The notes beneath the pieces were generated by a model. That model ran no database searches. It was not told the DNA's origin and saw nothing but the letters and a program-made list of their open reading frames with translations. Of a DNA stretch of 64,000 nucleotides, positions 1 through 64,000 are shown one piece after another (positions within the stretch are counted from its first letter, which is position 1; the number at the start of each line of letters is the position of its first letter). The translations under genes and the position numbers were made by a program. This stretch comes from Archaeoglobaceae archaeon (lineage in GTDB: Archaea; Halobacteriota; Archaeoglobi; Archaeoglobales; Archaeoglobaceae), in NCBI GenBank assembly GCA_025057895.1, contig JANXEF010000004.1, positions 1 through 64,000 on the forward strand, written 5' to 3'.

Positions 1-30
1 AACCACCCGCAACGATCGAGTTTGAGTGAT

Positions 31-594
31 ATGATCCTCATAATGGAAAATTACGGGCAATATACGCACAGGATTTGGAGAACGCTGAGAGAGCTTGGTG
101 TTAAGGCAGAGATCATTGCAAATACAACGCCAATTGAGGATATAAGGGCAAAAAATCCTTTTGGAATCATATTCAGTGGTGGTCCAACGCTTGAAAGAGT
201 GGGAAACTGCTGGAAGATCCTTGAGAGATATGAAGAATTCCAAATTCCGATCCTTGGCATTTGCTTAGGGCATCAGCTAATAGCAAAGCACTTCGGCGGA
301 GTTGTTGACAGAGGTGATAAGGGAGAGTATAGCCTTGTAGAGGTTGAAATTCTTGAAGAGAACGAGATCTTCAAAGGATTGCCAAAGAAGCTCAAGGTTT
401 GGGCAAGCCACATGGATGAGGTTAAAAAGCTCCCTGAGAATTTTGAACTGCTTGCAAGAAGTGAATTTTGCGAAGTTGAAGCGATGAAGCACAGAAGATT
501 ACCTGTCTACGGACTTCAATTCCATCCTGAAGTTACACACACGGAAAAGGGGAAGGAGATATATAGGAATTTTGTTTCTATCTGTGAATTTTAA
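31..594 (+). CDS. guaAA: GMP synthase glutamine amidotransferase subunit (subunit A)
   Basis: Class I glutamine amidotransferase that supplies ammonia to the separate archaeal GMP synthase ATP-PPase subunit, converting XMP to GMP in the cytosol. Visible motifs are the oxyanion stretch SGGPTLE, the nucleophile elbow GICLGHQ (Cys about residue 77) and the His-Glu pair in [10 protein letters not shown] near the C-terminus. The 187 aa length fits the stand-alone archaeal subunit; no ATP-PPase domain follows. A TTG at 22 is in frame, but ATG 31 gives the family start [15 protein letters not shown] and is preferred. The partner subunit is not in the window. The upstream region is cut by the window edge. 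Confidence 0.93.
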
Positions 595-867
595 TTTTTC
601 AACTTCGAGCTAATCAGAGAATCTAAACATTAAATTCATTTAAAAAACATTTGCCAAAAAACTTCATCACATTGTTTGCTATTAGCTTCCAAATAGTTAA
701 TGCTCTTCAGAAATTGTCGAAATAGATCAATGATGCGTCATTTCGAATGAGACTTTTTATTTTCTGTAGAATGAGTATGGTTAGGAAAAATAAATCATCA
801 AAATATTTCATGAAAAGACTTAAAAGTTTGACAAGAAAAATTTTTAACCCAACTGATTTTTCAAATT

Positions 868-1188
868 ATGCACTGGATTTATTTAGTCCTTGCAATACTC
901 TTCGAAGTTTTCGGAACAACCTCTATGAAGCTCTCTCATGGTTTCACAAAAATCCTACCATCGCTTGGAGTTGTAATCTTCTACGGAATTAGCTTCACAT
1001 TGCTGGGGCTTGCATTGAAAAAGATTGAGCTCAGCATAGCTTACGCTATATGGTCTGGCGTTGGGACAGCTCTAATCGCACTGATTGGGATATTAATTTT
1101 GAAAGAGACTATGACTGCTCTCAAGTTAATCTCACTAATTCTTGTCATCATCGGAGTTGTTGGCCTAAGGCTGAGTGGTACAGATTGA
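868..1188 (+). CDS. Small multidrug resistance (SMR) family transporter
   Basis: A 106-residue, four-helix membrane protein of the EmrE/QacE/SugE family, which work as dual-topology dimers exchanging cationic or guanidinium substrates for protons. The essential membrane glutamate is present at residue 13 (LAILFEVFGTTSMKLS). The helix-3 signature AIWSGVGTALIALIG and the helix-4 start LKETMT are intact. A TATA-like tract (gaaaaatttttaac, about 838-848) lies about 25 bases before the ATG, so the mRNA is probably leaderless. The gene stands alone. Sequence alone does not separate a multidrug exporter from a guanidinium (Gdx/SugE) exporter. Confidence 0.9.
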   Translation: MHWIYLVLAILFEVFGTTSMKLSHGFTKILPSLGVVIFYGISFTLLGLALKKIELSIAYAIWSGVGTALIALIGILILKETMTALKLISLILVIIGVVGLRLSGTD

Positions 1189-1535
1189 ACTAAAAAGCTC
1201 TAAAAATAAAATAATGTGTCGAAATGCTACATGAAATCTCTCGTTATGCAGATTTGAACTGATTCACTCCTCAAAACTTAATTCGATACATAATAAGTTT
1301 ATTAAAAGGATGAGAGAATATTATATAGAGACTTTTTTAAATAATTAACCCCTTAAAAGTTTTGGAACTCAAAGAGACAATTGAAAGCTGAAATTTAACT
1401 CTATTATAAAAATTCTACCGAAATGATTTGAGACATATTTAAAAATAATAAAATTGATTCCAATCAATCAAACCTTAAAATAATAACAGATAGAAGAGAG
1501 GGATATCTATTTATGGAAATTATAGACATAAGATC
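1189..1535. other. AT-rich intergenic region without a recognisable gene
   Basis: 347 bases between the SMR gene and the methyltransferase. All frames are broken by stops, and I see no tRNA, box C/D element or repeat. The only functional sign is a TATA-like sequence (tctatttatgg, about 1505-1513) about 25 bases before the methyltransferase ATG, and T-rich runs that could end SMR transcription. Confidence 0.5.
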
Positions 1536-2117
1536 ATGTGGAACAACATTGCCGAAAGGTACCATATATGGGCAGAGATGAACAGATGGTACTATCATCT
1601 GTTTGCAGTTGCAATTTCTCATTACTCCAACCCAAAGCTCGTAATTGACATTTGTGGAGGTCCAGGAATTCTAGGAGAAGAGATAAAAAGATTGTTTCCG
1701 AAAGTAGAAATTGTATGTGTCGATTCTTCTAAAAAGATGTGTAAAATTTCAAGCGGAATTCTCGGCGATGCGATGGATCTGCCATTTAAAAACGATGTAT
1801 TCGATCTTGCAATATTGTGTTTTGCTTTACACGAACTCAACATTGATAGAGCAATTGATGAGGCGAAAAGAGTTTTGAAAAGAGACGGTATTATTGCAAT
1901 CGCTGATCTTAACTCAGAAGTCCCTATCTGGTTTAAATTGATCTCTGAAAACCTTCTTTCATTTATAATCGGACTAGAATACGCAGAAAGTCTATCAAAG
2001 AAATGGAAAAACTTTCCATGCGCTGAAAAGATAACACAAATACTTGAAGAGAGGGGTTTTAGAATTGAATTTAAAAGAACTTTACTCGATTTCTGGATTA
2101 TAGCAAAAAAAATATGA
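1536..2117 (+). CDS. Class I SAM-dependent methyltransferase
   Basis: A 193 aa Methyltransf_11-type enzyme. The SAM-binding motif I is [15 protein letters not shown] (about residues 34-48), followed by motif [14 protein letters not shown], post-[20 protein letters not shown] and the motif III region [14 protein letters not shown]. The substrate cannot be inferred; the N-terminus ([20 protein letters not shown]) resembles small-molecule or UbiE-like methyltransferases. It overlaps the upstream non-preferred frame of ilvC, and the true ilvC ATG is 30 bases downstream, so the two are probably co-transcribed. A TATA-like box at about 1505-1513 suggests a leaderless start at this ATG. Confidence 0.85.
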
Positions 2118-2146
2118 AACTAGAAAAGAATAGATTTGGTGATTGT

Positions 2147-3133
2147 ATGGCAAAAATCTACCGCGAAGATGATGCGGATCTAGGATTTTTAAAGGGTAAA
2201 AAGATTTGTATTGTCGGCTATGGAAGCCAAGGACATGCCCATGCGTTAAATCTGCGTGATTCTGGGCTAGATGTTGTCGTTGCACTTCCAGAATGGGACA
2301 AAGATTACTGGAAAAAAGCTGAAAAGGATGGAATGAAAGTACTGAAACTCGAAGAAATAGATGGTGACTTGATCGCAATGCTAATTCCAGACATGGTACA
2401 GCCTGGAGTTTACAAAAAGTTTGTAGAGCACAGGTTAAGAGATGGTTCTACTATTCTTTTTGCTCATGGTTTCAACATACATTACAATCAAATCGTTCCA
2501 CCAAAGAATGTAGATGTGATAATGGTTGCTCCAAAAGGTCCTGGACCTCTAGTTAGGAGAATGTTTCTTGAAGGTAAAGGAGTTCCAGCACTTATAGCTG
2601 TGAATCAGAATTCAAGTGGCAGAGCATTAAAGATTGCTCTCGCGTATGCAAAAGGAATTGGTGCCACTAGAGCTGGAGTCATCGAGACTACATTCAAAGA
2701 GGAAACTGAGACCGATCTTTTTGGGGAACAGGTTGATCTTTGCGGAGGAGTTGCAGAGATGATAAAGATGTCTTTTGAGGTTCTAGTTGAATTTGGCTAT
2801 CAGCCAGAAGTTGCTTACTTTGAAGTTTTACATGAATTGAAGCTCATAGTTGATCTGATATATGAAGGTGGAATCTTTAATATGTGGAAAGCAGTTAGTG
2901 AAACTGCTAAGTATGGGGGGATGACAAGAGGGAAAAGAATATTCACAGAGGATATAAAGCAAGAGATGAAGAAGATTTTGAGAGAGATACAGAGTGGAGA
3001 GTTCGCAAAGGAGTGGATTCTAGAAAACATAGCTGGAAGACCTGTTTATACAAAACTACTTGAAAAAGAGGCGAATCATCCTATAGAAATCGTTGGAAAG
3101 GAGATGAGAAAAATGATTCCATGGTTGAAATGA
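2147..3133 (+). CDS. ilvC: Ketol-acid reductoisomerase
   Basis: NAD(P)H-dependent enzyme of valine, leucine and isoleucine synthesis that isomerises and reduces acetolactate to dihydroxy-isovalerate. The Rossmann motif [17 protein letters not shown] lies at about residues 24-40, and the catalytic metal ligands lie in [16 protein letters not shown] and the knotted C-terminal domain ([17 protein letters not shown]). An in-frame ATG exists at 2114, but ATG 2147 gives the family start [12 protein letters not shown] and is preceded by a ggtgat ribosome-binding site. At 328 aa it is a class I (short) KARI. No ilvB, ilvN or ilvD gene is nearby. Confidence 0.96.
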
Positions 3134-3321
3134 TTTTTCTAATTTTTAATAATTAGATGTACCGCTCCCCATTGTTTCTTTTGGAAGTTACAAAATGCTC
3201 TTTATAATAGTCCCTACTGCCGAGAAAGAGCAATTCCGTCTTTAAAATCTTACGAATTGGAAGTCTCTTATCTAATAAAAAATAAAAAAGAGAGAAAGCT
3301 TTCTATCTAAATAAGATAAAG
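3134..3321. terminator. Probable bidirectional transcription end between convergent genes
   Basis: T-rich tract tttttctaatttttaat directly after the ilvC stop, and A-rich runs (about 3277-3292) that read as T tracts for the minus-strand ATPase gene. Archaeal termination needs only oligo-T, so this convergent gap plausibly stops both transcripts. No other feature is seen. Confidence 0.4.
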
Positions 3322-5763
3322 TCATAATATCCTCTTCTCAACTTCAACAGCTATGAAAACTACTGAAGCCACTGCTATAGTGAGAGTCCACTCATAGAAA
3401 CTCATAGGTTCAAGATTCATGATTCCAAAACTCGTAATCGTAAATTGAATTGCAAAAGTCAACAGAATTCCAAGAATGGCATATCTGTTTCTGAATCCTG
3501 TCTCGAAAAAGCTCTTATCAACATAGGGTGTTAGCAGGTACCAAGCCCCTACTGCGATTATTCCATTCATAGCAGAAGACATCTTTCCCGTTGTGAAGTA
3601 GAGATAATAAGCTACTAAAACACTGAGAATTGAGATATATGCAATTCTAAGTAAAATTCGTGAATTGACAATCTCGCCTCTACTTGGACTCATTTTTAAA
3701 AGCCCCTCTTCTTTTCTTTCAAACACGATCATCATTCCGAGGAGTCCGGCAGTTATCGTGTTTATCCAGAGGATGTGCACAGGTAACATTGGCATTTGAA
3801 TTCCAAGGAGGAAGGCGACGATTACTATCAGTCCCTGTCCACCATTCGTGGGTAAAATCCATGATACTATCCTTTGAATCTTCCTGAATATGTCTCTACC
3901 AAGTTCAACTGCCCTAACGATTGTAGAGAAACTATCATCAAGAAGGATCAAGTCGCTTGCTTCCTTAGCAACTTCGCTGCCACTTCCCATCGCAACTCCA
4001 ATTTCCGCCTTTTTCAAAGCAGGAGCGTCATTGACACCGTCTCCTGTAACAGCTATTATTTTACCACTTTTTTGGAGTGCTGTAACGATTCCAAGCTTTT
4101 GATCGGGATTTACTCTCGCAAAGATTCTGTAATTTTTTATGGCTTCTTCAAAATCTTTTTCTATAAGTTCTCTACCACTGATAACCTCTCCCTCTATTCC
4201 CGCCCATCTTGCTATCGTCTTTGCGGTCGCAGGATGGTCACCTGTGATCATGTAAACATCTATGCCTGCAGATTTACACATCTCAACACTTTCTCTAACA
4301 TCTTCTCTTATTGGATCGATCAAGCACTGAAGTCCAAGGAATTCCATTCCTTCAAAGTTAAATCCTTCAAATTTTTCTAACTTTTTCCAAGCAAATGCAA
4401 TTACTCGCATCCCTTGTTCAGCGTATTTTTCTGCGTCAATCCTAATGTTCAGTATTTTCTCAAGAGCTTCAGGAGCCCCCTTCAAGACAAGAATATAGCC
4501 ATCTCTTGTTTTTGCCGATACAGCCATGAACTTCTTCTTTGAATCGAAGGGTATCTCATCTACGATTTCAAAATCTTCTATATAACCACTTTTTAAAGCG
4601 ATCTGTAAAAGAGCTATCTCCATTGGATCTCCTCGACAGTTGCCCAATTCGCAAACTGCACGATTACAGATATAACCAGCAACTATGAGATCTTTTGCCT
4701 TCAAAAGATTTTCTTCATCATCTGCATCTATTTCTCCACTCTTTGTAACAAGTTTCACAACTTTCATACTGTTCTGTGTGAGTGTTCCTGTCTTATCTGT
4801 ACATATGGTATCAATACTTCCAAGACTTTCTACAGCTGGTAAAGTCTTAACCAAAGCATTTGACTTAGCCATTTCTTTAACTCCAAAAGCAAGAGCAAGA
4901 GTTACAGTAGCAGGAAGAATTTCCGGAATAACTGCAACAGCGAAGCTGAGTGTTGCAGTGAGAACATATATGGCTTCATACCCTCTCATGACACCAAGAA
5001 CAAAAAGAAAAACTGAGATTGCTACGATTCCAGTAGATAGTTGTTTGGCAAATCTTCCTAGTTTAACAACTAGCGGGCTCTTAGCAACTTCAACTTCCTC
5101 GACTGACTTACTTATTTTACCGAGTTCAGTTGCATCACCTGTTGCAACAACAACAGCTTTCCCCCATCCTGAAGTGACAAGGGTACCAGCGTAAATCATG
5201 CAGCTTCTCTCTGGCAAGGATGATCTTTCATCGACTTTTGTGCTGCTCTTCTCTACCGGAAAGGATTCTCCTGTGAGAATTGATTCGTCAACACTCAACT
5301 CTCTTGCTTCAACAACTCTAGCATCAGCAGGAACTTTCATTCCTGCTTCAACTATTATCATATCCCCTGGGACCAAAAATCGAGAATCAATCTCCTTCGT
5401 TTTTCCATCTACGATGATGAGGGCTTTTGGTATTAGAAGTCTCCTCAGTTCTCTCATTATGTTTTCAGCTTTCCATTCTTGTAAAAAACCGACAATCACA
5501 CTCACAGCGATAATAATTAAAACAATTATAGCTTCACTCATGAAGTCGAGGTAAAAGAATACAACAGTCGATACTGCTAAGACGAGTATCAAGGGATTGA
5601 GAAATTGCTTTACCAGTACACTAAACAATCTTTTTTCTTTACCCTTAACTTCATTTAATCCGAACTTTTCCAATCTTCTTTTTCTTTCGTCATCCTTAAG
5701 CCCTTGATGAGTTGTTCCAAGGGCTCTTAAAACCTCAAAATAATCAATCGCCCACCATTTCAT
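3322..5763 (-). CDS. P-type cation-transporting ATPase (P2-like)
   Basis: An 813 aa primary ion pump. In order: N-terminal cation-ATPase domain (about 1-70), M1-M2, actuator domain with TGES at about residue 162, M3-M4 with PEILP, phosphorylation site DKTGTLT (about residue 320), nucleotide-binding KGAPE region, hinge motif TGDGVNDAP, and six C-terminal membrane helices. Overall order and C-terminus match P2 Ca2+/H+/Na+ pumps. The M4 motif PEILP differs from PEGLP of classical Ca2+ ATPases and is closer to the PEMLP of Mg2+ pumps, so the ion is uncertain. The gene stands alone with a TATA-like tract (aaaattttaaaatt, about 5784-5797) suggesting a leaderless mRNA. Confidence 0.93.
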   Translation of the reverse strand: MKWWAIDYFEVLRALGTTHQGLKDDERKRRLEKFGLNEVKGKEKRLFSVLVKQFLNPLILVLAVSTVVFFYLDFMSEAIIVLIIIAVSVIVGFLQEWKAENIMRELRRLLIPKALIIVDGKTKEIDSRFLVPGDMIIVEAGMKVPADARVVEARELSVDESILTGESFPVEKSSTKVDERSSLPERSCMIYAGTLVTSGWGKAVVVATGDATELGKISKSVEEVEVAKSPLVVKLGRFAKQLSTGIVAISVFLFVLGVMRGYEAIYVLTATLSFAVAVIPEILPATVTLALAFGVKEMAKSNALVKTLPAVESLGSIDTICTDKTGTLTQNSMKVVKLVTKSGEIDADDEENLLKAKDLIVAGYICNRAVCELGNCRGDPMEIALLQIALKSGYIEDFEIVDEIPFDSKKKFMAVSAKTRDGYILVLKGAPEALEKILNIRIDAEKYAEQGMRVIAFAWKKLEKFEGFNFEGMEFLGLQCLIDPIREDVRESVEMCKSAGIDVYMITGDHPATAKTIARWAGIEGEVISGRELIEKDFEEAIKNYRIFARVNPDQKLGIVTALQKSGKIIAVTGDGVNDAPALKKAEIGVAMGSGSEVAKEASDLILLDDSFSTIVRAVELGRDIFRKIQRIVSWILPTNGGQGLIVIVAFLLGIQMPMLPVHILWINTITAGLLGMMIVFERKEEGLLKMSPSRGEIVNSRILLRIAYISILSVLVAYYLYFTTGKMSSAMNGIIAVGAWYLLTPYVDKSFFETGFRNRYAILGILLTFAIQFTITSFGIMNLEPMSFYEWTLTIAVASVVFIAVEVEKRIL

Positions 5764-5837
5764 TGAAATCTTTTTGACTTTAATTTTAAAAATTTTATCC
5801 TGTATTTCAGGGCTTAAAAATTACGAAAAACTTAAAA

Positions 5838-6455
5838 CTATTTTCCATACATTCTGATCTCTATGTCTCCATAAAAATCCTTTTGATACACTTGAAACTG
5901 CCCCTTCTGGACAAGATAGAGCAACGATATGTATAGATCGACCAACCTTTCTTTTGTGTCGACAAGAGAGAAAAGTGTTACAAAATCCTTTTTTTGCAAA
6001 ATCTTTCTCAACATCTCAGCAATTTCAGCCACTCTCTCTTCTATACTTTCATCATGAGGGATAGAAGTAACAAAACCCATATCGACCTCTCTTCTCTTTT
6101 TTCTCTTCTTTTCAATTGCTTCAGCTTTTTTTAGCTCTTTTATCAAATCCTTCAATGTACTAATCTTTCTAACTCTCCTTTTCTGAACTCTAAACAAATC
6201 CTCGATTTCACCCTCGTCAACATCCCAAAAATCGGTGTCCTTTATTATCTCAACATCACTTTCATCTAAAGAGGGTTGAGGGGCTATTGCATCTGCTTTC
6301 ATTCTAATTAGAATAGCAGCGTATAACAAAACTCTACCAGATATTCTCAAATCGAGTTTTCTAACCTCCTCAATCTTCTTCAAAAACTTATCTGTGACAT
6401 CTATAACATCGATGTTCCATGGATCTATTTCTCCCTTTTTCGCCATCTCTATCAA
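5838..6455 (-). CDS. scpA: Segregation and condensation protein A (kleisin)
   Basis: A 205 aa kleisin that bridges the Smc heads in the archaeal condensin-like complex. The N-terminal motif AKKGEIDPWNIDVIDVTDKFL contacts the Smc neck; the C-terminal winged helix (about 140-200) includes FVTLFSLVDTKERLVDLYISLLYLVQKGQ. The start is TTG at 6455, whose TTGA overlaps the smc stop codon, a typical translational coupling. ATG 6446 is an alternative. The frame upstream of TTG encodes DPIQIL, like the usual ScpA N-terminus, but has no start codon. No scpB is adjacent. Confidence 0.9.
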   Translation of the reverse strand: MIEMAKKGEIDPWNIDVIDVTDKFLKKIEEVRKLDLRISGRVLLYAAILIRMKADAIAPQPSLDESDVEIIKDTDFWDVDEGEIEDLFRVQKRRVRKISTLKDLIKELKKAEAIEKKRKKRREVDMGFVTSIPHDESIEERVAEIAEMLRKILQKKDFVTLFSLVDTKERLVDLYISLLYLVQKGQFQVYQKDFYGDIEIRMYGK

Positions 6456-9400
6456 GATCTGTATTGGATCTGTGAGTCCATCCTTATCCCTGTGACTATC
6501 GATGAGTTATCACCTCCCATGGAGACACCTATCACAGCATCGGCGTTTTCAACCATCGGCTTTCTCAGCGAGACAACGATGAACTGGACGTCCTTGGACT
6601 TTTTCTTGATCATCTTCGCAACTCTTTCTACATTTACACCATCAAGAAACATATCAACTTCGTCGAAGGCATAAAAAGGAGCCGGTTTGAACATCTGAAT
6701 AGCAAGAATAAAAGAAAGAGCTACAAGACTTTTCTCCCCACCACTAAGTGCTTCAAGTCTTTGCATTGGTTTATTCTTTAGCTTTACACGTAAATATAGC
6801 CCACTATTGAATATGTCTTCACTGTCAAGAAAGAGTTCTCCCTCACCATCAGCTAGCTCTTGCATTACTTGGTTAAAGTTCCTATTAACTGCATTAAAAA
6901 CTTCTAAAAATATTTCTCTCTTTCTTTTTTCATATTTTTCTATTCTTTCTATTATTTCTCTTCTCTCTTTCTCAAGAACTCCTCTCTTATCCACTAGTTC
7001 ATCTCTCCTCATTTTGACGTTCTCATAATCCTGTATGGCTTTTAGATTAACATCACCGAATTTTGATAACTCATTTTGAACTTCGATTAGCTCTTTTTTG
7101 ACAGATTCAAGATCTCTGAGATTATCTGGAATCTTCAGATCTCCATAACCATTCAAATCACCAATAATAGAGGCTATTTTCTCTTCTAAGGATGAGATTC
7201 TATCTTCAAATCTTTTAAGTTCGAATTCAACTTTACTTTTTTTTTCTTCAAGATTTCTTAACTCAGTCAAAAGTAAATCTCTTCTTTCCCTTAGTTCTCT
7301 AACTTTTCCACCAATTTTTTTCTCTTCATTTCTAAGAATTTCAAGTCTATCGAGGAGTTCTTTAATCTTTAATCTTCCTTTTTCGATTTCCTTGTTTATT
7401 TCCTCTTTTCTAGTTAAAAGGTTTGATATTTCTCTTTCAAAAGTTTTAAGAGAACTTTCTAACTGTTCATGTTGAAAATCAAAATTTTCAATCCTCTTTT
7501 CAATTGTTAAAAGTATCTCACGAGCTCTTGAATATTCATCTTTCAGCTTGTCTAGTTCCAAAAGTATATGGGGTATTTTGCTCTCTCTCAAGGAACTTTC
7601 GAGATTTTTAATATTTTTCTCGTGATTTAAAATTTTTTCTTCGATGGACGACAAATCTTCATTTGTTTTTTTCAACTTCTCAACATATTTAACTCTCTCC
7701 TCACTTTTTTGCTTTATTTTTTCTAGAATTTCATCTATTTGTGCTTTACATCCAGATATTCTATCTTCCAAAACTTTTATCTCACTACTTTTTTCATTAA
7801 TCTTCACATTCAATTCTTCAAGCTTTATTTTTAAGCCCCTTCTTCTCTCTTCAACACTATTGAGCTTAGCAATGATCATATCTTTTTCGGATTGAAGTTC
7901 TTTGATTTTATCAAAAAGTTCTCTCTCCCTATCAAAAAGTTCTCTCGAAATTAGAAGACTTTTTTTCTCTCTACTCCCTCCAACAATCAAACCACTTTTT
8001 TCAATCAAATCTCCGTCAAGTGTAGTTACCCTTAGCTTTCTATCCATGAGTCTTCTCGCATTATCTATGGTGTCAACAACAAGTGTATCTCTCAACAAAA
8101 ATCTAAAAACTGGTTGAAATTTTTTTTCACACTTCACGAGGTTGACAGCAAAGTCTATGACTCCTCTCTCCCTCAGCATCGATGTGTCTAAGTCTACTCT
8201 GAAGTCCCTGATCCTTCTCAATGGGATAAAGCTTGCCCTTCCTGCTTGGAGAAGTTTCAAATATTTTATTGCTTCGACGGCATCATCTTCTGTTTCAACC
8301 ACAAGAAATTGCAAAGCTCCCCCTATAGCAGATTCGATCGCATTTAAAAATTTTTCATCAACCTCTCCAAGCTGTGCAACTGTACCAAAAATCCCTGAAA
8401 GCTCTCTTCTCTCTTTTGCTGCTAATACAGCTTCAACTGGTTTAGAATAACTCTGGAAAGTTGCTATCTTTGTTTTGATTTTTGCTAGCTCAACTTCAAA
8501 TCTCTTCATTTCCTCTTCAACATCCGAAAGCTTCGATCTTAATGAAAAAAGCTCTCTTTCAAGATTCAAAAATTCAATATTGATATTTTTCTGCTCTTTT
8601 TCACTCTCGATAAGATCTTTTTTCAGGTTTTCAAGTTTTCTTCCGTCATCATCGACTTTTATTATTAACTTATTTTTTTCATTGTTGATATCTTCAAATT
8701 CAATTTCGATTCTCCTGATAAGCTCGACTAGTCTATCTCTCTCTGAAATAAGACTATTTCTCTCCTCTTTCAATTTTTCAAGAGATTCTTTTTTGTTTAT
8801 AAGTTCATTCTTCAGCTCCTGATAAATTCTGTCAGCATTTTCAAGTTCTTTTTTTAGCGAGGTCATCTTGAGCGATAAGTCGTTGATAATCTCTTCGGAG
8901 CTCATTTTTTTCAAAATTTCTTCTTCTATTTTTCTTGTGATCTTTTCAATCTCTTCTTTTATTTTTATAGCCTCCCCTCTTCTTCTAAGGATTTCCTCCT
9001 CTATTCTTCTAATCTCTTCAAGATATATTTTCTCCGATTTTTTAATTGTTTCAATTTCCGAGGTTATCTGTAGTATTTCTGTTTGAATTTCGCTCAAATT
9101 TTCATCTCCAAATTTAGATATAGAACTGGAAATGTTTTTGAGCTCCTCATTTATTTCTAAAATTCTTTGCATGATATCTGGTAAAATTGCTGATAATCGA
9201 TCTCTCTCCTTTTCAATTCTCTCGATTTCCATTTCGACTCTTTCCTTGCTAGATTTGAGTGAAATAAATTCGTGAGCCCTAATATGGGCTTCACATTCTG
9301 ATTTTCTTGCGGATAGTTCTTTATATCTCAATGCATCATTTCTATCCCTCTCAAGCGATTTGAGCATAAGTTCGACTTCTGAGATTACTGCATCTATTTT

Positions 9401-9940
9401 TTCTATGTTCTCTCTAACTCTATCGAGTTCTTCCAGTGCTCTTTCTTTCTTTTCATCAAATTCTGAGATTCCCGCAACATCTTCGAGAACCCTCCTTCTC
9501 TGAACTGGTGACATCTCAACAATTCTTGTCACATCCCCTTGCATTACTATATTATATGCTTCTTCGTGAATTCCGAATTGAGATAGTAGGCTTTGCACCT
9601 CATAAAGACTGACAGGTCTCTCGTTTAGGTAGTAATAACTGTAGTGTCCTTTTTCGGTTAACTTTATTTTTCTAGTTATCTCGTAGTTTTTTCCATTATC
9701 TCCGAGGACTATTGAAACTTCAGCCTCTTTTTTTCCTTCAGAAATCAAATCGGTTAGCCTTTCAGCTCTAAGCTGCTTTGTAGAAGTTGAAAGAGCGAAA
9801 CAAAAAAGAATAGAATCAATTATATTCGATTTACCGCTACCATTGGGTCCAGTGATTACGATGAAGCCTGGAAGCAGAGGTATTTCCACTCTCTTGCTGA
9901 AGGATTTAAAGTTTCGCAATGTGATCTTTTTTATCAGCAT
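6452..9940 (-). CDS. smc: Chromosome segregation ATPase Smc
   Basis: A 1162 aa SMC protein that organises and separates chromosomes as an ATP-driven DNA-loop complex. Head parts: Walker A GPNGSGKSN at residues 31-39, the Q-loop region YNIVMQGDVTRIVEMSP, the ABC signature ALSGGEKSLVALSF and Walker B FYAFDEVDMFLDG near the C-terminus. Between them two long antiparallel coiled coils (about 170-490 and 670-1010) flank a hinge (about 510-640, GIFGTVAQLGEVDEKFLNAIESAIGG is split by its glycines). It starts one base after the upstream coiled-coil gene and overlaps scpA by four bases, so all three form one operon. Confidence 0.97.
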   Translation of the reverse strand: MLIKKITLRNFKSFSKRVEIPLLPGFIVITGPNGSGKSNIIDSILFCFALSTSTKQLRAERLTDLISEGKKEAEVSIVLGDNGKNYEITRKIKLTEKGHYSYYYLNERPVSLYEVQSLLSQFGIHEEAYNIVMQGDVTRIVEMSPVQRRRVLEDVAGISEFDEKKERALEELDRVRENIEKIDAVISEVELMLKSLERDRNDALRYKELSARKSECEAHIRAHEFISLKSSKERVEMEIERIEKERDRLSAILPDIMQRILEINEELKNISSSISKFGDENLSEIQTEILQITSEIETIKKSEKIYLEEIRRIEEEILRRRGEAIKIKEEIEKITRKIEEEILKKMSSEEIINDLSLKMTSLKKELENADRIYQELKNELINKKESLEKLKEERNSLISERDRLVELIRRIEIEFEDINNEKNKLIIKVDDDGRKLENLKKDLIESEKEQKNINIEFLNLERELFSLRSKLSDVEEEMKRFEVELAKIKTKIATFQSYSKPVEAVLAAKERRELSGIFGTVAQLGEVDEKFLNAIESAIGGALQFLVVETEDDAVEAIKYLKLLQAGRASFIPLRRIRDFRVDLDTSMLRERGVIDFAVNLVKCEKKFQPVFRFLLRDTLVVDTIDNARRLMDRKLRVTTLDGDLIEKSGLIVGGSREKKSLLISRELFDRERELFDKIKELQSEKDMIIAKLNSVEERRRGLKIKLEELNVKINEKSSEIKVLEDRISGCKAQIDEILEKIKQKSEERVKYVEKLKKTNEDLSSIEEKILNHEKNIKNLESSLRESKIPHILLELDKLKDEYSRAREILLTIEKRIENFDFQHEQLESSLKTFEREISNLLTRKEEINKEIEKGRLKIKELLDRLEILRNEEKKIGGKVRELRERRDLLLTELRNLEEKKSKVEFELKRFEDRISSLEEKIASIIGDLNGYGDLKIPDNLRDLESVKKELIEVQNELSKFGDVNLKAIQDYENVKMRRDELVDKRGVLEKERREIIERIEKYEKRKREIFLEVFNAVNRNFNQVMQELADGEGELFLDSEDIFNSGLYLRVKLKNKPMQRLEALSGGEKSLVALSFILAIQMFKPAPFYAFDEVDMFLDGVNVERVAKMIKKKSKDVQFIVVSLRKPMVENADAVIGVSMGGDNSSIVTGIRMDSQIQYRS

Positions 9941-9941
9941 C

Positions 9942-10286
9942 TCAGTCGCAGATTATTAAGTCCTTGCCCTCTTCTGTTGTTTCTGTCCTTTTTTCGAACA
10001 TCTTATTTTCTCTTTCTTTCTCACTCAATGTCATTTGGGGAATTTTTTGATCTATTTTTTCTACTCTCTCTCCTTTTTTCGGATCGAAAACTTTTTTCTT
10101 GTCTCCTCTTAAATCCTTCAATTCGTCTTTTATGTATGTTAGCTCGATCACTATACCCTCAACGCTTTTTCTTAGCTCAACAAGTTTCGAATCAAGCTCT
10201 ACAATCCTTTTCGCAATCTCGGAAGCCTCTATTTCCTTTTTTATGAGTTCTACCATTCTCTCCAATTCACTTTTATCAGCTATCAC
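9942..10286 (-). CDS. Small coiled-coil protein, first gene of the smc-scpA operon
   Basis: A 114 aa charged protein that I do not recognise. Residues about 5-60 are predicted coiled coil (SELERMVELIKKEIEASEIA with heptad leucines and isoleucines), followed by a Lys/Glu-rich, probably disordered tail. The start is GTG 10286 after a strong ggggtgatg ribosome-binding site. The stop lies one base before the smc ATG, so expression is coupled to smc. Position and coiled coil suggest an Smc accessory or recruitment factor, but this is inference only. Confidence 0.7.
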   Translation of the reverse strand: MIADKSELERMVELIKKEIEASEIAKRIVELDSKLVELRKSVEGIVIELTYIKDELKDLRGDKKKVFDPKKGERVEKIDQKIPQMTLSEKERENKMFEKRTETTEEGKDLIICD

Positions 10287-10326
10287 GATACATCACCCCG
10301 CCGCCTTGAGGAGTTTAACATCCTCG

Positions 10327-10338
10327 GTATTTATAAAC
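10327..10338 (-). promoter_or_regulatory. TATA box of the smc operon
   Basis: Read on the minus strand, gtttataaatac sits about 42-50 bases before the GTG start of the operon's first gene. Transcription would begin about 25 bases downstream and leave a short leader that carries the ggggtgatg ribosome-binding site. Confidence 0.6.
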
Positions 10339-10632
10339 TTTTCCTCTAATGAGTCTTTTTAGAGTTTTGCTACTGGGATTCAAAAGTTAGGAAATAAATT
10401 TGAAAATCGAGTAGAATCTCCAATAGAAAGAATTGAATTTAAATTAGTCGATATTTCATTTTAAAAGTGTTTTTTTCCATCTTGTTTGGCATTCTGGCTG
10501 ATAATATCTGAGATTAGCTCTTGAAATTTGAAAAAAGTTCCCACATTCCAGCTCCACAGGAAATGAATGGGGGCGTTATTTATAATTCTCTAAGCGAAAG
10601 TTAGAAATACTCTGCAACATAAGAGGATTTTA
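10339..10632. other. Intergenic region between smc operon and tRNA-Phe
   Basis: About 295 AT-rich bases. No open frame of interest and no box C/D or repeat element was seen. The distal end holds the tRNA promoter. Confidence 0.4.
10575..10587 (+). promoter_or_regulatory. Probable TATA box of tRNA-Phe
   Basis: gttatttataatt, preceded by a G-rich BRE-like stretch, lies about 46-58 bases before the mature tRNA 5' end. Transcription would then start near 10606-10608 and give a leader of about 25 bases removed by RNase P. A weaker alternative, agaaatact at about 10602-10610, would give an almost leaderless tRNA. Confidence 0.5.
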
Positions 10633-10706
10633 GCCCGGGTAGCTCAGCCTGGGAGAGCGTGCGGCTGAAGACCGCATAGTCGCCGGTTCAAATCCGGCTC
10701 CGGGCA
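10633..10706 (+). tRNA. tRNA-Phe (GAA)
   Basis: A complete 74-base cloverleaf. Acceptor GCCCGGG pairs with TCCGGGC (one G-U); the D arm is GCTC/GAGC; the anticodon stem TGCGG/CCGCA encloses loop CTGAAGA with anticodon GAA; the T arm GCCGG/CCGGC has loop TTCAAAT; the discriminator base is A. CCA is not encoded and there is no intron. A Taw3 wyosine-pathway gene elsewhere in the window acts on this tRNA species at G37. Confidence 0.97.
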
Positions 10707-10708
10707 TA

Positions 10709-10718
10709 TTCTTTTTTG
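10709..10718 (+). terminator. Oligo-T terminator after tRNA-Phe
   Basis: ttcttttttg immediately follows the mature tRNA 3' end, the usual archaeal intrinsic stop signal. Confidence 0.55.
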
Positions 10719-11006
10719 AAATAAAGTTTCTGAAATCCTTTTTTGGAAGAAATATCAATCTATTTTCTTCGTATATCTGAGAAATAGTATTCTACAAAAT
10801 TATACTTATCGAAATAAAAACTAGACCACTGGAAGAGTAGAAGATTTGCAGAAAAAGGGTTTTAGATCGAGAATTTCCATAATCTTTAAAAAATCTTGTT
10901 TAGATAGAAATTAACTATAACACATATTTTTAGTATTAAAAAAAAGTCTGTTGACAATTGGGGAGTTTGGAAAAGATTATAACGAAAACTTGTTAGGCAA
11001 TTTTGG
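10719..11006. promoter_or_regulatory. Intergenic region with the hdrA promoter
   Basis: About 290 AT-rich bases. The supported element is gattataac at about 10975-10983, whose centre is 28 bases before the hdrA ATG, indicating a leaderless transcript. Nothing else is recognised. Confidence 0.5.
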
Positions 11007-13319
11007 ATGAGGATAGGTGTATTTGTATGCCACTGTGGACTCAATATTGCAAGAACTGTAAACGTAAATGAAATCATTTCATACGCCAAAAGGATTCCTG
11101 ATGTAGTCTATGTTGAAAATCTAGATTATGCATGTTCTGATTATGCTCAAGAGAAGATTGCAAATGCTATTAAGGAATACAAGCTTGATGGAATCCTTGT
11201 TGCGGCTTGTAGTCCAAAGCTTCATGAATCGACTTTTCGCAGAGTTGCTCAAAGGGCAGGATTGAATCCTTACTTAGTTGAAATCGCAAACATCAGAGAA
11301 CAGTGCTCTTGGGTTCACCAGTCGAAGCCAAAGTCTGCAACTTTAAAAGTTAGAGATCTCATTAGAATGCATGCTGCGAAATTGAGAAAAGCTAGACCTT
11401 TGGAAAAGCTTAGACTTGATATAAAAAAGAGCGTAGCTGTAATCGGTGGTGGTATTGCAGGAATAGAAACCGCTTTGAATTTAGCAGATATGGGGATAAA
11501 AGTCTATTTGATCGAGAGAAATCCGAGCATAGGAGGACATATGGCTTTATTAAACGAAGTTTTCCCAACAAATGACTGTTCAGTCTGCATTCTTGCTCCA
11601 AAGATGAGTGAAGTTTGGAATCATGAGAAAATCGAAGTCATAACGAATTCAGAGGTAGAAGAAGTTGAAGGGAGTGCAGGAAATTTTAAAGTTAAAATTA
11701 TTAAGCATCCAAGATTTGTTGATGTATCAAAGTGCAAGGGTTGTATAGATGATTGTAGTAGTGTTTGCCCAGTCGAGATTTTGAGCGAGTTCGATTTTGG
11801 GGTTGGGATTAGAAAAGCAATCTATATTCCATTTCCACAGTCTACTCCACTCTACGCTGCAGTAGATTGGCAGAATTGTATAGGCTGCAAACTCTGTGAA
11901 AAAGTTTGTAAACCCGGTGCATTGGACTTCGAGCAGCAAACAGAAAAAATGGAGATAGAGGTTGGGGCTATTATTTTAGCAACTGGCTATAAACTTTTTG
12001 ATCCAAGAAAAAAGCCTGAGTACGGTTATGGTAGATTTAAAAATGTGATAACAACCATGGAACTCGAAAGATTGCTTTCTGCAAGTGGTCCGACTAGGGG
12101 AAAGCTTCTCCGACCTTCAGATTCTTCAATTCCAAAAAGAGTTGCATTCATTCTTTGTGTTGGAAGTAGGGATGAGAATACGAACAGATATTGTAGTAGA
12201 GTTTGTTGTATGGCAAGCATGAAAAATGCATACGTGATAAAGGATAGACATCCTGATATAGATGTAACTATTTTTTACATCGATATCAGAGCATTTGGAA
12301 GAATGTTCGAGGAATTTTATAAAAAGGTACAATCTTATGGGGTTAGATTTATCCGTGGAAAAGTTGGGGAGATCCTTGAAAGAGAAGATGATGGACTAAC
12401 TTTGAGTTATGAGAACACACTAATAGGTGAGGTGAACAGCGAGGATTTCGATCTCGTAGTTCTTGCTGTTGGTATTGAGAGTGATCTCGAGATTTGTAAA
12501 AAACTTGGAATTGGAGTTGGAGAGGACGGTTTTGTTGAAATAGCTCATCCAAAGTTACGCCCAGTTGAGACAAATGTTCGTGGAATCTACGTCGCAGGAT
12601 GTGTGAGTGGGCCCAAAGACATCCATGATAGCATCGCCACTGCTGGACTCGCTTCTGCAAAAGCCGGAAAGTTCATTCTAAGTGGTGTTACTGAAATAGA
12701 GCCATTTTATGCTTTTGTTGATAAAGAAAAGTGTATAGGTTGTAGATTATGTGAAAGTGTCTGCAATTTCAAAGCTGTCTTTTTTGACAAAAAGGCGGAA
12801 ATTAATCCAAAGGCTTGTGTTATGTGTGGAATTTGTGTTTCTGCCTGTCCAACAGATGCGATTGATATGGGCTTTTTCAGCAATGAAGGCATTGAGGCAA
12901 TGATCGATGCTCTAGTTGAGGAGAAGAATGCCGATCCGCTAATATTGGTCTTTACATGCTGGTATTGTGCCTATGGAGCACTTGACTTAGCTGGAACGCT
13001 TAAAACTCAATATGAGCCAAATATTAGAGTAATCAGAATTCTATGTACAGGAAGAGTTAATCCGATCTGGATTTTGAAAGCTCTAGAGAAGGGTATAGAC
13101 GGGGTTATCGTTGCTGGCTGCAGACTTGGAGAATGTCACTTTAAATATGGAAATTACAAGGCGAAAGATCGAGTTGAAATGCTAAAAATTGCCTTAAAAG
13201 CATTTGGAATAAATCCTGAAAAAGTGGAATGTATTTGGCACTCATCTGGGGAAGGGGAAGCCATCGCAAGAGATATAAACAAATTCGTAGAAAAAATAAA
13301 AAATCTTAAGGCTTTTTAA
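11007..13319 (+). CDS. hdrA: HdrA-MvhD fusion: heterodisulfide reductase A-type flavoprotein
   Basis: A 770 aa soluble electron-bifurcating or electron-transfer flavoprotein. Order of parts: HdrA N-terminal CHCG domain; FAD-binding VIGGGIAGIETALNLADMG (about 147) and GGHMALLNEVFPTNDCSVC; ferredoxin insert with CKGCIDDCSSVCP and CIGCKLCEKVC; the ILCVGSRD...YCSRVCC stretch; C-terminal ferredoxin CIGCRLCESVC and CVMCGICVSACP; and a fused MvhD domain from about residue 640 (FTCWYCAYGALDLAG, GRVNPIWILKALEKGIDGV, GCRLGECHF). The MvhD part normally links HdrA to a hydrogenase or formate dehydrogenase. No hdrB, hdrC or hydrogenase gene is adjacent, so the partner is unknown. The 3' end overlaps the convergent DUF169 gene by 14 bases. 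Confidence 0.94.
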   Translation: MRIGVFVCHCGLNIARTVNVNEIISYAKRIPDVVYVENLDYACSDYAQEKIANAIKEYKLDGILVAACSPKLHESTFRRVAQRAGLNPYLVEIANIREQCSWVHQSKPKSATLKVRDLIRMHAAKLRKARPLEKLRLDIKKSVAVIGGGIAGIETALNLADMGIKVYLIERNPSIGGHMALLNEVFPTNDCSVCILAPKMSEVWNHEKIEVITNSEVEEVEGSAGNFKVKIIKHPRFVDVSKCKGCIDDCSSVCPVEILSEFDFGVGIRKAIYIPFPQSTPLYAAVDWQNCIGCKLCEKVCKPGALDFEQQTEKMEIEVGAIILATGYKLFDPRKKPEYGYGRFKNVITTMELERLLSASGPTRGKLLRPSDSSIPKRVAFILCVGSRDENTNRYCSRVCCMASMKNAYVIKDRHPDIDVTIFYIDIRAFGRMFEEFYKKVQSYGVRFIRGKVGEILEREDDGLTLSYENTLIGEVNSEDFDLVVLAVGIESDLEICKKLGIGVGEDGFVEIAHPKLRPVETNVRGIYVAGCVSGPKDIHDSIATAGLASAKAGKFILSGVTEIEPFYAFVDKEKCIGCRLCESVCNFKAVFFDKKAEINPKACVMCGICVSACPTDAIDMGFFSNEGIEAMIDALVEEKNADPLILVFTCWYCAYGALDLAGTLKTQYEPNIRVIRILCTGRVNPIWILKALEKGIDGVIVAGCRLGECHFKYGNYKAKDRVEMLKIALKAFGINPEKVECIWHSSGEGEAIARDINKFVEKIKNLKAF

Positions 13320-14055
13320 ATTTCTCGGCAATTTCTCTGTAAGTTTTTGGATATTTTGGTGTGAAAAAGAGGAAACGTTGGACTGGATAGCTCACATTTG
13401 CCCTTTTTCCGGCATTTTCAAGACCTTCGATTATCTTGTCGAGCCATTCATAAGGCATTGCTAAGACGAGTTCGTTCTCATCAAGAGCTCCAAAAACCCT
13501 ATCACCAGCTCCCGGTATTGCTACAGCAACCTCTCCATTCAAGGCGGGTAGAAGTGCTTCAGCGCAGCTTGCAGTTTTTGCAGTTAAAATTGCTTTTACA
13601 ACTCCTCCAAAGTACGTTTTTGCTTGGATAAGTCTTCCAATTTGTTCGGGATTCGCAAATATTTGAACAACTTCTGGTCTTTCTTTCATTCTTGTCAGAT
13701 CTCCGAAGAGGAACACCTTATATTTTCCTGGAGGTAGTTTCTCTTCTTTAAAATCACAATCCATGTCTTTTAACCAGTTAGCAGAAACAAAGATTTCTTT
13801 TAAGCTATCATAAACTGCTAGTCCGTATATCAACATAGCTGGTGGACATGCAAAATCCTCTTCTTTTAGTGCAACACTTCTTCCGCTAAATCTTGCAAAA
13901 GACATCGCTTGGCAAACAGCCATTTTCAAGCCATATTTCGATGGTTTGAATACGTCTTCAGGTAAGAAATCCTCTTCAAAAAATTTAATCCCTATCGGTG
14001 GTGTCTTCAACTTCAAAATTTCAGAAATTTTTTTCCCTTTTTCATTCCATTCCAT
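13306..14055 (-). CDS. DUF169 family protein
   Basis: A 249 aa protein of the DUF169 family, common in methanogens and Archaeoglobi and of unproven function. Recognisable parts are LKTPPIGIKFFEE near the N-terminus, conserved cysteines in KMAVCQAMSFAR and FACPPAMLIYGL, and the C-terminal AIPGAGDRVFGALDENELVLAMP. Conserved Cys residues in this family have been discussed as metal or cofactor ligands. A TTG start 15 bases upstream is in frame, but it lies too close to the TATA-like box gattataaatc (about 14071-14081), so ATG 14055 is chosen. It converges with hdrA. Confidence 0.85.
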   Translation of the reverse strand: MEWNEKGKKISEILKLKTPPIGIKFFEEDFLPEDVFKPSKYGLKMAVCQAMSFARFSGRSVALKEEDFACPPAMLIYGLAVYDSLKEIFVSANWLKDMDCDFKEEKLPPGKYKVFLFGDLTRMKERPEVVQIFANPEQIGRLIQAKTYFGGVVKAILTAKTASCAEALLPALNGEVAVAIPGAGDRVFGALDENELVLAMPYEWLDKIIEGLENAGKRANVSYPVQRFLFFTPKYPKTYREIAEKFKKP

Positions 14056-14186
14056 GAGAAATCTATGCAAGATTTATAATCTTTTTTATCAAATTGATAA
14101 TTTGGTAAATTTATAAAACTGTTGGACCATAGAGGTTCAGAGGCGTATATAAAAATTTTCGTTGAATTTGAAGGATTTTTTAGATT

Positions 14187-14777
14187 TTAGCTTTCGACGA
14201 ATATCCTGTATTTGGTTGTTGGATTCTGTATTTCGTATATTATTCTGCCAACTATTAGTTTAATCGGATTTACACCTTTAATTCTCCTTGAAAAATCTTC
14301 AAAGTTTTTGAAAGGTTCTTTTTTTCTCTCTTCTATTATTGTCCACATAGTCTTTTTTCCTACTCCTGGCAAAAGCTCGAGTTGGTGCATCTTAGTAGTT
14401 ATTGGTTCTGATTTGTTGAAAAACTCCACGAATTCAGATTCTCGCATCTTTACAATGTTTTCAACGACAAAAGGGAGCTCTCTCTTTGCGGAGGGTGTTA
14501 ATTCTTCATATTTCAATTTTCTTTTGATCCTATTCACGATATCTCTATCTCCTTTTCCGATGTAAACTTTATCCATCACGAGAGGATTCTTGTCCTTTTT
14601 GATACTCAATTCCAGTAGTGTGAAAAATCTCTCTCCAACAACCTGTGCTAACGGTTCCCGTTTGTGGATAGGTCTCTTGTCATCTACATGCCCGTAGGGT
14701 AAAAAATCGAGCACATAGGCATAATCTTCGTATTTATCAGTTTTGCTGATCTTCTCAGTTTCTTTCACTTTTTCCAT
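14187..14777 (-). CDS. DUF655 family protein (putative RNA/DNA-binding, HhH)
   Basis: A 196 aa archaeal DUF655 protein. The N-terminal half (YAYVLDFLPYGHVDDKRP, then an OB-like region) is followed by a helix-hairpin-helix motif MHQLELLPGVGKKTMWTIIEER at about residues 131-152, broken here by its glycines, and a second weaker HhH near KGVNPIKLIVGRII. It follows L21e and Rpo4, the conserved archaeal order that often continues to the rRNA dimethylase KsgA, which supports a role in rRNA or translation. KsgA is not present here. A ggagag ribosome-binding site precedes the ATG. Confidence 0.88.
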   Translation of the reverse strand: MEKVKETEKISKTDKYEDYAYVLDFLPYGHVDDKRPIHKREPLAQVVGERFFTLLELSIKKDKNPLVMDKVYIGKGDRDIVNRIKRKLKYEELTPSAKRELPFVVENIVKMRESEFVEFFNKSEPITTKMHQLELLPGVGKKTMWTIIEERKKEPFKNFEDFSRRIKGVNPIKLIVGRIIYEIQNPTTKYRIFVES

Positions 14778-14827
14778 ACTACTCTCCTGATTAAAAATTG
14801 CATCTCATCAATATTAATATCTTTCCC

Positions 14828-15175
14828 CTATTCTCTGAATTTGTTTACAACTTCAAGAATTTGTTGGATTTCTTCGTTTGTCAAAGCTCTCTCTTTCGCA
14901 TAGATTACTCTAATTTCATCAGCAACTCTTGGCATGATATCTACAATCTTAACGGCAACATCTCTTCTACCAACTTGTGGAAGTTTTAGAAGTTCTTCAA
15001 CAAGGTTTTTAGCTTTTTCGGGACTCAGTTTAGAAAAATTCCTAAGATGTCTCAAAGCTCTACGTGTTTCAAAGAGGAGCTCTGCCCTATCTTGTCTATC
15101 TTTTGCTATTTTCTCCATTATCTCTCTTGCTTCCGAAATCGTTATGTATTCGAATTTTTTAACTTCTTTAAACAT
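14828..15175 (-). CDS. rpo4: DNA-directed RNA polymerase subunit Rpo4 (RpoF)
   Basis: A 115 aa homologue of eukaryotic Rpb4/RPC9. With Rpo7 it forms the stalk of archaeal RNA polymerase, aiding open-complex formation and RNA binding. The all-helical HRDC-like fold is seen as ITISEAREIMEKIAKDR, ETRRALRHLRNFSKL, ARNLVEELLKLP-like helices and the C-terminal LTNEEIQQILEVVNKFRE. It lies ten bases after L21e, with an aggtg ribosome-binding site in the gap, and before DUF655, the conserved archaeal cluster. Confidence 0.93.
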   Translation of the reverse strand: MFKEVKKFEYITISEAREIMEKIAKDRQDRAELLFETRRALRHLRNFSKLSPEKAKNLVEELLKLPQVGRRDVAVKIVDIMPRVADEIRVIYAKERALTNEEIQQILEVVNKFRE

Positions 15176-15185
15176 TCGAACACCT

Positions 15186-15473
15186 TTAAATTGCTTTCAG
15201 GTGTTCTGGACGAGATATTAGGGTTTTGAACTTACTTCCGTCTTTTACTTGAACGAGATAAGCTCTGCCCCTCTTTCCTATTACAACACCGTTTTTTCCT
15301 TGGTACCTCGGGTGAGGCATGCCTTTTTGCGATGCTGATTCTATATCTACTATCACCTTTTGACCAATATTGAACTCCTTTAAAAATTTTCTAATCTTTA
15401 TTCCTCTCTCTCTAACCTTTTTCTTCAACTTTCTTCCTGATTTAAATCTAAAACCATGAGACTTCCAACTCAT
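15186..15473 (-). CDS. rpl21e: 50S ribosomal protein L21e
   Basis: A 95 aa large-subunit protein. The N-terminal SHGFRFKSGRKLKKKVRERG and the SH3-like core with VVIGKRGRAYLVQVKDGSKFKTL are family features. It leads the L21e-Rpo4-DUF655 operon. An aggg ribosome-binding site lies seven bases before the ATG, and a TATA-like tract gaaaaattaaaatac lies further upstream at about 15500-15515. Confidence 0.95.
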   Translation of the reverse strand: MSWKSHGFRFKSGRKLKKKVRERGIKIRKFLKEFNIGQKVIVDIESASQKGMPHPRYQGKNGVVIGKRGRAYLVQVKDGSKFKTLISRPEHLKAI

Positions 15474-15648
15474 TTAAATCCCTAAAATTTTTGCATAGTG
15501 TTTGTATTTTAATTTTTCCTCAACACTTTCTGTTAATCTAATACTCTTCTTTGAACAGAAAAATGAGATTTACGATGAAATTTCATATTCAAAGCTACTG
15601 AGACGAATTTAAAGCTTTTTTGTGATATTTCATACCATTACTGGGAAA

Positions 15649-15657
15649 GTTATATAT
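15649..15657 (+). promoter_or_regulatory. TATA box of rpl40e
   Basis: ttatatata preceded by the A-rich BRE-like gggaaag, 22-30 bases upstream of ATG 15679. It lies inside the longer open frame that begins at 15622, which is why that longer frame is rejected as the start of L40e. Confidence 0.65.
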
Positions 15658-15678
15658 ATCGAGGCTAGAAAAGCATTT

Positions 15679-15831
15679 ATGGGAGCGAGATTTCCTGAAG
15701 CTGAAGCAAGGCTTTTCAACGTGAAGATATGTATGCGCTGCAATGCTAGAAATCCTATAAAAGCAGAAACCTGTAGAAAATGTGGTTATCGCGGTCTTAG
15801 ACCGAAGTCGAGGGAGAGAAAAGGTAAGTAG
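15679..15831 (+). CDS. rpl40e: 50S ribosomal protein L40e
   Basis: A 50 aa zinc-ribbon ribosomal protein. Two CxxC pairs (CMRC and CRKC, 14 residues apart) bind zinc; the start [13 protein letters not shown] and tail [15 protein letters not shown] match archaeal L40e. The frame is open 19 codons further upstream, but that part contains the TATA box, so ATG 15679 with a leaderless mRNA is preferred. Its stop directly abuts the convergent dCMP deaminase gene. Confidence 0.93.
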
Positions 15832-16278
15832 TTAGTCACTTGGAAAGAATCTAAGAATAATTCCTGCCTCTTCAAGTAACTTCAACCCATTTTTGTCAGT
15901 ATATTCTTTACCATATACAACTTTTTTTATACCTGAGTTTATTATAATTTTTGCACATGTTATACAAGGGCAATGTGTTGAGTAAAGTGTTGCCCCTTCA
16001 ACACTTATCCCAAACTTTGCAGCTTGAATTATTGCATTCTGTTCTGCATGAACTCCTCTGCATAATTCTTGTCTCTCCCCACTTGGCACTCTAAGCTTAT
16101 CTCTCAAACATCCAAACTCATTGCAGTGTGGTAGATTTGATGGTGCCCCATTATATCCAGTCGCGAGAATTCTTTTATCTTTTACTATTACAGCTCCAAC
16201 TCTTTGTCTTAAACAAGTTGAACGTTTAGCAACAACCTTTGCAATTTCCATGAAATACTCGTCCAGTGTTGGACGCAT
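15832..16278 (-). CDS. Deoxycytidylate deaminase family protein
   Basis: A 148 aa zinc-dependent deaminase, most like ComEB/dCMP deaminase, converting dCMP to dUMP for thymidylate synthesis. The zinc site is HAEQNAI plus [21 protein letters not shown] and [17 protein letters not shown] are family signatures. An in-frame ATG at 16305 exists, but ATG 16278 gives the common start [13 protein letters not shown] and lies one base after the TatD stop with ggtg just upstream. It is co-transcribed with the TatD gene. Confidence 0.88.
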
Positions 16279-16279
16279 C

Positions 16280-17011
16280 TCAGACACCGAGAAATCTTTC
16301 AGCATTCCTTAAGCAAACTTTTTTAGCTTCATTCTCTAAAATCTTAGCTGTTTCTGCTACTGCGTTTAAAAACTCGTTCCTATATCCTGAGTCGCTGTTA
16401 ACCAAAAATCTATCGCTTCCGTATTCTTTCACAATTTTTACTACTTCTTGTGGACTAAGTTTTCCAGACTGGACAGTAAGACCTATCCAATAATTCTTTT
16501 CAAAAACTAAATCGAGATTTTCAAAGTTTACGTGATCTACAACAGCAAGTTCTGGTGGAAAAGATATATTTTCAAGAATTTCTAGGATTTTGGAGGTTAT
16601 TATTCTTTTGTTTTCTCTAGGAGTGTGAATAACGCATGGTATGTCTTTTTTCATCGCTACTCTTATCTGAGAAACAAAAACTTCCCTCTCCTCTTCATTG
16701 GCTTTTTCGATTCCTAACTCTCCGAATAGAACCCATTCTCCTGCCTCCAGATGCTCCACTACAGTCATGTAATTTGGCGGAATGCAGCGAGGATGAATAC
16801 CCACGCCAGGAAACATTTGTATACCGAGTATTTCACACCTACGAGATTCAAACTCTTCTAGTTTTCTGAAGCCGTCTATGAGTGTTTGTGGGAAATAAGG
16901 TTTGATAGGATAAAAAGAAAGACTGCAAACTTTTTCTATTCCACTCTCTTTCATTTTCTTCAATTCAGAAATACCCAAACCTTCAGTATGCACATGGGAA
17001 TCGAAAAACAT
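16280..17011 (-). CDS. TatD-like metal-dependent hydrolase
   Basis: A 243 aa TIM-barrel hydrolase of the TatD/amidohydrolase group. All expected metal ligands can be placed: H6 and H8 (DSHVHTEG), Glu in FGELGIEK, His in [10 protein letters not shown], His in VVDHVNFEN and Asp in LVNSDSGY. Family members include 3'-5' DNA exonucleases, but this archaeal branch is not characterised as far as I know. A TATA-like gttttatct (about 17037-17044) lies about 28 bases before the ATG. It is followed by the dCMP deaminase with a one-base gap. Confidence 0.85.
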
Positions 17012-17133
17012 GGAAACCAGTCTTAATAGAATAGATAAAACTTTTCCTTAATTTTCTCTATGTAATTTTTGCAACCTTAAATTTTATAACAAATTCTAGA
17101 GAAGCTTTTAAAACCAAGATGGGGAGTTTCTAT
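17012..17133. promoter_or_regulatory. Divergent promoter region of the TatD gene and argG
   Basis: The 122-base gap carries two outward TATA-like elements: gttttatct (minus, about 17037-17044) and cttttaaaa (plus, about 17104-17112, 22-30 bases before the argG ATG). A gggag motif eight bases before the argG ATG could act as its ribosome-binding site. Confidence 0.5.
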
Positions 17134-18312
17134 ATGAAAGTAGTCCTCGCCTATTCAGGCGGTCTAGACACAACGGTTTGCATTTTCCTTCTTAAGGAAA
17201 AGTATGGATTCGATGAAGTTGTGACTGTAACTGTTGACATCGGTTTACCTGAAAATGAGCTTAGAAGAGCTGAAGAAAGAGGAAATAAGTATGCAGATAA
17301 ACATTACACAGTTTCAGCAAGAAAAGAGTTTGTTGAAGCTATCTACAGGCTTATAAAAGCGAATGCTGACTACGAGGGATACGTTCTTGGTACTGCAATG
17401 GCAAGACCAGTAATTGCAGAGAAAATAGTTGAGATAGCAAAGAAAGAAAATGCTAACGCTGTCGCGCATGGTTGTACTGGGAAAGGAAATGATCAGCTGA
17501 GATTCGAGAATATTTTCAGACAGCATGGATTCAAAGTCGTTGCTCCAATAAGAGATTTGAATCTGACGAGAGAATGGGAAATCGATTATGCAAAAAAGCA
17601 TGGAATTGAGGTTCCAACGAGTAAGGAAAAACCATTCAGTGTTGATGAGAATCTCTGGAGTAGAAGTATTGAAGGCGGAAAACTTGAGAATCCAAGCTTT
17701 ATACCTCCAGAAGAAATATACGAGTGGACAAAGTCTCCAAAATTGGCTCTTGACGAGCAGGAGATTGTGAAAATAGACTTTGAAAATGGTATTCCAGTTG
17801 CTTTGAATGATCAGAAACTCGATGGCTTTGAACTAATCAAGCTACTCAATGAAATAGGTGGAAAGCATGGTGTTGGGAGAACGGATATGATAGAGGATCG
17901 TGTACTAGGTTTGAAAGCTAGAGAAAACTATGAACATCCTGGGGCTACAATTTTGATAACGGCTCATAGAGATCTCGAAAAGTTGGTTTTGAGTAGGAGA
18001 GAACTTAAATTCAAGAAAATCGTTGAAGAAGAGTGGGCAGAACTCGTATACTACGGACTCACGAACGATCCTTTATTTGAAGCTTTGAATGCTTTCATCG
18101 ACAAAACTCAGGAAAGAGTAACTGGATGGGTTAAGCTGAGACTTTACAAAGGCTCGGTTATACCTATTGCAAGACACTCGCAATTCGCTCTATACTCTGA
18201 AGAACTCGTCTCCTTTGACACAATGGCTCTCGATCAGAGACTTGCAGAAGGATTCTCAGCATTCCACGGACTTCAAGGAAGAATTTATCAGCATTTAAGG
18301 AGGAAAATATGA
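17134..18312 (+). CDS. argG: Argininosuccinate synthase
   Basis: A 392 aa enzyme that condenses citrulline and aspartate with ATP to argininosuccinate. The P-loop-like [13 protein letters not shown] lies at the N-terminus; [15 protein letters not shown] and SREIEGGKLE-type regions (here [13 protein letters not shown]) bind substrates. ATG 17119 is in frame, but ATG 17134 gives the usual [10 protein letters not shown] start and has gggag at the right distance. The 3' end overlaps the CinA-like gene by four bases. argF and argH lie about 40 kb further on. Confidence 0.97.
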
Positions 18313-19013
18313 AATTTGTGATAATCAGCGTTGGGAATGAACTTCTCAATGGAGACACGGTTAACACTAACGCTTCCTACATAGCAAGAAAACTTGTTGA
18401 GATCGGACATGAGATTAGGAGGATAATAGTCGTTCCTGATGAAGTTTCAGAAATAGCAGAGGAAGTTGATAGAGCTTCCAAGCTCTATGATTTTGTACTA
18501 ATAACTGGTGGTCTCGGAGTGACGCACGATGATGTTACAAACGAGGCTATAGCAAAAGCTTTGAAAAGAGAGCTTCTAATCAACGAAAAGGTTTACAAAC
18601 ATCTTCGTAACCTTAGTGATAGAGAAGAAGCGATTAAAAAACTTTCCTCGATCCCGGAGGGAAGTGAAGTTATATGGAATGATGTAGGCGCAGCCCCTGC
18701 TTATATAGTTGAGAACATCGCAGTTATGCCAGGAGTTCCAGCAGAGATGGAAAATACATTTTCTAAGATCCTTGAGAAATTTGAGAAGCTAAGTTATTTC
18801 GAAGATCAGGTGAGGATAGATGGTTATGAGGTTGGAATTTTGAACGAACTAAACTCTGTTGTATCAGAATTTCCAGATGTACAGATCGGTTCATATCCAA
18901 AATATGGGTATGTGGTAGTAAAATTCTCGGGAAAAGATAGAGAGAGAGTGAGAAAAGCAGTGGAAAGATTTCGCGAGCTTTTAAGAAATGCTCGAGGGGA
19001 AGTTTTTCTATAA
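18309..19013 (+). CDS. CinA/MoaB-like molybdopterin-binding domain protein
   Basis: A 234 aa protein of the competence/damage-inducible CinA N-domain group (COG1058). The MoCF-type fold shows [23 protein letters not shown] split by its glycines, then [13 protein letters not shown] and MPGVPAEME. Bacterial relatives fused to an amidase act on nicotinamide nucleotides or ADP-ribose, but the amidase part is absent here. The start ATGA overlaps the argG stop and its end overlaps pyrC by 26 bases, so it sits inside the argG-pyrC operon. Its exact substrate is unknown. Confidence 0.85.
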
Positions 19014-20202
19014 AGGAGAATTTTTGGAAGCTGGAATAGAAATTGAGGATGGTAGAATTAAAAATATTGGAAAACTCATAAAAGGAAAGAAAATCAGAGG
19101 TTTAATTCTTCCAGCTGGAATAGATGTCCATGTTCATTTTAGAGATTTTGAGGAGAAACACAAAGAAACAATAGAAACAGGATCACTTTCGGCACTCCAT
19201 GGTGGGGTGTGTCTCGTGGTTGATCAGCCAAATACGAAACCATTGATCGACAATGATAAAACTTACTTTTTCAGAATGGAAATTGCGAAAAAAAAGAGTT
19301 ATGTTGATTACTCTCTAAACCTTGCGTTGACAAATAAAAACTCTGGGGAGATAAAGGAAATAATTAAAAGAATATCAAAAAAATATTATTTACCAGCGAT
19401 TGGAGAAGTATTTTTAGAGCACAGCAACGAGGAGCTTGAGATTGGTTATGAAAATCTATCGAAGATATCTTTACTTTGGAGAGTTTCTTTACACGCTGAA
19501 GATCCCTCTTTTGTGAAAAATGGAGTTCCAAATTTCCTTTATCGTCCAAAAGAGGCAGAGATAATAGCTGTTAGACGATGTATAGAGATTTCCGATTTTC
19601 ATTTTTGTCATCTATCAACAGTCGAAGCTGTAAAAGCAGTAGAGAAGACTGATTCGAGTTTCGAAGTTACACCACATCATTTGCTCCTGAGTATTGAGGA
19701 TTTTGAGAGGTTAAAGAATTTCGTGAATGTGAACCCACCACTGAGGGAAAGAAGTGAAGTAGAATGGCTATTAAAAAATTTTTCAAAAATTCAAATTCTT
19801 GCATCCGATCACGCTCCCCATCTTTCCGAGGAGAAAAATCTTGGAATTCCTGGATTCCCCGGGGTTGAAACAATGTATCCAATTTTTGTAAAACTCGCAA
19901 CTCTTGGAATCGTGAATTTTAGAGATCTTGTTGAAAAAATAGCTGTAAATCCTGCGAAGATTTTTGGTTTTCGGGATTACGGAGAGATCGAAATCGGAAA
20001 GTTTGCAAATTTTGCAGTTTTTGATCTAAAAGATTCAAGAAAGATAAAAGCTGAGGAATTACATTCAAAATGCTTTTGGACACCTTATGAGGGTTTTGAA
20101 GCAATTTTTCCAAAAAAAGTTTTCCTTCGTGGAGAGGAGGTTCTTGAAAGTAATGTGAGAGGAGGAAAGGTTATTTTGTCTGATTTCTCTTCGAGATTAT
20201 AG
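18988..20202 (+). CDS. pyrC: Dihydroorotase
   Basis: A 404 aa amidohydrolase cyclising carbamoyl-aspartate to dihydroorotate in UMP synthesis. Metal and substrate residues: HVHFRDF at about residues 47-53, FCHLSTVEAV, EVTPHHLLL and ASDHAPH. The C-terminal composite beta domain includes IEIGKFANFAVFDLKD. It starts inside the preceding CinA-like gene (26-base overlap), which makes co-translation likely. Its end faces cmk, another pyrimidine gene. Confidence 0.94.
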   Translation: MLEGKFFYKGEFLEAGIEIEDGRIKNIGKLIKGKKIRGLILPAGIDVHVHFRDFEEKHKETIETGSLSALHGGVCLVVDQPNTKPLIDNDKTYFFRMEIAKKKSYVDYSLNLALTNKNSGEIKEIIKRISKKYYLPAIGEVFLEHSNEELEIGYENLSKISLLWRVSLHAEDPSFVKNGVPNFLYRPKEAEIIAVRRCIEISDFHFCHLSTVEAVKAVEKTDSSFEVTPHHLLLSIEDFERLKNFVNVNPPLRERSEVEWLLKNFSKIQILASDHAPHLSEEKNLGIPGFPGVETMYPIFVKLATLGIVNFRDLVEKIAVNPAKIFGFRDYGEIEIGKFANFAVFDLKDSRKIKAEELHSKCFWTPYEGFEAIFPKKVFLRGEEVLESNVRGGKVILSDFSSRL

Positions 20203-20242
20203 ATGATTGGATTTAAAAGTTTTAGTTTTACTAATTAGGAAA

Positions 20243-20758
20243 TCATTTCAATGCTTTTATAATTATATCTACAATTTTATCTGCAGAAATTCTCGTTGAG
20301 TTTATGATTAGATCGTATATGCTCCAATCTTCGATGTTAATGTTGTAGAAATTTTGATATCTCCTTTTTTCTATCTCTTCTCTTAATTTTGTCTCTTGAC
20401 GAACAACGGAAAGTTCCTTACTTTCCCTTTTTGCAATTCTGCTATATCTAACTTCAGAATCTGCAAAGAGATAAACTCGAAGATTTGCATCCTTTATCAT
20501 CCAACCAGAGAGTCTCCCCTCTATGATCACATCTTTCTCTTTTTCTGCGATCTCTTTTTGCATTTTGTCTATGATAACATCTATCTCCGGATTTTTCTCT
20601 ACAAATTTGCTAAACTCTTCAACACTCATTCCTTTTTCCAATGCCAACTGTCTAAAAATGTTTCCAGCTGAAATAAGCTTGATTCTAAGTTTTTCGCTTA
20701 GAATCTTTGCAACTGTGGTCTTTCCACTTCCAGGTGGGCCTGAAATCGTTATTTTCAA
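20243..20758 (-). CDS. cmk: Cytidylate kinase (archaeal type)
   Basis: A 171 aa P-loop kinase phosphorylating CMP/dCMP. It has the P-loop SGPPGSGKTTVAKIL at residues 5-19, nucleotide-binding VIIEGRLSGWM and the lid RIAKRE. The start is TTG 20758, whose TTGA overlaps the stop of the upstream DUF106 gene; ggtggga just before it is the ribosome-binding site. It is the last gene of the 28-gene ribosomal run, a conserved place in Archaea. Adenylate kinase, often found beside it, is absent here. Confidence 0.93.
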   Translation of the reverse strand: MKITISGPPGSGKTTVAKILSEKLRIKLISAGNIFRQLALEKGMSVEEFSKFVEKNPEIDVIIDKMQKEIAEKEKDVIIEGRLSGWMIKDANLRVYLFADSEVRYSRIAKRESKELSVVRQETKLREEIEKRRYQNFYNINIEDWSIYDLIINSTRISADKIVDIIIKALK

Positions 20759-21393
20759 ACTCCCACCTTTAAAATCTTCTTAATAAATTGTCCGAAGATT
20801 ACAGAGCAAAGGAAATACCAGATTAGCCACCAGGGGAATATGATTAAGAATTCGTTGGCATGAATAGTTCCCCAGAATGGAGAATTTATAATGAAGAGTT
20901 CATTTTTTATTTGAAATCCCGGAATAACTGGATCCCCAAATTTCAAGTTTCGGTAGCTTAGGTAAGCCCTTTCCCATAACCAAGCCCATATGGGGATGGA
21001 AACTATGAAAGTGTAGGACATGGGTTTGAACTGCATGCTCATCATTTCGCTCTGCAAGAGTTTCATCTCATCTTTCTTCTGCTCAAGTTGTTTGAGCTTA
21101 TATTGATTCTTCTGTTTCATTGCATCGATGTACTCTTTCTGATATTCTGAGATCTTTTTCTGAACTACTTTCATCCTTTCATAATCTACAGTGTATTTTT
21201 GAATCAGGTTTGAGTATAGCGCTGTGAGAATCGACATAATCAAAACAAGAATGTAGAATTTCAATCCAACAAAGGGAAAAAAGATATTTTCTATTAATAG
21301 GGCGAGAGATATTCTAAAATCGTAGCTGAGTATTATGCCAAAAAATATCGTGAAACCAAATATCATTACGATTTTGGAAATTAGACCCTTCAT
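20755..21393 (-). CDS. DUF106 / EMC3-TMCO1-like membrane insertase homologue
   Basis: A 212 aa membrane protein of the archaeal DUF106 family, related to the Oxa1/YidC/EMC3 insertase superfamily. It has an N-terminal helix, a helix at about residues 45-62, then a cytoplasmic coiled coil (about 70-120, YERMKVVQKKISEYQKEYID), and further membrane helices at about 128-145 and 185-205. Its place right after secY agrees with a role in membrane-protein insertion. The ATG at 21393 overlaps the secY stop (TGATG); a GTG three bases earlier is less likely. Confidence 0.87.
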   Translation of the reverse strand: MKGLISKIVMIFGFTIFFGIILSYDFRISLALLIENIFFPFVGLKFYILVLIMSILTALYSNLIQKYTVDYERMKVVQKKISEYQKEYIDAMKQKNQYKLKQLEQKKDEMKLLQSEMMSMQFKPMSYTFIVSIPIWAWLWERAYLSYRNLKFGDPVIPGFQIKNELFIINSPFWGTIHANEFLIIFPWWLIWYFLCSVIFGQFIKKILKVGV

Positions 21394-22871
21394 CACTCTT
21401 CCCCAAGCACTTTTCTAAGGAATGGATGCATTTCAGTTAGCTGTTCTTTGGCGAGATCCTGGTAAAATCGGTATGCAATACTAACAGCTAGCAATAAGCC
21501 CGTTCCACCAACATTACCGATCGTTCCGAGCATGTTTGAAATTAGCGTTAAAATACCTACGAGAGCACCACCAACTATAGTGACCTTTGGTATGTATCTC
21601 TCGAGAAGCTTTTCGAGAACAACTGGAGATTTCCTGTAACCCGGGATTTGCATACCTGAGCGTGCTATTTGACTTGCTACAGTTTTTGCATCCATTCCAG
21701 TTGTTTGTACCCAGAAAACTGCGAACAAGATCCCTCCACCGACAAGAATCATTGCATCTATCATTAAATGCAGATATATTGCCCAATCTGGAATATTTGC
21801 AAAAGCAGCCCCTTTCGCTCTTACAAGCTCTGGGACCCAATCATAGGGACTATTTATTGGAGATAAGAAGAAAATGAGTCCACTGACTGGTTGATTACCA
21901 GCGAATTCACCAAATATCGTTATGCCTCTTGCATAAAGAATTTGACCAATCATCACAAAGTTTGCTTGTAAAGCTCTGACAAATATCATTGGCAAAACAC
22001 TAGCATAGATGAGTTTTATTGGGAATGAAGCTCTTGCACCTCTCACCATCGCATGGGCCATTGGGATTTCAACTCTCGTACCCTCGAAAAAGACGACGAG
22101 CAAGATTATGACAGCTGTTGTTATGAGAGCAAGGATTCCACCTTCGAGCAACAGCATTGCTAGTCCACTACTGCTCAGTAGAAAATCTATTGGGTAATTT
22201 TGGGCAAAGTGAATCCATCTAGGGACTATTCCTGCGGGTAAAACGCTATCAGGAGGTACAATCCAGTTAAATAATCCCACAATTATTGCTTGTGCTACAC
22301 CAGCAAGAATGAAAAGGCTTACTCCGCTACCGATACCCCATTTGGAGACAACTTCATCCATATAAACTATTAATACTCCTCCAATGAAAAGTTGGACGAA
22401 TATCAGGAAAGAGATAACCTCTGGGTGAACTCCAAGTTTTTCTGCTAAGTTGAGATCTGGTAAAAGAAGCCCTGCTGCAATCTGCGGTATAGCTTCAACT
22501 GCAATCATAACAAAAACGAGTAAACGCTGAAACTCTTGATATGCTGCTCTATCATCGGGATTCGTTAAGTCTAGTTTTATGATTCCAGCGCCTACCAACA
22601 ATTGAAGAATTATTGAAGCTGTAACGATGGGCCCTATACCTAATGCTAGAATTGAACCGCTTGCACCAGCGAAGAGAGCGCGATAAGCTTCAAAAATATC
22701 TATTGAGTCTGGTGAGAGTCCAAAAACAGGAACATTGCATAGAATGAAGTAAAGGATTAGAATTGCAGAAGTCCACATGAACTTTTGTCTGAAATGCACA
22801 TGACCAGATGGTCTTTCAACACTAGGTATTCTTCCAAGATAAGGTTTTAGAGATTTTATCAAAGAATCCAT
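21393..22871 (-). CDS. secY: Preprotein translocase subunit SecY
   Basis: A 492 aa channel-forming subunit of the Sec translocon, with ten predicted membrane helices. The N-terminal FRQKFMWTSAILILYFILCN helix, plug region after helix 1, LGIGPIVTASIILQLL (helix 2) and GGTGLLLAVSIAYRFYQDL (helix 10) are typical of archaeal SecY. It starts one base after L15 and overlaps the DUF106 gene, as in the conserved spc operon order. SecE and Sec-beta are elsewhere. Confidence 0.97.
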   Translation of the reverse strand: MDSLIKSLKPYLGRIPSVERPSGHVHFRQKFMWTSAILILYFILCNVPVFGLSPDSIDIFEAYRALFAGASGSILALGIGPIVTASIILQLLVGAGIIKLDLTNPDDRAAYQEFQRLLVFVMIAVEAIPQIAAGLLLPDLNLAEKLGVHPEVISFLIFVQLFIGGVLIVYMDEVVSKWGIGSGVSLFILAGVAQAIIVGLFNWIVPPDSVLPAGIVPRWIHFAQNYPIDFLLSSSGLAMLLLEGGILALITTAVIILLVVFFEGTRVEIPMAHAMVRGARASFPIKLIYASVLPMIFVRALQANFVMIGQILYARGITIFGEFAGNQPVSGLIFFLSPINSPYDWVPELVRAKGAAFANIPDWAIYLHLMIDAMILVGGGILFAVFWVQTTGMDAKTVASQIARSGMQIPGYRKSPVVLEKLLERYIPKVTIVGGALVGILTLISNMLGTIGNVGGTGLLLAVSIAYRFYQDLAKEQLTEMHPFLRKVLGEE

Positions 22872-22872
22872 C

Positions 22873-23397
22873 TTATACTACCCCACCACCTGCTGCTTTT
22901 AGTTTTTCAACAGCCTTTTGTGTTGCTTTTCCAACCCTTACTTGTATGGGTTTGTCAATAACTCCCGAACCGAGAAGCTTTGAGTATCCAAGCTGGGTAA
23001 GGTCGACTATAAACGTCTCTTCCCTCTTTTCTGCAAGACCAAGTTTTGTAAGATTTTCTATGATCGCATTGAGATCTCCAACGTTTATTTCTATTTTGGA
23101 CTTTAAAATTCTGTAAGTTCTCTCATCGAGCTTCCCAGACTCCTTAAGTTCTCTAAGATTCGAAATAAGAGCCTTTTTTTGGTTAAATTCCCCTTTAACA
23201 GTTTTAGGTCTTGTGAATCCATGCTTTCCAAATTCATAGAGACCAAGTTTTTCGAGTTTGATGAATTTTAGATACTTATGTTTGTGCACACCAGCATTCC
23301 CTCTCCCTCCACGATGTCCAGCCCCTCTTCTTTTTTTATGGCTTCCCCCTCCACAAGTTCTGGAACCACGGAATTTCTTAACCTTAAGCTTTGGCAT
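22873..23397 (-). CDS. rpl15: 50S ribosomal protein L15
   Basis: A 174 aa large-subunit protein with the Gly-rich archaeal N-terminus SRTCGGGSHKKRRGAGHRGG that penetrates 23S rRNA, and a C-terminal globular part ending QKAVEKLKAAGGGVV. The ribosome-binding site ggtgat lies six bases before the ATG and contains the stop codon of L30. The gene ends one base before secY. Confidence 0.96.
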   Translation of the reverse strand: MPKLKVKKFRGSRTCGGGSHKKRRGAGHRGGRGNAGVHKHKYLKFIKLEKLGLYEFGKHGFTRPKTVKGEFNQKKALISNLRELKESGKLDERTYRILKSKIEINVGDLNAIIENLTKLGLAEKREETFIVDLTQLGYSKLLGSGVIDKPIQVRVGKATQKAVEKLKAAGGGVV

Positions 23398-23401
23398 TTT
23401 A

Positions 23402-23857
23402 TCACCTCATCCGATAGATTAAGTCCTTAATGTTACCATGTTTTCCGAGCTCACCACGAGGATAATGCCACTTTATGTTTTTCAATCCCTTTCTTGGAGG
23501 ATGTAATCTGAAAACAGGTTTTAAACCCGGAATGTCCGAAAGTTTTGCTTTTCCTTCACAAACAGCTTTTGCGAATTCATCGATGCTCTTGAATTGAGTC
23601 TTTTGCTGAAGGTATTCATCTGTGAGAGGAATGTTACCTTCGAGTTTACCGCGATATTTTAAAAGTGTTGAGAGTGTTCTGGAATCGATTTCGCCAAAAG
23701 CGACGTAGTCTTTTACAACTTGAAGCATTCCACGATAAGAGGGAGTGTCAGGGATTAATACACAGTGATATCTCCTATGAAGTCTTAAGAGACGAAGTGT
23801 ATCCTTTATTTTGCGATTAACATCTATTTTCCCTCTCAATCTGACAACTGCAAACAT
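23402..23857 (-). CDS. rpl30: 50S ribosomal protein L30
   Basis: A 151 aa L30 of the long archaeal/eukaryotic (L7-like) type. It has the N-terminal core MFAVVRLRGKIDVNRKIKDT and the archaeal extension with FRLHPPRKGLKNIK and HYPRGELGKHGN. The gene sits between S5 and L15; its last codon AGG and stop TGA form the ribosome-binding site for L15. Confidence 0.96.
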   Translation of the reverse strand: MFAVVRLRGKIDVNRKIKDTLRLLRLHRRYHCVLIPDTPSYRGMLQVVKDYVAFGEIDSRTLSTLLKYRGKLEGNIPLTDEYLQQKTQFKSIDEFAKAVCEGKAKLSDIPGLKPVFRLHPPRKGLKNIKWHYPRGELGKHGNIKDLIYRMR

Positions 23858-23861
23858 AAAT

Positions 23862-24452
23862 TCACCTCTTTATGAAACAAGTCCTCCTTAAAGCATCGAA
23901 GGTTGCCATTGCAAAGTTAAGAGTTGTCCTCGTCTCTCCTGAAGTAATAGACCATACATCTTTTACTCCAGCAAGATCTACAACTCTTTTAGCTACATCT
24001 GCAGCTACAATTCCAAGCCCCTTTGGTCCTGGGATTAGTGTTACCTTTACACTTCCACAAACTCCTGAAACTTTAAATGGTACTGAGTGCGAAGATCCAC
24101 AACCACATTCCCACGAACCACAACCTCTTTCCACACGGAAAATGTTCATTTTTGCATTTTCTATTGCTTTTTGAATAGCTGGAGCGACTTGTGAAGCCTT
24201 TCCTACACCAATACCTACATAGCCATTTCTGTTTCCAACAACTGCAGTCACTCGAAACTTCGTCCTTCTACCACTATCTGTGACTCTCTGAACCATCGAG
24301 ATTTCTAGAATATCCTCATCGAGCTCAGGAAGTAGAATATCGACTATTTCTGGCTCTTTTATTGGCAATCCACTTGCCAAAGCGTCATCGATATTTTTTA
24401 TCTTTCCTTCAGCAATCAATTTTCCAAGTCTCGTTTTTGGCAACCACTCCAT
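23862..24452 (-). CDS. rps5: 30S ribosomal protein S5
   Basis: A 196 aa small-subunit protein. The double-stranded RNA-binding N-domain ([39 protein letters not shown]) and the C-domain with [21 protein letters not shown] are intact. Archaeal S5 carries the Cys-rich segment [17 protein letters not shown] seen here. Its AGG-TGA end serves as the L30 ribosome-binding site. Confidence 0.97.
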
Positions 24453-24456
24453 TTTT

Positions 24457-25020
24457 TCACCTTTTGGCCAGTATTTTCATTTTAATTTCTTCAACGTGTT
24501 CCGGCAATTTCTCAGGACTTAGACCACGTTTTTCGTATTCACAAAATCTTTCTGGACATTCTTCGTAATATTCTGCAATGTGTTTTCCGAGAATTCTTGA
24601 GTCTTCTGGTAAAATTTCCTCACCATGTGGAACTTTTAAACCTGCTTCAATTGCACCGCGAAGAACAGCGAAAACTCTTGAACCTTTTGTTGGAGTTCTA
24701 AGCCCTATGTCAAGTATTGCTTCACTCACTCCAGCATCAAGAGCTCTCTTACCTATCAGGATGCCTGTTAGATAAGAGGCTGGTGTGTTGTTGAGATCTC
24801 CTTTCCATCCAAAATCTCTCAGCTTTGATGAATCGACAGCAACAATTATACGATCACCAATAACACTGTATTCGACAATTTGAGCTATTATCCTCTGATT
24901 GGTTATTCTCACGACAAGTCTTGGTTTTTTTGAAAAGAGAAGTTTCAATCTTTTTTTATAATTAGTCTTTCCTTCTCTTCTTCTTCTATTTGGAACTTTG
25001 TATCTTGGTCCTTTTGCCAT
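24457..25020 (-). CDS. rpl18: 50S ribosomal protein L18
   Basis: A 187 aa archaeal L18 (eukaryotic uL18/L5 type), a 5S rRNA-binding protein. The N-terminal [20 protein letters not shown] and the core [17 protein letters not shown] match the family; the C-terminal extension is typical of Archaea. A GTG nine bases upstream is in frame but is part of the ggtgag ribosome-binding site, so ATG 25020 is preferred. Confidence 0.95.
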
Positions 25021-25025
25021 ATCTC

Positions 25026-25466
25026 TCACCTTTTCATCTCTTGAACGAATGAGTTTAGATGGGCAACACTCCTGAATTCACCACCTTTAGCCTTTCTATA
25101 GAGAATGCGGTAACTTCTGGTATCGATTTCACCACTCTTTTTTAATTCCTTTAGCCTCCTTCTCAAAGCTCTTATTCTCATTATCCAGATCCTTTTTCTT
25201 GTTAGTCTTGCAGTTTTTTTCCCCCTTCTTCTTCCATGTCCTCTACCTCTACCTCTTACTTTTTTCAACCTTTTTTTGTTTATTCTTGATCTGCAAACAC
25301 CTTTAACAGATTTTTTCTTAATTGCTCCTTTTTCTATGAGTTCTCTTATATCTTGTTTCGTTGAAGCTGTGGATATTTCCTCCAACATCTCAGGGTTAAA
25401 CCAAATTCTATTCTTCCCACATTTCAGAACTTCTGAGGCAAGTCTTCTTTGGAGACTTAGATTCAT
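25026..25466 (-). CDS. rpl19e: 50S ribosomal protein L19e
   Basis: A 146 aa archaeal/eukaryotic-specific protein. The start [17 protein letters not shown], the basic [20 protein letters not shown] segment and the helical C-terminus with [18 protein letters not shown] are diagnostic. GTG and ATG codons nine and six bases upstream are in frame but fall within the ggtgatg ribosome-binding site, so ATG 25466 is chosen. Confidence 0.95.
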
Positions 25467-25471
25467 TAGCA

Positions 25472-25861
25472 TCACCTTAAAGGATTTAAAATCTTTATTC
25501 CCTTCTCTTTGGCTTTTGTTTCAATCAAAACCCTTTTTCTCATACCAACACAGCTGGCAATCCTTATTGCCTGTCTTTTAAAATCGACATTTTCAAGCTG
25601 CTTTTCGTTGTAAACCAAGATTTCTTCATAACCACTTGGATGCAGTCCACGAACTATTTTTGGACTCCTGAAACCGATTTTCACTCTCTTTCTTCCTGAC
25701 CATTTCCCCCCATATTCTAAACGCATTGCATTATCTAATCCTCTTGGTTTCCTCCAGCTCTCTCTTCTCAATCTTAGCTTTCTGTCCCAACAATATCTCT
25801 TGAAATCAGGTTTTCTAGATTTCAATCTTTTTCTAAGCTTAAGAAGTATTTTGAGATTCAT
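25472..25861 (-). CDS. rpl32e: 50S ribosomal protein L32e
   Basis: A 129 aa archaeal/eukaryotic L32 homologue. Visible features are KPDFKRYCWDRKLRLRRESW, KPRGLDNAMRLEYGGK and GLHPSGYEEILVYN, with the C-terminal KRVLIETKAKEKGIKILNP. Its final AGG plus TGA provide the L19e ribosome-binding site, and aggtgat lies before its own ATG. Confidence 0.95.
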   Translation of the reverse strand: MNLKILLKLRKRLKSRKPDFKRYCWDRKLRLRRESWRKPRGLDNAMRLEYGGKWSGRKRVKIGFRSPKIVRGLHPSGYEEILVYNEKQLENVDFKRQAIRIASCVGMRKRVLIETKAKEKGIKILNPLR

Positions 25862-25870
25862 TTAAATCAC

Positions 25871-26416
25871 CTAGGGTTTTTTAACGATATAAATTCCATC
25901 TTGGAAAACTCTTCTGTCTTTGTTTTTTATTCTTGTTGCTCTTTCGAGATTTGCTGCTGTTTGTCCACACTCTTCAATGTCAACTCCTTTGACAACTATT
26001 TCTTGTCCTTTTATCTCAACTATTGCTCTGCCAATGATTTTTGCCCTTCTTGGTGTACCCTCTCCTAGAAAGTTCTCTATTATAACTTCACTTCCTGAAA
26101 CTTTGAGCTTCATTGGAAAGTGAGCATAAACCGCTTTGAGTTTATATTCGAACCCTTCTTTGACTCCTCGTATTAGGTTCTCGAGATGTGCGGTGAAAGT
26201 TCCAACGATTGCCTTGTGTTTCGACTTTAAAATGGGAGTATATATCTTTATTTCTGAATTCAATTTTTCTATGAAAACATCTCTAAACTTCAAAACTTTG
26301 AAGTTCTCACCAAGTGGTCCTTTGGCTTTGATGAGGTAACCTAAGACGTTATTACCCTCAATGCTGACTTCAACCATTTCTGGAATTTTAACAACATTGG
26401 CATACTCAGTAGACAT
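25871..26416 (-). CDS. rpl6: 50S ribosomal protein L6
   Basis: A 181 aa protein near the sarcin-ricin loop, made of two similar domains; the C-domain contains IGRAIVEIKGQEIVVKGVDI and EECGQTAANLERATRIKNKD. The start is unsettled: ATG 26416 (MSTEYANVVKIPEMVEV) lies 12 bases after ggaggtg, TTG 26422 is better spaced, and GTG 26431 overlaps the site. It overlaps the end of S8 by 11 bases. Confidence 0.92.
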   Translation of the reverse strand: MSTEYANVVKIPEMVEVSIEGNNVLGYLIKAKGPLGENFKVLKFRDVFIEKLNSEIKIYTPILKSKHKAIVGTFTAHLENLIRGVKEGFEYKLKAVYAHFPMKLKVSGSEVIIENFLGEGTPRRAKIIGRAIVEIKGQEIVVKGVDIEECGQTAANLERATRIKNKDRRVFQDGIYIVKKP

Positions 26417-26792
26417 AGGCAAGAAGAACACCTCCTAATCCAAGCTCTATCGCCTCTCTTTGACTCATAATTCCTTTTGTCGTTGAGACAACTAGAATTC
26501 CAAATCCTCTTGCTGGGAGGTAGCGCCTCTCATAGAATTCGTATTCTGTTACGCTTGAAGAGAACCTTGGCCTTATTGCGCCGCAATTGTTTATGTTTCC
26601 ACTTAGCTCGACGAAGAATTTTCCACCAACACTCTCCTTTATGAATTCATAACTTTTAATGTAGCCATGGTTCTTTAAAACTTTCAAAACATTTCCCACG
26701 AGTTTAGATGCTCTGATTTCGCAGAATTTCTTTCCAATCATCTCTGCATTTTTTATAGAAATCATTGCATTGGAAAGTGTGTCAAAACTCAT
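26406..26792 (-). CDS. rps8: 30S ribosomal protein S8
   Basis: A 128 aa 16S rRNA-binding protein of the central domain. The N-domain MSFDTLSNAMISIKNAE and the C-terminal signature ARGFGILVVSTTKGIMSQREA are intact. ATG 26792 is preceded by ggtgatc, six bases away, which also holds the S14 stop codon. GTG 26804 is in frame but lies inside that site. Confidence 0.95.
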   Translation of the reverse strand: MSFDTLSNAMISIKNAEMIGKKFCEIRASKLVGNVLKVLKNHGYIKSYEFIKESVGGKFFVELSGNINNCGAIRPRFSSSVTEYEFYERRYLPARGFGILVVSTTKGIMSQREAIELGLGGVLLAYVY

Positions 26793-26797
26793 ATCGA

Positions 26798-26953
26798 TCA
26801 CCAATACTTTTTAAAACCTAACTCCATTGCAGTCTCTCTGAAACATTGTCTGCAGAGATATATGTCATATTTTCTTACAAGACCTCTTTTTCTTCCGCAC
26901 CTTTTACACTGATTCGCACCTCTACCAAATTTCTTCTTGCTCTCTTTGTTCAT
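26798..26953 (-). CDS. rps14: 30S ribosomal protein S14 (zinc-binding type)
   Basis: A 51 aa gene found by translating the gap between L5 and S8. The protein begins [20 protein letters not shown] and ends [12 protein letters not shown]. Two CxxC pairs, C16/C19 and C34/C37, form the zinc site of the short C+ S14 type. ATGA overlaps the L5 stop codon, and the final TGG-TGA forms part of the S8 ribosome-binding site. Confidence 0.95.
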
Positions 26954-27471
26954 TCAACGATCACCCCTATGTTTTCAAGCCACTTTATGGTATCTTCTTT
27001 GGTTATTCTGTGCTTTTTACCAACTTTTGATCTCGCAATCCTCCTCTCTGCAACCCTATATCCTTTCCTCTTTAGAGATGCGCAAATATCCATACCAAAA
27101 ATACCTATCTCTGGGTCATAATCTACACCAGGTAGGTCTATATGTTCTGGAATTCCAAATGAGAAGTTTCCAGCATTTATCGATCTCTTGTTTAATCTCA
27201 TCTCTTTTACTTTCAGCGCCCTTTTTAGAAATTCCATTGCTCTATCGCCACGAAGTGTTAATTTTAAGCCAATCGTCTCTTTTTTTCTAACACCAAAATT
27301 TTTTATCGTCTTCTTTGCGATCGTCGTAGCAGGTTTTTGATTTAAAAGCTTCTCGAGCATCTTCATTCCCTTCTGGATCTTTTCACCACTCTGCCCAATA
27401 CCCAGGTTTATAACAACTTTTTCAAGCAAGATCTCTTTCATAGGATTTTCTTTAGCTTTTAATTCTAGCAT
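26950..27471 (-). CDS. rpl5: 50S ribosomal protein L5
   Basis: A 173 aa 5S rRNA-binding protein. Family features are [38 protein letters not shown] and [18 protein letters not shown] 27477 is in frame, but it is the last sense codon of S4e and part of the ribosome-binding region ggggtg, so ATG 27471 is chosen. The 3' end overlaps S14 by four bases. Confidence 0.95.
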
Positions 27472-27473
27472 TT

Positions 27474-28172
27474 TCACACCCCTAAGTCGATCACGGGTTT
27501 CTCATTTCCCTTCTTTCCGACTACGAACACATAGTTCTCTGTAGTCGTTATCTCTCCTATTGCAGTTTCAACAGTCACAAGGTTTGATCCAGAACCTTTG
27601 ACAACTTTGTAACTTTTTATTTTTCCCATCTCTCCAGCATGTGTACCACCAACAATCATGATTAAAGCCCCCTCTTCAAACTTTAGATGGTCGAGTATCC
27701 TTTTTTCAGGGATCTTAAGCAAAACAGAGTCCTTTGTCTTATAATCGTTTGTTGCAAGAATGTTCGTTCCATCGAAGAGATTCAGCTGAACTTTACCTTT
27801 TCGTATAATGGTCTTGTTCAGTATTTTGTAAATCTTCTTTTCGGCGTCTTCTATTTCACGAAGTATATATCTACCCTTTTCATCGAAGATCACTCTGTAA
27901 CTCTTTTCGAGCTTTGGAATAGTTATTACATCGAAAAGCCCTATTGGGAATTTATAATCTTTTCTTACAACACCATCTACTAATACTTCGCCAGAGGAAA
28001 TTATTTTTCTAGCTTCTCTCAGAGTGTCTGCATATTGTAAAAGATCGCGAATGACTAAAGCTAAAGGAATCGCCTCCTTGTCATGTGGGCCAGGTATAGT
28101 TCTTACTATCCACTTTCCCTCTTTTCTTGGGATCTTGTATGTTTTTGGAGCGGAAATTCTCTTTTGGTGCAT
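27474..28172 (-). CDS. rps4e: 30S ribosomal protein S4e
   Basis: A 232 aa archaeal/eukaryotic-specific protein. The N-terminal MHQKRISAPKTYKIPRKEGK, the S4-like RNA-binding region REARKIISSGEVLVDG and the KOW-type C-terminal part IVGGTHAGEMGKIKSYKVVKG match the family. ATG 28172 follows ggtgag, six bases away, whose TGA is the stop of L24. GTG 28181 is in frame but overlaps the site. Confidence 0.95.
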   Translation of the reverse strand: MHQKRISAPKTYKIPRKEGKWIVRTIPGPHDKEAIPLALVIRDLLQYADTLREARKIISSGEVLVDGVVRKDYKFPIGLFDVITIPKLEKSYRVIFDEKGRYILREIEDAEKKIYKILNKTIIRKGKVQLNLFDGTNILATNDYKTKDSVLLKIPEKRILDHLKFEEGALIMIVGGTHAGEMGKIKSYKVVKGSGSNLVTVETAIGEITTTENYVFVVGKKGNEKPVIDLGV

Positions 28173-28177
28173 TTGAC

Positions 28178-28522
28178 TCACCTCTCTAGGATTCTTTTCC
28201 TAACCTCATCGATCTCCCCGAAATCTAGTATCATGACGTTTGAAGGATGAATAGGAACTGCTACTTCTGTTCCATTTGCTTTTGTTATCGTTGCCCCCTC
28301 TACTTTTATTCTACCGCTCTTCATGTCTACTTCCATTACTTTTCCCTCATGTCCTGCAAAATCTCCACGCATAATTCTGATCTTGTCTCCTTTTCTAACT
28401 CTTGTTGCATTTTTTTTATATTTTTCTCTAAGCTTCTCCGAAAGCATTGCGTGAAGCATTTTGTGTTTTTCATGAAGCTTTGAAGTCTTATATAACCATC
28501 TTCTCTGTTTTCTCGGTTGCAT
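28178..28522 (-). CDS. rpl24: 50S ribosomal protein L24
   Basis: A 114 aa KOW-domain protein. It starts MQPRKQRRWLYKTSKLHEKH, the archaeal form, and has the KOW core KGDKIRIMRGDFAGHEGKV followed by TKANGTEVAVPIHPSNVMI. ATG 28522 is chosen over ATG 28528 and GTG 28531, because those overlap the L14 stop and the ggtgtg ribosome-binding site. Confidence 0.94.
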   Translation of the reverse strand: MQPRKQRRWLYKTSKLHEKHKMLHAMLSEKLREKYKKNATRVRKGDKIRIMRGDFAGHEGKVMEVDMKSGRIKVEGATITKANGTEVAVPIHPSNVMILDFGEIDEVRKRILER

Positions 28523-28527
28523 AACCA

Positions 28528-28926
28528 TCACACCAGGATTGATGCGATTGTAGCAATTTTCGGAAATCTTTCTGCAGCTTCCCTTGCGACTGGACCACGA
28601 ATTTCAGTTCCTTTTGGTTCTCCTTTCTCGTTGACGAGAACTACAGCATTATCTTCAAACTTCACCCTCTCTCCATTTGGTCTGCGATATTCCTTTCTCT
28701 GTCTTATTATTACAGCATAATGAATCTGTTTTCTCATTTCTGGAATTCCCTTCTTAACACTTACAACAACCATATCTCCAATTCCAGCTGCAGGATATCT
28801 TCTTCTAACTCCTTTGTATTTCAACACTGAGATTATCTGTACTTCTCTTGCTCCACTGTTATCCGCACAAGTGAGCATAGCTCCTGTTGGTAAAGCTCTT
28901 GGAATTCTTGCCTTAATTGCTTGCAT
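28528..28926 (-). CDS. rpl14: 50S ribosomal protein L14
   Basis: A 132 aa core protein at the subunit interface. The signature [20 protein letters not shown] and the C-terminal [19 protein letters not shown] are diagnostic. It is preceded by a nearly perfect anti-16S match, ggaggtgatc, inside the end of S17, so it is expected to be strongly translated. Confidence 0.97.
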
Positions 28927-28927
28927 T

Positions 28928-29242
28928 TCAGATCACCTCCAAGATTACAAAGCTCTTAGTTTTGCTTATCGGTCTACACTCTCCTATACGCACAAGATCA
29001 CCAGGTTTTGCTCTTATACAATCTGGATTGTGAGCATGAAGCTTTGACCTTTTTCGCATATATCTCTCATATTTTGGAACATACTTTATGAGTTCTCTTT
29101 CGATAACTGCGGTCTTTCCATAAATTTTAACAACCTTTCCAGTTAATATCTGCCCCCTTATTGGTAAAGTCCCATGAAACGGACAACGTTCATCTTTACA
29201 AACATTTTCAGGTTTTTTGACCTCTATACCAATATCTCTCAT
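28928..29242 (-). CDS. rps17: 30S ribosomal protein S17
   Basis: A 104 aa OB-fold protein. The archaeal/eukaryotic N-terminal motif [17 protein letters not shown] and the core [37 protein letters not shown] are present. It overlaps the RNase P protein gene by four bases and lies one base before L14. Confidence 0.96.
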
Positions 29243-29544
29243 AAAACTACCCCCTTTGCCTTTTTAATCAACATAAGACCCTTCATTATCCTATCCTCTG
29301 GTCTAAAGGCTAGGAGATCTCCTATCACTTTCACAATTTTTCCCTCGTATTCAACTCTAAAGCTTCTACCTTTCTTCGAAACGGTTTTTAATCCTTTTTC
29401 AGTCATTATCTTGAATGTTCTCTCCGTTTCATCAACTACTTCACCTTTTAGACCTATTTCACAGTCATTTGGGCTATTGACTACCTCTATTTTAAGCCCA
29501 ATCCAATCTCTTGCTATTAATTCGGCTATTCTCGCTTTTCGCAT
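29239..29544 (-). CDS. rnp1: Ribonuclease P protein component 1 (Rpp29/Pop4 homologue)
   Basis: A 101 aa Sm-like barrel protein, homologue of human RPP29, that supports catalysis by archaeal RNase P RNA in 5' tRNA processing. Visible are LIARDWIGLKIEVVNSPND, GLKGEVVDETERTFKIM and the C-terminal VKVIGDLLAFRPEDRIMKG. Location between L29 and S17 is conserved in Archaea. It overlaps L29 by 19 bases, leaving no room for the eIF1/SUI1 gene found here in some relatives. Confidence 0.93.
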   Translation of the reverse strand: MRKARIAELIARDWIGLKIEVVNSPNDCEIGLKGEVVDETERTFKIMTEKGLKTVSKKGRSFRVEYEGKIVKVIGDLLAFRPEDRIMKGLMLIKKAKGVVL

Positions 29545-29717
29545 AATACCATCTTAAACCTCGCGATGTCTCTTTTAATCTCTCTAATTCTTCCTGGGTT
29601 TTTAACAGCTCCACCACTTCTAACTAGAGTTCTGAGCTTTAGAAGTTCAATTTCAAGTTCTTTGAGCTTCTTCTTCTGCTCTTCTTTGCTCATCTCCCTT
29701 ATTTCTCTCATTTTCAT
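29526..29717 (-). CDS. rpl29: 50S ribosomal protein L29
   Basis: A 63 aa two-helix protein at the exit tunnel. MSKEEQKKKLKELEIELLKL and the signature GGAVKNPGRIREIKRDIAR identify it. ATG 29717 lies six bases after gggggtg; the start is therefore well inside the S3 gene, whose frame runs on to 29653, giving a 65-base overlap in a different frame. GTG 29726 is in frame but part of the ribosome-binding site. Confidence 0.92.
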   Translation of the reverse strand: MKMREIREMSKEEQKKKLKELEIELLKLRTLVRSGGAVKNPGRIREIKRDIARFKMVLCEKRE

Positions 29718-30318
29718 TTGATACACCCCCCTCTTTTATTTCAAATTCATCTGGTAAAACGACATCTGGTGGAATAATGCGAACAGTTACCCCAAGAACA
29801 CCAAGTTTTTTCACTGCAATGTCAAATCCTCTTCTTACAGCAGTATAAGCAGCATCTCCCGTGTGTATTATTGTTCCTGCGACGAATTTTTCTGTTCTCG
29901 CTCTCTCGCTTACAAGTTTTCCACTTATCTGTATTTCACAACCCTTTGCTCCTGCTTCCATTATCCTATATAAAAACCTGTAACCTGCCCTTCGGAAATA
30001 CCAACCTCTTTCAAGTGCTCTCGCAAGCAATGAAGCCATGAGCTGAGCATTGAATTCTGGTTTCTCCACTTCATCGACGCTAACTTGAGGATTATCTAGT
30101 CCAAATTCTTTTAGCTTTTCCGTGAGCATCTTGATTCTTCTTCCTCCTTTTCCAATTACAAGACCCGGACGTTCAACGAAAAGCGTAACTTGAGTGCCTA
30201 GAGGCATTCTTATAATGTCAACACCACCAAATCCAGCGCTTTTCACTTCCTCTCTTATCCATTCTTTCACCATCATCTTCTTAACTCTATCCTGAACGAA
30301 TTTTCTTTCTACTGCCAT
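29653..30318 (-). CDS. rps3: 30S ribosomal protein S3
   Basis: A 221 aa protein with the KH domain (MPLGTQVTLFVERPGLVIGK, GGRRIKMLTEKLKEFG) and the C-domain (GAKGCEIQISGKL, GDAAYTAVRRGFDIAVKKLG). The conserved part ends near VVLPDEFEIKEGG. The last 20 or so residues (NENERNKGDEQRRAEEEAQRT) are encoded by DNA that also encodes the L29 N-terminus in another frame. ATG 30318 forms a TGATG junction with L22; ATG 30321 is one codon earlier. Confidence 0.94.
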   Translation of the reverse strand: MAVERKFVQDRVKKMMVKEWIREEVKSAGFGGVDIIRMPLGTQVTLFVERPGLVIGKGGRRIKMLTEKLKEFGLDNPQVSVDEVEKPEFNAQLMASLLARALERGWYFRRAGYRFLYRIMEAGAKGCEIQISGKLVSERARTEKFVAGTIIHTGDAAYTAVRRGFDIAVKKLGVLGVTVRIIPPDVVLPDEFEIKEGGVSNENERNKGDEQRRAEEEAQRT

Positions 30319-30776
30319 CATTTCACCTCTGCAACAAATTCAACAGTTGTAAATTGCTTTTTTTTCGGAACAGCTCTTCCAAACGCTCTTGGAACATATC
30401 GAACTAAACTTCTACCTCTTTTGGCTTGTGCATGAACTATTATGAGCTCTTCTATATTAAGACCTTTGTATTCTGCGTTTGATTTTAAATTCTTCAAAAC
30501 TTTTAGAATTTCTTTTGCAGCTTTTTGCGGATATCTTCCAGCATACCATCTAGGAACATTCTTATGTGCAACCTTTTTCTTATATCTTCTCATAGGCACA
30601 GGGAAACGCATATCGATTACTTCCTCGAGAAATCTCATTGCTTTTGGAATATTCTTTCCCTTGATCTCCCTACAAATCTCGACAGCATGTTTAAAACTCA
30701 TTGGGATCTCGAAACCCATAGCTTTCACAGCTTTCGTTTCATCTTCTACTTCGTAAGAGTAAGCGACTCTAGCCAT
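30318..30776 (-). CDS. rpl22: 50S ribosomal protein L22
   Basis: A 152 aa tunnel-lining protein of the long archaeal type. It has MARVAYSYEVEDETKAVKAM at the start, KVAHKNVPRWYAGRYPQKAA in the middle and the beta-hairpin region GRSLVRYVPRAFGRAVPKKK. ATG 30776 follows an imperfect aagtgatc site that contains the S19 stop. GTG 30785 is in frame but overlaps S19. Confidence 0.95.
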   Translation of the reverse strand: MARVAYSYEVEDETKAVKAMGFEIPMSFKHAVEICREIKGKNIPKAMRFLEEVIDMRFPVPMRRYKKKVAHKNVPRWYAGRYPQKAAKEILKVLKNLKSNAEYKGLNIEELIIVHAQAKRGRSLVRYVPRAFGRAVPKKKQFTTVEFVAEVK

Positions 30777-30781
30777 ATAGA

Positions 30782-31183
30782 TCACTTGAGTGGGACAAAT
30801 TTGCTACTTCTAGTGGCTCCAACGCCTGGGCCACTGTGTTTTTCAAACCTTCTTGTTTGTGAAAACTCACCAATGCGATGTCCAAGCATTTCTGGTCTTA
30901 TTTCTACTTTGACGAAATCTTTGCCATTGTGAACAAATACAGTCTTTCCAACCATTTCTGGAATAATTACCATATCTCTGCAGTGAGTTCTAACGTTGTC
31001 GCTCTTTTTTAGTTTCTCAAGAAAGATTTTCTCTTGTTCAGTAAGTCCACGTCTTAGTTTTCTTCTTTCTCTAGCCGGTAATAGTTTTATGAAGTCTTCA
31101 AGAGACATTTTTTGAATTTCTTCGAAGTTAAAACCACGAAAAGAGAACTCTTTTGCTCTAGTGACTTTGCTCTTTAGAGCCAT
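30782..31183 (-). CDS. rps19: 30S ribosomal protein S19
   Basis: A 133 aa archaeal/eukaryotic-type S19 (uS19). Signature parts are LLPARERRKLRRGLTEQEK, TVFVHNGKDFVKVEI and RPEMLGHRIGEFSQTRR. Its ribosome-binding site aggaggtgatc is a perfect complement to the 16S 3' end and is formed by the last two Arg codons and stop of L2. Confidence 0.97.
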   Translation of the reverse strand: MALKSKVTRAKEFSFRGFNFEEIQKMSLEDFIKLLPARERRKLRRGLTEQEKIFLEKLKKSDNVRTHCRDMVIIPEMVGKTVFVHNGKDFVKVEIRPEMLGHRIGEFSQTRRFEKHSGPGVGATRSSKFVPLK

Positions 31184-31187
31184 GAGA

Positions 31188-31901
31188 TCACCTCCTCACA
31201 CCTGTTCTTCTCGCAGCAATACTTCCAACTTTCCTCCCAGGGGGCGCATTTCTACCAATAGTTTTTGGTCTACCGACATGTTGATGCTTTCCACCACCGA
31301 ATGGATGGTAAACTGCACACATCGCAACCCCACGAACTCTTGGCCATTTTGTAGCCTTACTCCTCATTTTATAGAACTTTTTCCCTGCCTTTATGAAGGG
31401 TTTGTCAACTCTTCCTCCACCAGCAACAACCCCAATAGTTGCTTTGCAGAGAGGATGGAACCACTTCAATTTTCCTGAGGGCATCTGAACAATCACTTTG
31501 TCTTCTTCTCTCGATACGACGAGAGCAAAAGTTCCACTTGAACGTACAAATTTTCCCCCGTCTCCTGGGATACCCTCAATATTGCATATTGGTGTCCCCT
31601 CAGGTATTTCTTTCAAATAAGTTGTGTTTCCAGCTGAGATTTCAACTTTTTCACCAGAATAAATCCAATCTCCAGTGCCGACTCCTTCCACAGCTAAGGA
31701 AAACACTTCCTCGCCATTAGGAAGTTTAACAAGTGCTATTGGAGAATTCCTCACTGGATCGTGTACTATGTCAACTATTTTTGCAGCAACAGCCTCATTT
31801 TTGAAAGGTATATGTTTTATTTCAGCTTTGTATTTATGCGAAGGAGCTGTATATGTTGGTGTTCCTTTTCCTCTATTCTGAGAAATTATTCTTTTACCCA
31901 T
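31188..31901 (-). CDS. rpl2: 50S ribosomal protein L2
   Basis: A 237 aa peptidyl-transferase-proximal protein. The archaeal N-terminus GKRIISQNRGKGTPTYTAP and the C-terminal conserved loop VRGVAMCAVYHPFGGGKHQH containing the functionally important His are present. It ends TGVRR with codons AGG AGG TGA, which create the S19 ribosome-binding site. Confidence 0.97.
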   Translation of the reverse strand: MGKRIISQNRGKGTPTYTAPSHKYKAEIKHIPFKNEAVAAKIVDIVHDPVRNSPIALVKLPNGEEVFSLAVEGVGTGDWIYSGEKVEISAGNTTYLKEIPEGTPICNIEGIPGDGGKFVRSSGTFALVVSREEDKVIVQMPSGKLKWFHPLCKATIGVVAGGGRVDKPFIKAGKKFYKMRSKATKWPRVRGVAMCAVYHPFGGGKHQHVGRPKTIGRNAPPGRKVGSIAARRTGVRR

Positions 31902-31910
31902 AAAACCACC

Positions 31911-32156
31911 TCAGAAAACTCCGAGTTTTGAAAGCAACTCCTCAGCAGAATAATCTGATTTAAGTTTTATGAAAGCTTTCTTCTCTCCTTTGGGGGTTAT
32001 TAGAACATTGACTTTTTCAACCTCAACATTAAATAATTTCTCGAATTCCTTCTTTATGTCCTCTTTTCTAGCTTTGATGTTCACGACTGCAATTATTAGA
32101 TTTTTCTCGAGTTCAATCATAGCTTTTTCAGTGACGAGAAAATTTTTTATCAGCAT
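31911..32156 (-). CDS. rpl23: 50S ribosomal protein L23
   Basis: An 81 aa exit-tunnel protein that docks SRP and chaperones. NFLVTEKAMIELEKNLIIAV and FNVEVEKVNVLITPKGEKKA are family signatures. ATG 32156 lies seven bases after gagg; ATG 32162 is in frame but too close to that site. It starts inside the last codons of L4. Confidence 0.94.
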   Translation of the reverse strand: MLIKNFLVTEKAMIELEKNLIIAVVNIKARKEDIKKEFEKLFNVEVEKVNVLITPKGEKKAFIKLKSDYSAEELLSKLGVF

Positions 32157-32908
32157 AACCATTCCTCAAGATCTCTCAAAGCAGGCTTACTCCAAACCAC
32201 TAGTCTGCCAGGATGGCAACCTGGGGCAAGTAGTTCAACGTTCAAGTTTTTCGTAGTCGTCACATCAACTCCTGGTAGACTTTTTACAGCTCTGAATATA
32301 CCTCCATCTTTGCTTACTACTATCAAAACACTCCTCTTTGTGATATATTTTCTACCGCGCATTTTTCCAATTCCAGCTCTTCGTCTTTTTCTTTCTTTAG
32401 CTCTCTCAATGTCTCCGTAAACGCCTATTGCTTTAAGAGTAGAAATTGCTTCTTTCGTCTTACACAAAGATTCAAATTCATCTACTACAATTTTTGGTAG
32501 ATCTCCTTCAAAAACGTGTTTCCTATCTTTTACAATTGCGGGATTTGCTGTTGCTGCGATTGCAGATCTTAGAGCTTTTTTAAGCTCTTTACTATTTATT
32601 TTTTCTCTCCAATTCTTCTGAACCTTTGGAGGATGTGCTTCTCTTCCACCAACTGCTTGAGGGACAACTACTGCTCTTAATCCAAGCTTCCATCTTGGTA
32701 CTCTCGCGTATCCATGTCCGGGTCCCCAGTTTTCCCAAGCATAGTTCACCCCACTCAAAGGGTTTGGACCATAGGGTTGTCTACGATGGGACTGAATGGC
32801 ATGAATTGCTTTTTTTATCAAATCAGGACGATACTCCTCGTTGAAGACGTGAGGTAACTCGATTTCTTCAACGATTTCTCCTTTTAAGTTCAAAACTTTG
32901 GCCATCAT
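32150..32908 (-). CDS. rpl4: 50S ribosomal protein L4
   Basis: A 252 aa archaeal/eukaryotic-type L4 (uL4). The extended loop NPLSGVNYAWENWGPGHGYA and VPRWKLGLRAVVVPQAVGGR reach the tunnel; the C-terminal LSVELLAPGCHPGRLVVWSK-like stretch (here LNVELLAPGCHPGRL) is typical. ATG 32908 follows agggg by seven bases; a TTG far upstream is in frame but overlaps L3. Confidence 0.95.
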   Translation of the reverse strand: MMAKVLNLKGEIVEEIELPHVFNEEYRPDLIKKAIHAIQSHRRQPYGPNPLSGVNYAWENWGPGHGYARVPRWKLGLRAVVVPQAVGGREAHPPKVQKNWREKINSKELKKALRSAIAATANPAIVKDRKHVFEGDLPKIVVDEFESLCKTKEAISTLKAIGVYGDIERAKERKRRRAGIGKMRGRKYITKRSVLIVVSKDGGIFRAVKSLPGVDVTTTKNLNVELLAPGCHPGRLVVWSKPALRDLEEWLC

Positions 32909-32909
32909 A

Positions 32910-33893
32910 TCATTTCCCCTGTTTTGAACTTGTGCTAACATAAATTATGTTTACACCAGCAAAATCGGACTTTGGTGGTCTAATCGCATCTCTAATCCTA
33001 ACAAGCCTTTTTACAGCCCCTGGGACTGTTCCAGAGATGAGAATATAATCGTTTCTCACAATTCCATAGTGTTGAAATCCGCCTTTTGGGGTAATCTCTT
33101 CTCCATTGTTTCCAATTTTTATTATTCTTTTGTTGAACTCCAATCTTTGGTGGAACCCCATTTGTCCATATAGTGGAACTGTCCACCTGATGCGATGGGG
33201 ATTCCAAGGCCCTAGAGTCCCAACTCTCCTATGTTTGCTACTCCTCGCGTGTTTGGCATCGAGAGTTATGACTCCCCACCTCTTCACGACCCCTTCAAAT
33301 CCTTTTCCCTTGGTTATAGCGCTGACATCCACGATGTCACCTTCTTTGAAGACTTCAGAAATTCTTATCTCTTTCCCTAACTTTGAAATCGCGTATTCAA
33401 GTGCTTTTTCGAATTCACCACCAATCTTCTGTTCCATCAAGTCTGGGGTCTTTTTTGGAACTCCTGAGATCAAATAGGGTTGTGTGTATGTCGTAACTCT
33501 AACTTCATCACCTTCGATATCTTTCAATACAATTTCACTATTTTTCTTCGAAATTTTCACCCTTCTTCCAAGAGGAGTGTCAAGTTCCTTTGTCCAGATC
33601 TCTTTAAGAATTTTTAGTCCATACTGTGTCTCCTTGTAAACCTTTACTCCCGCAACCTTCATGGGGGGAGCTTCAATTACTGTTACTGGGATAACTATTT
33701 CTTCCCCATAATTTTTCGAGTTTTTTCTGTCATCTATCATAACAACATGTGTCATCCCTGCTTTGTAGCCAGCAAATCCTTGAATTCGTACTTCTTTACA
33801 CTCTGGCCAGCTTCTTATCCTTGGAACAATTCTTTTAGCTCTTTTTCTTGGAGAAAAAGCTAAAGATCCACGTTTAGGTCTATGTGTTTTCAT
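32910..33893 (-). CDS. rpl3: 50S ribosomal protein L3
   Basis: A 327 aa archaeal L3 with the N-terminal RPKRGSLAFSPRKRAKR, FAGYKAGMTHVVMIDD, the central extension GFEGVVKRWGVITLDAKH and the tryptophan finger loop WGVIT/RRVGTLGPWNPHRI. It starts one base after the SPOUT methyltransferase stop, as in most archaeal S10 clusters. Confidence 0.96.
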   Translation of the reverse strand: MKTHRPKRGSLAFSPRKRAKRIVPRIRSWPECKEVRIQGFAGYKAGMTHVVMIDDRKNSKNYGEEIVIPVTVIEAPPMKVAGVKVYKETQYGLKILKEIWTKELDTPLGRRVKISKKNSEIVLKDIEGDEVRVTTYTQPYLISGVPKKTPDLMEQKIGGEFEKALEYAISKLGKEIRISEVFKEGDIVDVSAITKGKGFEGVVKRWGVITLDAKHARSSKHRRVGTLGPWNPHRIRWTVPLYGQMGFHQRLEFNKRIIKIGNNGEEITPKGGFQHYGIVRNDYILISGTVPGAVKRLVRIRDAIRPPKSDFAGVNIIYVSTSSKQGK

Positions 33894-34664
33894 CTAAAAA
33901 CCACCCCAATAAGAGATGAAATTGACAATTGAAAGTGTCGATATTATCGCCTCTTCCAAACGAACACTCCTTACACCCTGTCCGGGAATTGTGTTCCAGA
34001 CTTCTACATCCATATCTATGCTCATTCTCTTCATTATTTCAAATACATCCTCTTTTGGATTTCCAAAGATGAAAGTTAACTTTTTTATTATCTCCTCAAG
34101 TCTTGGTATTTTTCCTTTTCTGGAAGTTACTATTACATCTTTTTCCTTTAGCACATCCTCAAGCTCTACCTCTCTTACTCTATATCCCCAGTATTCTTCA
34201 GCTTCTGCCTTCTCGACTAGCAACGGGGTCTTCGAAATGACCCTGACGGTCACACGTGCACCCTTTTGCTCATCACTTTGTAGGGGTGCAAGGGCACCAA
34301 GACCTATATCTACCCATCGTGTTCCGTCAGGAGCCACCCTTCTTACGACCCCCTCCCTCACCTCGCCGATTTTTAAATTTTTCGACTTATGAGACGGTAT
34401 CGCAAGCGGTGGAACAACACCTATGAATCTGAGTTCTTTATCAACCGGAAAAAGTGTTTTTCTAAGATATTGGGGTGTTTCGAGGTACTCTAGTACTTTT
34501 TTTATCAATTTGGTCTCGTCAAGAACTGGATCTCGGTATATTATAACCTCCTTGACTTTGAAAATTGCAAAAGCTCTTGCCATTGTTCCAATTTTATATA
34601 TTTTTATCTTTTCATCTGTTTCGTTTATCAGTGAAGAAGATGGAATCGCTACTTTGATTTCCAT
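33894..34664 (-). CDS. Putative RNA uridine N3-methyltransferase, SPOUT family
   Basis: A 256 aa protein of COG2106, whose eukaryotic relative is SPOUT1/C9orf114. The SPOUT fold starts with VAIPSSSLINETDEKIKIYK and includes the inserted OB-like barrel (GEVREGVVRRVAPDGTRWV) and the C-terminal knot NTIPGQGVRSVRLEEAI. Its fixed position before L3 in Archaea suggests 23S rRNA as substrate; this is inference. The start overlaps the end of cbf5 by 16 bases. Confidence 0.88.
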   Translation of the reverse strand: MEIKVAIPSSSLINETDEKIKIYKIGTMARAFAIFKVKEVIIYRDPVLDETKLIKKVLEYLETPQYLRKTLFPVDKELRFIGVVPPLAIPSHKSKNLKIGEVREGVVRRVAPDGTRWVDIGLGALAPLQSDEQKGARVTVRVISKTPLLVEKAEAEEYWGYRVREVELEDVLKEKDVIVTSRKGKIPRLEEIIKKLTFIFGNPKEDVFEIMKRMSIDMDVEVWNTIPGQGVRSVRLEEAIISTLSIVNFISYWGGF

Positions 34665-35620
34665 ACACTCGGATATATACCTCTTTCCATAATAACTCTC
34701 TCAACGTCCACAACTAAACCCTTTTTCAACCCCAGCATATCTTCAGCACTCATCAAAGCTTTTCCAAGAGCAACTAACTCCCCTTTTACTGTAAAAATTG
34801 CAACATTCTCTTTTTTACGAACGTCTTTCTCTATCATTGCAACACCTTTTATGGAGAGATTTGCTCCGTGACAGATTGCATCTACGGCAGTATCTTTGAT
34901 CACTATCTTTGGAATACTTGCTACTGCCATTTCCATAGGTTTTATAATTTCCCTTATATAACGTTCTTCCCCCTCCTCTTTCCAGAAGATGAATGCGTCG
35001 AGCAAATCTTGAAGCGTATAACTGTCAGACTCGATGAAATTTCCTGTTTTTATCCTCCTCAACTCTTGCATATGAGCTCCAACTCCAAGAACTTCGCCAA
35101 TGTCTTTACATAACTTTCTTATATAAGTTCCAGATTCAGTTGCAACCTTGAAAAGAACATCTCTACCGTTTATTTCAAGAATTTGAGTGCCATAAATCTC
35201 TCTGATTCTCAATTGTTTCTTAACAGCGGATTTTAGAGGAGGTTTCTGGAAAATTTTACCAGTGAACATTCTAAAAACTTTTCTGATTTCTTCCTCTTTG
35301 GTATCTCCATGGAGTCTCATTAAACAAACGTATTCTTTACCAGATTCCTGAAGGAACTTTACAAGTTTTGTTGCTACTTCTATAAAAACTGGTAAGACTC
35401 CGGTAACTCGAGGATCAAGAGTCCCGGCGTGTCCAGTTTTCTTTACCCCAAGTATGTTCCTTACCCAAACAACTACTTCATGACTGCTTGGACCCATTGG
35501 TTTATCAATGCATACAAATCCTTTTCTTATATGCTCCTCTACGCTTCTCTTTTTTGGAGGGCAACCATAATCATCAGTTGTCCCGACTTCTTCGACCATG
35601 TAGTAGTTTCCGAGTTTCAC
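34649..35620 (-). CDS. cbf5: Pseudouridine synthase Cbf5 (dyskerin/TruB family)
   Basis: A 323 aa catalytic subunit of box H/ACA ribonucleoproteins, also able to modify tRNA U55. Catalytic Asp is in HAGTLDPRVTGVLPV; SGKEYVCLMRLHGD, ESGTYIRKLCKDIGEVLGVG and the C-terminal PUA domain (VDAICHGANLSIKGV, MIERGIYPSVW-like end) are present. The frame is open to 35674, but a TATA box at 35641-35649 makes GTG 35620 the likely leaderless start; ATG 35599 is an alternative. It opens the 28-gene ribosomal run. Confidence 0.92.
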   Translation of the reverse strand: MKLGNYYMVEEVGTTDDYGCPPKKRSVEEHIRKGFVCIDKPMGPSSHEVVVWVRNILGVKKTGHAGTLDPRVTGVLPVFIEVATKLVKFLQESGKEYVCLMRLHGDTKEEEIRKVFRMFTGKIFQKPPLKSAVKKQLRIREIYGTQILEINGRDVLFKVATESGTYIRKLCKDIGEVLGVGAHMQELRRIKTGNFIESDSYTLQDLLDAFIFWKEEGEERYIREIIKPMEMAVASIPKIVIKDTAVDAICHGANLSIKGVAMIEKDVRKKENVAIFTVKGELVALGKALMSAEDMLGLKKGLVVDVERVIMERGIYPSVWKSK

Positions 35621-35640
35621 AAAGAGAGAGATGGAAGAGG

Positions 35641-35649
35641 TTTTAAAAA
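35641..35649 (-). promoter_or_regulatory. TATA box in front of cbf5 and the S10/spc run
   Basis: Minus-strand tttttaaaa centred about 25 bases before GTG 35620. It is the only clear promoter upstream of the nearly gapless run that extends to cmk, although internal promoters cannot be excluded. Confidence 0.6.
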
Positions 35650-35734
35650 TCTGATGGGGGAGAATATGAATCAATATTTTTAATGACTTCGAGTTTTGTG
35701 GAAAGGATTATAATTTCTTTATCTATTCTTTTTT

Positions 35735-36433
35735 ATGGAATACCAATTCGGTGAATTTCTGTTCAGACCAGAAATAAGAAAGGCAAACGATCTTAAACCT
35801 GTGCTTGCATATCCTGAAAAGCTCTTAAAGGATTTTGATGCGTACTATATGTTCAGAGATGTTTTTGAAAATGAAAAACATCGAGAAATAATTTTAAAAG
35901 CAGGATTGAGATATGATTTTACCATAATTCCCCCTGCAGAGGTAGGGAGAGAGAAAATAAAGACCTATGGACATTATCATCCTGAAAACTCTTTAGGTCT
36001 CACTTTTCCTGAAATCTACCAAGTTCTCGATGGTGAAGCACTCTTTATACTTCAAAAAATGGAATCTGGAAAAATAAGGGATTGTATCGTGGTCGAAGCC
36101 AGAAAGTGGGATCTTGTGATTGTTCCACCAAATTACGGACACGTAACAGTAAATCCAACAGAAAAAGTACTTCTAACATCGAATTGGGTATGTAGAAATT
36201 TTAGTTCAATTTACGAGCATTACACAAAACTGAGAGGTGCATGTTATTACTACATTGATAGGAAATGGGTAAAGAACCAAAACTACTCAGAAGTTCCAGA
36301 AATGAGGTTCTTAAAACCTCATGATTCGATGAAAGATGAAATGTATTATCTTGTCGAGAAGATAGATAAACTCGAGTTTCTATCGAAACCTGAAAAATAT
36401 TCGAGTGCAATTGAGGGCTTAATGGATATTTAA
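35735..36433 (+). CDS. pgiA: Glucose-6-phosphate isomerase, cupin type
   Basis: A 232 aa cupin-fold phosphoglucose isomerase, the archaeal non-homologous PGI acting in gluconeogenesis or glycolysis. The family pattern TxxPxxxG-KTxGHxHx(n)ExY is present as TIIPPAEVGREKIKTYGHYH followed by FPEIYQV; the last metal ligand is His in PNYGHVTVNP. It is a lone gene divergent from cbf5 with a short shared promoter region (35621-35734). Closest known enzymes are from Thermococcales and Archaeoglobus. Confidence 0.92.
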   Translation: MEYQFGEFLFRPEIRKANDLKPVLAYPEKLLKDFDAYYMFRDVFENEKHREIILKAGLRYDFTIIPPAEVGREKIKTYGHYHPENSLGLTFPEIYQVLDGEALFILQKMESGKIRDCIVVEARKWDLVIVPPNYGHVTVNPTEKVLLTSNWVCRNFSSIYEHYTKLRGACYYYIDRKWVKNQNYSEVPEMRFLKPHDSMKDEMYYLVEKIDKLEFLSKPEKYSSAIEGLMDI

Positions 36434-36483
36434 TAGTTTTAAAAAAATTATATATTTTTAAAAATTTTTAATATTCATATCTT
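36434..36483. terminator. Convergent oligo-T/oligo-A terminator region
   Basis: Fifty bases of nearly pure A and T (tttaaaaaaattatatatttttaaaaattttt) between the convergent PGI and histone genes, giving T tracts on both strands. Confidence 0.45.
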
Positions 36484-36687
36484 TTACATCGACGATGCGA
36501 GTTTAATATCTTCTGCTGTGACCGTCTTTCTACCAGAATGCTTTGCAATGTCGACTGCTTTCTTTGCAACTTTTACAGCATAGTCTTCAATTACTTCAAC
36601 CATCTTCTCCACTGCATCGGCACTTACCCTTTCAGCACCTGCCTTTCTTATCAATCTATCAACTGGTGCCATTGGTAATTCCGCCAT
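36484..36687 (-). CDS. Archaeal histone
   Basis: A 67 aa histone-fold protein that wraps DNA as dimers and longer hypernucleosomes. The start [20 protein letters not shown], central helix with [17 protein letters not shown] and the end [14 protein letters not shown] are typical of HMf-like histones; there are no tails. A strong TATA box (36732-36742) and gggggtgag ribosome-binding site suggest high expression. Confidence 0.97.
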
Positions 36688-36934
36688 CTAACTCACCCCC
36701 TTTCTCCTTTCGCTATAAAATTTAGTATTAGGTATATATATACTTTTCGATTGAAGTTCCACTGGAAATAGTATTTCCGAGTTTTGAGCTCGATTAAAGT
36801 TCCAAGTTTCAGTAGGGAAAAACTTGATATACTTCAGTAGAACGAAGATACCTCAAAAATTTATGGCAAACGAATATAAATATAAAATCTTAAATGAGAA
36901 AATTTGTCTATCTAAAAAATTTTCAAAGATAAAG
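36688..36934. promoter_or_regulatory. Histone promoter and intergenic region
   Basis: On the minus strand, aagtatatatatacc at about 36732-36742 is a strong TATA box about 45-55 bases before the histone ATG. The remaining 190 AT-rich bases up to the end of L12 show no gene. Confidence 0.6.
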
Positions 36935-37249
36935 CTAACCAAACAGAGAAGCTAAACCCTCAATCGCCTCCTCTTCTTTCTTTTCTTCCTCTTTTTTCTT
37001 TTCTTCCTCTTTCTTCTTTTCTTCCTTCTTAGTTTCTACTGGCTGTGCAACAGGTTGCGCAACTACAGGCATCGCAACACTCTTTTGCAGCACTTCGCCA
37101 ATGTTTATTCCCTCAAGGGCTGAAACGAGTGCTTTAACCCTTGCGTCGTTAACAGAAACTCCAGCAGCTTCCAGAACTGCTCTAACGTTATCTTCCGTTA
37201 TAGGTTTTCCGGCAGAATGTAACAACAGTGCGGCATATATATACTCCAT
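36935..37249 (-). CDS. rpl12: 50S ribosomal protein L12 (P1/P2 type)
   Basis: A 104 aa archaeal stalk protein that recruits translation GTPases. The N-terminal dimerisation helices [20 protein letters not shown] and [17 protein letters not shown] are followed by an Ala/Pro hinge and a Lys/Glu-rich tail ending [13 protein letters not shown], the factor-binding end. A 55-base stretch of its 3' end is identical to that of the P0 gene just upstream. aggaggtg precedes the ATG. Confidence 0.96.
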
Positions 37250-37263
37250 TTAAAACACCTCCT

Positions 37264-38268
37264 TCAACCAAACAGAGAAGCTAAACCCTCAATCGCCTCC
37301 TCTTCTTTCTTTTCTTCCTCCTTCTTATCCTCTTCTCTTCTTTCTTCTTCCTTTTTTTCCAATCTTTCTATTTTATCCACTTTAGTGGCTGTTATGAATT
37401 TCAAATCCTCGTCAAGCGCCTCAGGTGGGAGAAGAGATGCAAGCGAGAGCATTTGCATGTGGGCTTTAGTAATAAGATCTGTTATAGTTTCTTTTTCAGC
37501 AATACCAACATTTATTGCCAATTTTCTTGCATCGTTGAACGCTTTGAGCAGCAAAATTTCTGCAGTTTCCTTTGTTACATAGCAGCAATTAACAGCGAGG
37601 TTGAGCGCAATTTTGTATGCATTTTGGAAGTCCTCTATTATCGCTTTCTCGTCAATCTTGAGCAGTTCAGGTGTTAAAATTACACCGTCATAGATTGCTA
37701 TTGTTTCTAATCCTAGGCGAAGTGGTTTAATTCCTAGTTTTTCTAAAGCTTTTGCTACCTCGGGTCTTACAGTTTCTCCAGCCTTTACAACTGTTGCATT
37801 GGATTTTATCACAACTTTACCCTTTTCAACCGCAGCCGGGATGCCCACCATCTGCAATTCTGCAACTGCAGGGCCTGGTGCGAGTGAAGTTGGCCCCTCA
37901 TTAACAACAATGTCTGTTGGTGCTATCTGGTTTGGCTTTATTGGAGCATTGATCTTGAGATTCTCGATCTTCTTATAAAGCTTGAATGGATTATCGTTTG
38001 TAGCAATTATTGCAATTTGTCCTTTAATGTGGTTTTTCATTCTCTCATAGCCTTTCCCAATCGAGTCTAGGGCTAAATTCAACAATGTGTTTTTCACAAC
38101 CCTCATTTCCGCAGTATTTTTGAACTCTCTTTTGATGTTTTGCATTAAATTTGCTGGAACATTCTGAAAACTTACCAATGCAAGGACTCTGTAAGAGGAG
38201 ATCAATTTCTTTATTTTTTCTATTTCTTCTATCTTTCTTTTAGGTGGCAATCCTTTAACAGCTGCCAT
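37264..38268 (-). CDS. rplP0: 50S ribosomal protein L10 (acidic P0)
   Basis: A 334 aa stalk base protein binding 23S rRNA and several L12 dimers. The N-domain has LISSYRVLALVSFQNVPANL and MRVVKNTLLNLALDS; spine helices for L12 dimers follow at about 220-290 (EKAIIEDFQNAYKIALNLAV); the tail ends [13 protein letters not shown] as in L12. ATG overlaps the L1 stop (TAATG) with agggtggt as ribosome-binding site. Confidence 0.96.
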   Translation of the reverse strand: MAAVKGLPPKRKIEEIEKIKKLISSYRVLALVSFQNVPANLMQNIKREFKNTAEMRVVKNTLLNLALDSIGKGYERMKNHIKGQIAIIATNDNPFKLYKKIENLKINAPIKPNQIAPTDIVVNEGPTSLAPGPAVAELQMVGIPAAVEKGKVVIKSNATVVKAGETVRPEVAKALEKLGIKPLRLGLETIAIYDGVILTPELLKIDEKAIIEDFQNAYKIALNLAVNCCYVTKETAEILLLKAFNDARKLAINVGIAEKETITDLITKAHMQMLSLASLLPPEALDEDLKFITATKVDKIERLEKKEEERREEDKKEEEKKEEEAIEGLASLFG

Positions 38269-38915
38269 TATACCACCCTTATCGCAGGACCCATTGTGGT
38301 CTTTACGAATACTGATCTCAGAACTAAAGAGGGATTTTCATATTTATTCTCGACAACTTTTATAATTTCCAACGCATTCTCTGCCATAGCCTCTGGTTTC
38401 ATTGTTTTAGAGCCAATTGGAGCATGAAAAGTCATCTTATCTCTTGTTCTTACTCTTACTGAATTCCTGAGCCTATCGATCAATGTTTTTGGATCTGAGA
38501 GAGGTGGAATCGGTTGTGGAATCTTTCCTCTTGGTCCAAGAATCGTACCGAGCTTTTTACCTATTTCAGCCATCAAAGGAGCCTCAGCTATAAAAAAGTC
38601 AATTTCGTTTGCAATTTTTCTTGCCCTTCTTTTATCTTTCGAAAGCTGGTCAATATCTTCGGGAGATAGAACTACATCAGCGTTCGCATTCTTTGCTTTT
38701 AACATAGTTTCACCCCTTGCAAAGACTCCAACTTTTCTGGGTTTTCCAATACCATGTGGAAGCATTACGACTGTGTCAATTCTGTTTTCGGGTTTCTTCA
38801 TGTCTAAGTTTCTCAAGTTTACTGCAATCTCTAGAGTCTCCATGAATTTTCTGTCTTTGGATTTTGTTATAGCTTCGCTTATGGCTTTAACGAGATCATC
38901 TTTTTTTACGAGCAT
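38268..38915 (-). CDS. rpl1: 50S ribosomal protein L1
   Basis: A 215 aa L1-stalk protein that also acts as translational repressor of its own operon in methanogens. Characteristic parts are VMLPHGIGKPRKVGVFA, the second-domain boundary ADVVLSPEDIDQL, and LGPRGKIPQPIPP plus the RNA-binding VRVRTRDKMTFHAPIGS. First gene of L1-P0-L12, the Methanococcus-type order without L11. A structured leader with a likely L1 site lies directly upstream. Confidence 0.96.
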   Translation of the reverse strand: MLVKKDDLVKAISEAITKSKDRKFMETLEIAVNLRNLDMKKPENRIDTVVMLPHGIGKPRKVGVFARGETMLKAKNANADVVLSPEDIDQLSKDKRRARKIANEIDFFIAEAPLMAEIGKKLGTILGPRGKIPQPIPPLSDPKTLIDRLRNSVRVRTRDKMTFHAPIGSKTMKPEAMAENALEIIKVVENKYENPSLVLRSVFVKTTMGPAIRVV

Positions 38916-38926
38916 GTATTTCCTCC

Positions 38927-38957
38927 CCGTAGTGCTACGGCTTTAAGCCTCCTACGG
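38927..38957 (-). promoter_or_regulatory. Putative L1 autoregulatory mRNA site in the rpl1 leader
   Basis: Read 5' to 3' on the minus strand: CCGTAG, GA, GGCT-TAA-AGCC, GTAGCA, CTACGG. The outer six-base stem and inner four-base stem are joined by an asymmetric loop of two (GA) and six bases. This has the layout of the L1-binding element on 23S rRNA and on the Methanococcus L1 mRNA. The ribosome-binding site ggagg begins at the next base, so L1 binding could block initiation. TATA cttaaaat at about 38982-38989 places transcription start just upstream, near 38960. Confidence 0.7.
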
Positions 38958-38981
38958 AATTTAAACTAATGAGTTAGGGTA

Positions 38982-38989
38982 TTTTAAGC
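38982..38989 (-). promoter_or_regulatory. TATA box of the L1-P0-L12 operon
   Basis: Minus-strand cttaaaat; expected start of transcription about 25 bases downstream gives a leader of roughly 45 bases that contains the L1 hairpin and the ggagg site. Confidence 0.5.
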
Positions 38990-38996
38990 TATCGTT

Positions 38997-39224
38997 TCAA
39001 CTCTTCTTCTTACGGAGTTTTTGAACTTGATACTTCTCTTTTTCTTCCTTAGTTTCAATTTCTTCTTTTGTCTTTTCTCTGGTAGCTTTACTGAATCCCG
39101 CAAACACCCAAATACCACTGAAATCTCTGCTCAATCTGTAATAAGCACCACATCCACATTCTTGAATAGCAAATCTATCATCAACGACTACTCTTTTATT
39201 GCAAATCTTGCAAGTTATTTCCAT
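38997..39224 (-). CDS. Small zinc-ribbon protein, uncharacterised
   Basis: A 75 aa protein. The N-terminal half has two Cys pairs, CKIC (residues 5-8) and CGCG with the preceding ECG region, consistent with one zinc site; the C-terminal half is a Lys/Glu-rich helix. I do not recognise the family. It lies upstream of, and in the same direction as, the L1 operon but has its own promoter gap. Similar small ribbon proteins often bind nucleic acid; no function is claimed. Confidence 0.65.
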   Translation of the reverse strand: MEITCKICNKRVVVDDRFAIQECGCGAYYRLSRDFSGIWVFAGFSKATREKTKEEIETKEEKEKYQVQKLRKKKS

Positions 39225-39388
39225 GATCTAACTCTATATTTAGATCTATAAATTTTTCCAAGCTCTCTGATTTTCGATCTTTTTCATTTGTTTTAAATCG
39301 GTTGTAAAGTTTTAAAAGTTAGTATGTATTATATAATCATTAAAAAATGAATGGAAAAGCTTATAATTTCTTTATCAAAATATGTATT

Positions 39389-40822
39389 ATGACAAAAATA
39401 AAGATCGTCGACTTGACGATGAGAGATGGACATCAATCTTTGCTGGCAACTAGAATGAGGACTCGTGATATTTTGCCAATTCTTGAAACTTTTGATTCCG
39501 CTGGGATTTTCTCTTTTGAAGTTTGGGGAGGAGCGACTTTTGATGTTTGTCACCGTTTTCTGAACGAGAATCCATGGGAAAGGTTGAGAGAAATAAGGAA
39601 GAGAGTTAAAAACACTTATCTTCAAATGTTGCTCCGTGGTCAGAACTTAGTTGGCTACAGAAATTATCCAGATGACATAGTAGAGAAATTTGTTAAAAAA
39701 ACAATTGAATGTGGGCTAGATCTTTTTAGGATTTTTGATGCGTTAAACGATACTCGTAATCTCGTTAGTTCAATAAAGTTTGCTAAGAAGTACAAAGCAA
39801 ATCATGTTCAGGGAACGATCTGTTATACGATTTCTCCAGTTCACACAATCGAAAAATATGTTGAAATTGCGAAAGAGCTTGCTGCGATGGAAGTCGATTC
39901 GATTTGTATAAAGGACATGGCTGGGCTTTTATCACCAAAAGTAACTTTTGAGCTTTTTAAAGCCTTAAGAAAAGAAGTTAAATTACCAATTGATTTTCAT
40001 TCCCATTACACAAGCGGTATGGCTTCAATGAGTCTGTTAAAGGCAGTAGAAGCTGGAGCAGAGATGGTTGACGTATCTATGTCTCCTCTTGCTCTTGGAA
40101 CAGCTCATCCGCCTACAGAATCGGTAGTCTTTGCTCTTGAAGAGCTTGGATATAAAACAGGAGTAAAAATGGATGTCCTTCTCAAAGTTAGGGATTATTT
40201 CATGCAGATAAGGGAAAAATATGCTGGTTACTTAGATCCACTTTCAACTATACCTGACACAAACGTTCTTGTTTATCAAATCCCAGGAGGAATGTTCTCT
40301 AATATGATTTCACAGCTTAAAGAGCAGAACGCTATGGATAAACTTGGAGAAGTTCTAAAAGAAGTTCCAAGAGTTAGAGAAGACTTTGGATATCCTCCTC
40401 TTGTGACACCGACAAGTCAAATAGTTGGTGTCCAGGCTGTTATAAACGTTCTAATGGGTGAAAGATATAAAGTTGTTACAAAGGAATCGAAAGATCTTGT
40501 AAAGGGTATGTATGGAAAAACTCCAGCACCGATAAAGGAAGAAATCGTGAAGAAAATATTAGGTAATGAAAAACCAATAGACTGCCGTCCAGCGGATTTA
40601 CTTCAGCCAGAGTTTGAGAAGAGAAAGAAGGAACTTGAAGAAAAAGGAATAGAGGCAAGTGATGAGAACGTTCTCATATATGCTTTATTCCCACAGACGG
40701 GACTACAATTCCTACTAAAACAAACAAAAGAAGAACCCTTCCCACCTACCACGAAAGTAGCTGGAGATTTCGAAGTAGTTATAGATGGAGTAAAGTATGC
40801 TGTGAGTGTAAAATCAGCTTAA
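39389..40822 (+). CDS. Pyruvate/oxaloacetate carboxyltransferase subunit (PycB/OadA-like)
   Basis: A 477 aa TIM-barrel carboxyltransferase that moves CO2 between biotin and pyruvate/oxaloacetate. It has TMRDGHQSLLATRMRTRD at the N-terminus, LLRGQNLVGYRNYPDD, the catalytic Lys region DSICIKDMAGLLSP and metal ligands in DFHSHYTSGMA. The conserved C-terminal domain runs to about 440, but the biotin domain with its MKM motif is missing; the protein ends shortly after VVIDGVKYAV. A separate biotin carrier is therefore expected. Open frame extends to 39347, but a TATA-like gcttataatt (about 39358) supports a leaderless start at ATG 39389. Confidence 0.9.
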   Translation: MTKIKIVDLTMRDGHQSLLATRMRTRDILPILETFDSAGIFSFEVWGGATFDVCHRFLNENPWERLREIRKRVKNTYLQMLLRGQNLVGYRNYPDDIVEKFVKKTIECGLDLFRIFDALNDTRNLVSSIKFAKKYKANHVQGTICYTISPVHTIEKYVEIAKELAAMEVDSICIKDMAGLLSPKVTFELFKALRKEVKLPIDFHSHYTSGMASMSLLKAVEAGAEMVDVSMSPLALGTAHPPTESVVFALEELGYKTGVKMDVLLKVRDYFMQIREKYAGYLDPLSTIPDTNVLVYQIPGGMFSNMISQLKEQNAMDKLGEVLKEVPRVREDFGYPPLVTPTSQIVGVQAVINVLMGERYKVVTKESKDLVKGMYGKTPAPIKEEIVKKILGNEKPIDCRPADLLQPEFEKRKKELEEKGIEASDENVLIYALFPQTGLQFLLKQTKEEPFPPTTKVAGDFEVVIDGVKYAVSVKSA

Positions 40823-41874
40823 TTTTTCTTTTTTCCTGTGAAAAAAGCTGCTAAAAAACTAAAAATTGCTCCTAGATATAGACAAGCCTTGTAACTGAAG
40901 TTTTCTGCTATTATGCCTCCGATAATGGATCCAAAAATCGTGGAGAGATAGATTGTTGAATTTAGAAATCCTGTTACACTACTTTTTTCAAGGTTTTTCT
41001 CTAAGATCATTTTAAGTGCTCCTACATACATTGAGCTCCATCCAAAAGCAATGAAGATTTGAGCAAGCAAAAATTCCCATACAAGGGTGGAAATTGAATA
41101 TATATAAAAAGCTATTCCAGAGGATAAGGCTCCAATGCTCATTAGAATTCTTGGATTAAACCCATCTACTCTTTGCATTATTATGAACTGTAGAAACGAA
41201 TTTGTGAAATAAATCACCCCTATCCAGAACTTCGAAATGCCAAGTTCTGAGAGATAGATTGGAAAAATCAGCCAAACAGCACTTGCTCCAGTATGACGAA
41301 TTAAGAATGCAAAATATATTGAAAAATTCTCCTTTAATAGCGTAAAAGAACTTCTACTTTTTCTTAACTTTTCTGGCGGTATCTTCTCTTTGAGGATTAT
41401 AAAAAGAGCAAGAAAAGTTAGAATAGAACCAAGAATAAAGATTCCATGGTAGAAAACTATGATTCCTGCGATTAACTGTCCAATTGCCCATCCAAGGCTT
41501 CCAAATGACGAGAAATATCCGACGTTCTTGTTTTTGCTATATGCGTAGCTTATTAGGGTGGGTGGAAAAATTCCTATTGAAAAACCAAGTAAAGTTCTTA
41601 CTAAGAGCAATTGAAAGGCATTTTTAGCGAAACATTGGGCAAAGAAAAAGATTGCTGAGAGGAATAAGCCTGACAAAATGATCAGTTTTCTATCATAGAA
41701 ATCAGAAATTCTGCCAAAAATATTCGATGTAAAAAAAGTTGAAAGACTGTAAGCCGATGCTATCAATCCAATTTCGAGGTCTGAGGCGCCCAGTTCTTTT
41801 GCAAACAATGGAATGAAGAGGAGAGAAGAGGCAATTGAAAGTTGTGTGAGGAAATTGACAATCGGTGCTCGCAT
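40819..41874 (-). CDS. Major facilitator superfamily transporter
   Basis: A 351 aa membrane protein with 10-12 predicted helices. The motif A region between helices 2 and 3 reads NIFGRISDFYDRK, typical of drug/sugar exporters of the MFS. A substrate cannot be assigned. The frame is open to 41940, but ATG 41874 begins directly before the first helix and lies about 30 bases after a TATA-like ttttaaatc, so it is preferred. It converges with the carboxyltransferase gene, sharing four bases. Confidence 0.87.
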   Translation of the reverse strand: MRAPIVNFLTQLSIASSLLFIPLFAKELGASDLEIGLIASAYSLSTFFTSNIFGRISDFYDRKLIILSGLFLSAIFFFAQCFAKNAFQLLLVRTLLGFSIGIFPPTLISYAYSKNKNVGYFSSFGSLGWAIGQLIAGIIVFYHGIFILGSILTFLALFIILKEKIPPEKLRKSRSSFTLLKENFSIYFAFLIRHTGASAVWLIFPIYLSELGISKFWIGVIYFTNSFLQFIIMQRVDGFNPRILMSIGALSSGIAFYIYSISTLVWEFLLAQIFIAFGWSSMYVGALKMILEKNLEKSSVTGFLNSTIYLSTIFGSIIGGIIAENFSYKACLYLGAIFSFLAAFFTGKKKN

Positions 41875-41975
41875 CAGTTCATCGATAAGACAATAAATCA
41901 GGAGATTTAAAATTTTCTCTACAAATTTTCCTGTTTTCAATTATAATTTATTCTCTTCACTTTTCGGTAACAGCC

Positions 41976-42022
41976 TCAGACTCTCCCTATCATCACTTGT
42001 CAGATCGCCCATCAGTCATCAT
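41976..42022 (-). ncRNA. Box C/D guide sRNA
   Basis: Minus strand in order: C box ATGATGA, 12-base guide CTGATGGGCGAT, D' box CTGA, spacer CAA, C' box GTGATGA, 10-base guide TAGGGAGAGT, D box CTGA. Flanking GCC and GGC can pair to close the k-turn, extending the RNA to about 41973-42026. Box identity, order and spacing match archaeal 2'-O-methylation guides. By the five-base rule the D guide would methylate U in ACUC-U-CCCUA, and the D' guide C in AUCG-C-CCAUCAG. Targets are not identified. It lies between two minus-strand genes. Confidence 0.88.
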
Positions 42023-42081
42023 CGGCAAAAAAAGTCTGAAGATAGAAGAAAAGTTTTTCGGTAAATTAGAAGTAAATTTCA

Positions 42082-43269
42082 TCAACGAAGTTCATCCCAT
42101 TTTCTGCGCTTTCTAATTTTAAGTCCAATCAAAATCGCAATAAATGCAACAGCCATTAAAAAAATGTAAATCGGGTTGAAAGGAATGTTGAATGAAATCA
42201 ATGGCAAAGAGAAAGTTGAAGATACGCCTCTCTCTCTTTCTTTACCAATTATACCAGCGAATTCCTCAACTTTTGAGCGTAGAGTTTTTATTTCACCTTC
42301 TATTCTTCTCATCTCCTCTATTGCTTGAGTAAATTTTCCAGTATTCAGGAAAGTGAAATTTATGTTTTTCACCTGGTTTCCTAAATCATCAAGTACTTTT
42401 TCATGTTCTTTCTGCTTCAGAGCTAACTCAGTATAATTTTCGTGCCCTTTTAGTTTTTCGAGCATGACAGAAGAGTTCAAAAGCATCCTTTGAATCTCGT
42501 TTAGAATCAAAGTAAGCTCAGAGTACAGTTTTTGGGCTATTTTTTTGTTAGCCAGGTCATTAAGAGTTTTGAGGGATTCATCTACATCTCCAATTTTTTT
42601 ATCAGCATCTAAGTATTTTTTACTTATTAAAAAATATTCCGCAGAGTTTATTGATTCTGATACATTCCTAAATTCTTTTTCCTCGTATATATTCTCTAAT
42701 TTAAGTTTCTCTATAAGATCGCTCATTTTAGCTCTGAGATTTTTTATGTCATTTTTGAATGCTTCTTCGTTTGCAACTCTGAACTTGATTACAGGTAAAG
42801 CGTTTGTTTCGCAGTCTTCGCAACTTGCGGTTATTGCAATGAATTCGCAGAGTCTTAAATTGCAAATAGGAACTATTCCTGTAAGATTTACTGTTATTTT
42901 AGCAATCCCTCTCTCTTCAGCTCCGAGTTTGAAATATTTTGCATCTATCTGCGCTTTTTTTCCAGCAACTTGTTCATCCCATGTTCCACCCTGGTAATAA
43001 TCGATTATTAATCTCCAAATTGCATCGCTCAAGTTAGTTTGGAAATAGTAGGTTCTCGGGTTGTTCTCTCCTCCGCCAATGAGAACTCTGTACGCTGATA
43101 TTTTTGGAGCTATTTCATAATTTATATTTAATCTTTCTCCACCTGTAAAACATTCTTCTTCTGGGATTATCACGTAATCCACCGTAAAATGATTCTTGTT
43201 TAGTGTTTCAAGGGCTAGAACTGGAAAGGTCAGAATTCCAAGGATCATCAAACTGACGAGTAAACGCAT
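42082..43269 (-). CDS. Secreted, membrane-anchored coiled-coil protein, uncharacterised
   Basis: A 395 aa protein of no family I recognise. Residues 1-20 are a signal peptide (MRLLVSLMILGILTFPVLA). An ectodomain of about 150 residues with four cysteines (CNLRLC, CEDC) precedes a long coiled coil (about 165-345). A C-terminal membrane helix (about 366-385) is followed by the basic tail KIRKRRK, so the body is outside the cell. Several N-glycosylation sequons (NLT, NVS, NSS, NYT, NFT) fit an S-layer or surface protein. TATA-like attttaaatttc lies about 27 bases before the ATG. Confidence 0.75.
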   Translation of the reverse strand: MRLLVSLMILGILTFPVLALETLNKNHFTVDYVIIPEEECFTGGERLNINYEIAPKISAYRVLIGGGENNPRTYYFQTNLSDAIWRLIIDYYQGGTWDEQVAGKKAQIDAKYFKLGAEERGIAKITVNLTGIVPICNLRLCEFIAITASCEDCETNALPVIKFRVANEEAFKNDIKNLRAKMSDLIEKLKLENIYEEKEFRNVSESINSAEYFLISKKYLDADKKIGDVDESLKTLNDLANKKIAQKLYSELTLILNEIQRMLLNSSVMLEKLKGHENYTELALKQKEHEKVLDDLGNQVKNINFTFLNTGKFTQAIEEMRRIEGEIKTLRSKVEEFAGIIGKERERGVSSTFSLPLISFNIPFNPIYIFLMAVAFIAILIGLKIRKRRKWDELR

Positions 43270-43335
43270 ATTTACTTTTTTTCAGTGAGAAATTTAAAAT
43301 TTTCTTCTGAAAAGAATTTTTTTATTCGAGTTCAG

Positions 43336-44148
43336 TTAAAAAATCTTGAATAATGTCTGATACAACAACAAATTTTAAAAATTCGGGGCAAAGTGGAGTT
43401 GTAATAGATGAGAAAAGTTAAAAAGACTTGCAGAAATAGTGATAGAACTTGAATATAGCCACATAAATTTCGAAAATCCTGAATTATTTCTGGAAATGGA
43501 TGAATACTTGTATCCAAATTAAGTCTTTTTCATGGTTGTAATTTATCACGGGACTGGTTTTGATTTTGGATGGAGGGTATTATGGATCTGATTTGCTTTT
43601 CTATCTTGCAAGACAAAGAAGCTTAACAGATTCGTGAAATATTCAACTTTTGGGGAATATCTCTAACTCAGTGAGCTTATTTGCTTAGAGATTGTTCTAA
43701 AAAATTGTTGAAATATTACGGGATATAATGAACTCCTCAAATAAGCCAAATTTTTAATTGATAATATCCTCGAAAGACTAAAAAATTTCGGAGCTTACGA
43801 AGGTCTCTTGGGAAAGAAAAGCAATCCATTATTTCTTAAAGTCTTGAAAAGACAGAGATTAAATTTGTTGGTAAGATAAAATTATCTATCGATTTTGTAT
43901 TAGTTAGAGTTCTCTTGGCTTCAGGTATAGTTAAACACAGGAAGGAGATTTTAGAGAAAATATTTAGGGGGAATATTAAACGAAAAAGAGTATTTGAATT
44001 AAGAGAGGAGACTGGAAAAGCTCTTGAAATCCTTTCAGAAGATTCTAAAATAGAAACAGACATTCTAGGCGACTTTTCTGGGTTTTTGGGGGAAAGAAAT
44101 CTTTTAAGGCAACAATTATTGACAAAAGAGTCAAAAATTAGCAATTGA
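43336..44148 (+). pseudogene. Decayed protein-coding gene, multiple frameshifts and stops
   Basis: Protein-like fragments follow one another on the plus strand in changing frames: SGVVIDEK then RLAEIVIELEYSHINFENPE to a stop near 43521, LILDGGYYGSDLLFYLARQR (about 43560-43620), LIDNILERLKNFGAYEGLLG (about 43757-43830), and a last 90-codon piece with SIDFVLVRVLLASGIVKHRK ending in TGA at 44148. The order resembles a once continuous gene of about 260 codons. The pieces faintly recall queuosine-salvage/DUF2419 proteins (the LDxxxxGS stretch), but this is a guess. Confidence 0.55.
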
Positions 44149-44254
44149 GAAGTTTTTCAGTTCATAAATCAATAAGACCTGAAACCAATTTTTCCAAACT
44201 CTTGGTTTTTCCGATATGAGCAAAACTCTAAATATCTCTGAGCAAACTTGAGAT

Positions 44255-45061
44255 ATGGATCGAGAAGAAATAAGAGTTGCAGTGCTTAGGATTGAGGGAA
44301 CAAACTGTGAAGAAGAAACTGCAACTTCTTTTAGAAATCTTGGTGTTGAAGCGGAGATAGTGCACTTAAAACAGTTTTACAGCGACATGATAAGATTTGA
44401 AGATCAGAGAAGTATTTTTGATTACCACTGTATAGTTTTTCCAGGTGGTTTCTCGGCAGGTGATTATGTTCGTGCTGGTGCGATTTTTTCTGCAAGAGTG
44501 AAGAGTGTTCTCAGGAAGGATCTTGAAGAATTTATAAAATATAATTATCCAATTCTTGGAATTTGTAATGGTTTTCAGATCCTTGCAGAACTTGGAGCTC
44601 TTCCAGGCTTCGATGAAGATAGACCGATTTCAGATAGACCAGAAATGGCCTTAGCGATAAATGACTCAGGTAGATTTGAATGTAGACAAACCTTGCTACG
44701 GGTTGAAAGTAGGAAATGTGTTTTCACGAAAGAGATCGAGAAAGATAAACTTCAAATACCTGTAGCACACGCAGAGGGAAAAGTTGTCTTTCCAAGAGGT
44801 AGAGAAGAGGAGTATCTTGAGAAGCTGAAAGAAAACGAACAGCTGGTTTTCAGATATGTCGACGATAAGGGAAATTACTCTGGCTATCCTTGGAATCCGA
44901 ATGGGAGTTTTTATAATATAGCTGGGATCTGTAATGTTACACATACAGTTCTTGGTTTGATGCCACATCCTGAGAGAGTAACTTTTGATTATAGGAAAAA
45001 TAGCTTCGGAGATGGATATTATATATTTAAAAGTGTAATATCTTATCTTGAGAAAATATGA
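44255..45061 (+). CDS. purQ: Phosphoribosylformylglycinamidine synthase subunit PurQ
   Basis: A 268 aa class I glutamine amidotransferase giving ammonia to PurL for FGAM formation in purine synthesis. The nucleophile is Cys in LGICNGFQILAELG; VFPGGFSAGDYVRAGA and the His-Glu pair in LMPHPERV complete the active site. The N-terminus VAVLRIEGTNCEEETATSF is typical. TATA-like tctaaatatc about 24 bases before the ATG suggests a leaderless mRNA. It overlaps the CBS-ParB gene by four bases; purL and purS are not here. Confidence 0.95.
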   Translation: MDREEIRVAVLRIEGTNCEEETATSFRNLGVEAEIVHLKQFYSDMIRFEDQRSIFDYHCIVFPGGFSAGDYVRAGAIFSARVKSVLRKDLEEFIKYNYPILGICNGFQILAELGALPGFDEDRPISDRPEMALAINDSGRFECRQTLLRVESRKCVFTKEIEKDKLQIPVAHAEGKVVFPRGREEEYLEKLKENEQLVFRYVDDKGNYSGYPWNPNGSFYNIAGICNVTHTVLGLMPHPERVTFDYRKNSFGDGYYIFKSVISYLEKI

Positions 45062-45837
45062 GGATCATGGTTGCTGATTACATGACTAAAAACGTTTACA
45101 CTTTGGGACCGGAAAATACTGTAGCTGATGCGATAGAATTGATAAAGAAGACGGGTCATGATAGTTTCCCAGTAGTAGACTCGGAGATGAGAGTTGTCGG
45201 CTACGTTTCTGCAGTAGACATAGTAGGTGTAAATCCTAAGACAAAGATTAAGGATGTCATGTCAAAACAGCTGTATGTTGCAAGAGAGTTCATGGACCTT
45301 AGAGATGTCGCTAGGGTTATGTTCAGAACAGGACATTCAAAACTTCCAGTTGTGGATGAATCAAACAGACTTGTTGGTATAATTTCAAATGCAGATGTGA
45401 TAAGAAGTCAAATAGAGAGAGTAGATTCAACGAAAGTGGAAAAGCTGAAGAGAACAATAGAAAAAGTGCATGGTGTAAAAGTCGAGGTTCAGAGAAGTAA
45501 AGTAGAAATTTCTAAACTGATTCCAACGCAAAGCAAAGTTTACGCTGATGAATTGCGTGGAAGAATTCATGAAATTAAACGTGGGCTTGCTGAACCAGTG
45601 ATTGTCATTAAAAAAGATTCTCGATTCTTTCTTGTTGATGGTCACCATAGGGCTGTGGCTGCGTTGAAACTTGGTATAGAAGAGCTTGATGCTTACATAA
45701 TTTCAGTAGATGGTGATTTAGAGCTTGGAATTGAGAAGATGGCGAGGAAAAAAGGATTAAATTCACTCAAAGATATCGAAATAATAGAGGATGTCCCCCA
45801 TCCACTTGTAGAGATAACTTTTAGAAATATGGGTTGA
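45058..45837 (+). CDS. CBS-pair plus ParB-like domain protein (candidate free-serine kinase)
   Basis: A 259 aa protein with two CBS repeats (about 6-60, 66-120), which usually bind adenine nucleotides, followed by a ParB/sulfiredoxin-like domain (about 150-235) with the phosphate-binding motif FLVDGHHRAVAALKLG. Despite ParB annotation, a Thermococcus member of this superfamily (SerK) phosphorylates free L-serine with ADP; this protein could be such an enzyme. ATGA overlap with purQ makes one operon. Confidence 0.85.
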   Translation: MRIMVADYMTKNVYTLGPENTVADAIELIKKTGHDSFPVVDSEMRVVGYVSAVDIVGVNPKTKIKDVMSKQLYVAREFMDLRDVARVMFRTGHSKLPVVDESNRLVGIISNADVIRSQIERVDSTKVEKLKRTIEKVHGVKVEVQRSKVEISKLIPTQSKVYADELRGRIHEIKRGLAEPVIVIKKDSRFFLVDGHHRAVAALKLGIEELDAYIISVDGDLELGIEKMARKKGLNSLKDIEIIEDVPHPLVEITFRNMG

Positions 45838-45839
45838 TT

Positions 45840-46112
45840 ATGAGAGTCTGGACCGCAAATCTTGATGCTAAGAAGACAAGAGCAATGGGAAGAAAGATTC
45901 CAAAGAGATTTGCAGTCCCTAACGTTCGATTTCAAGAGCTAATTCAAGCTTGTAAAGAACTTGGTTTAGATTTTTCCGCGGAGGACAAAAAGTATCCAAG
46001 GTGTTGGTGGGAAGAGGGTGGAATGGTTGTGATAAGAAGTAATAATAAAAAGTTGATGATCGATATTGCTAGGAAAATAACTGAAATCAGAGAAAGAAAG
46101 AAGAAAAAATGA
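45840..46112 (+). CDS. srp19: Signal recognition particle subunit SRP19
   Basis: A 90 aa protein that binds helices 6 and 8 of 7S RNA and prepares it for SRP54. The N-terminus MRVWTANLDAKKTRAMGRKI and KRFAVPNVRFQELIQACKEL plus KKYPRCWWEEGGMVVI are family marks. TTG 45834 is in frame but overlaps the previous stop; ATG 45840 is chosen. It overlaps the tRNA methyltransferase gene by four bases. Confidence 0.94.
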   Translation: MRVWTANLDAKKTRAMGRKIPKRFAVPNVRFQELIQACKELGLDFSAEDKKYPRCWWEEGGMVVIRSNNKKLMIDIARKITEIRERKKKK

Positions 46113-47074
46113 GATATTCTTTTCTGCTGTCTGGAGAGAACATTGAGATTGCTTTAGCAGAAGTTTTCAGTCTTGCAGAGTGTTTTGGAAAATTAAAAGA
46201 ATATTTTATCGATAGTAGAGTTTTGACCATAGATTTCGAAGGTGATAACTTCTTTAAAAGGCTTGCATTCTCACACGAGGCTATTGAACTACTGCATATC
46301 TGTGATTTTTACGAGCTAGAGAAATTTTTCTCTGAGATCAATGTTAATAGAAGCATTTGTGTTAGAATTAGTGGAATTGGTTTGAAGTCAGATGCGAGTC
46401 TTGAAAGAAAATTGGGAGCGATTCTTTGGAAAAAAGGAGTAAAAATAAATTTAGTAGATCCAGATGAGACAATAAGGGTTTATATCACTCCACAGAACTG
46501 TTATATTGGACTTCTAAGATTTAAACAAGATAAAAAGCAGTTTTTGGTTAGAAAACCAAATCTTCGTCCATTTTTCATGCCAATCGTAACGCTACCAAAG
46601 CTTTCAAAGGCATTAGTTAATTTGACTGCAGTGAGAGAAGGTATAGTCCTCGATCCGATGTGTGGGACAGGTTCTTTTTTAATCGAGGCTGGACTAATGG
46701 GGATCGATTTTTGCGGAATAGATTACTACAGAGATATAGTAGAGGGTTGCAGGAGGAATTTAGATTTCATGGGTCTCGGCGGTAATGTTTTGCAAGGAGA
46801 TGCAAGAAACTTACCTTTCAAAGATGAATCTTTCGATGGAGTTATTACAGATTATCCCTATTTCAAAGCAACAAGAAAAATCAACTGCAGGTATCTCTAT
46901 GAGCGAAGTCTTGAAGAAATTGCAAGAGTTATAAAGAAAAATTGTAGGGCCGTGATTGTTACGAACATCGATATAGATGAGTTTCCGATGGAGGTCATTT
47001 ACAAAATGAAGTATAGAGTCCATGGTTCACTCACTAGAAGAATTTACGTGCTCAAAAATTGTAGAATTGATTAG
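46109..47074 (+). CDS. tRNA (guanine(10)-N2)-methyltransferase, Trm-G10 type
   Basis: A 321 aa enzyme making m2G/m22G at tRNA position 10. The N-terminal THUMP-containing half (about 1-140) binds tRNA; the methyltransferase half has motif I VLDPMCGTGSFLIEAGLMG, GDARNLPFKDESFDGVI and the motif IV sequence DYPY in place of the usual DPPY. It ends the purQ-CBS/ParB-srp19 operon. Confidence 0.9.
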   Translation: MRYSFLLSGENIEIALAEVFSLAECFGKLKEYFIDSRVLTIDFEGDNFFKRLAFSHEAIELLHICDFYELEKFFSEINVNRSICVRISGIGLKSDASLERKLGAILWKKGVKINLVDPDETIRVYITPQNCYIGLLRFKQDKKQFLVRKPNLRPFFMPIVTLPKLSKALVNLTAVREGIVLDPMCGTGSFLIEAGLMGIDFCGIDYYRDIVEGCRRNLDFMGLGGNVLQGDARNLPFKDESFDGVITDYPYFKATRKINCRYLYERSLEEIARVIKKNCRAVIVTNIDIDEFPMEVIYKMKYRVHGSLTRRIYVLKNCRID

Positions 47075-47075
47075 C

Positions 47076-48236
47076 TTAAAAATTTCTTAAAATTTCGATT
47101 AGAGAAGGGTTTCTTTTTACTAGCTCAGTTATTATTGCCTGAACACTCATTTCCCTTATGTTTATTCCTGATATGCTTTTTGCAAGGTTATTCAGCATAT
47201 CATCATCTAGTTTTAGGAGAAACTCTTGAATTTTTTTGTTCCTTCCCAACTTCCATCCAAAATCGGTTTTCCATAACTCGTCGTATTTCATTAAAAAGGA
47301 TGATGAGAAATTGTCCTTCTCAACTGCTTCATAAGCAACGACTCCCGCGTGGTAACCAGCACTCAAAGCGTTTGCAATTCCACCACCTGTTATAGGATCA
47401 GAATGATATGCAGCATCTCCCGCAAGCATTATGTTATCTGTAACTGCAGTTGTAATCTCTCCATAAACTGGCACCGCCCCACAAACGAGTTCAACTATTT
47501 TACCCTTGACTCCAATTTTTTCTATAAACTTATCGAGATATTCTTTGGCCGTTGCTTTTGCCATTGAAGGTAAAACTCCGATTCCCACGTTTGCACAGTT
47601 ATTTTCTTTCGGAAAAATCCATGCATAACCACCAGGTGCGAGATTTTTTCCTAAATAGAAATAAGTGTAGCTCTCATCTATTTTGATATCTGAAATCAAA
47701 TATTGAGCACAACTCTCTATTTCACTCTTCTTTAGTGTTTTTATTATTCCTGCTATTCTTCCAACTCTACTCTCAACCCCATCAGCACCAATGAGAATCT
47801 TTGTTTCAACTTCCCATCTCTCACCCATTTTATTCATCTTCAATCTCAACTTATCTCCAACTCTCTCAAAACTAACAAAAGCAGTTTTAACTATAATCTC
47901 TGCTCCTGCTTTTGCAGCAAGTCTTGCAAGATGTCGATCAAAGATCTTTCTTTCGAGAACGAAACCAACTTCATTTCCAGCCATCTCTTCTGCCATCACG
48001 ACTTCAGTCCCGTCTGGAGCGTATATCTTTGCTCCAAAAACTTCTGCGGCAATCCATTTTTTGTCAACTTTTAGGAATTTTCCAAGACTTTGTTTACTTA
48101 TACCTTCTGCACATCTTACTGGAGTACCAATCTCTTGTCTTTTTTCAATTAAAAGAACATTCAAACCCCTTTCAGCACAGGTTTTTGCAGCCATACTTCC
48201 TGCAGGTCCTGCACCAACAACGACAACGTCGAACAT
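47076..48236 (-). CDS. Geranylgeranyl reductase family protein
   Basis: A 386 aa flavoprotein that saturates isoprenoid chains of archaeal ether lipids (digeranylgeranylglycerophospholipid reductase group). FAD binding is shown by [19 protein letters not shown] at the N-terminus, [13 protein letters not shown] and [17 protein letters not shown]; the substrate-site motif [10 protein letters not shown] is present. It follows a ferredoxin gene by one base, and that ferredoxin is its likely electron donor. The ribosome-binding site gaggtg lies inside the ferredoxin 3' end. Confidence 0.92.
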
Positions 48237-48237
48237 A

Positions 48238-48420
48238 TCACACCTCCATAATGCTCAGGGCACCCATAGGACAAACTTCAACACAGATACCACAGCCATT
48301 GCAGTTCTCATTGATCTCGAGAAAGGTCTCAATTAGTTCCGTTGCAAAGAGGTTGCAAACTGCAACACATGCACCACAGTAGGCACACTTTCTTCTGTTA
48401 ACCACTGCTCTCTTTACCAT
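48238..48420 (-). CDS. 2[4Fe-4S] ferredoxin
   Basis: A 60 aa electron carrier with two CxxCxxCxxxC motifs: [11 protein letters not shown] and [12 protein letters not shown]. Lone cysteines for cluster exchange are placed as in bacterial-type ferredoxins. It is coupled to the geranylgeranyl reductase gene. A TATA-like gataaattc (about 48443-48451) lies about 28 bases before its ATG. Confidence 0.93.
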
Positions 48421-48741
48421 AGAGCTTTGTCTTGAAAGTGAATTTATCTCTTTTGGCTAAATTTTTCCGAATCGTACACTAAGTATTCAAGTGAAAATTC
48501 TTGGAATAAATTTAAACATATAGGAAATTTTAATAATTTTTACTGTTCTGAATCCATTGCGACTTCTAAGAGTCTAGTTTATTATTCTCTTTTCTAATAT
48601 CAAAGTTTCGAAGTTTAGAGGGCTTAAAAAAGCAACATCTTTGCAATATAGTCTCTGAGTTCTCCTCTAGAAGCGGATATGAATGTAACCCAAGTGTGAT
48701 AAAAATGGAAAAATAGTTAAAGGTCAGGATAGAGACTATTT
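48421..48741. other. Divergent promoter region, no gene seen
   Basis: 321 AT-rich bases between the ferredoxin operon and the acyl-CoA dehydrogenase. A TATA-like element for the ferredoxin (about 48443-48451, minus) and one for the dehydrogenase (tagttaaagg, about 48713-48721, plus) can be proposed. No small gene, sRNA or repeat was recognised in between. Confidence 0.45.
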
Positions 48742-49893
48742 ATGAACTTCGAGTTTACTCAAGAACAGGAAGATATTAGAAAGGCAGTTAGAGAATTTGC
48801 AATTAAGGAATTTTTGAAGGAGAAGGCAGAGGAATACGATAAAAAAGAAGAGTTTCCTTTCGATATCTGGAAAAAAGCATGTGAGCTGGGTTTCATCGGG
48901 ATCCATTTCCCCGAAGAATATGGTGGGGCAGGTATGGGTTGTCTAGAAAACACATTAGTAGCAGAGGAGTTTTGTAGAGTAGACAGCACGATAGGAAGCG
49001 CTGTAATCTTAGCAGACTTCTCTTCGGAACTCTTACTACTATATGGTAACGAGGATCAGAAAAAAGAGGTTTTGCCAAAGGTTGCGAAGGGAAAAGCTAT
49101 TACTGCTGGCTGCTATACAGAACCGGAGGCGGGAAGTGATTTGACAGCTATAAGAACTAAAGCTATTAGAGATGGTGATGAGTGGGTAATAAACGGTTCA
49201 AAAACTTTTATAACAAATGCACCAATTGCTGATTACTTCATAGTTCTTGCAGTCACCGGAGAAACGCAACCGCGTTATCGTGGCTTTACAACTTTTCTAC
49301 TTAACAAAAAGATGGATGGAATAAAAATAACTCCGATAAAAGGTAAACTTGGCATAAGAGCTTCTCCAACTGGTGAAGTGGCTTTCAAAGACGTTAGAGT
49401 TGACGATTCTGCAGTTGTTGGTCAACTAAATCGTGGATTTTATCAAGTTTTGGAATTCTTCAATGAGAGCAGGATTGAAATCGCAGCTCAAGCTTTAGGT
49501 ATTGCTCAAGGAGCTTTTGACAGAACTATCAACTATTTGAAGCAGAGAAAACAGTTTGGACAGCCAATAGGTGCTTTTCAAGCATTGCAGCATAGAATTG
49601 CCGATTTAAAGGCACAAATTGAAGCTGTTCGTCTTCTAATTTATCGTGCTGCATGGAACTGGGATTCAAAGAAAGTAGATCCAGCTATAACTTCAATGGC
49701 AAAATATTTTGCCGGAAAACTAGCTGTAAAAGTTTGTGATGAAGCTGTACAGATGCATGGCGGATATGGATATATAGCCGAATACGAAGTTGAGAGATTT
49801 ATGAGAGATGCGAAAATCACTGAAATCTACGAAGGGACAAAAGAAGTTCAGTTGAACACGATTTCGAGAGAGATTTTCGGGAAGATGAGATAA
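48742..49893 (+). CDS. Acyl-CoA dehydrogenase
   Basis: A 383 aa FAD enzyme that introduces the alpha-beta double bond in acyl-CoA. The FAD and substrate signature CYTEPEAGSDLTAIRTKA, the middle-domain VINGSKTFITNAPIADYF, the C-terminal QALQHRIADLKAQIEA and VQMHGGYGYIAEYEVERFMR are intact. The catalytic Glu is in ITEIYEGTKEVQ. It suggests fatty or branched acid oxidation, a feature of Archaeoglobi. It stands alone, so chain specificity and ETF partner are unknown. Confidence 0.95.
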   Translation: MNFEFTQEQEDIRKAVREFAIKEFLKEKAEEYDKKEEFPFDIWKKACELGFIGIHFPEEYGGAGMGCLENTLVAEEFCRVDSTIGSAVILADFSSELLLLYGNEDQKKEVLPKVAKGKAITAGCYTEPEAGSDLTAIRTKAIRDGDEWVINGSKTFITNAPIADYFIVLAVTGETQPRYRGFTTFLLNKKMDGIKITPIKGKLGIRASPTGEVAFKDVRVDDSAVVGQLNRGFYQVLEFFNESRIEIAAQALGIAQGAFDRTINYLKQRKQFGQPIGAFQALQHRIADLKAQIEAVRLLIYRAAWNWDSKKVDPAITSMAKYFAGKLAVKVCDEAVQMHGGYGYIAEYEVERFMRDAKITEIYEGTKEVQLNTISREIFGKMR

Positions 49894-49922
49894 ATTTAAA
49901 TATTTTTTTGTCGAATTGTTCT

Positions 49923-50954
49923 GTGTCTAAAAAAGTAATTTTAGCGATCGACAGAGATGATGATCTTGGGCAAAAAACAGGAATAGTTTCCCCGGTGATT
50001 GGGAGAGAGAATGTTTTCCAGGCTGCAGTCAGATTGATTCTTGCAGATCCAGAAGATTCAGATGCAAACGCTATTTTTTCTGCAATTAAGATTTACGATG
50101 AACTGATCGAAAAGGGTGAAGATTGCGAGATTGTGATAATTGCTGGAGACAAGAGTGTTGGAAAAATCTCTGATAGCAAAATAGCGGAAAATTTAGATAC
50201 AATTCAAATGAAGTTGAATCCAGAGAGTGTCATCGTTGTAACAGATGGCTCAGAAGATGAATTCGTGATGCCATTGATCTATTCTAGATTCAAAGTAGAT
50301 ATTCTGCATAGAGTAGTTATAAAGCAAAGTAAAACTCTCGAGAGTACTTATTTTCTTCTTAAGAGAATGTTTAATGAACCAAAAGTTGCAAGAGTAACCT
50401 TAGCTCCCCTAGGTATAATTTTTCTCGTCTATTCAGTTTTCCTTTTACTTCAACATCCCGAATGGGGAGTAGGAGGAATAATTCTATTCCTTGGACTTTA
50501 CTTCGTCATAAAAGCCTATGGTCTTGATAAATTGATTTCGGAATTCATGAATTCTGTTAGGAGAAGTATCAGTGAGGGTAGATTGTCTTTTATCTTTTAC
50601 CTAGGAGCAGGGATACTCTTGCTAATAGGAATTTCAACCGGTTTTAATGCCTCTCTCTTACATATTTTACCACATCTAGCAATCGCGACCTTCATATTCT
50701 ACAGCATTGGTTGGATAACTTTATCAGCAATTTCGATAGCTCTTGCAAGAGCAATCGATGCTTTCAGCGAGGGTAGAAAGGTTGGAAAACACTTCACATC
50801 TGCTTTCATTGCAATATCAATTGGTTTGGTGATTTGGGGTGCTTCAGGTTATATCATAAGTCCAGAAGTTCGAGACTCGGTTTATAGGTTTGCAGCAGTA
50901 ATCTTCGCTGCATTGTTCATTTCTGCGATTGGTCTATTGTTCACAAGAAAGTGA
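49923..50954 (+). CDS. DUF373 family membrane protein
   Basis: A 343 aa archaeal DUF373 protein. The soluble N-domain (about 1-150: ILAIDRDDDLGQKTGI, VIIAGDKSVGKISDSKIAE, VIVVTDGSEDEFVMP) resembles a toprim- or nucleotide-binding fold; six or so membrane helices follow. Function unknown. GTG 49923 is chosen because TATA-like tttaaata (about 49895-49902) lies 25 bases before it; TTG 49908 would be too close. The 3' end overlaps the convergent taw3 gene by 14 bases. Confidence 0.85.
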   Translation: MSKKVILAIDRDDDLGQKTGIVSPVIGRENVFQAAVRLILADPEDSDANAIFSAIKIYDELIEKGEDCEIVIIAGDKSVGKISDSKIAENLDTIQMKLNPESVIVVTDGSEDEFVMPLIYSRFKVDILHRVVIKQSKTLESTYFLLKRMFNEPKVARVTLAPLGIIFLVYSVFLLLQHPEWGVGGIILFLGLYFVIKAYGLDKLISEFMNSVRRSISEGRLSFIFYLGAGILLLIGISTGFNASLLHILPHLAIATFIFYSIGWITLSAISIALARAIDAFSEGRKVGKHFTSAFIAISIGLVIWGASGYIISPEVRDSVYRFAAVIFAALFISAIGLLFTRK

Positions 50955-51525
50955 TAACCTCCTCAAACTTTTTAAGTTTCTCTTTTCCCTTTTTTAGCTT
51001 TTTATTGGCGAATTCAACCACTGTTCTTAGATAATCCTCACTCATTAAAATTCTCCCTTCAATGGCAACTGGCAATTCTAGTCTTTCAAGCGATGAAACT
51101 TCGACTATAAGGTTTTCAATAGAAATAATGCCCGATCTCCGAAATCCGACGTTGTTTGAAACTTCGAGCAATCTCTTGGCACAAATAAAGTCTTTACAGG
51201 CTATGTGGATTATTGGAGGATACTGGATTAACCAAGTCTGTCTTCTAGCCTTTAAGATTGCAGAAAAGATTTCTTCAAAGCTCACATTTTGATGCCATTT
51301 ACCAAGAAATTCTGAATCCTCTTTTTTGCCAAAATTTTCGACTTCTATCACTACAATCCTTCCACTGCAACTTGAGATAGTCACATATTTTTCAAGGTTA
51401 TTTATTTTATCGAGGATTGGAATTAGATCATCATCAACTTCTTTATTTTTTCTTGCTCTCTCGTAAATCTCAATTTTTCTTTTCCTGTAGCTATTCCAAT
51501 CACTTCTTTGCAATTGTTGAAACAT
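50941..51525 (-). CDS. taw3: Wyosine-pathway tRNA methyltransferase Taw3
   Basis: A 194 aa TYW3/Taw3 homologue, N4-methylating the wybutosine intermediate at G37 of tRNA-Phe. Conserved blocks are VTISSCSGRIVVIE, TWLIQYPPIIHIACKDFICA and VGFRRSGIISIENLIVEVSS. The start is uncertain: ATG 51540, ATG 51525 and TTG 51513 are all in frame and overlap rfcS; 51525 is a compromise. It is coupled to rfcS upstream. The target tRNA-Phe is encoded at 10633. Confidence 0.87.
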   Translation of the reverse strand: MFQQLQRSDWNSYRKRKIEIYERARKNKEVDDDLIPILDKINNLEKYVTISSCSGRIVVIEVENFGKKEDSEFLGKWHQNVSFEEIFSAILKARRQTWLIQYPPIIHIACKDFICAKRLLEVSNNVGFRRSGIISIENLIVEVSSLERLELPVAIEGRILMSEDYLRTVVEFANKKLKKGKEKLKKFEEVITFL

Positions 51526-52456
51526 AGGCAAGAAATGCATCTAGCTGAATTCTCTCGTTTGCACCTTCGGTCAATCTGAAATCTATTTCTCCTAGTTTGT
51601 CAATCAGAACTACTTTAAGTTTTTCATTCATCTTTGAAGAGACTATTTCTCTGAAAAACTGAGAAACGACATCTTCACCACTCATTCCATATTCGATCAT
51701 CAGTTTTGCAAGCTTTTCCCTTGCCTCGAAAAAGTTGCCTTTCAGAGCAGTTTCTATGATATCAGAGATCTCCTTTGGTTGAGCAGTTGCAGTTATCTGA
51801 TATATTTTATCTGTGTCTATTACTTCTCCAATTGCTGCAACTCCTTGCAAAGCGTTAATAGCTCTTCTAAAGTCTCCTCCAGCGATGTAAATAATTGCCT
51901 CAATACCATCTTCGGTAATCCTTACTCCTTCTTTTTTGCATATCTCAAGTAACTTCCTTTTCATTGCTTCCTTAGGCACAGCTCTAAACCTAAAAACTGC
52001 GCATCTACTTTGAATAGGCTCTATAATTCTACTAATGTAGTTACAGCTTAAGATAAATCTGCAACTACGTGAAAACATTTCCATTGTTCTTCTTAGAGCT
52101 GCTTGAGCATCTGCTGTTAGTGCATCTGCTTCGTCAAGGAATATTATTTTGAAAGGAGCTGAAATTGGCGCAGTTCTTGCGAATTCTTTTATCTTGTGTC
52201 TGACAACGTCTATCCCTCTTTCATCGCTTGCATTCATCTCAATAAAGTTCTCTCTCCATAGGTCACCGAAAAGATCTCTAGTAAGGGCAATTGCAGTTGC
52301 AGTTTTTCCTGTACCAGGAGGACCGGAGAATAGCATATGGGGAATGTTTTTCCTTTCAACATAGCCTTTCAATCTTCGAACGATTTCATCTTGTCCAACG
52401 ACTTCATCGAGTGTTCTTGGTCTATATTTTTCTATCCATATTTCGAATTCTTCCAT
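51500..52456 (-). CDS. rfcS: Replication factor C small subunit
   Basis: A 318 aa AAA+ clamp-loader subunit that opens PCNA rings. Walker A GPPGTGKTATAIAL (about 45-58), Walker B and box V KIIFLDEADALTADAQAAL, and the Arg-finger SRC motif (IQSRCAVFRF) are present; the C-terminal collar domain ends QLDAFLAYVSTIAKK. RfcL is not adjacent. It overlaps taw3 at its 3' end. Confidence 0.96.
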   Translation of the reverse strand: MEEFEIWIEKYRPRTLDEVVGQDEIVRRLKGYVERKNIPHMLFSGPPGTGKTATAIALTRDLFGDLWRENFIEMNASDERGIDVVRHKIKEFARTAPISAPFKIIFLDEADALTADAQAALRRTMEMFSRSCRFILSCNYISRIIEPIQSRCAVFRFRAVPKEAMKRKLLEICKKEGVRITEDGIEAIIYIAGGDFRRAINALQGVAAIGEVIDTDKIYQITATAQPKEISDIIETALKGNFFEAREKLAKLMIEYGMSGEDVVSQFFREIVSSKMNEKLKVVLIDKLGEIDFRLTEGANERIQLDAFLAYVSTIAKK

Positions 52457-52578
52457 TGATTTTTTGTTTTAGGTAATGTAAAAAAATTTATCGTGATCCG
52501 TTTAAAGCTAAGAAGATGTTATTAACAACATTCTTTGTAAGCGAAAGTATTAAATGTCCTCTTGAGTTCTAAGAATTC

Positions 52579-52833
52579 ATGGCAAAAAAGAAGAAAGTGA
52601 AGCAAGCAGCGAAATTTGGGGCAGGATTTGGGTTGAGTGTTCGAAGAAAGTGGCTCGAAATAGACATTCCACAGAGGCAGAAATATGTTTGTAAAAAGTG
52701 TGGAAAGAGAGCAGTTAAGAGAATTGGAACTGCTATATGGGAATGCCGTAGCTGTGGCTACAAATTTGCTGGTGGATGCTATACACCTTCGACAACTGCA
52801 ATGAAGATCCTAGAGAGAGAGGTAATGAGTTAA
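52579..52833 (+). CDS. rpl37Ae: 50S ribosomal protein L37Ae (L43e)
   Basis: An 84 aa zinc-ribbon protein. The zinc pairs CKKC and CRSC (residues about 38-41 and 56-59) and the sequence GAGFGLSVRRKWLEI, TAIWECRSCGYKFAGG are diagnostic. A TATA-like agtattaaatg (about 52547-52556) precedes the ATG by about 27 bases. The next gene is Rpo12, a conserved archaeal pair. Confidence 0.96.
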   Translation: MAKKKKVKQAAKFGAGFGLSVRRKWLEIDIPQRQKYVCKKCGKRAVKRIGTAIWECRSCGYKFAGGCYTPSTTAMKILEREVMS

Positions 52834-52835
52834 TT

Positions 52836-52973
52836 ATGAGCTACATCTGCATGATATGTGGTGCTGAGGTTGACATAGATCCTGAGAAAAGTAGAGTACA
52901 GTGTACCATGTGCGGTAATAGAATTCTGAGAAAACCTCGACCACCAGCGAAGAAGAGAGTATCTGCAGTATGA
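52836..52973 (+). CDS. rpo12: DNA-directed RNA polymerase subunit Rpo12 (RpoP)
   Basis: A 45 aa zinc-ribbon subunit homologous to Rpb12. CMIC and CTMC, 14 residues apart, hold the zinc (MSYICMICGAEVDIDPEKSR). The frame is open further upstream within L37Ae, but ATG 52836, two bases after the L37Ae stop, gives the known subunit length. It ends with the basic KPRPPAKKRVSAV tail. Confidence 0.94.
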   Translation: MSYICMICGAEVDIDPEKSRVQCTMCGNRILRKPRPPAKKRVSAV

Positions 52974-53001
52974 TTTAAATATTCTTGTACAAAGAACATC
53001 C

Positions 53002-53343
53002 ATGCATAAGAGATTTAGTTGTAGAATCATAAATTCAGGTTTGGCAAAAGGTAAAGCTCTGGTTTCGAAGAATCCAATTTCTCTTTTGGGAGACATCGAC
53101 GAAAATGGTATTTTTGTAGTTGGTGAACTTAAAGGGAGAAGTGTTGCAGAAAAGGTTTTAGTCTTTCCATCTGGTAAAGGCTCTACTGTTGGTAGTTACA
53201 CACTTCTAAGACTGAAAAAGAGAGGTTTAGCTCCTTCAGCGATAATAAACAGAGAAAGTGAAGCTATAATTGCTATAGGTGCCATCATAGCAGAAATTCC
53301 CCTTGTGGATTCACTTTCTGATGATTTTTTTCTTAGAAGTTAA
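53002..53343 (+). CDS. Phosphomevalonate dehydratase small subunit (AcnX-type, DUF126)
   Basis: A 113 aa swivel-domain protein of the DUF126/aconitase-X small-subunit family. In Archaea it pairs with a large subunit to dehydrate mevalonate 5-phosphate in the modified mevalonate pathway. The start MHKRFSCRIINSGLAKGKAL and FPSGKGSTVGSYTLLRLKKR, with a catalytic-site Ser, are characteristic. The large subunit is not adjacent. It follows Rpo12 by 28 bases with a TATA-like tttaaatattc in the gap. Confidence 0.88.
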   Translation: MHKRFSCRIINSGLAKGKALVSKNPISLLGDIDENGIFVVGELKGRSVAEKVLVFPSGKGSTVGSYTLLRLKKRGLAPSAIINRESEAIIAIGAIIAEIPLVDSLSDDFFLRS

Positions 53344-53406
53344 GTCAGATGATAGGATTTTTGTGAATGCTTTGAAAGGCTACGTCGAGATAGATTTTTC
53401 AAGTGT

Positions 53407-54132
53407 CTAAATTCGAGTAATATTTCTATTCTTGAACTCTTCCAGGATCTCTACTGCTCTCTTCCACTCTATCTCGCTTAGTAAAGGATCTCTGGAGTTG
53501 TTGAGAATAAAAGCTTCGGTCCTCTCAACACAAGTACCGCATTTGAGACAAGGCCTCTCGCCACCTGAATAGCAGCTCCATGTTAGCTCATAAGGAACTC
53601 CAAGCTGGAGTCCTAGCGATACTATCTCTACTTTCTTCATATCTATAAACGGAGCTTTTAGCTCTACAGGTTCCCATATGTTCGCAAGATAGATGGCTGT
53701 ATCCATAGCTTTTATGAATTCTTTTCTGCAATCTGGATACATGCAATCGCTCTTGTGTGCAGCATAGTAGACTTCGCGCAAACCCAACTTTACAGCATAA
53801 CCAGCAGCTATGGATAGCAATATCATGTTTCTGTTTGGTACTATTGTTAATCTCTGTTTATCTTCAGTATAATATCCTTCAGGAATTTCATCATCTCCGG
53901 TGATTGCACCCTTGCTTATCAGCTCATGGATAGAAGAGATGTCAACGATTTTGTGAATTACGGGTCCTATTCTTGAAGCATGTTCTGTAACTTTTTTTGC
54001 GCAATCGATCTCTTTCGAATGCTTCTGTCCATAGATAAAAGTTAGAGCATGGATTGAGTAACCTTTATGGAGTAGATAGTATAGAAGGGTTGAACTATCC
54101 ACTCCTCCGCTCAAGATTAGTACAACTTTCAC
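53407..54132 (-). CDS. queC: 7-cyano-7-deazaguanine synthase QueC
   Basis: A 241 aa enzyme that makes preQ0, precursor of archaeosine at tRNA position 15. The PP-loop LILSGGVDSSTLLYYLL begins the protein; NRNMILLSIAAGYAVKLG and the zinc site CYSGGERPCLKCGTC are intact. The start is GTG 54132, about 23 bases after TATA-like gtttaaaatt, implying a leaderless mRNA. queD and queE genes are not near. Confidence 0.94.
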   Translation of the reverse strand: MKVVLILSGGVDSSTLLYYLLHKGYSIHALTFIYGQKHSKEIDCAKKVTEHASRIGPVIHKIVDISSIHELISKGAITGDDEIPEGYYTEDKQRLTIVPNRNMILLSIAAGYAVKLGLREVYYAAHKSDCMYPDCRKEFIKAMDTAIYLANIWEPVELKAPFIDMKKVEIVSLGLQLGVPYELTWSCYSGGERPCLKCGTCVERTEAFILNNSRDPLLSEIEWKRAVEILEEFKNRNITRI

Positions 54133-54227
54133 ATAATAACTTTTAGAATTTTAAACTTTAATTTTGCGGTGATTTAAAAGGTTTTGAGCTTAAAGAAAAA
54201 TCTTTATTGATTAGGCTGATTTATTTC

Positions 54228-54929
54228 ATGCAAGTTCTGAAGAGGATTTTCAGTAGTATGGATGGAAAAGAAGTCCCAGCTTACATTTTTTCTCCCGAAG
54301 AGAGAGATAAAGTGTTATTGATTCATGGATATTCATCTTCGAAAGATGAAATGCTTGGATTAGCTTTTAGGGTTGCAGAAAAAGGATATAGTGCAATCGC
54401 AATCGATCTTAGGGGTCACGGGGAGAACGAGAATGAATTCGATGAAAATGTTCTAAATGACGTTGAAGGTGTGCTCAGAGAAGTTAAGATGAAAGGTGAA
54501 AAAATTATAACATTTGGACATAGTCTTGGGGGTTTGTTAAGTCTTAGTAGTTCTTCTGACTTTGCTATTGCCGTTTCTCCTCCTCTAATGTCTACAGTGA
54601 CACTCGAAGTAGAATTCATGCTAAGAATTAACTCCTGTAAAGTATTGGAGAAAAATGGAGCAATATTCAGAATTTTAAAAAATCTGAACCCACCTGAGAG
54701 GAGGAGAAATGCAACTATTTTCTTTGGAAAGGGTGAATCTGAGGGAATTAAAATGGCGATAAGGAAATGGGCAGAAGGAAGAGAAGTTAATCTAATAGAA
54801 ATCGAAGAAAAACAGGCTAAGCTTCCAGATTTAGATGTAGATGGAGAGAAATTAAAGGTTTACATTCCAAAGTTCGTCAGTCATCAAGCAACGATTCATG
54901 CGAGGAGAATACTCGAGTTTTTTGAGTAA
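54228..54929 (+). CDS. Alpha/beta hydrolase
   Basis: A 233 aa serine hydrolase. The nucleophile elbow is [21 protein letters not shown] gives the oxyanion region, [14 protein letters not shown] follows, and the final His is likely in [14 protein letters not shown]. Related to lysophospholipase/esterase-like archaeal hydrolases; substrate unknown. TTG 54207 is in frame, but ATG 54228 lies about 25 bases after a TATA-like ctttatt. Its last 34 bases overlap the 3' end of gyrA on the other strand. Confidence 0.85.
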
Positions 54930-57283
54930 ATAAATCCTCTTTTCACACCTTTTTTGCTCACCATAACTCCTGATGAGTTTCTACGCTGGATAGGAATATC
55001 TTCAAGGTTCAATCTTATGCAGTATCCATCGCTACTAATAAGAAAAACTTCCCCTTCGTCGCAAACTTCTGCAAGAGCGATTTTACCACTTTTCTCACTG
55101 ACCTTATATCCAGATATCCCCATTGCTCCACGATTCATGACACGGAATTCGGAAACATCGCACCTCTTTCCATATCCCCTTTCGCTTAGAATGAGGATAT
55201 TTTTTCTTTTTCCTGAAGTAAGATAAGCTATACTATCCCCTTCTCGGAGAGTAATAGCAAAAACACCCCTTGAATTTCTAGAATAGATTGGTATTTTTTC
55301 CGAGTCAAGTCTAAGAACGTAACCGTTTCTTGTAACTATGAATATATCTCTACCTTTAAGAATGTCTACAAAAGAGATTCTTTCAGTAGAGGCTAGTATT
55401 CCAGCTCTTTTTGCATTCTCGAAATCTTCAATTGGAACTCTTTTTATATGTCCAGTTTCTGTTAATATGACTATATAGCTGTTTTCAAAGTTTTTAATAC
55501 CAAAAGCAGACACTATTTTCTCATCTTCGATTCTTATAATTTTTTTGAGAGAAACTCCATTTGTTGATCTATCCATTTTTGGAATCTCTTCAGCATCTAT
55601 ACAGAAAACTCTGCCTGAATCTGTAAAGATAAGAATCTTTTCATCACTTCTACATGTACCAAAGACAACTATCTCATCTCCTTCGTTCATATGGATAGCG
55701 AGTATACCAACTCCTCCTCTTTCTTGTTTCCTGAAAACATCGATTTCCATTCTCTTTGCAAATCCGTTTGAAGTTATAAGAAGTAAATTCTCTTCAATTT
55801 CAATGAAATCTACTGTTTTTTGGATTATTCTTGTCCTCCTAGGATCGCTGTATCTCTCCTTGATTTCTCTTATCTCTCTAATTAGAATCTCATTAACTTT
55901 TCGCGGTTCTGCGAGTATTTCTTCCATTTCTCTTACGAATTTTGTCAGATTAGAGTGTTCATCGATCAAAGCCTGTCTTTCGGTACTAGTAAATTTCTGG
56001 AGCTTTGTTTGAAGAACAAATTCGGCTTGAGATTCGGATAAGTTAAAAATATCCATTAGCGCTTTTTTTGCTTCTAACGGTGATTTTGATACTCTTATAG
56101 TTTTTATCGCATTGTCGAGATCTTCGATCACTTTCTTTAAACCTTCGATTATGTGAAGTCTCTCCTTAGCTTTTTCGAGCTCGTATTTGATCTTCCTCTT
56201 TGTTACCTCTCTTCTATGCTCTATGAAGTAAGAGATCAATTCTAAAAGGTTCATTATTTTTGGTTCGTTGTTGTAAAGGGCAAGGAGGTTAATTCCGAAA
56301 GTCGTTTCAAGATTTGTGTGGTTGTATAGTTTTCTGAGAGCTGTATTGGTTGAACTTTTTACTTCGATAACTATTCTGATACCTTCACGATCTGATTCGT
56401 CTCTTATGGTCTTTACTTCATCTAATTTTCCCTCCTTTACAAGTTCTGCTATGCTCTCTATCAATCGTGCTTTGTTAACCATGTATGGTACCTCTTTTAT
56501 CACAATTCGGTCTTTTTCAACTTCAACTGTACCTCTAACAGTTATTTTTCCTTTTCCAGTTCTGTAAGCTTCGATTATTCCGTCTTTTCCTATTATTTCT
56601 CCACCTGTCGGAAAATCAGGTCCCTCGATGAAACGCATAACATCATCAAGTGTCGCGTTTGGATTTTCGATGCAATATACTATAGCATCGCAGACTTCGG
56701 AGAGATTGTGGGGGGGTATATTCGTTGTCATTCCAACTGCAATGCCACTTGAGCCATTTATGAGGAGATTCGGAATTCTTGAGGGAAGAACAACAGGTTC
56801 TTTGAGGGTGGAATCAAAGTTTGACATGAAGTCGACGGTGTTTTTATCTATGTCTGCGAGCATTTCTTCAGCAATCTTCGTCAACCTTGCTTCGGTGTAT
56901 CTCATAGCAGCTGGTGAATCTCCATCGATACTTCCGAAGTTTCCTTGCCCTTCGATGAGGGGATATCTCATCGTAAAATCTTGAGCAAGTCGAACAAGTG
57001 TTTCATAGACAGCAGCATCTCCATGGGGATGATATTTACCTAGAACTTCTCCAACGATTCTCGCACACTTTCTGAAATTTTTATCACTCTTTAGCCCCAT
57101 TTCATACATAGCATAGAGTATTCTTCTCTGCACAGGCTTTAGTCCATCTCTTACATCTGGTAAAGCTCTACCAACGATTACGCTCATCGCGTAATCGATG
57201 TAAGAACTCCTCAACTCTTCCCCTATATCTCTAATTATTTCCACGAGGAATTCTCTATGAGAGGATTTAAATCGATTCTCCAT
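54896..57283 (-). CDS. gyrA: DNA gyrase subunit A
   Basis: A 795 aa type IIA topoisomerase subunit. The N-terminal [20 protein letters not shown] and [15 protein letters not shown] lead to the catalytic Tyr at about residue 129 ([10 protein letters not shown]), the coiled tower, and a C-terminal beta-pinwheel from about 480. The GyrA box, QRRGGKG in bacteria, is QERGGVG here. Open frame runs to 57364, but ATG 57283 fits the family start and lies about 28 bases after gatttttatgg. gyrB is not adjacent. Confidence 0.95.
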
Positions 57284-57406
57284 ATATCTGAAAGGTAAGA
57301 AAAGCCATAAAAATCGTGGAAAATCACTTCTTTTAAAAGAAAGCTTTTTTGATAGAGATGTCATGAAAATGAGAAAAGATTAATTATCTTAAATACTTCT
57401 TCTTTC
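57284..57406. promoter_or_regulatory. Divergent promoter region of gyrA and argF
   Basis: The 123-base gap carries gatttttatgg on the minus strand (about 57307-57317) for gyrA and gattaatta on the plus strand (about 57377-57385) for argF, each 22-30 bases from its ATG. Confidence 0.45.
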
Positions 57407-58306
57407 ATGAAGCATCTACTTTCAATTTCGGATTTGAGCAAGGAAGAAATCCTTTCAATTCTCGAACTCGCAGAAAAGTTAAAATTTGAAAGACAAAAAA
57501 GGATATTTAAAGAATATTTGAGGAACAAAAGTCTTGCGATGATATTCGAGTTACCCTCTACTAGGACTCGTATCTCCTTTGAGATTGCAATGCTCGAATT
57601 AGGTGGACATGCGCTTTATCTTAGCTGGAATGATCTCCAACTTGGAAGAGGAGAACCAATAAAAGATACGGCAAGGGTAATGAGCAGATATGTCAATGCG
57701 GTTATGATGAGAGTGAGAAATCACTCCACGATCGAAGAATTTGCTCGCTTCTCTTCAGTCCCAGTTATCAATGGATTGAGCAATCTTGAGCATCCCTGTC
57801 AAATATTGGCAGATTTGCTCACTATAAAGGAAAAGAAGGGTAGATTGGATGGAATAAAAATTGCTTGGATTGGTGATGGAAACAATGTTTGCAACTCTCT
57901 AATCTTAGCAGCTGCAAAACTTGGAATTAGGATAGATGTTGCGTGTCCAGAAGGATATGAGCCAGATTCGGATATCATCAAGTTTGCACACTCAGTAGGA
58001 GTTTTTAAACTACTTAGAAATCCAAAAGAAGCAGTTATGAATGCCGATATCATCTACACTGATGTATGGGCTTCTATGGGGCAAGAAGCAGAAAGAGAGA
58101 AAAGACTCAAAGCTTTTAAAGATTATCAGGTGAACGAGAATTTACTCAGAATTGCTAGAGATGCAATTGTTATGCATTGTCTTCCAGCACATCGTGGTGA
58201 GGAGATAACGGACACAGTCATTGAAGGAAAAAATAGCGTTATTTTCGATCAGGCGGAAAACAGATTGCATGCGCAAAAAGCCTTATTGATTAATCTCATT
58301 ATTTGA
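57407..58306 (+). CDS. argF: Ornithine carbamoyltransferase
   Basis: A 299 aa enzyme that transfers the carbamoyl group to ornithine, giving citrulline. Carbamoyl-phosphate motif LPSTRTRISFEIA, HPCQILADLLTIKE, the ornithine-loop region and HCLPAHRGEEIT identify it as ornithine rather than aspartate transcarbamylase. The 3' end overlaps the convergent GNAT gene by eight bases. Confidence 0.96.
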   Translation: MKHLLSISDLSKEEILSILELAEKLKFERQKRIFKEYLRNKSLAMIFELPSTRTRISFEIAMLELGGHALYLSWNDLQLGRGEPIKDTARVMSRYVNAVMMRVRNHSTIEEFARFSSVPVINGLSNLEHPCQILADLLTIKEKKGRLDGIKIAWIGDGNNVCNSLILAAAKLGIRIDVACPEGYEPDSDIIKFAHSVGVFKLLRNPKEAVMNADIIYTDVWASMGQEAEREKRLKAFKDYQVNENLLRIARDAIVMHCLPAHRGEEITDTVIEGKNSVIFDQAENRLHAQKALLINLII

Positions 58307-58802
58307 GTTGTAAATACATATCAAACTCGTAATATGGAGCAACGATTTCGAATCCGAGTTTTTTGTAAACATGTATAGCTCTTGCGTTTGTTCTTTCAGT
58401 CACTAGCATTATTCCATCAAAACCAGCTTTTTTACAATACTCGATTATGAGTTTCATCATCTCTTGTCCCAATCCACGGTTTTGGTAATCTTGATGAATA
58501 AAGATCATGAGATCAACTCGATTTTTTTCGTCTGGAACAATCACAAGGTGTCCTACTACTTTTTCATCTTTTTCTGCTATGATAGAGAAACCATTTTTGC
58601 TTAAATAATCTATCCAGTTCTCTATTGCAGTTCTCGTCATTGGAGGTAGACCGAGACAAGAATAGTTGGGATTGTAGTTCACGTACATCTCTATGAGCTT
58701 CTCTCTATCCTTCTCGTGATAGTATTGTCTGACAATTATTTCTTCTCCAGCTTTGTCTCTCACGATTACATCTTTGAAAGTTGGAAACAGGATCGTTACC
58801 AC
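58299..58802 (-). CDS. GNAT family N-acetyltransferase
   Basis: A 167 aa acetyltransferase. The acetyl-CoA pyrophosphate loop is DYQNRGLGQEMMKLIIEYCK; NARAIHVYKKLGFEIVAPY closes the fold. The N-terminal extension REKLIEMYVNYNPNYSCLG is reminiscent of archaeal GNATs of unknown substrate. The start is GTG 58802, about 25 bases after a TATA-like actttaag, giving a leaderless mRNA. Confidence 0.85.
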   Translation of the reverse strand: MVTILFPTFKDVIVRDKAGEEIIVRQYYHEKDREKLIEMYVNYNPNYSCLGLPPMTRTAIENWIDYLSKNGFSIIAEKDEKVVGHLVIVPDEKNRVDLMIFIHQDYQNRGLGQEMMKLIIEYCKKAGFDGIMLVTERTNARAIHVYKKLGFEIVAPYYEFDMYLQLK

Positions 58803-58873
58803 AAATCTACTGGGACTTAAAGTTTTTAAGTTTTTTTAGAGAGGATTAATTTAAATAGAATTTTATGAGACAT

Positions 58874-60091
58874 TTAATACATACTCCTACTCTCTATCTC
58901 ACCAACCATGTTCACTTTTAAGAGTTCTTTAGCAATCTCAAATTTATAGTTTCCAAGTAAGAACATCAACTTTACAAGTGCTGTTTCGGGGAGCATATCT
59001 CCTCCCTCGATCACACCTGCATTTAGTAAGTCTCTACCCGTATCGTAAACGCGGTTACACACTTTTCCATTCAAACACTGTGAAGTCATGACTACTATAG
59101 AGTCTCCACAAATCTTTTTTAGGGTTTCTATCCAGTCTGTTGAAACATGTCCAAGTCCTGTGCCTTCAATTACGAAACCCCGATATCCTTTGGAATAGAA
59201 AAATTCGATTATTTCGGGACTTAGTCCAGGGAAAAATTTTATGAGTACGACTTTTTCCTCTAGTTTATCTCTTAAACTCAGTTCTCTCTCATCTCTTCTG
59301 AATCGCCATGAAAGCCACTCTATTTCAAGAGAGGGATAGTTTATCTTAGCCACAGGTTTTGTGTTTATTGACTGAAAAGCGTCTCTTCTTGAGGTGTGCA
59401 TTTTTCTAACTTTAACTCCACGATGTGCATAGCAGAAGTCATCATTTGTCGTTCCATGCATACATACCAGTACTTCTCCAACATCACTGACACTTAGTTT
59501 TGCAGAGCAGAGCAAGTTTATGACAGCATCGCTGCTAGGTCTATCACTACTCCTCTGTGATCCTACAAAAATTATTGGCTTTGGAGTTGAGATCATAAAA
59601 GATACGGCGGAAGAAGAATAGTGCATAGTATCGGTACCATGGGTTACTATTACTCCTTCGTGACTTTTTAAAGCTTCATAAATCCTTCTAGCAAGTTCGA
59701 TCCAGTAATAGGGTTTCATGTTTTCACTTAAAATGTTGTAAAGAAGTTCTGTCGAAATGTTACAGATATCAGCGATTTCTGGAACATCTGAAATTATCTC
59801 TTCTGCTGTAAACTGACTTGTAACAGCTCCAGTTCTATAGTCAATCCTGCTCGCAATTGTTCCACCTGTCGAGATTATTTTCACTTCAGGTAAACCATCT
59901 TTTTTCCTTATCTCTTTCTTAATAGGGGCTTTTTCAACATCTTCAAGTATTTCTATTAGCTCGTATTCTGTGAATCCGACGTTGTAGCCATTTTCAAGCT
60001 TTAGCACAAAGTTTTCTGTAAAACTTGGCATAACTGTACCCTCAAAAACTCTACCTTTTGCTTTTATCTTAACTCTTTTACCCGTTAACAT
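58874..60091 (-). CDS. gatD: Glutamyl-tRNA(Gln) amidotransferase subunit D
   Basis: A 405 aa asparaginase-like subunit releasing ammonia from glutamine for the archaeal GatDE enzyme, which makes Gln-tRNA(Gln). The N-terminal SH3-like barrel (about 1-60) precedes the catalytic part with IISTGGTIASRIDYRTGAV and VIVTHGTDTMHYSSSAVSFM, split by its glycines. TTG 60094 is in frame; ATG 60091 sits seven bases after gggggt and is preferred. It overlaps argH by 14 bases. gatE is elsewhere. Confidence 0.95.
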   Translation of the reverse strand: MLTGKRVKIKAKGRVFEGTVMPSFTENFVLKLENGYNVGFTEYELIEILEDVEKAPIKKEIRKKDGLPEVKIISTGGTIASRIDYRTGAVTSQFTAEEIISDVPEIADICNISTELLYNILSENMKPYYWIELARRIYEALKSHEGVIVTHGTDTMHYSSSAVSFMISTPKPIIFVGSQRSSDRPSSDAVINLLCSAKLSVSDVGEVLVCMHGTTNDDFCYAHRGVKVRKMHTSRRDAFQSINTKPVAKINYPSLEIEWLSWRFRRDERELSLRDKLEEKVVLIKFFPGLSPEIIEFFYSKGYRGFVIEGTGLGHVSTDWIETLKKICGDSIVVMTSQCLNGKVCNRVYDTGRDLLNAGVIEGGDMLPETALVKLMFLLGNYKFEIAKELLKVNMVGEIESRSMY

Positions 60092-61520
60092 CAAGGATAC
60101 CCCCTATTTTCTTTACTTCTTTTTTCATTAATTCTAATCTAATTGCTATTTTTTCTCTCAATCTTTTGATAACTCTTCGATTTTTTCTCAGTTTATCTTT
60201 CCTTTTATCAATCATCCTCAATACTTCTTCTTTTGCTGTTCCTCCTAGGTTTCTTCTTCTCTCCACTGCTTTCTCAACATCCAAAGCATCTTTTAACATT
60301 TCATCATCAACTTTTATTTCATAACCAAAATCTCTAGCAGTTTTCTCGACAGCATCTGCAGTCATTGGGAGATTTTGTGACACTATCCTACTAACTATTC
60401 TATGTGCATCTCTGAATGGAATTCTGAATTCTTTTACAAGCATATCTGCAACTTCAGTTGCTGTCGTGAACTTCTCTTTTGATCTCTCTTTGAGAAGAGC
60501 TGTGTTGAATTTCACACCTTTCATCATTCCATTCATAACTTCTAGTGATTCAATTGTGAGTTCCATTGTATCGTATATGATTTTATTCATCTCCTGAAAA
60601 TCTCTGTTGTAGCTAAATGGTAAAGCTTTGTAAATTGCCATTGCTGAAGTGAGATCACCAATTATCTTTCCAGTTTTTGCTCTGATTAGTTCAGCTATGT
60701 CTGGGTTCTTTTTTTGTGGCATTATTGATGAAGTTGAAGCAAATTCGTTAGGTAATTCGATGAAGCGAAGGGTCGAGAAAATTATGATCTCCTCTGCTAT
60801 TCTTGAAATGCTGAGCATTATCGAAGAGCAGACAAAAATAGATTCAATGATGAAATCGCGTGAGGAAACAGCATCTTCGCTGTGTTCTAATACACTGTTA
60901 AAACCGAGTATTTTTGCTGTGAACTCTCTATCAAGACTGTAACTTGTTGATGCAAAAGCTGAAGCACCAAGAGGACAGATATTTGCTCTTCTAAAGGCGT
61001 CTATAACTCTTTCGATATCTCTGTCGAGCATATCGAAATATGTCAGAATGTGGTGTGACAATCTTGTTGGTTGTGCGAACTGTAGGTGTGTAAATCCTGG
61101 CATTATTGCATCGTTTTTCTCAGCATTCTCCAAAATTGTTGACTGCAGTTCAATAATTTTTTCAGCAATTATTATCAAATGATCTCTTACAAACATTCTG
61201 AGACAAGTCGCCACTTCATCGTTTCTAGATCTGCCTGTATGCATCCTTTTTCCCTCTTTTGTTAGCTTGGTCACCTCTGCCTCAATTGCTTCATGAACAT
61301 CTTCGAAATTTAATTCGTAACCTTTTTTTCTTACCTCTTTCAGAGCATTTATTATCTCTAATGCTTCTTCTCTTTTTATATGACCATTTTTGTGTAAATT
61401 GAGTACGTGTGCAACATCTACGAGAATGTCGTAGTAAAAGATTTTTGAATCGTGCTCAATAGAGCTAGAAAACTTCAATGCTTTCGGATCAAATTTTCCT
61501 AATCTCTCTTTTCTGAACAT
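60078..61520 (-). CDS. argH: Argininosuccinate lyase
   Basis: A 480 aa fumarase-superfamily enzyme splitting argininosuccinate into arginine and fumarate. Signature SSIMPQKKNPDIAELIR, catalytic-site HTGRSRNDEVATCLR and GFTHLQFAQPTRLSHH are present. Longer in-frame starts (61529, 61565) exist, but ATG 61520 gives MFRKERLGKFD, the usual start, and forms TGATG with the moaE stop. Middle gene of moaE-argH-gatD. Confidence 0.95.
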   Translation of the reverse strand: MFRKERLGKFDPKALKFSSSIEHDSKIFYYDILVDVAHVLNLHKNGHIKREEALEIINALKEVRKKGYELNFEDVHEAIEAEVTKLTKEGKRMHTGRSRNDEVATCLRMFVRDHLIIIAEKIIELQSTILENAEKNDAIMPGFTHLQFAQPTRLSHHILTYFDMLDRDIERVIDAFRRANICPLGASAFASTSYSLDREFTAKILGFNSVLEHSEDAVSSRDFIIESIFVCSSIMLSISRIAEEIIIFSTLRFIELPNEFASTSSIMPQKKNPDIAELIRAKTGKIIGDLTSAMAIYKALPFSYNRDFQEMNKIIYDTMELTIESLEVMNGMMKGVKFNTALLKERSKEKFTTATEVADMLVKEFRIPFRDAHRIVSRIVSQNLPMTADAVEKTARDFGYEIKVDDEMLKDALDVEKAVERRRNLGGTAKEEVLRMIDKRKDKLRKNRRVIKRLREKIAIRLELMKKEVKKIGGILDVNG

Positions 61521-62194
61521 CAAATCCATCTCTCCTCTCCATTTTCGAATCTCTCCTTTTTCCATATTGGTAAATCCGTTTTCATGAGTTCAACAGCGAG
61601 AATAAGGGGAGCCCAAATGTCTTTTCTGTGTTGTCCAATGACTCCAATATATACTATATCTTCTCCAGGCTTAATCTTTCCGATTTTGTGGTAAATCTCT
61701 ACATTCTTTATTCCTGGGAATTTTTTAACCTTTTTAACTAGTTCTTTTACTTTATCATCTAGAATCTCCTTGTAAGCTTCATACTCCAGCATTTCAACCT
61801 TTTTACCTTCTGAAACACCCCTCGCAACTCCCACAAAAATACCTACTGCTCCACAATCCATTAAACCTTTTTTTAACTTTTCTGCAATTGACTTTATGGT
61901 TTCGAATTCTGGAGCTTTTTGCAAATCATCGATTTTTTCAGCTTTGGGTATATTGAAACCAACCTCATCTTTTATTTCTTCTATTTCGAGTTCGAATCCC
62001 TCGAGTATTGCAAAATCGAAACCAAGATCTGTAAGACACTCGAGTACAATTCCTAAGTTTTTAATCTCGGAGATTATTTTTAATTCTCCTGCAATCGCAC
62101 AAAACTCGTTTTTTCCATTCTTTGCCACAAGAACAGCTTTTCCAATTTTTTTTGCATCTTCAAAGGTCGCTTCATTACCCAAAACAATTTTCAA
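61520..62194 (-). CDS. moaE: Molybdopterin synthase catalytic subunit MoaE with N-terminal extension
   Basis: A 224 aa protein. Residues about 90-224 are MoaE: AVGIFVGVARGVSEGKKVEM, YEAYKEILDDKVKELVKKVK, IYHKIGKIKPGEDIVYIGV, HRKDIWAPLILAVELMK and the catalytic Lys region PIWKKERF. The first 85 residues (MKIVLGNEATFEDAKKIGKA) are an extra domain resembling remnants of a MobB-like fold without a P-loop. The start is TTG 62194 after a strong gggggtga site. It leads the operon with argH and gatD. Confidence 0.9.
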   Translation of the reverse strand: MKIVLGNEATFEDAKKIGKAVLVAKNGKNEFCAIAGELKIISEIKNLGIVLECLTDLGFDFAILEGFELEIEEIKDEVGFNIPKAEKIDDLQKAPEFETIKSIAEKLKKGLMDCGAVGIFVGVARGVSEGKKVEMLEYEAYKEILDDKVKELVKKVKKFPGIKNVEIYHKIGKIKPGEDIVYIGVIGQHRKDIWAPLILAVELMKTDLPIWKKERFENGEERWI

Positions 62195-62291
62195 GATTTT
62201 TCACCCCCTATCGAACAGAAAAAAAGATATCATCAAAAACACTTAATCTTTTGAATAAAATTTTTATGCCAAAAAAGAGTTTGAAATTTAG

Positions 62292-62429
62292 ATGTCTTCT
62301 TTCATGATATGCAAGTGTGGGAGAATTGCAGAAATAAAGTGCAGAAGATGTGGAAGATATATTTGTAGAAAATGCCACCACCATCACGGTCTTTGTCTGG
62401 AATGTCGCAGGAAGATGATTAAAGTTTAA
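62292..62429 (+). CDS. Tiny zinc-finger protein (Cys/His-rich)
   Basis: A 45 aa gene beginning MSSFMICKCGRIAEIKCRRC and containing ICRKCHHHHGLCLEC near its end. Pairs C7/C9, C17/C20, C25/C28 and C35/C38 plus four consecutive histidines (29-32) could hold two zinc ions in a B-box- or cross-brace-like arrangement. A stop codon directly before the ATG fixes the frame. TATA-like aaatttttatg (about 62258-62267) lies about 28 bases upstream. No family assigned; a lone gene facing fwdC. Confidence 0.75.
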   Translation: MSSFMICKCGRIAEIKCRRCGRYICRKCHHHHGLCLECRRKMIKV

Positions 62430-62455
62430 AAACATCTCAAACACAAATTAAAAAG

Positions 62456-63160
62456 TTAAAAATTTTTTACAACTCCCTCACCTTTCACATTTACGTCTCC
62501 AACCCAACCTTTCTCAGTCTTTTTGAAAGTTGGAAGCACCTCAAATGAACCTTTGATCCTTATTTCTCCACCACGCATATCTCCGCCTACGAAACCGCAA
62601 GAACCATGGATTTCAATAACTCCACCACGCATCTCCATACCAATAAAATCACCAGCATTACCCTTTATTATTATTTCTCCACCACTCATCTTGTCGCCTA
62701 CATAGTTACCAGCGTTACCTTCGATCAAGATTTTTCCAGCACTCATACCAACTGCATCGCCATAGTAAGCGCATCCAACGAGATTCTTGGCGTTACCTTT
62801 CACGATTATCTCTCCACCAGCCATCTCTGTTCCAAGCCAGTCATCTGCGTCTTTCTCAATTATTATTCTGCCACCACGCATGAATGCTCCACAATTTGTG
62901 CCTATACTTCCTTTAACAAGGATCTCACCATCTACCATCCTCGTTCCAACCCATTTAACTCTGCTAAAATCACCACCAAGTACAATTTTCTTATCTTCTC
63001 CCTCTTTTGAAATTTCGAAGAGCTCACCAAGTTCAACTATTTTGTTTCCATAGAAAACCTTGAACTTTTTGACTTCTTCAACTTTTTTTAAAGCAAGGTC
63101 TGGAGTGATTTCAGCTTCAACACACACTTCAAAATACTTCTTTGGCTTTATTATAAGCAT
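62456..63160 (-). CDS. fwdC: Formylmethanofuran dehydrogenase subunit C
   Basis: A 234 aa right-handed beta-helix subunit of the enzyme that reduces CO2 to formylmethanofuran or, in Archaeoglobi, oxidises it in reverse. The beta helix shows about seven repeats of the type GxxMxGGxIxIxGxA (MVDGEILVKGSIG, MAGGEIIVKGNAK, MSGGEIIIKGNAG, MRGGVIEIHGSCG). ATG overlaps the fwdA stop as TGATG, so the two are co-translated. Confidence 0.96.
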   Translation of the reverse strand: MLIIKPKKYFEVCVEAEITPDLALKKVEEVKKFKVFYGNKIVELGELFEISKEGEDKKIVLGGDFSRVKWVGTRMVDGEILVKGSIGTNCGAFMRGGRIIIEKDADDWLGTEMAGGEIIVKGNAKNLVGCAYYGDAVGMSAGKILIEGNAGNYVGDKMSGGEIIIKGNAGDFIGMEMRGGVIEIHGSCGFVGGDMRGGEIRIKGSFEVLPTFKKTEKGWVGDVNVKGEGVVKNF

Positions 63161-64000
63161 CAGATCACCTCTATCCTTTTAGATTTTTTCAGCCAGCGTT
63201 CATCAACTCCATAGTTGCTGAACTGAACAGTGTAAAAATCGAAATAACTCTTCACATCAGGTATCACAGCTTCAACATCAACTTTCTTACTTGCATCCAC
63301 CCAGAATGTTTTTCCAAAAACCTCTTTTACGAGTTCTCCTTTTTTAGCTACGACATCCCCATCTTTTATCGTAAATTCTGAGACTTTGAATGCTTTGTAT
63401 ACTCTATCGAACTCATTACTAAAGTCCGTAGTTAGTGGATTTAGATCGTAGATAGCTATATCCGCATCTGCACCGATGCCAAGATGACCTTTTTTATCAA
63501 GCCCCATTACTCTTGCAGGTAAACTCCTCGTCATATGAATAACTTCGTAGAGTGTTTTCTCAGTTTCAATGCTCGGTAGAGTTGTTGCTTTCTGAACGTA
63601 TTGATGCACTCTCTTCAGTTCCCCCTCACGCATTTTCTTGCTCATCAACATTGCCATCACGTACGGGTACTCTGTGAATGGTCCACCGTTCGGATAATCC
63701 GTTGTGAGCACAACTTTGTCGCTTTCAATAAGCAATCCGAGTTCTAAACCAATTGCCCATTGCAGAGTGTGTACAGGATTGCTTGGTAGATAGCCAATTG
63801 GAACTATCCCAGCACCAGTTTCAACTTCAGTGTCCTTGTTGCTCCATCTAGCTCCGATGAGCTTGTGAAGAGTGAACTGGAATGGTGCGTCACCAGTCAT
63901 TGCGGTTGCATGTCCAAATATTGCTTGTCCCATATCAATCGTTACATTATCCATCGAATTCACAATTTTAGCAATCTCTGCGGCGCCGCTTGCTACATCT
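63160..64000 (-). CDS. fwdA: Formylmethanofuran dehydrogenase subunit A, partial
   Basis: The C-terminal 280 residues of the amidohydrolase-like subunit that hydrolyses or forms formylmethanofuran at its binuclear zinc site. The frame is open past the window end (DVASGAAEIAKIVNSMDN at the edge), so the N-terminus with the metal-binding HxH is missing. Present are TTDYPNGGPFTEYPYVMAML, with a metal-site Asp, MTRSLPARVMGLDKKGHLGI and DADIAIYDLNPL. It precedes fwdC in one operon. Confidence 0.95.
   Translation of the reverse strand, partial: DVASGAAEIAKIVNSMDNVTIDMGQAIFGHATAMTGDAPFQFTLHKLIGARWSNKDTEVETGAGIVPIGYLPSNPVHTLQWAIGLELGLLIESDKVVLTTDYPNGGPFTEYPYVMAMLMSKKMREGELKRVHQYVQKATTLPSIETEKTLYEVIHMTRSLPARVMGLDKKGHLGIGADADIAIYDLNPLTTDFSNEFDRVYKAFKVSEFTIKDGDVVAKKGELVKEVFGKTFWVDASKKVDVEAVIPDVKSYFDFYTVQFSNYGVDERWLKKSKRIEVI

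What the first reader, a model, noticed from the sequence alone, without database searches (positions are those of the whole stretch)
41973..42026. Box C/D guide sRNA between the coiled-coil gene and the MFS gene
The minus strand shows C (ATGATGA), D' (CTGA), C' (GTGATGA) and D (CTGA) boxes with guides of 12 and 10 bases and a 3-base D'-C' spacer, flanked by pairable GCC/GGC. This is the canonical archaeal methylation-guide layout in an intergenic gap, an RNA gene that protein-centred annotation would miss. Predicted targets by the D+5 rule are U in ACUCUCCCUA and C in AUCGCCCAUCAG; I could not match them to an RNA from memory.
Basis: partly seen in the sequence, partly recalled or inferred. 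Interest (0 to 1): 0.8.

Follow-up and report, generated by a model that had tools for sequence, protein, structure and literature searches.

The report
Ordinary archaeal rRNA methylation guide RNA
This is a real but ordinary small archaeal guide RNA that most likely tells the methylation enzyme fibrillarin to mark two nearby spots in the ribosome's catalytic centre; one of its two guides is nearly identical to a laboratory-studied guide RNA (Pyrococcus sR26), so it is a new member of a well-known kind.

Summary
On the minus strand, 42026-41973, lies a complete box C/D sRNA: GCC stem, C, 12-nt D' guide, D', 3-nt spacer, C', 10-nt D guide, D, GGC stem. It is the only such array in the window (0 in 200 shuffles). 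Rfam calls it (sR1, RF01152, 52.3 bits, threshold 45). Homologues with the same layout occur in 30 related genomes, with a BRE/TATA-like element at fixed distance upstream, so it is very probably its own gene. The genome is an incomplete Archaeoglobaceae MAG without rRNA, so I used relatives' rRNA. The D' guide is identical at these 10 positions to Pyrococcus furiosus sR26, whose RNP methylates its D' substrate (UUCGCCCAUCA) in vitro. The same guide module occurs in at least 117 archaeal contigs, in the D' half in Archaeoglobi and the D half in many other lineages. Not novel as a kind; the target sites are predictions, without RNA or methylation data.

The parts
41973..42026 (-). Box C/D guide sRNA gene (whole)
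   Evidence: Rfam sR1 RF01152 52.3 bits; pattern unique versus shuffles; conserved in 30 related genomes, own included
42024..42026 (-). 5' terminal stem GCC (pairs with GGC 41973-41975)
   Evidence: Read directly; GCCG in 27 of 30 homologues, GGC in 22 and GGT in 5 on the other side
42016..42022 (-). C box ATGATGA
   Evidence: Read directly; the same in all 30 homologues
42004..42015 (-). D' guide CTGATGGGCGAT; predicted target 23S rRNA helix 92, methylated base C2558 (E. coli numbering)
   Evidence: 10/10 pairing with relatives' 23S, 10-11 pairs in other archaeal lineages; same 10 nt as P. furiosus sR26 D' guide
42000..42003 (-). D' box CTGA
   Evidence: Read directly; conserved
41997..41999 (-). 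D'-C' spacer CAA (k-loop)
   Evidence: 3 nt in 28 of 30 homologues, 4 nt in 2
41990..41996 (-). C' box GTGATGA
   Evidence: Read directly; RTGATGA in 28 of 30 homologues
41980..41989 (-). D guide TAGGGAGAGT; predicted target 23S rRNA, methylated base U2513 (E. coli numbering)
   Evidence: Best 23S site in all 8 Archaeoglobaceae LSU sequences; weaker alone (78 of 400 shuffles do as well for the window's guide, 18 of 400 for a variant guide)
41976..41979 (-). D box CTGA
   Evidence: Read directly; conserved
41973..41975 (-). 3' terminal stem GGC
   Evidence: Read directly
42047..42060 (-). Probable BRE/TATA promoter element (GAAAAACTTTTCT region) of the sRNA gene
   Evidence: A-rich then T/A-rich columns at -38 to -27 from the C box across 26 homologues with otherwise mostly unrelated upstream sequence; the window's copy is a weak match

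Best explanation
A double-guide archaeal box C/D sRNA, probably with its own promoter. L7Ae binds the C/D k-turn and C'/D' k-loop, Nop5 and fibrillarin join, and fibrillarin 2'-O-methylates the rRNA base paired to the fifth guide position before each D/D' box. Predicted products are Cm2558 in helix 92 (the A-loop hairpin) from the D' guide and Um2513 from the D guide, 45 nt apart in domain V of 23S rRNA near the peptidyl transferase centre. Shown: the sequence anatomy, its conservation, the guide-target complementarity in relatives, the match to P. furiosus sR26. Inferred: transcription, RNP assembly and methylation in this organism.
For: Rfam hit above threshold and unique pattern. Same anatomy in 30 Archaeoglobaceae and related genomes with changing neighbours and a promoter-like element at fixed distance. 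The D' guide's ten invariant positions pair 10/10 with 23S U2555-A2564 in all 8 Archaeoglobaceae LSU (8 Watson-Crick and 2 G-U; one more G-U in one genome), and 10-11 pairs in Ca. Pyrohabitans, Thermoplasmatota, Methanomassiliicoccales and Altiarchaeota genomes that carry the same guide; 2 of 1000 shuffled guides do as well across those lineages. P. furiosus sR26 has the same guide and a D' substrate GCUUCGCCCAUCAC that its RNP methylates (PMC7089733). The best D-guide site in 23S lies 45 nt from the D' site in every genome. L7Ae-family genes are in this genome; fibrillarin in all 9 other genomes of the genus.
Against: No RNA reads or methylation maps. The window's own MAG (79% complete) holds no rRNA and no clear fibrillarin, so targets come from relatives. 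In Archaeoglobaceae alone the D' pairing is reached by 36 of 1000 shuffles. The D-guide match alone could be chance and the D guide differs outside the family (L021). Nop5 was not searched.
Confidence: 0.88

Rival explanations
1. Same class of RNA, but the D' guide acts on 16S rRNA C1402 (P site, methylated in bacteria and eukaryotes and seen as Cm1376 in P. abyssi) instead of, or besides, 23S C2558.
For: Nine contiguous pairs (one G-U) with CCGCCCGUCA in all 8 full SSU sequences; Cm1376 seen in P. abyssi (PMC7005279).
Against: Leaves an A-C mismatch at guide position 2 and a G-U at position 8, yet those two guide bases are the same in all 30 homologues (the 117-contig set was selected by them) and pair Watson-Crick with nearly all 23S sequences examined. 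The literature assigns the 16S site to another sRNA, sR12 (PMC3511168).
Confidence: 0.12
2. The D guide has no rRNA methylation target, or a different one (tRNA, mRNA), and only the D' half is a working guide.
For: Only 7 Watson-Crick pairs plus a G-U for the window's D guide; shuffled guides do as well in 78 of 400.
Against: Conserved GGGAGAG core and variant guides (TGGGGAGAGG) that extend pairing to 9 with the same site; the site is always 45 nt from the D' target; no better tRNA match.
Confidence: 0.25
3. A chance arrangement of boxes, or part of the untranslated region of a neighbouring gene without a guide function.
For: Lies in the same orientation between two minus-strand ORFs.
Against: Shuffles, Rfam score, conservation across genomes with different neighbours.
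Confidence: 0.02

Closest known systems
Pyrococcus furiosus sR26 (box C/D sRNA used in sRNP structural studies)
   Same: C box, ten D' guide positions (UGAUGGGCGA), D', C' and D boxes, double-guide layout; its D' substrate holds UUCGCCCAUCAC (PMC7089733)
   Different: D guide is CGGAGGUGAUCU in sR26 (its substrate resembles the 16S 3' end) and UAGGGAGAGU here; terminal stem differs; spacer 4 nt versus 3
Rfam sR1 (RF01152)
   Same: Above the gathering score in cmscan; boxes and much of the D' half align
   Different: Model consensus of the D guide (GuAgGugACCUc) and part of the D' guide differ; shared D target not shown; the genome-search tool gave 38.3 bits, below 45
Archaeal sR12 / eukaryotic SNORD43-snR70 (guides for the 16S C1402-equivalent)
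   Same: Box C/D guide; partial complementarity of the D' guide to the same 16S site
   Different: Rfam sR12 18.6 bits against 38 and SNORD43 14.8 against 45; this guide fits 23S C2558 better

Membership tests
Archaeal box C/D sRNA | C (RUGAUGA), D' and D (CUGA), C' boxes in order with guides of about 9-13 nt | tested here: met
Archaeal box C/D sRNA | Terminal stem and short D'-C' spacer for k-turn and k-loop | tested here: met
   GCC/GGC, spacer 3 nt, conserved
Archaeal box C/D sRNA | Guide complementarity to rRNA or tRNA with the D+5 base paired | tested here: met
   D' with 23S C2558, strong; D with U2513, moderate. Relatives' rRNA used
Archaeal box C/D sRNA | Partner proteins L7Ae, Nop5, fibrillarin in the organism | tested here: inconclusive
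   L7Ae-family genes found in own MAG; fibrillarin only in the 9 congeners, own MAG incomplete; Nop5 not searched
Archaeal box C/D sRNA | Expressed as a small RNA bound by L7Ae and directing methylation | not testable with these tools
   No reads or modification data
Rfam sR1 (RF01152) | cmscan score at or above the curated threshold | tested here: met
   52.3 against 45 bits; 38.3 in the whole-genome tool's scoring
Rfam sR1 (RF01152) | Same target sites as the family's founding members | not tested
   Seed sequences and their targets not available; D guide consensus clearly differs
P. furiosus sR26 | D' guide sequence and substrate | tested here: met
   10 of 10 core guide positions identical; window guide pairs 10 of 12 with the sR26 D' substrate
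P. furiosus sR26 | D guide sequence | tested here: not met
   TAGGGAGAGT versus CGGAGGTGATCT: shares one half only
Archaeal sR12 (16S C1402-equivalent guide) | Rfam sR12 score at or above threshold | tested here: not met
   18.6 against 38 bits

The most novel reading that the evidence does not exclude
The guide UGAUGGGCGA for 23S A-loop C2558 is one of the most widely shared methylation guides in archaea: an ancient C-guide-D module kept nearly unchanged and found now in the D' half (Archaeoglobi, Hydrothermarchaeota, Pyrococcus sR26), now in the D half (Methanobacteriales, Thermoplasmatota, Altiarchaeota), with the partner guide replaced freely.
Probability: 0.5. Interest if true: 0.4.

Novelty: new member of a known kind. 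Interest (0 to 1): 0.17.

Why it matters
It adds one guide RNA with assigned targets to Archaeoglobaceae MAGs and shows that one guide known from Pyrococcus is shared across much of the Archaea. That makes 23S C2558 a good site for testing how conserved guide modules move between the two halves of C/D sRNAs. By itself the locus is ordinary.

Tried and rejected
The first target scan used loci in unsorted orientation and with flanks; its output was discarded. 16S C1402 was my first D' target; rejected as the main one after comparing the invariant ten positions with 23S. The 23S site at ACACCGCCCAUCC was dropped because it is not conserved among relatives. tRNAs gave no good match. The only other exact TCGCCCATCA in the genome, G000:C33:42076, was not examined further. 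The LSU piece in G008:C115 reads unlike the others in the target region and was set aside as probable contamination. Hansen 2002 on A-loop modifications is not held. No paper holding Cm2558 was seen in the search. A structure search of the L7Ae gene failed on coordinates and was not repeated.

Full report
Observation. The minus strand of 41973-42026 reads GCC G ATGATGA CTGATGGGCGAT CTGA CAA GTGATGA TAGGGAGAGT CTGA GGC. A strict pattern for the whole array hits only this place on either strand of the 64-kb window, and never in 200 dinucleotide shuffles. Rfam finds sR1 (RF01152) here at 52.3 bits, above its curated 45. The genome-search tool scored the same place 38.3 bits with its own settings; I rely on the cmscan value but note the difference.

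Setting. The window is G000:C35 of a 1.01-Mb MAG, 79% complete. The group is Archaeoglobaceae: several genomes of the same family and genus match named Archaeoglobus or Archaeoglobi contigs in length and sRNA, for example G006:C1 (40482 bases) and isolate WYZ-LMO2 contig QNUZ01000001.1. The sRNA lies in a 141-bp gap, in the same orientation as both neighbours. In a congener (L013) the homologue lies between homologues of the outer genes, the carboxylase/decarboxylase-like gene at 39347-40822 and the purQ-like gene at 44255-45061, without the coiled-coil and MFS genes in the fetched stretch; in another (L012) an MFS homologue is near. In the other fetched loci none of these neighbours was found.

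Conservation. Thirty loci, the window's own included, keep C, D', C', D, the 3-4 nt spacer and mostly the GCC/GGC ends; the D' guide is N-TGATGGGCGA-N in all, and the D guide keeps a GGGAGAG or near core in the family. Upstream sequences are otherwise mostly unrelated but share an A-rich run at -38 to -35 and a T/A-rich run at -32 to -27 from the C box, as expected for a BRE/TATA promoter starting transcription near the 5' GCCG. That supports an independent gene, although the window's own copy of the element is weak.

Targets. The MAG lacks rRNA, so relatives' rRNAs were used. The ten invariant D' guide bases pair without a mismatch to U2555-A2564 of 23S rRNA (E. coli numbering assigned by me from knowledge of the E. 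coli sequence), the 3' side of the A-loop hairpin, putting C2558 at the methylated position. Genomes from other lineages that carry the same guide have 10-11 pairs there, all Watson-Crick in Ca. Pyrohabitans. In the Archaeoglobaceae set alone 36 of 1000 shuffled guides do as well; across the other lineages 2 of 1000 do. The D guide's best 23S site in all eight Archaeoglobaceae LSU sequences is GCUCUCCCCA, U2513, always 45 nt from C2558. On its own this match is not significant; the constant distance and the TGGGGAGAGG variants that pair further make it likely. The rival D' target, 16S C1402, pairs over nine bases but needs an A-C mismatch and a G-U at two invariant guide positions; the literature assigns that site to sR12 (PMC3511168), and P. 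abyssi does carry Cm1376 there (PMC7005279).

Known relatives. P. furiosus sR26, the guide RNA of box C/D sRNP structural work, is printed in PMC7089733: its D' guide is GUGAUGGGCGAA and its D' substrate GCUUCGCCCAUCAC, which its RNP methylates more efficiently than the D substrate. The window guide shares the ten core bases and pairs 10 of 12 with that substrate. The D guides differ. So the locus is half sR26 with another second guide, in line with the varied pairing of guides described in PMC7994747 (abstract). The paper's main text as searched does not name the rRNA site of the sR26 substrate; the assignment to C2558 is mine.

Spread. A pattern of C/C' box, guide and D/D' box was found in at least 117 archaeal contigs before the scan hit its limit, among them Methanobacteriales, Thermoplasmatota, Altiarchaeota, Methanocaldococcaceae, Hydrothermarchaeota, Diapherotrites and Nanohaloarchaea. 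In Archaeoglobi and Hydrothermarchaeota a C' and D box follow (guide in the D' half); in most others a D'-like CTGA precedes and the RNA appears to end after the box (guide in the D half). The pattern fixes the guide letters, so it cannot show how often other archaea vary them.

Machinery. L7Ae-family genes are present. Fibrillarin is clear in the 9 other genomes of the genus and missing only in this incomplete MAG, whose one hit is weak.

Verdict. A genuine, already recognisable box C/D guide sRNA; new member of a known kind; low interest except for the breadth of the shared A-loop guide.

Noticed in passing
L088-L204 (genome-contig loci), e.g. L110 1300-1321, L165 5650-5671: The guide module TGATGA-N-TGATGGGCGA-N-CTGA sits in the D' half in Archaeoglobi and Hydrothermarchaeota but in the D half in Methanobacteriales, Thermoplasmatota and Altiarchaeota.
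   Followed up: partly
L149, L156, L165, L195: These homologues (L149, L156 and L165 are Hydrothermarchaeota/Pyrohabitans) pair the same D' guide with a different, mutually conserved D guide, CCCTATGAGC, resembling the Rfam sR41 consensus.
   Followed up: no
G000:C22:21992-22045 (L031 1501-1554): A second box C/D sRNA-like sequence in the same genome, GGCGATGATGAAAGGACCCCACTGAAGGTGTGATGAGGGTTTTGAGTTCTGAGCC, with a weak sR1 score (18.6 bits).
   Followed up: no
window 34243-34330 (-): Rfam L4-Archaeoglobi ribosomal protein leader at 34.6 bits, just over its threshold of 34.5.
   Followed up: no
L051 (G008:C115): Partial LSU rRNA in a congener MAG differs from all other Archaeoglobaceae LSU in the target region; probably a contaminant contig.
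   Followed up: no
L071 (G000:C22:8315-8389): A tRNA gene in the window's genome for which ARAGORN gives an unassigned isotype and a four-base anticodon (gttt) with a longer gene; it may be misfolded by the program.
   Followed up: no
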